The translations under genes were made by a program, and so were the position numbers. A DNA stretch of 29,086 nt. Source: Haplosporangium gracile (Eukaryota > Mortierellomycota > Mortierellomycetes > Mortierellales > Mortierellaceae). The notes below the pieces were generated by a model. It did not search any database. It was not told the DNA's origin and worked only from the letters and a program-made list of their open reading frames with translations. Positions 1 to 29,086 of this stretch are shown piece by piece. The stretch's first letter is position 1. Every line of letters starts with the position of its first letter. The stretch spans positions 1 to 29,086 of the forward strand of contig JAAAUF010000156.1 in the NCBI GenBank assembly GCA_015499985.1, in the 5' to 3' direction.

Positions 1-214
1 AAGGTTGGAGAAGGGAAAGGCGAGCTTAAAACGTGTCGAGCCTTATTGCCCATCTTCCTAAATGCTTATTTCCGCAATAATGGCAGCCACAGCGCCATGT
101 GACGGACGGAAGAGAATGTGATCGCACAAGTTAATTTCTTTTTCAAGCGCCACTATCTCATGTCGCTCTCTTTTTGCTCTGCCTGTGCTTCAGCCAACAA
201 ACGTTAACGCCTCA
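1..214 (+). promoter_or_regulatory. Upstream region and 5' leader of NPR2
   Basis: No gene is visible here. The stretch lies directly before the first ATG of the Npr2 gene. It ends in a pyrimidine-rich run (about 137-185) of the kind seen in fungal leaders. The frame stays open upstream of the chosen ATG to a GTG at 185, but homology to NPRL2 begins just after the ATG at 215. I see no clear TATA box. Confidence 0.4.
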
Positions 215-2727
215 ATGGGATTCCCTCGCCTGCTCTCCATCTTCTACTGCACATTTCACCCCACCCAGGGCCCCAAGGTGCTCTATGAAGTACCCGAGGG
301 CTCAATCCTCTCCAAGACCTCGCCCCTTGTAGACTTTGACTCCATCTCCGAATATCTCATCCCAAAGGTCGAACTCTGCGCCAAACTCGTCACTATTTCT
401 ACCCCAACCTGCAAAGTCATCGGTTACCCCATTAATCTCGAGCACAAAAAGTTCCAGAGAAATGCACTCATGTTTAACCTCGCCTTTGTCTTCGACAAGG
501 ACGCCGAGATTTCGTCGTACGAGCCCGTTGTCCGGAAAATGGCGCGAGTTCTCAAGGCATTGGAGAAGGAGAGCGAGTTCCTGAGTCGACAGACACGGCT
601 GGCAATGATGGATAATGGAGCATTGGCCAACCTCAACTCTACATCATCTATCTCGGCATTTTCAGGAACGACTACGGCTTTAGCGACAACCGCCACATCA
701 GCCAATTTGACTACAACGTCGAGTCAGCAACCCACTGCCAATGGCCAAGTGCCATTGGAGGCTATTACAGAAAGTGCCTCCAGCCTGAGCATCAACGGTG
801 CCAACAAGTCCGATTCAGCCAATGGACAAACACAGGGATCGACTACTACCACTGCTTCTGCCTCGCCTTCAATTCCAAACGCCCTTGCCGCACCCATTGA
901 TCCAACAACCAATGACTCATCTGCAGCCACATTACCATCCGTATCACAGGAAGGACAATTCACGGCAGTATCAGGAACGGGATTCACTTCTGGTAACATT
1001 ACCTACGCGGCAATTGTCTCTTCGCCTCCCTCTATGTCTGGCAGTAGCATTGGATCAGTCTTGGCAGCTCCACCGTCGTCCTCACTATTCCCTTCCGCCA
1101 GATCAACAACGAGTCCAGGAGCCACAAGCAATGGGTCAATAGCTGTCGCCAAAGCCAAATCTCAGACAGCACCGTCTTTGATGGACCTGCTGCAGGCTGA
1201 CGGTAGTGGAATGCAGAACTTGATTGAGCAATTGATCGAGGATCTCAACAGTTATTGCGAATGCCAAATTCCTATTGGTAAGCCCCATCGCAATCATTAC
1301 GGGGTTTCTAGGGCCGAGCTGTCGTCAGCACAAATGCTAAACGAGCGATTGCTAACAATTGTTGACATTGGTCCATAGATACTGCAAACACAATCAACCT
1401 GAAACTATTCCCGACATATCCCAACCCAGCGCCTGTTTACGACTACCAGGTGCCCATCTCGACTGTCAACCTGGAGGCGCTGACGGATGTCAATTGGGAC
1501 ATGACTATGCAGAGGATCACCGGATACATCAACGGCGTCAATTCGGTCAAGAGGATTGCAGAGTACGCCGATGTTGAAACAGGATTAGCTAGGATGTGCA
1601 TGGAGCATTTACTGTATTACGGTTGTATCATTATGGTTGACTTGTTCCAGTTCAAGAATATCTACGCAGTCAAGATGGAGATGATGCGACTCACCGAGGA
1701 TGTTGCCCTGCAGTATGAATGTGTTGCGTATGTCACATTGCCAGGTATGCCGCATTGCAATTGCTCCTATCATAGTCTACATGTTGTTGGTTCTTGAAAG
1801 TTGCCTGATCAGAGTCGAACAATGATAAATATTATAGATATGCACGCTCCATCTTTCGCCAAAATCTTTTCGCTCTACTGTTCGCTTCAGTACGGCGTTG
1901 TTCTTCAGGATTGGATTGAGCAGAACCAAATTGCGGACTACAACATTGACGTGAGGTAAGGCTGTCGTTCTGGTTACATTACAAGGTGCGGACAAAATGA
2001 TATACCTTCATTTTGACTAATTCCTTTCTCATTATTTTTATGTTCTATACCTCTTATTCAGGCGCTTCATATCCTTCGGCGTGATCAAAGGGTTCCTCTA
2101 CAGGGTTCACAAATATCCCATTCTGGATTACTATGATCCAGTGACGCCTGGTTCAGCAGCATCCTCCGCACCGTCATCTGCCAAACTGCATGCGCCACAA
2201 CTAGTGAACGGGGAGACCGCCCCAAGCTCAGTCATCGTGTCAGCACCATCGCTAGCCACTGCCGCTCTCACACCTTCGACTGCTACTGCTACTGCACCCA
2301 CTGGAGGAGTGCCAAGTCGACCTGGCACCCCCTCAGCCATTACAGCAAACCAAAAGAAAATGTACGGGGACTCTCTGGCACCGAAAGATCAGCACACTTA
2401 CCCACAGCAACATCAAGCACAGCAGCAATACCAACAACAACAGCAGCACCAACAGATGTCGTCCAACGACTCAGGTTCAGGAGTTGTGATACCCCTTGCT
2501 CTCAGAAAGTAAGTTAACAAACCTTTGTGCTTTGCTTTCTTTTGACTTTTTCTTCTCGTTGTTCAAGGGTCTGTACTGACATCGCTGCTCTTTTGGGGAA
2601 TGTGCCGGATAGACGTTTGAATGGTCAACACCACTATGACGAACTTTGCACGCATTTCGGTTGTAGTGTACGAGATCTTGACAAGCTACTGGCTACCGAT
2701 AGTCGCGTCAAGTTTATCTACCGCTAG
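215..2727 (+). CDS. NPR2: Npr2/NPRL2, nitrogen permease regulator 2-like protein (SEACIT/GATOR1 subunit)
   Basis: Five exons join in frame: 215-1277, 1379-1744, 1838-1955, 2062-2508 and 2568-2727, giving about 717 residues. The N-terminus (FYCTFHPTQGPKVLYEVPEG) matches the NPRL2 longin-type start, and EHKKFQRNALMFNL follows near residue 75. Splicing restores IPIDTANTINLKLFP across intron 1 and DVRRFISFGVIKGFL across intron 3. The C-terminus has the family pattern HHYDELCTHFGCSVRDLD. In yeast and animals Npr2 works with Npr3 and Iml1 as a GTPase-activating complex that restrains TORC1 at the vacuole or lysosome when amino acids are scarce. A Ser/Thr/Ala-rich insert (residues ~150-330) and a Gln-rich insert in exon 4 make it much longer than the human protein (about 380). 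The ATG at 215 was chosen because homology starts there; an upstream GTG at 185 is in frame but unlikely. Confidence 0.93.
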
Positions 2728-3018
2728 TGTTTGCTAATGAAAGACACATTTCTCCCATGCAACCACTCTCCGTACACCCCTTTTCATACCCTTGTTGTCT
2801 GCTCAATTGGCCAAACAATTAAATCAGCCCTTACTGAGTAGCGTCTCCCTTTTTACTCCCAACATTCCGTATAAAGAACAAAATAACAAGTATTGGTGGC
2901 GTGCTGGTTTGGTTATGATAGAAAACTGACCGTCCAAAATGCCGATGATTTTGGGCTTGGCGGCTCGCTTTTATTCTACTTTTTTTATGTTGAGAAAAAA
3001 AGTTGAGTTTGTCTCGAC
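2728..3018. other. Convergent intergenic region NPR2 / RPS28
   Basis: This 291-bp stretch holds the 3' ends of two converging genes. It is AT-rich, with a run of T and A at 2976-3001 next to the RPS28 stop. I see no coding capacity, RNA gene or repeat. Confidence 0.5.
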
Positions 3019-4284
3019 TTAACGGAGACGACGGGCCTCACGCTCGGACTCCATAAGGCAGAGGATATCGCCTAAATGACATGCAGGTCAAGAGTGGGTA
3101 ACATATGTTAGGAAATGCTGCTGATCATAACAAACGCTTGGTTTCACAGATTGTCCTGTGAAATTGACGGGTGGGAATGACGTGCAAAAGATCCCGTAGT
3201 TTGCATGCTTCGCCAATGAGGCTTGTCTGCTGCCCAGTTATGGTAGATCGCGTCCAGCAGAAGCACACGCTCGTCCAGCAGCCCCTCAAGTGTGTTGACC
3301 GATCACCAAAGTATAAACTCCTTGCTGTAAAACGGTATTGAAATCCTGCGTTCAAAAGCTCTGCTTGGCAAGCTATCAAATGTCGTGTCCCACTGTATCC
3401 TTATGCTAAAGTACAAGGCACCAGTTCGCTCCAAGAGAATAACGTACCCTCACGGACGGGTCCCTTGACGTTACGGATAACGTTACGGATGGAGTTGGGG
3501 TTGGAGGGGTCCTCCTGCAACTCAACCTTAACCTGGGTGACACCACCGCGGGAGCCGGTACGGCCGAGAACCTTGGTGACTTTGGCGTGCTTGACAACGG
3601 TCTTATCCTGAGGTGAAAGAGAGGATGGAGTAGGGGAAGGGTGTTAACAGACTGTTGAACAAGCTGACTTTTGGTTTGATTGAGGGGTTAATCGCCTTTC
3701 TTTTTCCTGCTGATGGGTTTGACGTACTCCTGTAGCCTCTCACACAGACGAAACGAGATGTCTATCATCGCATCACTTTTGTGGTTCCTATCAACCTTTT
3801 CTGTCTCCAGATGGTTGTGTCTAGGAAATCCTGTGTTATTATTCCCGCTGTAAAATTTTTTGATGCATCCCTGGGAGAAGTTTGTCGAACGTGTCTCTTT
3901 AAAGGCTCCCAGAAGAAAACAGAAAAAATTCCGGCATAGTTTCCCCTAGCTCGACGACAGTTGACAGACAACAAGGGTATGGTGTATGCTAGTTCCTCCA
4001 GTACGATGTGATGCAGAGTTGATTGGTTGGTTGATTGATAACGAGGTGAGTGGTTTGATGAGTCCTCTCATCCGGATGAGAAAATAAAAGATCCCACTCC
4101 AGAATAGCGATATCGAGGGTCCTGGAGGATGGCGAAAATGAGATGAGTCGAATGATGATGGTGCCGAATGGGTGCGATGTCTGTTGTGTCGTGGGTTGCG
4201 ATCGATGGATGGTATCGTCGGGTTATGCGGCCATGGATGGGCCAATCTCTACGGCGTGGATGCATGGGCCGTCACATGTACCAT
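3019..4284 (-). CDS. RPS28: 40S ribosomal protein S28 (eS28)
   Basis: Two exons are certain: 3448-3607 and 3019-3071. They join as REG|DIL across a 376-bp intron (donor GTACGT, acceptor TTTAG). The peptide runs from [20 protein letters not shown] through VTQVKVEL to the hallmark C-terminus [12 protein letters not shown]28 is a small-subunit protein at the mRNA exit side of the ribosome. No Met lies in the exon starting at 3607, which is preceded by a CAG acceptor. The first exon is therefore probably just ATG, common in fungal ribosomal protein genes. The only ATG followed directly by GT on this strand between 3610 and 4300 is at 4284-4282, implying a ~674-bp first intron. With that Met the protein is 71 residues, slightly longer than the usual 67-69, because of an in-frame 12-bp tandem duplication. 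The two downstream exons are near certain; the first exon is inference. Confidence 0.88.
3072..3447 (-). other. RPS28 second intron
   Basis: This 376-bp intron has donor GTACGT at the 3447 end and acceptor ATTTAG at the 3072 end. I saw no snoRNA boxes or coding segment that I could defend, although ribosomal protein introns often host snoRNAs. Confidence 0.7.
3467..3490 (-). repeat. 12-bp tandem duplication inside RPS28
   Basis: Two 12-bp units sit side by side at 3467-3478 and 3479-3490 and differ only at the first base as read on the + strand. They encode IRNV twice in succession where other S28 proteins have it once. The reading frame is preserved. Confidence 0.85.
3608..4281 (-). promoter_or_regulatory. 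Probable long first intron or leader of RPS28
   Basis: These 674 bp hold no convincing coding sequence. The downstream end is a good acceptor (pyrimidine tract, then CAG before GATAAG) with a TTAAC branch-like element about 40 nt before it. The upstream end would be GTACAT after the ATG at 4284. That donor is weaker than the GTAAGT type used elsewhere in the window, so a different leader structure is possible. Confidence 0.4.
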
Positions 4285-4475
4285 TTTAATAAGTGATCAA
4301 AAAGAAGGAAGGTTGCCACTACAGACCGCCCACCGTGATAAGTCCAACTCGCTTCTATCCCCTTAAGTCATACTCCTACTTCGTTTTCCAGCTTTGCCCT
4401 GCTCGTACATTCACTTTTACAGCAGAATGCACTCCCAAAAGTCAACCCAAACGACAATCTTACCTCCGCACATCG

Positions 4476-6164
4476 ATGCACACATCTCTCTCATCATCCA
4501 GGAAACACTTACAACAGGAGGTAAACTTTCTAAGAGCAGCAGCAGCAGTTAGGGCAGAGCTCCAGAATGCAATGGAACCATCACCTCCAGACCCACGGAC
4601 AACCAAGGGTATCACCCACGAACAGCGATATCACCTGTGTCTCAAGAAGCAAGACTGTCCCACCATGAAACAGTCCGAGCTAGCAGCCTGGTTCTTGGAG
4701 ACTTACTCGTTCTCCATCAGTCAACCGACCATTTCTCACTCCTTGAAGAAGAGCGTCGAAATCATTGCTAGAGGCATCTCTACTCCAGGACTGGAACCTA
4801 CACGGGTACGGCGGAGACCTGTCCGACATCCAGAACTTGAGCTGGCACTCTTCCAATGGGTGCAACAACAGCAGGAGCAACAGCAGGAACAAGTACGGGG
4901 ACAAGAGCAGTCCGGAGACGGGTTGGATCCAATTTCAGGGCCTGCGCTGGTTCGACAGGCCAAGAAGATTGCTCAGGAAATGAACATTCATGACACGGTC
5001 TTTTGCCCCGGATGGCTATCGCGGTTCAAAATGCGGTACGGGATCACGCCAAGTCGAGGATCCAGTCAACCAGGAAACCACCATCGTCATCATCATCTCA
5101 ACTACGCACATCATTCACATGACCCATACCCACACCAGCGACGACATCGACATCACCAACTTCCTGAGCAACAGCAACCGCAACAGCAACTACAACAACC
5201 GCAGCAGCAGCCTCAAGCAGAGTTTGAAGCACCAATACAAACAGTCAGTTCCATCACAATTTCTAATCACTCGTGCTCTCCTCCTCCGTCTGAGGATTAC
5301 CCGATGCCTCAAACCGATACAGTAACGCCGAGGAGTACCTTCGACTCTTCCGCACTCGGAACAATTGAGATACGACCTTCCATTGCAGTACCAGCCAGCA
5401 TCAACAGCTCTCATTCGTCATTACAGCAACTGCGTCCACCACACACTGGCTTTGGCACGGTACATATACTTCCGTCCTCAGGAGACCTTGATCGGCAGTC
5501 ACTTCACCAGCAACGACAACAACATTTACAACAGCAACAGCAACAGCAGCAACAACAGGATGCACAGCTACTGCAGCAATTCAGGATGCAAACCTATCAA
5601 CCTGCAACTTCACATAGTATCCATCTACACCCTCACAATCAACAGCGGCAACAGCACCAACAGACATTGACTGATTTCCAGGCGGTTTCTGGAGGAGCAC
5701 CGTCATCACCATCGGTAGCAACATCAGCATCGGAAATAACAGCGGCGATGCACCTAGAATTCATTCAGTCTATACCCATTACTGCATCTACCAACGGAAC
5801 TGGATCTCTCCTTCATGCGCCTTCCTCCTTGCCGTCTTCATCGCTCTCGCATCACACTCCAGGATCTCTACTTCGGTCACCCAATGATCCCTTTCAATCG
5901 TCTATTGTCGCAAGGACCGATGCTGTGACTTCTTCTTCATCGTCTACTGGTCGTTCGAAATTAGACTCTGGTTTCACGCAGGGCAAAGTGCAGACTTTAC
6001 AGGAGGCACAGCGACTGGTTCAGCTCTTGAGACAGTATGCAGGGTCCAATCTCCAGGACCCGACAGGAGCATTGAAGAGTTTGGAGTCGTTGGAGTGGGA
6101 ATTGGATCCCACTAAGATGAGAGGGTCTATCACAATCTCTGAAGTGGGAGACGATCAAGACTAA
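4476..6164 (+). CDS. CENP-B/Abp1-type helix-turn-helix DNA-binding protein, polyQ-rich, lacking a DDE transposase core
   Basis: A single open frame of 562 residues without introns. Near residues 40-85 is a first HTH (ITHEQRYHLCLKKQ...SELAAWFLETYSFSISQPTISHSLKKS), like the N-terminal domain of fission yeast Abp1/CENP-B proteins. A second, CENP-B/Tc5-type HTH follows: RRRPVRHPELELALFQWV, a Gln-rich insert, ISGPALVRQAKKIAQEM and CPGWLSRFKMRYGI. The rest is Gln-, His- and Ser-rich, and no DDE catalytic domain follows. The C-terminus has a short leucine-rich stretch (LQEAQRLVQLLRQYA). It is probably a nuclear DNA-binding protein domesticated from a Tc5/pogo-type transposase; its target is unknown. 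The first in-frame ATG is 4476 and an alternative is 4572. The frame is open further upstream to 4293 but only with a GTG. An AATAAA lies at 6182-6187, just after the stop. Confidence 0.72.
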   Translation: MHTSLSSSRKHLQQEVNFLRAAAAVRAELQNAMEPSPPDPRTTKGITHEQRYHLCLKKQDCPTMKQSELAAWFLETYSFSISQPTISHSLKKSVEIIARGISTPGLEPTRVRRRPVRHPELELALFQWVQQQQEQQQEQVRGQEQSGDGLDPISGPALVRQAKKIAQEMNIHDTVFCPGWLSRFKMRYGITPSRGSSQPGNHHRHHHLNYAHHSHDPYPHQRRHRHHQLPEQQQPQQQLQQPQQQPQAEFEAPIQTVSSITISNHSCSPPPSEDYPMPQTDTVTPRSTFDSSALGTIEIRPSIAVPASINSSHSSLQQLRPPHTGFGTVHILPSSGDLDRQSLHQQRQQHLQQQQQQQQQQDAQLLQQFRMQTYQPATSHSIHLHPHNQQRQQHQQTLTDFQAVSGGAPSSPSVATSASEITAAMHLEFIQSIPITASTNGTGSLLHAPSSLPSSSLSHHTPGSLLRSPNDPFQSSIVARTDAVTSSSSSTGRSKLDSGFTQGKVQTLQEAQRLVQLLRQYAGSNLQDPTGALKSLESLEWELDPTKMRGSITISEVGDDQD

Positions 6165-6260
6165 GCATATGTACGTGTATGAATAAATGCGACGTGTATT
6201 ACTAGTGAAAATGGTGAAAATGCTAAAAAGTGTGTACGGATGTTCCAACTGTTGTTGGTT
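6165..6260. other. Short convergent spacer
   Basis: Only 96 bp separate the stop codons of the CENP-B-like gene (+) and fumarase (-). AATAAA at 6182-6187 could serve the plus-strand transcript. The two 3' UTRs must overlap. Confidence 0.6.
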
Positions 6261-7430
6261 TTACTGGGTGGACTTTGTGGGTCCTAACATGAGTTCAGGG
6301 CGGACCCACTCCTTGAACTGGCTCTCATTCAAAAGTTCTAATGAAATAGCAGCCTCCTTCAGAGTCGTTCCTTCCTTATGTGCCTTCTTGGCGCACTTGG
6401 CGGCATTATCGTAACCAATATAGGGGTTTAGAGCCGTGACAAGCATCAAGGACTCGTTCATGATCGCATTGATCTTCTTCTCGTTGGCCTCAATTCCCAC
6501 AACACAGTTCTTAGTAAAAGAGACACAGGCATCAGACAAGAGACGGATGGACTGGATCATATTCTTGATCATCACAGGCTTGAAGACGTTTAGTTCAAAG
6601 TGGCCATTAGAGCCCGCGACAGAGATAGTGGTGTTGTTGCCCATGATCTGGGCACAGACCATGGTCATGGCTTCACACTGCGTAGGGTTGACCTTTCCGG
6701 GCATGATCGATGAGCCGGGCTCGTTCTCGGGCAAGTTCAACTCTCCAAGACCGCAACGAGGGCCAGAAGCCAAGAAGCGGATGTCGTTGGCGATCTTCAT
6801 CAGGGAGACGGCGAGGACGTTGAGCGAGCCGTGGGACTCGACGATGGCGTCGTGGGCGGCCAGGGCTTCAAACTTGTTGGGGGCGGTCTTGAAGGGGAGC
6901 TTGGTAATCTCTGCAATCGCTTCAGCAATCTTGACATCAAAGCCCTCGCGTGTGTTCAAACCCTAATCACAGCAAATACAAAGTCATTCATTGTCAGCAA
7001 AAATATCGTTTGAGATTGCCTCCGAGGTAAGGGAAAGAAAAAAAATCAACCTACTGTACCAACGGCGGTACCTCCTTGAGCGAGGTTGTAGAGACGAGAA
7101 AGGGTCGCCTGGACACGGGCAACGCCATAGGTAAGCTGCTGAGCATATCCCGAGAACTCTTGTCCGAGAGTCAAGGGAGTAGCATCCTGCAAGTGAGTGC
7201 GACCAATCTTGATGATGGCCTTGAATTCATCGCTCTTGGCCTGAATCGCGTCGCGGAGGAGAGTGATAGCAGGAATGAGGCGTTGATTGATCTCGATCGC
7301 AGCAGCGACATGCATGGCGGTGGGGAAAGTATCATTAGAGGACTGGGACATGTTGACGTGGTCGTTGGGGTGGACAGGCTTCCTGGATCCAAGCTCGCCT
7401 CCCAAGAGCTCAATGGCGCGGTTGGAAATA

Positions 7431-7462
<32 letters not shown>

Positions 7463-7913
7463 AGAACCGGTCTGCCAAATCACCAGAGGAAAATGATCGA
7501 GGAGCTTGCTCTCGATGACTTCATCAGCTGCTTTGATGATAGCATCGCCGATCTTGGCATCGAGACCGTAAGTCATGTTAACCTGAGCAGCAGCACGCTT
7601 CAAGACACCGAAAGCCTTGATCAAGGGCTCGGGCATGCGCTCTGTCACGCCACCAATATCAAAGTTCTGCAAGGAGCTAAGCAAAATGCAGTGAACAGTG
7701 CGTTTGTGAGTTACACCTGGGGAGGATGAGTACACGCGTCATCCTGCATGGTGGATGTCCTGCTGTCCTTTTTTTTTTTTGTTAGAGTCGTGTTGAAGAT
7801 ACTTACCGTTGAGTCTGGGCACCCCAGTATCTGTCGGCGGGGACCTGAAGGATTCCAAACGTGTCAGTTTCCTCGCGGTGGGTCTGTGCCTGGACTTGGT
7901 CGTGTGCTGACAT
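6261..7913 (-). CDS. FUM1: Fumarate hydratase, class II
   Basis: Three exons, 7807-7913, 7055-7676 and 6261-6962, join in frame to 476 residues. Fumarase interconverts fumarate and L-malate in the TCA cycle, and in fungi it also acts in the cytosol and nucleus. Family motifs in order: [14 protein letters not shown] across intron 1, [59 protein letters not shown] across intron 2, and the signature [13 protein letters not shown] at about 326-338. Intron 1 uses GTAAGT, and intron 2 uses GTAGGT with a TTAG acceptor. The start ATG (7913-7911) has an A-rich context and is followed by MSAHDQ. No mitochondrial presequence is evident from this ATG, although the frame stays open upstream and contains another ATG at 8096. 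The length is normal for the cytosolic form. Confidence 0.95.
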
Positions 7914-8874
7914 TTTTTTTTTAGTTGGTTGTGTGGAATGAGGGAATGGACGAGTGAAAGAAACTGAATCAAAAGTGAATGAGAAAGTGAAAGGGGGACA
8001 AGGAAGAGGAAAAGTTGGAGAAGAAAAGAGAGAAGAAAAGGGAAAGGGCGCGTGAAGGAAAAGATAAACCGAAACAGTTAGAAGGGTGGATCTCATATCA
8101 AGTCGGACAAGCCCCTTAGTGAGTTTCGACCCCGCTTGCAGGAGAGTGAGAAAAAAAGCTTGTCTGTCCAGGCTGGAGCTGGATGCCTGTTTATGGGCAA
8201 TGCTCTGAGCAGGATCCTTATCTAGTGGGGGGGGAAAGTGGAGGCGGACGGAGAGGGAAGAGGAGTGCAATGGTGTGTGAGTGCGCTTACTTTGCAGAGT
8301 GCAGGTTCTGTCTGAAAAGGAGGCGCGTTATGATTTCGCGTCCTCGTAGCTCAAAAAGGACCCTTTTGTGTGAAGGGATGAATCATGAATTGGACGCGCG
8401 TGCAGCACGTGCGATCAAGAAGGCAAAAAGAGCTTCCCTCGCATGTGTCTCCGTCTGTGTCTGTGGGTGCCTGGGGAGTGAGCGAGAGACAGCGCTGTAA
8501 AATCGAGTGGCGTCGATGATTTTTTTTTCTCGTCTTTTCGTCGTCTGTTTCTGCCTGCAAGCTGTCCTTTCCTTTCCTATTTTTCACTGCTTCTTTTTTC
8601 CTGCTCTACTCTCCCTCCAACGACACACTCACACACACGCCTGCCTTAGCTTAACGACACTCTCTCCTTCCTTTTTTACGCTATAACCTCAGCTTACCTC
8701 TGACACCTCTTCATTCACTCTATCACTTTTGCAAACCCCCTCGCATCCTCTTCCTTTGCACACTCACACGACATCAACAGTTCAAATAAAACAAGAGGCC
8801 AACCCACCTAACCCCGCCAAAAAACAAGACAGGACAAGACAACACAAGCCAACCACACTCTTCCTCTCCACACC
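7914..8874. promoter_or_regulatory. Divergent promoter region between fumarase and the SAPS gene
   Basis: This 961-bp region separates two divergent start codons. The fumarase side (7920-8060) is strongly purine-rich on + (pyrimidine-rich for the minus transcript). The SAPS side (8520-8870) is CT- and CA-rich on +, as in fungal leaders. I found no supported ORF, tRNA or repeat. Small ORFs in both leaders (for example 8729-8911 +) overlap the real start codons and are unlikely to be genes. Confidence 0.5.
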
Positions 8875-11800
8875 ATGTACTGGCGATTCGGTCACCAGAA
8901 CCCCTCGGTGATTGACCATCTGCTTGAAAGCGGAAACGTCTCGCTCGAGGAACTGCTCGAACAAGACGATCTCATTCAGGAGTGCAAGGCCCAGAATCCA
9001 AGGCTCATCGAATAGTAAATGCTCAACTTGTCCTTTTTTTATTTCATTGCTCTAAATACGTTGTGTGTTTGACATCAAATCGCTTTTTTGTACGCTTTGT
9101 TTCCATGCGTTCTTGCTTTTTCGTTTTGGATGTTGAGGAGTGGAAAATGTACTTTATTGTTGTCACTTGAGCCAATAGCTTTTGAAAAAAGTGATGAATG
9201 AATGACTTTTTCTTCCCGTGGGCTTGCAGGGTTATCATGTCGCTTGTGCATAACATAACGAACAATAAATAACAAAACAGGCCGACAGTGTGGATCCATC
9301 CCTCTTGCCACTCCTCGAACAGGTGCAAACAGCAACTCAGAGATGACACAGCCAATTCCTAACAGCCCGTTGTTCCCTTTTCAATGCTTTCGTCACACCT
9401 TAGTTTACGTGAACCGTCGGTGCTCCAGCAGCTGCTCAGCTATATCACGAGTGATGACCTCGAAGATCGCGCACGGTTCAAGTAAGTTATTCGTCTTTCT
9501 TTCATCCGCGCCTTCATCTTTCTTGAAAGGAGGGCAAGTCTCCTGATACTCGGATGGAAGTAGAAAGCAGGGGTTAAGAGGAAAGAACACTAATTTGCAA
9601 TCAGCAACAGGACATGGTATAGCACGAATGGAAGAGGCACAGGAGAAACGCACAAAACTACAGGTCAGGACAGGGCAGAAAATCGAACTCTGCTGCATAT
9701 CTCACAGAAATATCACACAGACGACGACGACGAGGGCTTCAGCGGGAATCAGCAGCAAACAATTAACATATACGCAAGCAATTGAAATTCAGAAAACTCA
9801 GGACAGGAACCTCCCTCTTTCTCTTTACCAACAGTTGTGGTATGACGGTCATCGGGATTAAAGACCCACTCCTTCCCAGCAAAAAGAGCAATTACGAATA
9901 GGTGTAGTCAAAGGGCAGAGAGAGGCCGGGAGAATATATACATCACTTGTGACTAACCATGATATCCGCTTTATCCACGCATCTGAAATGATAGATATCC
10001 ATTTATCGCCTGCGAGGTGATCGCATGCGAGGTTTGGGGTATCTTCGAGTCGGCATTAACCCACAGTGACATGCTCGTCAAGTTCTGGGAGTTCCTTGAT
10101 CGACCGCCACCTCTGAACCCCGTCCAGGCCAGCTACTTTGCCAAAGTAATTGGTGTATTTTTGATGAAAAAGACGAATGAGGTAACGCCAACAGCAAACA
10201 ATTAGGACTAAAAGGGCTGAAGGAAATGGACGCCGCAGGACAATACAATCCAGTGATACTAACGTAAAGGTATCTTCCTCTCTACCATGATGTCCCACGA
10301 TTTAGATGTTGAGTTTCATCCGTTCTCAGCCTAAAGTGGTGCCAAAGCTCTTGCTACACATGTCAACATCCGCCATCATGGACCTATTGCTCAAGATTAT
10401 CAGCATGGAGGAATCGCCTGAAGGAAAGGGAACAGTTCAGGTTCGTGTGTGTCATCTTTTCCATCACCTTTTATTGTTTTGAATTCAATAACCTTGAGAG
10501 CAATTGGTCCTTTGACCATGGAACACTAGACAAAGAAAAAAAAATATTGAAAGAACCAGCTTAAAAAAACTAACTATTACGCTCTCACTTTTTGATATCT
10601 AGTGGTTGAGCGAAGAGGGCTTGATGCCATGGCTCGTGAATCGCTTGGACCCCAACTTTGACGAAGAGGTAAACAGCTGACTCTATCTTCAATCTGCGCC
10701 TGTTCTCATATTGCCTCGCTTTCAGATATCCTAACAAGCATGTTCTCGCACATTCCTCGCACTGTTAATAGGTGCATTCAATTGCATCCCAAGTATTGTT
10801 GGATATCATTGCCATTTCTCAGTCTTCTCACCCCGAGCAACCTTCCATCGGAACGAATGTGTTGATTGAAGAGCTCAAGAGCGAGGTCATTGTCAGCCAG
10901 CTTGTGAGCTTCATGCTGGATAGAGATGCTCCTTACTCGTCTTCCACTCTGATCAACGGTGTCACCATTTTCATTGAGCTGATTCGAAGAAACAACAGGT
11001 ACGGCATGCGCCCAAGAAAAGTGAAATGCACACTATTGAGTGCGGTGTTGTCACCAATTCTAAAAAGCCCTTTTGTCCGTTGTCCTTTAGTGATTACGAT
11101 GTGGAACCACTTCCTCCAAATGCCACAGAGCCAGCGCGTGAGGCAGTGGACTTGAGTGATCTTCTCAAGGTCTTGGCAACTCGGATCGAGGACTTTAAGG
11201 ACCTTCTCATTGTGCCCAGATCAACGGTATGGATCTCTTCATCAATTGCAGGGACTTTTCATTTGCATCAAGCAATGCTCTAACCATTCGTATGTATTTT
11301 CAAATAATGACAGACTGGACCTATTTTGACATCGATTGGAAAGCAAACTCCTCTTGGATTTGAGCGTCTCAAGATCTGCGAGATGTTTGCCGAGCTCCTT
11401 CATTGTTCCAATATGGCCGTTTTGAATTCCAAGCCAATCATTATGGTTTCGGCAGATGGCACTGTCAGGATACCCAAAGTGTCGGTGTCCGCACTTCATC
11501 ACCAGGTGAATTCAGTGAATGGCGATGCGGATGAGGAGGACGAACATAACGACAGCAAGGACCAGCAACACGACTCGGGCAAGAGTTCAAGCGGCACTGC
11601 TAAGGATACCACTGACGACCACGCCACCCCACGCACTTCTTCTGACGGACCAAGCCCATCGACTTTGGCCAGCTCGACAATTGCAACTCTTGCGTCCGCC
11701 AATGCGATCGAAGGAGACGTTTTGATTCCTGTCGGAGACTTTTTGAAGTTGCAGTTCGTGGATCACCACATTATCCCAACTTGCTTTGATCTTTTCTTCC

Positions 11801-13728
11801 AGTTCCCATGGAATAACTTTCTTCACACAGTGGTCTACGATATGGCTCACCAGGTATTTCACCGACCCATGGGCGACATTGGGCGCCCCGGTGCTGATGG
11901 TACCTATGTTCCTCCCAAGGCTGACCAGGACATGACTGAAGGGTGGAACAGGAGGCTCACAATCTCAATTTTCAAGGACGGCCAGCTGACCAAGCGTATT
12001 ACAGATGCTCAGCGACTCTGTGATTATGAATGGTGAGCAATTTTTTTCTTTGTTTTTGACTCTACAAGGAACGTATGATACAAAGCGCATGGGTTACTGA
12101 TAACACGTTCTTTGAATCTGTAGCGCGCAACCAAAAGGTGTCCGTCTTGGCTACATGGGCCACTTGACGTACATCGCTGACGAGACAGTCAAGTTGCTGG
12201 AATTGTACTCGCAAACGTCATTGCTGTCGACACTGTACGAGCATATCGACCTCGAGGACTGGTGGAATTATGTCTCCAAGATTCTCAAGGAAACCAAGGA
12301 ACGTGACGCCAAGGTACTCGGAGGAACTCGTCCCAACGTTATTGAGAGCCACAAGCCTGATCATGACGATGGCAACGACGACGACTACATTGACGATAAC
12401 GACGAGGACTATGGAAACGACTTTATTGGCGGTGACATTGGAGCAGGCCACGAGGGTGATGTTGCCAGTGACCAGGTATGTGCCTGATCATGTTGTCAAT
12501 GTGTGTTTTGTGCTGGTAGGAATATGATGCTCTTCGCAGTGTCTGACAGGGCACATTTTTCTTCTTCCTCGATAGTTTGCGCGTTATTTGTGTCAGCAGA
12601 TCACCAACAACCTTCCCGACAAATTTGGATCTTCGGATGAGGATGAGGATGACGACGAAGGTAACTGGATCGGAGAATATGGAGCTGAAAACCAGTTCGA
12701 CCGCGTTAGTGCCCCAGGAGCTCTCAACGATCCTTTCGGCAACAATCACGCCATGGACTTTGACAGCGATGACGAAGATGGAGTCGATGAAGAAACATGG
12801 AATTCTGCAGTATGTATTTTTTTTTCATTTTGAATCACAGTGGGATTTTTTCTATCTTGCGAAGTATTGCTTAAATATTTAACTACTATTCTTTATTTCA
12901 TTTTTCGAATAGTGGCCAACAAAGCCTGCGGAGCAGAACGTTGTGCCGGCACAAGTGGAAACCAAGCTGGTGGAACAATCGGAGGACTTCCAAGAAGCCA
13001 CAGCTGTCAAGACGACGCCTGCAGCGCAGGACAGCGAATCAGACAAAGTTAACGCGTCAGAATCTAATACCCCATCAACAGCAGCATCGACGCCTTCAAC
13101 AAACCCCAGCGCAGTTACCCCTGTCAGCACTGCAGCTGCGGCTACTGGTGCGAGTCAAGCTCCTGAATCCAAGTCAGATGAACCCGTGGTGAGAGCTCCA
13201 GCGCCGTTGCAGTCAGTGAGCAATAGTGAGGCAAAGAGCAAGGATGTGGCTGTGAACGGAGATGATAGGGTCTCGGTCAAGGTCTCGGACAAGGCCTCGA
13301 CCGAGCCAGCAGCTATTGTGGAACCTGTTAAGTTGGCACCCGAGGTTCAAGCACCACCTCCTCTTAAGAAGTTTGTCCCTTCGTCCAAACAGGAATCTTC
13401 TGAGCCATCACCCTCGAAAGCCACTGCCGAAGCACCGTCTGTGATCAAGATGGAAATGAAGGCTGTTACTCTTTCCGATCCTGAACAACCCCTTCTCAAA
13501 GAGACCGCTCCTGCTACCGTCGCAACCACACTTACTCCCACTACACCTTCCACCGCTGCTGCTGCTACCACGCCTGCGCTTACAGTTACTCCTACCGGCA
13601 CGCCAAAGACACTGGAGACAAAGGCATTGGAGACTAAGGCATTGGAGCCCAAGGCTGAGACGAAGGCTGACACCGACATCAAAGACACGACGAAGCAACT
13701 GGATGCGCTTAAACTTGAGAAGAAGTAG
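8875..13728 (+). CDS. SAPS-domain protein, Sit4/PP6 phosphatase regulatory subunit
   Basis: Eleven exons join in frame to about 1029 residues: 8875-9014, 9404-9481, 9995-10181, 10306-10440, 10603-10668, 10772-10998, 11091-11226, 11314-12032, 12124-12475, 12576-12809 and 12913-13728. The N-terminus (MYWRFG, then NVSLEELLEQDDLIQECKAQ) is the SAPS start, followed by IEYLREPSVLQQLLSYI across intron 1 and RFKYPFIACEV across intron 2. Downstream come HMSTSAIMDLLLKIIS and KPKGVRLGYMGHLT-like CAQPKGVRLGYMGHLTYIAD. SAPS proteins (yeast Sap4/155/185/190, animal PP6R1-3) bind the PP2A-like phosphatase Sit4/PP6 and act in the G1/S transition and TOR signalling. The C-terminal third is acidic (SSDEDEDDDEGNW), then Ala/Thr/Pro/Lys-rich and probably disordered. 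The exon 4 donor (GTTCGT) is unusual, but the frame demands it. Introns 1 and 2 (389 and 513 bp) are long for this window. Confidence 0.92.
9482..9994 (+). other. Long second intron of the SAPS gene
   Basis: This 513-bp intron has a GTAAGT donor and a TGATAG acceptor. It holds an 88-codon open frame (9595-9861) without family resemblance, which I take as chance. No RNA gene was recognised. Confidence 0.6.
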
Positions 13729-13825
13729 AAACCTGTAATTGTTTATTTTCCTTATTTACCCACACCACATTACACGCACACACAAACACACAAACATTAA
13801 ACTCCAACAAGCATTGCAACAAGGT
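13729..13825. other. Short convergent spacer with CA-rich tract
   Basis: These 97 bp lie between two converging stop codons and contain a CACACAAACACACAAAC tract around 13776-13796. No coding potential. Confidence 0.5.
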
Positions 13826-14716
13826 TTATTCGGAAGATTGAATGTTATGGTGCGCTGTGTACGGAGGCAGGATAAGTTTGAGGTTTGATTGAACCAAAAA
13901 AAAGGGAAGAGATTGAGAGGTGGTATCGATGGTGTCTAGTGTTTTCTGCAAGTGGTGTTGAAATTCTTTAAAACTTGAGCTCTGAGGCGTAGCTGTTGCT
14001 GTTATTGTAGAGAAGAACTGTTGTTGGATCACGTCCAGGGCGCGTCTTTCCGAGACCAGGACCTCTGTGCAGGCGTAAAGACTTGCTGAGATAGAATTTT
14101 CAGTTGTAGCGGCGATGGCATCAGAAGAGGCAAGCTCATTATGACATTGAAGCTGACGGGTTCTGGCGTGAATGAAATCACCAAGGTCTTCGGCATCTTC
14201 TTGGTCGCGGAGGAGACTGTACATTGTTGTTAGTCCTCCCGCGTGGTCGTTGCCGTTGCCGATTCTGTGTACAAAAGGAAGTACCCACTCGTTGGCAGTA
14301 CTAGAATTGTGCTCAAAGATGGTGACGTGATAGTAGAGGTGAGGCGGCAAGCAGTCGTGAGGCTGGTCCATGTCGGGTGGGTAGGATCCCCAGGGATGTG
14401 GTGTGCCCTGTAGGAAGAACAATACCTCGTCGCTGTTGCTTTTGTTGCCTTCTTCTTGGTCGAGAGATGTAGGCTGTTGTTGTTGTTGTTGTTGTTGTTC
14501 TTTGTAGAGGATGGTTGTTGTGGTAGTGGTGTTGGGACGGAAGACTGCCCAAAAGTGGGCGGGTTGATCTTCGGGCTCATGGTGTTTATGCGAATGCGAA
14601 CGAGTATGATGAGGATGGTGGGTTGGCGGTGCTAAAGGCTCAGGTCCGGGGCCAGGCCCGTAGACGATGAATGCAACTCCGTCGAGGTACCTTGCCACGG
14701 GTGATGGCAGTGTCAT
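13826..14716 (-). CDS. Unrecognised protein, His- and Gln-rich
   Basis: A single open frame of 296 residues that I cannot assign. It opens with MTLPSPVARYLDGVAFIVYG and a proline/glycine run. A His-rich stretch follows at about residues 33-48 (HHPHHTRSHSHKHH), then HFWAVFRP and a poly-Gln run near 75. Between about 95 and 150 is an ordered-looking segment: DEVLFFLQGTPHPWGSYPP and LPPHLYYHVTIFEHNSS. The C-terminal half looks helical (FIHARTRQLQCHNELA, SERRALDVIQQQFF) and then ends in a hydrophobic stretch (SLPFFLVQSNLKLILPPY). I see no metal site or catalytic motif and no convincing signal peptide from this start. The ATG at 14716 has A at -3. An in-frame ATG at 14770 has a poorer context and would add MRFLLSLHSHPLLLHSQT. 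A GGTGGCAAA motif lies about 95 bp upstream. Reading-frame length and composition suggest a real gene. Confidence 0.55.
   Translation of the reverse strand: MTLPSPVARYLDGVAFIVYGPGPGPEPLAPPTHHPHHTRSHSHKHHEPEDQPAHFWAVFRPNTTTTTTILYKEQQQQQQQQPTSLDQEEGNKSNSDEVLFFLQGTPHPWGSYPPDMDQPHDCLPPHLYYHVTIFEHNSSTANEWVLPFVHRIGNGNDHAGGLTTMYSLLRDQEDAEDLGDFIHARTRQLQCHNELASSDAIAATTENSISASLYACTEVLVSERRALDVIQQQFFSTITATATPQSSSFKEFQHHLQKTLDTIDTTSQSLPFFLVQSNLKLILPPYTAHHNIQSSE
14472..14500 (-). repeat. Trinucleotide (TTG)n tract encoding poly-Gln
   Basis: About eight to nine TTG units on + (CAA/CAG codons on -) encode the Gln run of the unrecognised protein. It is likely length-variable between strains. Confidence 0.8.
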
Positions 14717-14805
14717 TGTTTGCGAGTGCAAGAGAAGTGGGTGTGAATGAAGAGACAAAAGGAATCTCATACGGTGGTTGAGATCATAAAGAAGAAAATA
14801 GAAAA

Positions 14806-14820
14806 AATTGGTGGCAAACA
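14806..14820. repeat. Left copy of a 15-bp direct repeat (possible target-site duplication)
   Basis: The 15-mer aattggtggcaaaca is found here and again, exact and in the same orientation, at 20028-20042. The two copies bracket the nuclease relic closely, so they could be a target-site duplication. The core GGTGGCAAA also equals the yeast proteasome-associated control element bound by Rpn4, an alternative explanation. Confidence 0.6.
14810..14818 (+). promoter_or_regulatory. GGTGGCAAA motif, PACE-like
   Basis: The 9-mer is identical to the yeast PACE element. It lies 94-102 bp upstream of the minus-strand start at 14716. Whether Rpn4-type control exists in this organism cannot be told from sequence. 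Confidence 0.3.
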
Positions 14821-14895
14821 CGAAAAGGTGATCTTGTCCCTTAGTCTGTTTCCAGGTAGGATAAATGGAACTGCACTGTCGGTGCAGATACTATA

Positions 14896-16421
14896 CTAAT
14901 TCGAGACATAAGCAGAATTCTGCCAACAGAGCGGAGCAGGACGGGTAAGGCCCCTGATCCAAGTCTCTCCAACAACTGCAAGATTGTGGACGCGCACAAT
15001 ATCCCTGTGCAACCACCGACCACAAGTCAAACATGCGTATGAGCACATGGTGGGCTTGGCCAAACGCGAAGAGACCCCCAATTCCACGCATGTTGGACAC
15101 ATAGTTGATGTTAGTATCTTGTCCACAAGGACAACAATGTGTCCGGCAACTGCGGCCTATGGTATCAAGAAATTACCATATGAGCAAAGTCAGTACTTAA
15201 GTTGAGTTGCAAAAGGGGAAGCTGAAAAGGAACAATGCGAAAGCAAGGCTCGCCCTCTGAGCAAACCGTCGTTTAAACGACCCATGTACTGATGCCAAGT
15301 TAAGACCAGTTTTAAATCAACCGTTCCCATAGCAGAACAGGGTCTTCCGAGTACAGGAGCTCCAAACAGCGTCGATCGCGCAGTCCATTTCAGCCCGTTT
15401 TCACTTGGTTAGTTCCCAATCTTTCTTTTGATCTGGCCAGATGCGTAGAAGTCCTGCAAAACAGGACGAACCAGAAAGACGCGCTGGATAGCCTTTTCGA
15501 GTTCTTCTTGAGTGTCATGCTGGTACGGGGGAAGAAGGTTTTCCATATCCTTGATGAAGGGAAGGGAGACATTGATCTTGTCACGGTCAGGGTCCACACT
15601 GACCCATAGATCCGCCGAGACCTCCTGACCTGGAGCAACTACCGGTCGCTGCATCTTGATGTTGTCCAGGTGGCTGCGATGTGCAAGTACCGGGCTGTAC
15701 AACGCAAGGCGACTCACAACGAGGTAATAAGCTGCGATAGCAGGGAAGAAAACGGGGCTGTTGTTGCTGTCCTCAGGTCGACTCAAAACAGCCTTGTCCA
15801 CACTTGTCCCAACAGATCTTGATTCCTCCACCAGACGTTCAAGACGACAAAACGCAGCCGGATTAACCTTCCCGAGATCGACACCCCAAACATCAATGTC
15901 ATCTACGAACTCCACTCCAAACTCGTCCAAGATGGATTGAAACGTTAGAAACCGGCGTTCGGTTCGATATACTGGAGCAAATGAGCCGCGGGATCGATGA
16001 GCCTTTGTGGTATCGTAACACAATGTATGTAGCTGAAGACCATTGGTGGAAATGACGTTTGAAAGGGCGTAGCGGTCTGTAGTGGCATCGGTAGGGAGAG
16101 GTGGTGGGGTCCGGTCGCAAATTCGCTGTTGCTCACAGCACAAGTTGGCGTCGTAGATGTAAGCGTACTTTTCCGTCAGATACAATTGCAAGGCCATCGC
16201 CCCGTAAACGTCGCCGCTGGAGTTGGCGAGATCAGCCATGCTGGTGGTGCCTTTGCCATATGGTGTTTGCCATACCGAACCAGAATTCCGAATCTTCGCT
16301 TGGTCTCCATAGAACAAGATTTGATCAGCGCCCCGTAGTCCTTATTGACCAGGCTATGGGCCATCTCTCTCGTCATGAGCTTGAGTGCAGACTCCCGAGC
16401 AGGATTAAGAAACTTCCGCAT
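14896..16421 (-). pseudogene. RuvC/zinc-ribbon nuclease part (TnpB/Fanzor-like) of the relic
   Basis: The frame 16176-16421 (MRKFLNPARESALKLMTREM) overlaps a longer one, 15409-16317, which carries RuvC-I and the stretch KDMENLLPPYQHDTQEELEK...FYASGQIKRK. A frameshift then gives WELTK, a stop, and KRAEMDCAIDAV, followed by LFCYGNG, TGA, and FKTGLNLASVHGSFKRRFAQ. The last frame, down to 14896, has GHIVVLVDKILTSTMCPTC, CSYACLTCGRWLHRD and RVHNLAVVGETWIRGL. The two CxxC pairs and HRD are the TnpB/Fanzor zinc ribbon and RuvC-III pattern. The usual DE before the YxTS element is DK here. Confidence 0.68.
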
Positions 16422-16464
16422 CGTTCCCCAGAGGATCTCGGGCAGAGCTCTCTTTCTTCAAACA

Positions 16465-18489
16465 TCACAAAGCAACTCTTGAATATCTTTCGAAGACGGA
16501 ACACAGGACGTGCGGACGAGGAGAGTCGAGTGGCTTGAGACCATCAATGTCGAAGATACCCAGGGGGGAAACTCGAGGAGGTGTCCTCCTCTTTCTCCTC
16601 CTCATCCTTGTCGTTGTAGCCGTTACCCTCTGCTGTTTCCTCGACTGCAGCGGGACTCGCGTCATCTGAAGACTCATCTTCCTTGAACGAATCAGCGGGC
16701 AGTTCGTTCTTGGCTCAGCCACACTTGATCATCTATTGTGTAAGATCGAAGGAGTAAAGATATTTAGTCTCCGAAAACTATGCTCATATGCAAGAACATG
16801 CAAAATATATACATAGGAAATACATACCCGAGAGCCGATACAAAGCGGTATCTTGCGGAAATGCGTCCTCAGGTTCACGATGACTTGTTTGGCGGCCGCA
16901 AAGACAGGTCTTCCCAATGCGATGTGGTGCGTATTGGCCGGTTTGAATCCAGGAAGTATCATTGAAGGCGATCATAGGCCCGTTGCGCGATCGCCTTAAC
17001 AGCCTTACTTGAAGATTTCTAGGTGGGAGGGCCTCTGTTGTCGAACTTGCCATTTAGCGCCAATGAAAAACAAGTGTTTGATAAGGGACATCCCGGCAGA
17101 CTTCTGCAGAACAAGATCCAAACTATCAACTTCCTCATTGATTTCCCTGAACTGCCTGACAACCCGGACCGAACAAACGCCTTTCCTTGGTTCAGCGTCA
17201 CCTGGCCCATCACAAAATCTGACTCGGATTGGCCACTGCCACCTGCCGAGCCGTTCGAGTCACTCCAGAGTTCTTCCCAGATGACAATCTCCAGCATCCG
17301 ATCACGACGACAGCGGCCTGGTTCATGGTGTTGGTGGCAGCTGAGAGTCTCCTAGCCGAAGCAGTGAAGTCACCCTCGTCCATAGCCGACTTGCCATCGC
17401 TGTTCCTAAACACGGACAAAAGTGCGCGGCGTAGGCAACCTCGAAGACTACCCAGAATTCAAGTCGAAGTTGCGAAAGTTCCTGCGAAGGCTACTGTTTG
17501 TGCTGGAGCAGGTGTCTTTGGCTTACGGAGCTTCTTAAGTTTCTTTCTGGGTTTCCTGGGGGCGGCCTTGGCACTGGCTTTGGAAGACGTTGCATCGAGA
17601 CTTGTCTTGCTACTGGAACAAGAGGCAGAACCGCTGGACGATGACGAGCTCGAGGATGATATCGATGGCAAAGGATCGCAGCCGGGTGGGGGATCGTTTG
17701 TTTTTTCTTGGTTTTTGGCAGTACCGGGGTAAACTTTGCCGCTTCATCCGGGTCTACTATCTTGGCTTCCGCAATCGTCACCTTCCGAACCGAGTACCGC
17801 TTATCCTTGTCCGTCCTAGATTTGAATCTGATTTTTTTTTAAAATATTAACATTCTGTATACGGTGAAGCATCTAGATACATATGCACAGCTGAAAATGA
17901 AATTCTTATTAAGCTTACTTAGCAGTACACCACTTCTTGTGCTTGGGTTTCCTTTTCCTGCGTTGTCGAAGCCAACTCATACGTCGCTCTTGTCGTTTTA
18001 GCGACCTCTTGCGCTTTGGTGAGCCAAGTGGCTGAATGGTAGCGAAAGGTGGTGAAGGTGGTGAAGGTGGTGGTGGTGAGTTGGATGAGGTCGAGGATAG
18101 AGCTTCAAGAGTCATTCCAGAGGTCCCTCAGGCATTACTTTCATCGGTGCACCAAATTCCTGCTCCGTCGAGAATGGAATGTTGCCGCTCTTGGTGGTGG
18201 CGGTAGCGGCGGTGATGGCTTGCTGTTGTTGTTGCTGTTTGGTTCCCTCGTAAGGTCGTTCAAGAACAGAAACAACAATCTCGTGGGCTGGAGGTGGTTG
18301 GTCGATATCCTCGATGGGCTCCAACGTGCTTGACTCCGTACGCTGGACGAATGTCGTGATGGCGTAACGAGAATGTTCAACACCAAAGTCGACCGCTTTT
18401 TGTTGCTTGCCCTTCCGTGACTTGGATCGCGTTCGCTGGGATAGAAGACGGTTGTTGACTAGATCGATGTACTCCTTGGTGTAGGGCAT
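16465..18489 (-). pseudogene. Charged, low-complexity linker of the relic
   Basis: Composition changes in blocks: GVEHSRYAITTFVQRTESS with a poly-Gln run (18489-18112), then a very basic block (SPKRKRSLKRQERR, 18115-17919). A clean 103-bp intron (17816-17918, GTAAGC to TCTAG) joins WCTAK to TDKDKRYSVRKVTIAEAK. Lys/Ser-rich sequence follows. A second intron (16733-16827, GTATGT to CAATAG) leads into MIKCG, a TGA stop, then AKNELPADSFKEDESSDDAS, an acidic block. These joints argue that the whole region was once one spliced gene. Several overlapping frames are open, so exact coding frames between 17.0 and 17.7 kb are uncertain. Confidence 0.5.
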
Positions 18490-18630
18490 AATCTCTATGG
18501 CTCGCTCGTTGTTTTCGTTGACACTTCCAAGAGGCAGCCAGGCCGAAAAGATCCATGTGGCGAATAATGTCGTAGTTTGTTGATAATTAGGGGATGTTGC
18601 GAACGTAATCGTTGCTTGTCACAAGACATG

Positions 18631-19646
18631 CTAATAGGAGGTGCTGCTCGATCGGAAGATTGAGATGTCGAGCGACTCTTTAGACACGGTGATGAGCTCA
18701 TGTAACTTCGCCACCGGTATGGTGATACTCTCCACTCCCCCGTAGACGTTGATATCGCTGTCCCGGGTGATGAAGACGAGGTGGCTCGGATCCGGGGACT
18801 GTTGGCATACGAGAGCCAAACAATTAGCTGCCTGACAGTGGCAATGATGAAGAGTCCAGCCTAGCTTGACCATAACCAGAAAGATCTCGCTATCCATGAC
18901 CGTCCTTAGAGTCCGATAGGCGTTCCCGCACTTTTTCAGCAGGGACCGAGTAGGCTTGGCTCTGGACTTGTTGGCCTCCTCCTGCAGCTTTGTCAGAGAC
19001 CTTCCCAACACGGCATTTCTTCTCCGGTGTTCCTGTCTTTTCTGCTCCGAGGGCATTCCGTCGATGTGTATAACGGTCTGATCCTTTTCCAAGATCTTGG
19101 ACTAAACCGAGTCCAGGACGCAGCCCACTGTGCTATTGTAATGAAAATATTAAAATGCTAAATGTTAGCAGCTGATATTATACAATATTTTGTTAATCAC
19201 AGGCAAAAGCAAAAAAAATACATCACCAATCTCTCCTCGTCTTTCGACACTATAGAAAGTCCATTTGGATGCGCGTACAAGTCGTTAGGGTCCAGTTTCT
19301 GGATAGACTCTTCGATGACCTGATTTAGGGTGAAGGTTGGGTTGTACGGCAGATGTGCGCGGCGATCTGGAACGGTCGTCATAGGCTGGTGGTGGTTAAG
19401 AAGTCGCCTTTTTCTTGATCCATCGAAGGTGTAAGTGTCTAGGGGCTGGTTGGATTCTTGTTTTTCGATCTGAAGGAAGGTGCCATTCTTAATACGGGCG
19501 TGAACGATTTTGAAGACAAGCTCTTGAACCAATTTAAAGAACCGGAACATAAAATCAATGTGAGTTTTGACGCCTGACGTCTTACACCAAGTCTCAAGCT
19601 GTCCACCACACCCTTTTAGTTCCTTTGGTAAACCGGCTACGCCCAT
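18631..19646 (-). pseudogene. XPG/FEN1-like (PIN-fold) nuclease part of the relic
   Basis: Segments 19227-19646 and about 18631-19101 join at phase 0 across a 125-bp intron (19102-19226; donor GTGATG, acceptor TTTAG, with CTAAC-type branch sequences), giving EERL|SKILEKDQTVIHIDG. Expected acidic residues of the family: Asp in HIDF (codon near 19556), Asp in HIDG (near 19062), and RDSD (near 18762) are all present. The Glu-Ala-Asp expected after GWTLHHC is replaced by Gln-Ala-Ala-Asn (near 18834), which should cripple metal binding. The frame then shifts near 18655. FEN1/XPG enzymes cut flapped or branched DNA; the job of this branch is unknown. Confidence 0.68.
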
Positions 19647-20027
19647 TCCTAAGATTCGATGCATAAAGAAGGATCACGGGCGTTAGCAACTGCTTTTCCT
19701 CACTGGAATGAAGTGAGCTTCGGGTATGACAGTTGTTTGTTAAATGTACGTACTGGTGTAGCTGCGGATGCTTGTTGATTCGACATCCTGAAGTTGACGT
19801 TTTTAGTAGCAGCATACCAGCGCCTGAGGACAGGTGGGTAACAATAGTCAAAGGTGCGGGTGGAGGCGGTGGTAAGACGCGAGAACGACTAAAACGTGGA
19901 TTTTCCCTAACCATTTCACGGCTACTAATCCCTAAACTGAACCTCTGTTTATAAATATGAAGGTGTAAATTTGGAATATGAGATTCTAAAAACAGGGGGA
20001 AGAGATATTTTCTCACGCGGAGCAAAG

Positions 20028-20042
20028 AATTGGTGGCAAACA
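20028..20042. repeat. Right copy of the 15-bp direct repeat
   Basis: Exact copy of 14806-14820, 5.2 kb away and in the same orientation. It lies about 380 bp upstream of the relic's first ATG. The bases immediately outside and inside the two copies differ, and I found no terminal inverted repeat next to them. Confidence 0.6.
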
Positions 20043-21879
20043 ATTCATCCTATGCGGCATCCAGGCCCGCTCATATGCCCTTCCCTGTATCTCTTGTAAA
20101 GCAACTTGAGCTCGTCCGTCACACTCGATATCCCTTTATGTTTCTAGGGCTTTTGTTGAAAAGCGGCCTGAGCTCGTCTGCTATGTTTTATTACCCCTTT
20201 AATCTTGAAAGGCGCAAAAGCCTCCCTGTTATCATCCCACAAAAGGGTTTTCTGAGACGTAGTGCTCTCCTTGTTGTCTTTATTGGTGGCAGCAACAAAA
20301 AACAAAACCGATTATCGCGAGTTGCGAATGTGAAATTGTGTCTTTTAATTATTATTATTATTTTTTTTTGGGGGGGGAGGGGGTTTTAATCAAAGGAGGG
20401 CATGTTATTCAAGGAGAGAAGGAGAAAAGGAGAAATGACCAGCCACCAAGTATACAGCATCATGTAATAAGGTATGTTATGGAGTTGCGATCGACGAGCC
20501 AGCTGACAGAGACTAGGAAGGGAAACCTTGAATCTTGAATTTGAAAATGTAAGCGTAGAAAACCCCTTCAGTGGTCGACAGAAAGAAGGGTGGACTGTAT
20601 GAATGAAAGCGAACTTTCTCTGTCAGTATTTGACGACATCATTCTCCCTTCTTCTCTTCTTGTCTTGAGTTCTCTTTTTCTTCTTTTCTTTCTCACACTA
20701 ACACTTCGTTTTTTTTTCTGTTTTTGTTTGTATCGCGTGTCCATCCACAAACACGCAATACCCACGCACACGCACACACTTGCACTCACGCCTCTTCCTC
20801 CTTTTCTTTTCTTCCATGGATTATCTAACTCCCACGCCACATATCCCGTTCTTTTTCAATCTCATTTTGTCTGTCTTGTTCCAAGCTGCTCGCCTTTATC
20901 TCTTACACCTGGAAAAAGAGTAAGATAGCCTTTTTCTTTCCTCTGTGAAGGTCGTACCTTATCAGCAGCTAGTCCATCCATCCCATTCCTTTCTACCTGT
21001 GTTTGTGTGAGGACTCCTTTTTCGCATGTCTATCGTCTTTGTCTCCAGACACCTGTTTGGTTGTTTCCTTTTCCAGTCTCCATTCCTTTATCCATCCAGT
21101 TCAGAGCCGTGTTCTCGTCTTCTGAAACGACAACTTACTTTATTTTTTAGTCTCTTTTCCATTGCACAATTGCCCAAACCAAATATACATGCCGTCAATT
21201 TTTGCTCTCGTAGAAAGTGTCCGCCTGACTGACTCATTTCAAGTGAGTGTGGGTGACAAGCTTTTCATCTTCTGTCCCTTACTTCTTCCTTCTTCCTTTT
21301 CTTCCTTCTTCCCTCTTCTTTCTTCCTTCTTCATCCTATATACCCTTTCTACCTACCAATTTTATCGCAATTGACCTCACACTGTCATCATCCCCGCAAA
21401 CTAAATACCCTTGACCATCCTTTCTCTTTCCCCCTTTACAACCACCCTCACACAGACAAGCTTGGGCCCATTTCCAAGCTCCGCCGACTGGATCATCATA
21501 TTCCACCCACCCCCCACTTTCTCTTTCGACGCTCACTTTCTCTTCACACGCCCTTCTTCTTCTTCTTCTTCTTCTTCTTCTTCTTCTTCTTCTGGTTCTT
21601 GTTCATCAACAAACTTCATTCACTCTTCGACATCACCATCACACACTCTCATCATAACAACTACTTCTTCTTATTCTTCTTATTGCCCTTCCTGATCTTG
21701 CCCGCCACAACAGCAGACTCTTCCACTTCTTTTCACCCCACATACCTTTAAACCCGCATCGTCGCACAAGGTCAGCAAACAAGAACAAAAAAAAACGCCC
21801 GCTCCATACATCCTTCAGGAACAACACTCCCCCGCACTCGTCCATACTCTCCGCTCTCCCTTACGTAACAATCCCCGCT
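20043..21879 (+). promoter_or_regulatory. Long non-coding region and probable leader of the Ecl1-like gene
   Basis: No gene can be supported in these 1.8 kb. The first part (20043-20600) is mixed sequence with an ATT tract and a G-rich run (about 20361-20382, eight G, one A, five G). From about 20600 to 21870 the + strand is strongly pyrimidine-rich with a CTT microsatellite, typical of a fungal promoter and long 5' leader. Many short ORFs begin with ATG here and could act as upstream ORFs if the transcript starts early. Confidence 0.5.
21553..21593 (+). repeat. (CTT)n microsatellite
   Basis: A perfect CTT repeat of 41 bp, nearly 14 units, in the pyrimidine-rich region about 290 bp before the Ecl1-like start codon. 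Confidence 0.9.
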
Positions 21880-22455
21880 ATGGATGGCGTAGACTGCGAC
21901 TGGTGCCTGGTTTGCGATAAACACACCAACAACGGCGCAACCTACTGCTCGGCGGAGTGTCGCTCGACCGACCTCATCTCTTCCTCGGCATCCTCCTCGT
22001 CCTCCTCAACCTCTTCCGCAAGCTCAACAGAGTCATCCTACTTTTCCATGACAGACGTCAATGGAGCTCCCCTTTCCGGCACATCTTCCTCGGCCTCGTC
22101 CTTCACCAATGACAACTACCCTATGCCACCGTTCATTCGGAAGCAGAGGACAAGTATACCCAACATCTATCACCAGTGCACTTTCAACCTAAACCCACCT
22201 GGCTCACCGAGGTTTATGCCTGGCGGTTCTGGTTCCTCGACCCTGAGCCATCACCTCCAACAGCAACAACTACAACATCAGCACCAGCAGCAAATACAGC
22301 AACATCAGTCGCCGTCAACAACGACAACAGGGTCTATCGGGCAGAATGAACTTTTGCCCAACTCTGCAGCGTCTCAATATCCCCTGTTTTACGCGACCCT
22401 GAATGCTCTTCGGCCAGCCACCCCGTCGGGTCCTCCTCCTCCTTCGCAAGACTAG
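21880..22455 (+). CDS. Ecl1-like small zinc-binding protein (life-span regulator family)
   Basis: A single-exon gene for 191 residues. The first 32 residues carry the Ecl1-family metal site: CDWCLVCDKHTNNGATYCSAEC, with CxxC and a second CSxxC pair about 15 residues on, followed by RSTD. After this comes a long Ser tract, then a PPFIRKQRTSIPNIYH segment, a Gln/His-rich run near 125-145 and a Pro-rich C-terminus. Ecl1 proteins of fission yeast and Ecm13-related proteins are small zinc binders that extend chronological life span when overproduced and respond to nutrient and sulphur starvation through TOR; biochemical function is not settled. The yeast proteins are shorter (about 80 residues), and the rest here is a low-complexity extension. 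The ATG at 21880 directly precedes the motif. Confidence 0.75.
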   Translation: MDGVDCDWCLVCDKHTNNGATYCSAECRSTDLISSSASSSSSSTSSASSTESSYFSMTDVNGAPLSGTSSSASSFTNDNYPMPPFIRKQRTSIPNIYHQCTFNLNPPGSPRFMPGGSGSSTLSHHLQQQQLQHQHQQQIQQHQSPSTTTTGSIGQNELLPNSAASQYPLFYATLNALRPATPSGPPPPSQD

Positions 22456-24189
22456 CAAAAGTAATTGGTCGCTCGACATTTACAGTTTTCTCTCCCTTTC
22501 ACATTTCATTCCTTTTCGCTCATCTCTTGTCTTTTGATTGCTGATGGCTTTCTATCCCCTCCTGTCATCAGTTGTACCTGCTGAAGCAAAACTACCTTGT
22601 CCTCTTTTTTCTTATTTTTATTTACAACAGACCATTTTCTATTTTTTTTCCTCCCTTCTTGTCACATTGTTGCTGTCATTACCCTTTTCCCTTTTATTCC
22701 TATCTCTTTCTGGCAGACCCCTTCTTCCCACCAAGGATAAAAATGGCGCTACCAAAACACATTGTTATTTTATACATGTGTTTCCACCAATGAAGCCTCT
22801 TCGCACACAGCACGAGATGCATCCTTAATGGTTTGAGTGACCAAGTGAGCCTTTTTCTTCTTCATTTTGTGACCACAAAGTTACTTTACTCTTAGTTATT
22901 TTCATTTTGCACCTCAGTCCCAACCAGCCGACCAACTTTTGCTGTGTCGCGTCATTTCTCTCAATTTTTGAACATCTGTTCCCGTGGCCTTATATTCGTC
23001 TTCCTAAGAGAGGTTCATCCGAACCAAGAGCCTTTCTATTCTTTTTTTTCCCCCTTGCTCCTTCCTCTTTTCCCTCTTTATTGATAGTCTCGTTGTTTTT
23101 CATTGTTTTGGGAGGTTCTAGTGCTATGCTTTTCGCTGTTTCCAGGAACCGGAAGTGTCGCTCAGGCCCAGGGCTCGAGTTGACCCATTGGTCAGTCTGT
23201 GAAATGGGTTTGAAACTCAGCCAATATGTTGAACCTTTCCACTTCAGTGCGTTTCGCCTTTTCTTTTCTTCTTCTTCTCTACTTCGTTTTTCTATTGATT
23301 TCTTTTCTTTCATTCTTTCGTTTGCTCGTTGTTCAATTGCTAAATGGCGAAGTCGACGAAGCTGTTTAATTGCGTGTGCATCTAACACCTTGCCTATGTA
23401 CATTTCCCTATACTCTACTCAAACTGTAAAAAACGTTTAATATTATTATTTGCTGCTAATAAAAACACACCGAAGCAACACATAAACGAACGCATTGCAT
23501 GGGTGGATCTTTCGCTCCAAAACTTTGAAAATCAAAGCACCGTGGTTCGAAAACAAAAGACCCCGCTTGTTCGTTTTCAATTGATTGGACGATAACGACG
23601 ACCGATGTTAGACGATAGCTCAGTATGGTCGATCTAGAACGCTAAACAGAACGCCCCCTCGTCTCCCCATTGCTTTTCATAATCATCCTTCGAGCCTGTG
23701 CTGATTTAATGCGCCGTTTGATTTGGGTAATTGTCGTGGAACACCTGTTAGGTCTACACATGCCGAACTACACCAAGACGGTTGTAAATTTGTCTAAACC
23801 TCTCAATCTCATTATCAGCCTGGACTATAATTCTTCTATGAACAAGCTCCTCCTTCGTACGCGATATAGCCAGGGGGACGAGGAACGAAAAACGAGATAT
23901 AAGTGCATAGGTCCCGCCAAAGAAATCGATATACTTCTCGACCCGACCTCAATCCTTGTATAGTTACTATTTAATCCCCTACTCCCATTTTCTCACTTCC
24001 AGCCTTATACCCTTCCTTACTCTCGATATAACTCCACTCGTACTGAACACACATTGACAGCAATCTTCTTATCCACCGCGATACAACTTCAAAAGTTTAC
24101 GACAGTCGATCGATCGGACCAAAAGAACGCACTACAAATTTCCCTCTCCATTCATCCTTTGGCTATTTACAAAAAGCTTCAAGACTCCA
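22456..24189. other. Intergenic region between the Ecl1-like gene and chitin deacetylase
   Basis: This 1.7-kb stretch has no gene I can support. The first kilobase is pyrimidine-rich on +, giving open frames on both strands (for example 22907-23440 + and 22990-23403 -) of biased composition and no family resemblance. An AATAAA-like element lies near 23458. The last 700 bp are of mixed composition, with TATA-like sequences (GATATAAG near 23898), and should hold the chitin deacetylase promoter. A tRNA-like string at 23614 was considered and rejected. Confidence 0.5.
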
Positions 24190-25776
24190 ATGCCTACTTC
24201 CAACAACAAGAACAACCGCTTTTCTTCGACTATGTTTTCGCGTCGCTACGTGGCCTTGTTGGCTGTCTTGGCCTTGTCAACTCTGGGCGCAACCTCAGCC
24301 GCATCCACCTCAGTTTCGACAGAAAAAGCCATGGCGATGTTGACACGCCCTGCAGCCGCCGGTGTTGCTCATCGCGACATTGACTACCACGGCATTGTTC
24401 CCTCCTTCCTCGCGAAGCATACCCGCCTCTATGGTGGAATCAACCGTCAAGAGCAAGTCGAGGACGCCTCGGTCGAAGCCCAACACGAAGACAACAGTTA
24501 CTCAAGAATCCGTATAAACGCCGACCAGTACCCACCCAAGGACCAGGTTCCCGACGTCAACCATCCACAGGTCAAGGCGTGGATCAATGAAATCGACTGG
24601 TCCAATGTCCCCAACATTCCTGTTGCCCAGGGTCTCCCGGACGCTCCCCGATTCCCTAAATGCCCACCCCAGGAGCAAGTCAATCCTGATTACTGTTGGT
24701 GGTCGTGTGCTGCTTGCCTTCAGCCCACCGATGTGGTGTCTTGCCCGACAGAGGGACACTGGGGGTTGACGTATGATGATGGTCCCAGCGTGGCTAGCAA
24801 GGCGCTTATGAAGTATTTGGGCGAGAAGGATTTGTCGGCGACGTTTTTTATTGTTGGCTCGAGGGTGGTGGAATATCCGGATATCTTGAGAGAGCAGGTT
24901 GCTGCTGGACACCACATCGCTATGCACAGTACGTCTTCTTTTCTTTTGGCTTTTGTTATTCTGTCCTATTTCTCGATTAACGATCCTCGATGAACTGGAT
25001 GTTAACCTTTTGCCAATCTTTTTGCTCCAAATTATTACAAAATAGCCTGGTCGCACGGAGGATTGACAACTCTTACCAACGAACAGATCGTCGCTGAGGT
25101 CAAATGGACAGAAAAAATCATCCGCGATGTCACCGGCTTGACCATGAAGTACATCCGCCCCCCTTATGGAGACTGCGACAACCGCGTCCGCGAGATCCTC
25201 CGTCAAATGGGGTACACCAACGTCATCTGGTCTCAAGGCTGGGACACCAATGATTGGCGCCTGCCCCTGAATACGATTAAGACCTCCGATATTATCTCGA
25301 CCTTCAAGAATGCCATCGATTCCGTTGGGCTCGTCAAGTCGCAAGAGACGGGTGCTTTGGAGGGACCTATTACTCTGGAACATGATCTGACGTTGCAGAC
25401 GGTGGATCTTTCAAAGACCATTATCCCAATCGGAATGGAAAAGGGATTGAAGCCAATGAACTTGGCGCAGTGTTTGAGCGACCCTAGTCCTTATCAGGGC
25501 ACCGGCAAGAGTTTTGTTCCTCTGATCAAGGATAATGCTGCTCCCCAGGCACCAAAACCGAACAACAACAACGCCAAGACCATGGGTGGTGGTAAATCCA
25601 AGGAGGTCACGGCTCCCACTGGTGGTGCGCCCACCCAGGATCCATCCGATGCTGATGGCTCGTGGTCAACGACAACTCCCAAGGGAAAGAATTCTGCTGC
25701 CGCCAGTTTGCAGTCCCTGGGTGTCACTGCCCTTGGAGGCATCTCTGCCGTCGTTTCTTATTTCTTTATCTTGTAG
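24190..25776 (+). CDS. Chitin deacetylase, secreted and GPI-anchored (carbohydrate esterase family 4)
   Basis: Two exons, 24190-24928 and 25046-25776, join in frame as MH|TWSHGG (donor GTACGT, acceptor AATAG), giving 489 residues. The enzyme removes N-acetyl groups from chitin to give chitosan, a main wall polymer in Mucoromycota. All five family-4 motifs are present: TYDDGP (~193), HTWSHGG (~246), RPPYGDCDNR (~283), DTNDW (~313) and LEHD (~357). The Asp-Asp and the two motif-2 His residues should hold the metal. A signal peptide is clear (RRYVALLAVLALSTLGATSA). The Ser/Gly/Pro-rich tail ends in a hydrophobic stretch (ALGGISAVVSYFFIL) after small residues, as for GPI attachment. An in-frame ATG at 24232 would give a shorter and more typical signal peptide and may be the real start. 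Confidence 0.93.
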
Positions 25777-25916
25777 TTTTATTCAAATCCCTCCTTCACC
25801 CTCTTTACCCAAGTACCATTATCTTTTTTTCACTCCATTCTCGTTTCTCCATTCAATGTTTATCATATTAGTTTCCAGTTGTTTTTTTGTGCATTTTCGG
25901 AATATAGCTTTTTCAT
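25777..25916. other. Short convergent spacer
   Basis: 140 bp between the chitin deacetylase stop and the stop of the minus-strand coiled-coil gene. It is T-rich on +, with no coding signal. Confidence 0.5.
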
Positions 25917-27133
25917 TTATTTCATCGTATTCTTCACAGCAGAGCAATAGCGGGAAGAAGAGGATTGAAGGACTTTGATGAAGTTGGTCTGCAGTTTGGA
26001 AGATGCTTCAAGGATCTCCAGTTGTTGCTGCGAGAGCCCCGTCAACCCATCCAAACTTGTTTTCTACGAAGACAGAGGATGAGTATGAGCGAAAATACAC
26101 AAAATGGGATGCAAGTTACATAATTTACAAGCAGCAGAACGCAAACATACAGAAAAGAAACAAAAGACAAGAACTATCTGAACTTACGAGTCGATCCATG
26201 GCGCTGGTGTTCTGAGATCCCAACGACGCCGACGACAATGACGAGGAGGAAGTCCGTCCCGTTATAGGCGAATCCTGCTGGTGCTGCTGCTGCTGCTGCT
26301 TCCAAGCAAGCAGCGCCCTCAAATGCCCATCAATTTTCGGAATTTCGACTTGGATTTGAGAGAAGAGTGCCACAAAGTCGCGGTGATATTGTGGGTCCAT
26401 TATAATCACACCTATTTGCTTCTGATGGTTGTAGCGGGGGTCGTCATAGGAGGAGCTGCTGTTCAGTTTGTCGAGGAGTTGGGTCTGATTCTGGTTGAGG
26501 AGCGCAATCTGGTCCGAGAAGGTATCCAAGCATCGTATCCGGTCGTCTGTTATAGGGAGGAGGTGTCGGCATGAAAATATGGATCAGCTCTTTGTTGATT
26601 TGTCAAGTAAAGAAGTGTCTAAAAAAAAGTGTGTGTTCGAATTGAACAAGAGGATTCCTTACTGATGCTATGACTTGAGAAGTCTTCGGCGAGCTGTAGT
26701 TTTCTGATATTCCGGAGCTGACTCTCCATCTAGTAATTTGGTGGCAAAAAGATGAACGACAAGAGAATGTTTGTCAGTTCCTATGCTGTCGTTCGCCTTC
26801 GGCCAGCCTATATGCATCTGGGTGACAATGTAAATATGCAAATAGTACCTGAGCGAGTCGTCGCTGGGTCCGCTCAATGTCGAGGACAAGGTCTGCAACT
26901 TTGATTGACCTTGGCTCCAGCTCTTGCTCCTGTTCAGTTGGTGGCGTTTCTCGTGGTTGTTGTTGTGAAATGGAAGAGGATGAGGACAAAGGATCAGCAG
27001 CAGTTGACGGTAATGAAGTAAGGTTGAACTGTGCAGCGAGATCGAGAATGGAGTCCATGGCGTGCAGTTGAGAAGACAGCTCATTGCTACTCCATGCCGC
27101 CTTTGATGTTGATGTTGTCATTGAAGAGTTCAT
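25917..27133 (-). CDS. Coiled-coil protein, tentatively augmin (HAUS) subunit 2-like
   Basis: Four exons, 26849-27133, 26663-26729, 26188-26546 and 25917-26063, join in frame with good splice sites to 285 residues. The N-terminus has MDSILDLAAQFNLTSLPS, then a Ser/Gln/Glu-rich spacer. Helical segments follow: VADLVLDIERTQRRLAQ joined to MESQLRNIRKLQLAED, and RCLDTFSDQIALLNQNQTQ. Next is IMDPQYHRDFVALFSQIQVE, and the C-terminus is LEASSKLQTNFIKVLQ. The layout and the YHRDFVALF segment recall HAUS2/AUG2, a subunit of the augmin complex that nucleates branched microtubules. This is weak resemblance and I rank it as a guess. Other coiled-coil complexes (kinetochore, Mediator) are possible. The smallest exon is only 67 bp, so unspliced reading would miss the gene. 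A second in-frame ATG lies at 27121. Confidence 0.6.
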
Positions 27134-27249
27134 TAAGTGATTGTTGAGAAAAGGAACAAAAAAAAGTTGAACAGAAGCTCAATTTGAAAGTAAAAAATGT
27201 ATTAGACAGTGCCCGTGACTGTAGGTTGGTGGCGGTGATGATTCTCTAC

Positions 27250-28895
27250 TTATTCCGCCTCCTCAGCGTCGTCCTCCACCAATTCAGGATCTCTTGTAAT
27301 CTTCTCTTGCCCGGCCGAGTTTAGAGCGGCATCCGCGGCATCCTTGGCAGCCTGCTCCTTCAAGGCGAGGCGGGCCAGGCGGAGCGCTCGGACACGTCGA
27401 CGGTGCTGCCCTTGATCAGTCTGTTCCCGGTACTTGTCCTTGAGCATCACCTGATTGCGGTGTCGGAGAATGTGTCCATGACTCCTGTCATATTCCTTGA
27501 GCGCCGCCCACTTGATCGTGCGTTTCTTGATCTTCACCTCTGATTCGTCATACTGGAACTTGGGGACCAAATTCATCAACTGTTGAACCTCCTTCAACGT
27601 CCACTTTCGCGATCGCCTCCGACCATTCGCCCACACTTCTGGATCTGGGTCTTCTGCCGAATCGTTATCTCTGTCGTTGCCGTCCTCACTTGCGGAATTC
27701 GAAAGAGAAGAGTCGTTAGATTCCTGTCTACGTTTGGACTTGGCGTCCTTGTTGCTCTTCTTCTTCTTCCTCCTGACTGGCTCTTCCTCTTCGTCCTCCT
27801 TCACTTTCTCCTCCTCTTCCTCCTCAAAAACACTACGGTCTGAGTCTGAAACATCCTTATGGCGCTTCCGTGATTCTAGTTGCGTGTTCTCCTTGGTCCT
27901 AGGCTTGGTGGCCTGTACCACGGGTATCCGTCTGCTCTCCCGCACTTGTGCTTGCCTGGCGTCTGACGTTCCTGCCTTGTTCGACTTTTGTGACACCAGC
28001 AGTCTGGCGGGCGGCCGATAAATGTCGTCAGTATCCACATCGTGCTCGTGATGGGCAGGCTTTCGTTGCTGCTGCTGTTGCTCCTTGTTCTTCTTTTGAG
28101 AAACACTGGCCTTGGAGGGCTGATTTTTAAAAGACTCTTCCATCTCGATGTCCGATTCCTCCTTCACTACCTGCCGCCGGGCCTTCCCTTCAGGCAAGTC
28201 CTTCTTCTTCTGAGAAGCACTAGTCCTAGAAGACTGCTTCTCGAGAGGCTCATCCTCTATCTCGAAATCCCACTCCTCTGAAACTTCCCGATGCAGCTGT
28301 CGTGCCGAGGCCTTGTCCTGAGCCTTTTCCTCGAGCAACCTCTTTTTCTGAGAAGCACCAGCCCTAGAAGATGGCTTCTTGCGCTCCACCTCCTCCTCCG
28401 TTATCATACTATCCCACTCATCCGAGATTTCCTGCTGCAGCTGTCGTGATGAGGCCTTGTCCTGTGCCTTCTCCTCGGGCAACCAGACCTCGTCCTTGTA
28501 CTCGTCAACAGACTTGTCCTTGGGCTCCTTCCTGTAGATGGCTGCAATAATGCCATCGTGCTTTGTCTGGATCACGAGCAGTGCCTCCTTATCAGCTGGG
28601 CGAGGAACTGACTTGTCCTTGGTCCTCATACGTTCGATGACCTTCTTAAGGGTGTCGTTATAAAGGGACTCCAGTCGTTTCGTGTCGTTCGCCACGTACT
28701 GTGCAAGTTGAACCGCATCGTCCTATAACATTGATAGAAATGGAGAAGAGCGTTAGGTGGTTGAAAGGGTATGACAGCGAGCCTCGTTCAGAATAAAATA
28801 CTGACAGGCGAATAGCATCTTACGGTGCGTAACTCGGGCAGAGAGATGGGTCCAAAAATGATATCGGCTTTGATCGCACCGCGGATATCGGCCAT
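27250..28895 (-). CDS. Telobox-type Myb (TRF/Tbf1-like) protein with charged internal repeats
   Basis: Two exons, 28824-28895 and 27250-28722, join in frame (donor GTAAGA, acceptor TTATAG) to 514 residues. The C-terminal region (about 390-450) reads RKWTLKEVQQLMNLVPKF ... IKWAALKEYDRSH ... LRHRNQVMLKDKYRE. The spaced Trp residues and the final VMLKDKYRE match the telobox Myb of TRF1/TRF2, Taz1 and Tbf1/Teb1, which bind TTAGGG-type repeats. An insert of about ten residues separates helix 1 from the second Trp. Residues ~115-235 hold three to four imperfect repeats built around EEKAQDKAS, a Trp-Asp element and SQKK. Then come acidic (FEEEEEEKVKEDEEEE) and Lys/Arg-rich stretches. The N-terminal part (MADIRGAIKADIIFGPISLP) is helical but I cannot show a TRFH domain. 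It is probably a nuclear DNA-binding protein; telomere binding is inference. Confidence 0.7.
28090..28510 (-). repeat. Imperfect tandem protein repeats in the Myb gene
   Basis: Three to four units of about 40-47 codons, each with a Lys/Glu/Ala/Asp-rich start (EEKAQDKAS), an ISDEWD or VSEEWD element, a basic patch and SQKK. The first two units are the most alike and the later ones more diverged, as expected from stepwise tandem duplication. Confidence 0.7.
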
Positions 28896-29086
28896 CGTTA
28901 TTCTCTTGAAGGCCGATCTGGTCTGGCGGGTATAGACTGCCAACAGCTACCAGCCACAAAAAAGACACGAAAGTTGGTCGCGTTAACTTTTTTACAAGCG
29001 TTGGGAAAGAAATAAAGTTTTCACTGATGCATCACTGAGCAATAAAAAGATCTGATCACTTCCAGTATGTGCACACTGCGAGGGGG
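28896..29086 (-). promoter_or_regulatory. Upstream region of the Myb gene
   Basis: The last 191 bp of the window lie upstream of the ATG at 28895. No coding sequence is visible. Composition is mixed. Confidence 0.35.

Follow-up and report, generated by a model that had tools for sequence, protein, structure and literature searches.

Among the closest described systems are eukaryotic elements that encode Fanzor1. In Spizellomyces punctatus, the accessible part of the source gives SpuFz1 as the sole open reading frame (ORF) of an element with inverted repeats, and its RuvC acidic residues as D383, E541, and D606 (PMC10432273). As far as the accessible text of another source describes them, the Mucoromycota Fanzor1 elements ROr-4, PBl-3, and MCi-4 have MuDR-like terminal inverted repeats (TIRs) without a MuDR transposase, MuDR-type Fanzor1 elements have TIRs and 9-bp target-site duplications, and the viral Fanzor1-bearing Mariner elements PGv-1, Mariner-2_PGv, and Mariner-1_OLpv have a second nuclease, GIY-YIG and others (PMC3627910). 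The family reported here resembles SpuFz1, ROr-4, PBl-3, and MCi-4 in that a TnpB-type RuvC with a zinc ribbon is carried by a eukaryotic element, but it differs from Fanzor1 in having an XPG/FEN1-like nuclease and a linker ahead of the RuvC. Like the viral Mariner elements, it is a Fanzor element encoding a further nuclease; judged by the same partial text, the viral second nuclease is a separate protein of another fold, whereas here it is XPG-type and lies in the same predicted protein. No description of an XPG-Fanzor fusion was found in the literature searched. The nuclease of AcademX DNA transposons is XPG, and its partner is a DDE transposase. The available portion of one report states that AcademX encodes the nuclease besides the transposase (PMC10045372); to that extent the family here is likewise a DNA transposon encoding a nuclease, but the partner differs, being a TnpB-type RuvC.

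A decayed copy in the window

The window is the whole stretch of 29,086 nucleotides analysed from Haplosporangium gracile (contig JAAAUF010000156.1, positions 1 to 29,086). Its region 14896-19646, on the minus strand, is a dead, decayed copy of a dispersed mobile-element family. The first-pass annotation had named nine motifs in this region, and all nine were located on the minus strand in the order claimed, from 19646 down to 15001. The relic gene starts with an XPG N-region piece (19200..19646), seen as an ORF and through relatives, which contains MGVAGL (19646-19629) and HIDF (19562-19551); pieces with 63-78% identity to it lie on contigs C433 and C274. The XPG I-region piece (18634..19101), with HIDGMP (19068-19051) and RDSD (18765-18754), matched C433, C232, C472, and C129, and was picked up by the C129 XPG query (E 5.7e-4) and by the C129/C718 profile (E 3.6e-5). 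The E-A-D motif of the relatives reads Q-A-A in this piece, and two of the acidic positions are gone from the window copy. Furthermore, hmmsearch with the C129/C718 profile gave a helix-3-turn-helix (H3TH) piece with TSNDYVRNIP at 18554..18682, which had been overlooked; it lies in another frame, contains a stop, and standing alone has an E of 0.018. The decayed linker (16458..18630) consists of ORFs placed as exons 2-3 of C129/C718 by position alone. The RuvC half with the RuvC-I motif GVDLG (15885-15871) occupies 15412..16457 and has relatives on C433, C1, C319, C757, and C229; within it, VISTNGLQL (16030-16056) aligns with SIRTDGFRVQLL. It is followed by a later RuvC piece (15193..15408) with FCYGNG (15337-15320) and then a stop, to which pieces on C433 are 70-80% identical, and by the TnpB-type zinc ribbon (14899..15156) with TSTMCPTC (15111-15088), CLTCG (15033-15019), and HRD (15009-15001). 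In the zinc-ribbon region, the glutamate of the relatives' NE(Y/F) motif is replaced by K.

The C-terminal half had been assigned to TnpB/Fanzor, and profile matches were indeed found at this end: the zinc ribbon matched PF07282 at 6.4e-6, just above the cut-off (28.6 bits in the genome scan), and guided_TnpB (NF040570) at E 3.1e-4. Because of the PF07282 match and the XPG, RuvC, and zinc-ribbon pieces on C433 at 59-80% identity, the motifs of the window are beyond chance. The XPG assignment stands through the relatives, whereas the XPG pieces of the window alone gave no Pfam XPG match. The claim that the window parts join in frame was not confirmed with the introns that we tried, since a stop immediately ahead of SKILEKD, the frame shift of the H3TH piece with a stop after it, and the stop after FCYGNG are in the way.

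The dispersed family and its predicted gene

The family is dispersed in the 37.5 Mb draft genome, and its flanks differ between copies. The two halves might always have been separate in relatives; instead, in all 17 tallied contigs that have both, the TnpB/Fanzor-like RuvC/zinc-ribbon part lay downstream of the XPG/FEN1-like part and shared its strand, with a gap of 1.5-1.8 kb in 10 of them. Of the 28 tallied contigs with an XPG match, 11 had no RuvC match, and of the 43 with a RuvC match, 26 had no XPG match; C808, the one of these 26 that was read further upstream, begins mid-linker. Outside this tally stand C274 (XPG N-piece only, with no RuvC piece within its 10 kb), C497 (E 0.047 within a long hydrophobic ORF, taken as chance), C229 (XPG piece recognised by eye alone, E 0.36), the window's RuvC relatives on C1, C319, and C757, and the contigs with a zinc ribbon only, C247 excepted. 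The PF07282 cut-off was exceeded at 32 of 47 places in the genome. Searches with the C129 XPG query and alignment A3 gave no relatives in viral contigs, and alignment A3 gave none in bacterial and archaeal genome contigs.

Among the copies read exon by exon, C129 is the only one that is open throughout. It has an unbroken predicted five-exon gene, from M to stop, of 1,335 aa, in which an XPG/FEN1-like nuclease of ~255 aa is followed by a linker of ~495 aa and then by the RuvC part; the suggestion that the halves had formed one protein was thus borne out by a single predicted spliced frame in a relative. C718 has one premature stop and four predicted introns at the same places and phases (1, 2, 0, 0), and the first and third of these recur in C749. 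The introns were predicted from DNA with a home-made consensus score, some scores being low, and for C129 intron 2 the second-ranked acceptor was chosen to match C718, with the same donor and phase as the first-ranked. The pN/pS values of exons 1-5 were 0.47, 0.67, 0.50, 0.36, and 0.19, all below 1 with the linker included; they are rough values with synonymous sites near saturation, and the constraint on exon 2 (76 codons, 0.67) is weak.

Taken together, the open frame of C129, the introns shared with C718, the exon constraint, and the collinearity suggest that the recognised gene of the element quite likely encodes one protein, consisting of an XPG/FEN1-family nuclease, a long linker, and a TnpB/Fanzor-type RuvC with a zinc ribbon. 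It is improbable that the element carries two neighbouring genes, one for an XPG and one for a Fanzor-like nuclease, which travel together and give two proteins. Such an arrangement would suit XPG-free RuvC copies such as C808, which has an open 510-aa RuvC exon, and the separate second nuclease that the accessible text reports for some Fanzor1-bearing Mariner elements (PMC3627910). However, in both C129 and C718 the predicted introns 1 and 2 interrupt codons at matching places (phases 1 and 2), and predicted intron 1 of C749 is also in phase 1; this suits one reading frame. The constraint on the linker likewise speaks against two genes, as does C749, where an exon-2-like stretch, seen by eye and not reported by tblastn with exon 2, follows exon 1 inside one 462-aa ORF.

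Properties of the two nuclease halves

The XPG half of C129 and that of C472 matched PF00867 at 1.8e-4, slightly below the Pfam cut-off, as was a match to Pox_G5 (5.4e-6); in the genome scan, PF00867 was above the cut-off in C749, C718, and C425. When the XPG-half profile was compared with the PDB, XPG/Rad2 chains were matched at 1.1e-6 and 1.8e-6 and FEN1 from 6.3e-5, and the H3TH DNA-binding motif aligned with the Rad2 and XPG-FEN1 chains through NDY..N..LG. C129 keeps the acidic XPG positions (RVDV, YVDG, TEAD, DSD, and NDY), for which we assumed the FEN1 numbering. The XPG half thus shares the I region, acidic positions, and H3TH with XPG/Rad2/FEN1 nucleases, but is very divergent, has D as the second glutamate of E-A-E, and, within a dispersed element, is joined to a TnpB-like nuclease. 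It is probably an active nuclease.

The RuvC half of C129 matched PF07282 at 1.3e-12 and guided_TnpB at 5e-9, the latter below the cut-off of that full-length model. A profile of the RuvC half from alignment A2 had as its best PDB match the TnpB-like L79 (9b0l; 1.4e-3), which we take to be a mimivirus protein, followed by LaTranC (5e-3). A2 is a cleaner alignment than A1, whose profile (19 rows, one of them linker, C749 exon 3, L061 3-755) gave no PDB match. The A2-L79 alignment spans the RuvC end and the zinc ribbon and takes in NEYLTTKTC as well as the final RD..AA.N; L79 shares the glutamate in the NEY motif before the zinc ribbon; unlike the family here, L79 (a chain of 520 aa), LaTranC, and bacterial TnpB have no XPG domain. 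These matches bear on whether an AcademX-like protein, with an XPG nuclease and a DDE transposase having a cysteine-rich domain, was mistaken for TnpB. The nuclease that AcademX transposons encode besides a transposase, according to the available portion of the report, is in keeping with that idea (PMC10045372). However, the PF07282 and guided_TnpB matches and the alignment with L79 make it very improbable, AcademX having been compared by description alone.

Alignment and visual inspection place the RuvC acidic residues D, E, and D in C129, C718, and C749. Of the A1 rows that cover a given position, all 7 retain the RuvC-I D, 8 of 9 the E, and 8 of 9 the last D; the exceptions are the window and C652. 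By analogy with Fanzor, the RuvC half may well be an RNA-guided nuclease. Alternatively, it would be Fanzor-derived with RNA guidance lost, and would do no more than partner XPG by binding DNA or as a structure-specific nuclease. This is unlikely, but it would agree with the upstream stretch equivalent to REC/WED, which was matched by no profile searched, and with the match to known TnpB, which does not extend beyond the zinc ribbon and the RuvC end. The kept acidic residues argue against lost guidance, as does the element's final ~110 bp, where distant copies are 78-83% identical versus mostly 64-77% in coding pieces. Such identity is expected if a guide scaffold lies there; a transposase-bound terminus would look alike. 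At this 3' end, single RNA folds were better than shuffled means in four of five cases and not in the fifth, and no Rfam match was obtained. RNAalifold gave no consensus pairs, and covariation showed no excess over shuffles, with more cells pairing than in slid versions; both results would be in line with lost guidance. A terminal 3' hairpin as guide RNA, convincing in single folds, failed the covariation control and is not claimed.

Possible mechanism, element ends, and transposase candidates

In models of TnpB/Fanzor, cutting of the empty site leads to repair that restores the element, so that the transposon is kept in place. Assuming RNA guidance, the RuvC half would cut the element-free site, the XPG half would then process 5' ends or flaps, and repair would copy the element back into the cut site; we propose this joint action tentatively. 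In a homing variant, the allele lacking the element would be cut by the Fanzor half and the break resected or trimmed by the XPG half, and repair would then copy the element in. That this single polypeptide, RNA-guided and with a flap/5' nuclease, forms a self-sufficient system for homing by cutting and resection, in one lineage of fungal transposons, is more doubtful. A lineage with its own structure-specific nuclease in the same protein would make it possible to test in one enzyme how a TnpB/Fanzor break is steered to element-restoring repair. If true, the proposal would give a natural precedent for an RNA-guided cut coupled to end processing, useful in genome engineering.

In C508, clear inverted ends of ~20 bp flank an internal deletion, and both gene ends are retained; the left inverted end of C718 is weak. 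No target-site duplication was found in these two copies, the ones tried, in contrast to the 9-bp duplications of MuDR-type Fanzor1 elements. No part of the element was recognised as a transposase, so that it would depend on one acting in trans. A piggyBac partner was considered, as DDE_Tnp_1_7 directly adjoins the C1 RuvC piece (1.1e-15) and gave a faint match on C229 (0.061), and was dropped because only one or two loci, probably a nested insertion or chimerism, show it. A MULE transposase as the element's own is a lead only: relatives of the ORF concerned were not seen in the other loci examined, including the flanks of C718, C841, and C508. This SWIM-bearing ORF, presumably MULE, is found immediately to the left of the element in C129, with SWIM at E 0.0016, just below the cut-off, and related fragments on C618.

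The nuclease pair in the window and in its relatives

On one strand, and in the order claimed by the first-pass annotation, the feature at 14896-19646 (-) carries XPG-like sequence in two regions, N (MGVAGL, HIDF) and I (HIDGMP, RDSD). A long decayed linker separates these from a RuvC-like part with the motifs GVDLG and FCYGNG, after which comes a zinc ribbon of the TnpB type (TSTMCPTC, CLTCG, HRD). That annotation had missed a helix-3-turn-helix piece (TSNDYVRNIP, 18682-18554 (-)), which is encoded in a different frame, with a stop after it. The proposal that the parts join in frame is not confirmed for the window itself, given this off-frame piece, a stop codon upstream of the I-region ORF and another after FCYGNG. 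Acidic positions are also missing from both nuclease halves: the XPG I-region reads Q-A-A vs E-A-D in relatives, and K replaces E before the zinc ribbon. Judged by its sequence, the window copy is dead.

A single protein spanning both halves is predicted in a relative. In C129, a more distant copy in the same draft genome, five predicted exons link the halves in a single spliced, stop-free frame of 1,335 codons. Its main comparison copy, C718, is 46% identical to it over the XPG exon and 59% over the RuvC exon, carries predicted introns at the same four places (phases 1, 2, 0 and 0) and has a single premature stop, close to the start. The top-scoring intron candidates were used except for intron 2 of C129, where the second-ranked acceptor, matching C718, was chosen; the first-ranked candidate has the same donor and phase. 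A third copy, C749, agrees at introns 1 and 3 (phases 1 and 0, respectively), and its best intron 4 has phase 0 and a different donor.

The pN/pS ratios between C129 and C718 were 0.47 for the XPG exon, 0.67 for exon 2 (76 codons), 0.50 for the linker, 0.36 for RuvC and 0.19 for the zinc ribbon; these are rough because synonymous change is near saturation (0.70-0.81 differences per site). In comparisons with the copy on C808, the linker ratio was 0.50-0.52 and the RuvC ratio 0.32-0.36. The linker, like both nucleases, looks constrained.

Identity of the two halves

The C129 XPG exon matched XPG_I (1.8e-4) and Pox_G5 (5.4e-6), both slightly under the Pfam cut-offs, and an archaeal FEN-1 model (7.5e-5), the last falling far short of its cut-off; the C472 copy likewise matched XPG_I at 1.8e-4, slightly under the cut-off. 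When the genome was scanned with PF00867, strong places were observed on C592 (the top XPG_I place, E 1.1e-25), C1035 and C240, which are likely host genes, together with six weaker places belonging to this element family, three of them above the cut-off. As a single sequence, the C129 exon reached a best E of only 0.096 against PDB, with Rad2 and XPG chains leading. A nine-row XPG profile, two rows of which are from C472 and one from the window, matched an XPG-FEN1 chimera (1.1e-6), Rad2 (1.8e-6) and FEN1 chains (from 6.3e-5). The C129 acidic positions (RVDV, YVDG, TEAD, DSD, NDY) presumably correspond to the seven active-site acids of FEN1, with D in place of the second glutamate in the PDB-search alignment.

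The TnpB/Fanzor-like assignment of the other half is supported by the zinc ribbon and by profile search. PF07282 was the sole family above the Pfam cut-off among ten window pieces scanned (6.4e-6, on the zinc-ribbon piece), and it matched the C129 zinc-ribbon exon at 1.3e-12; guided_TnpB, a full-length model, also matched this exon (5e-9) but did not reach its cut-off. No TnpB family or PDB chain was matched by the C129 RuvC exon alone. A six-row profile of RuvC and zinc ribbon matched TnpB-like L79 (1.4e-3) and LaTranC (5e-3) in PDB. The catalytic residues of SpuFz1 are given as D383, E541 and D606 in the available text of PMC10432273 and PMC11423790. In C129, we observed D in TLDGG, E in NEYYTS directly before the zinc ribbon, and D in HRD.

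Collinearity across the genome

The search space was the 37.5 Mb draft (1,157 contigs) that contains the window. Window pieces matched XPG, RuvC and zinc-ribbon pieces on C433 at 59-80% identity, and C129 among more distant relatives. Queries with the XPG and RuvC exons of C129 located at least 34 XPG and at least 75 RuvC places. We tallied 28 contigs with an XPG match and 43 with a RuvC or zinc-ribbon match, leaving aside C274 (XPG N-piece only), C497, C229, the RuvC relatives on C1, C319 and C757, and zinc-ribbon-only contigs apart from C247. Both halves were present on 17 contigs, and in all 17 XPG lay upstream of RuvC on the same strand. The gap between them was 1.48 to 1.83 kb in ten, smaller on C841, C425, C441, C812 and C433, and larger in the window (2.3 kb) and on C232 (2.5 kb, measured to the zinc ribbon). 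A second, decayed copy near the start of C129, on the opposite strand, also has an XPG fragment before a RuvC fragment in the same orientation (901-1209 and 3-263 (-) of extracted locus L058).

Eleven tallied contigs had XPG only (C855, C416, C472, C508, C592, C44, C675, C236, C922, C167 and C304). On C855 and C416 the match lies at most 670 bases from the contig end toward which its strand runs; on C472 about 1.5 kb of contig is left and the linker is present; C508 is an internal-deletion derivative. Conversely, 26 of the 43 RuvC contigs had no XPG match. The upstream sequence was read for one of these, C808, whose copy begins mid-linker (L067 1379-4045 (+)); an XPG part was not detected there, and the RuvC exon is open over 510 aa.

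Element ends, mobility and a possible mode of action

On C508, sequence sharing 87% identity with the 5' part of C841 runs almost directly into sequence sharing 87% identity with the C554 3' end; therefore, one deletion took out the middle of a unit with XPG at its 5' end and the RuvC tail at its 3' end. The C508 ends are inverted repeats (GGACAATGGGCACCATAATT vs GGACAATGGGCGCCATAATT). The left end is present in C841 and the right end in C129 and C554; in C718, where the two ends lie 4.75 kb apart, the right one is clear and the left one weak. Since the loose end pattern is unspecific alone (56 kb of shuffled sequence gives about 11 matches), the ends are assigned by where they lie, at the borders of the similar stretches. 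C508 and C841 share no sequence upstream of the left end. Plain self-comparison of C129 and C718 reported no terminal repeat, no target-site duplication was found at C508 or C718, and no transposase gene was recognised among gene-strand ORFs between the element ends.

Over the final ~110 bp, distant copies (C129 or C718 vs C508 or C554) are 78-83% identical, against mostly 64-77% for their coding pieces in that comparison. A nhmmer model from four ends found nine more loci among those extracted. The block immediately inside the right end, CTTCGGTGACGTAATT, is well conserved among distant copies and was seen in 13 copies (for example at L050 1879-2003). When five ends were folded singly, the z-scores were -2.6, -3.3, -1.7, -2.9 and 0.0; Rfam had no match for the C129 end, and RNAalifold predicted no pairs on the aligned 3' ends. 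A structure derived from C508 had 63.1% of cells paired vs 63.6% in shuffles and 32-50% in slid versions, the latter contrast being biased, because a structure taken from one of the aligned sequences outscores slid versions simply through that origin. The conserved 3' end may be an omegaRNA or a protein-binding terminus, which would look alike.

In TnpB/Fanzor models, an element-derived RNA guides the RuvC nuclease to cut the site that lost the element. By analogy, the RuvC half with such an RNA would cut the site where the element was lost, the XPG/FEN1 nuclease of the same chain could remove flaps or resect 5' ends there, and this processing could steer repair toward copying the element; alternatively, the XPG half might process transposition intermediates. 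We infer both RNA guidance and the coupling to the XPG half from this analogy, and because guidance is only inferred, the RuvC half is called TnpB/Fanzor-like, not a proven Fanzor.

According to the available text of PMC3627910, Mucor, Rhizopus and Phycomyces have Fanzor1 elements that lack a MuDR transposase, and some viral Mariner elements with Fanzor1 also encode a second nuclease, as a separate protein. The available parts of PMC10432273 and PMC10045372 describe SpuFz1 as the sole ORF in its element and AcademX transposons as encoding a nuclease, respectively. PMC10711439 contains none of the terms FEN1, accessory and domain fusion. In the part of the open-licence literature covered here, no paper was found on Fanzor or TnpB with an XPG nuclease or Mortierella, and no related one on TnpB with a flap endonuclease was evident by title. 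We place the XPG plus TnpB/Fanzor-like unit among Fanzor-type elements, as a new variant.

SWIM-bearing transposase fragments, which we take to be MULE-like, adjoin two element copies (L025 245-992 (+) on C129; L041 4-814 (-) on C618), and such a transposase possibly acts on the element in trans. The window also encodes a 622-aa CENP-B-like DNA-binding protein at 4296-6164 (+) (HTH_Tnp_Tc5, 1.3e-9; HTH_ABP1_N, 3.1e-6), with no DDE domain at E 0.001. On C1, a piggyBac-type DDE_Tnp_1_7 ORF (1.1e-15; L016 5338-6138 (+)) overlaps or adjoins a relative of the window RuvC piece (L016 5931-6650).
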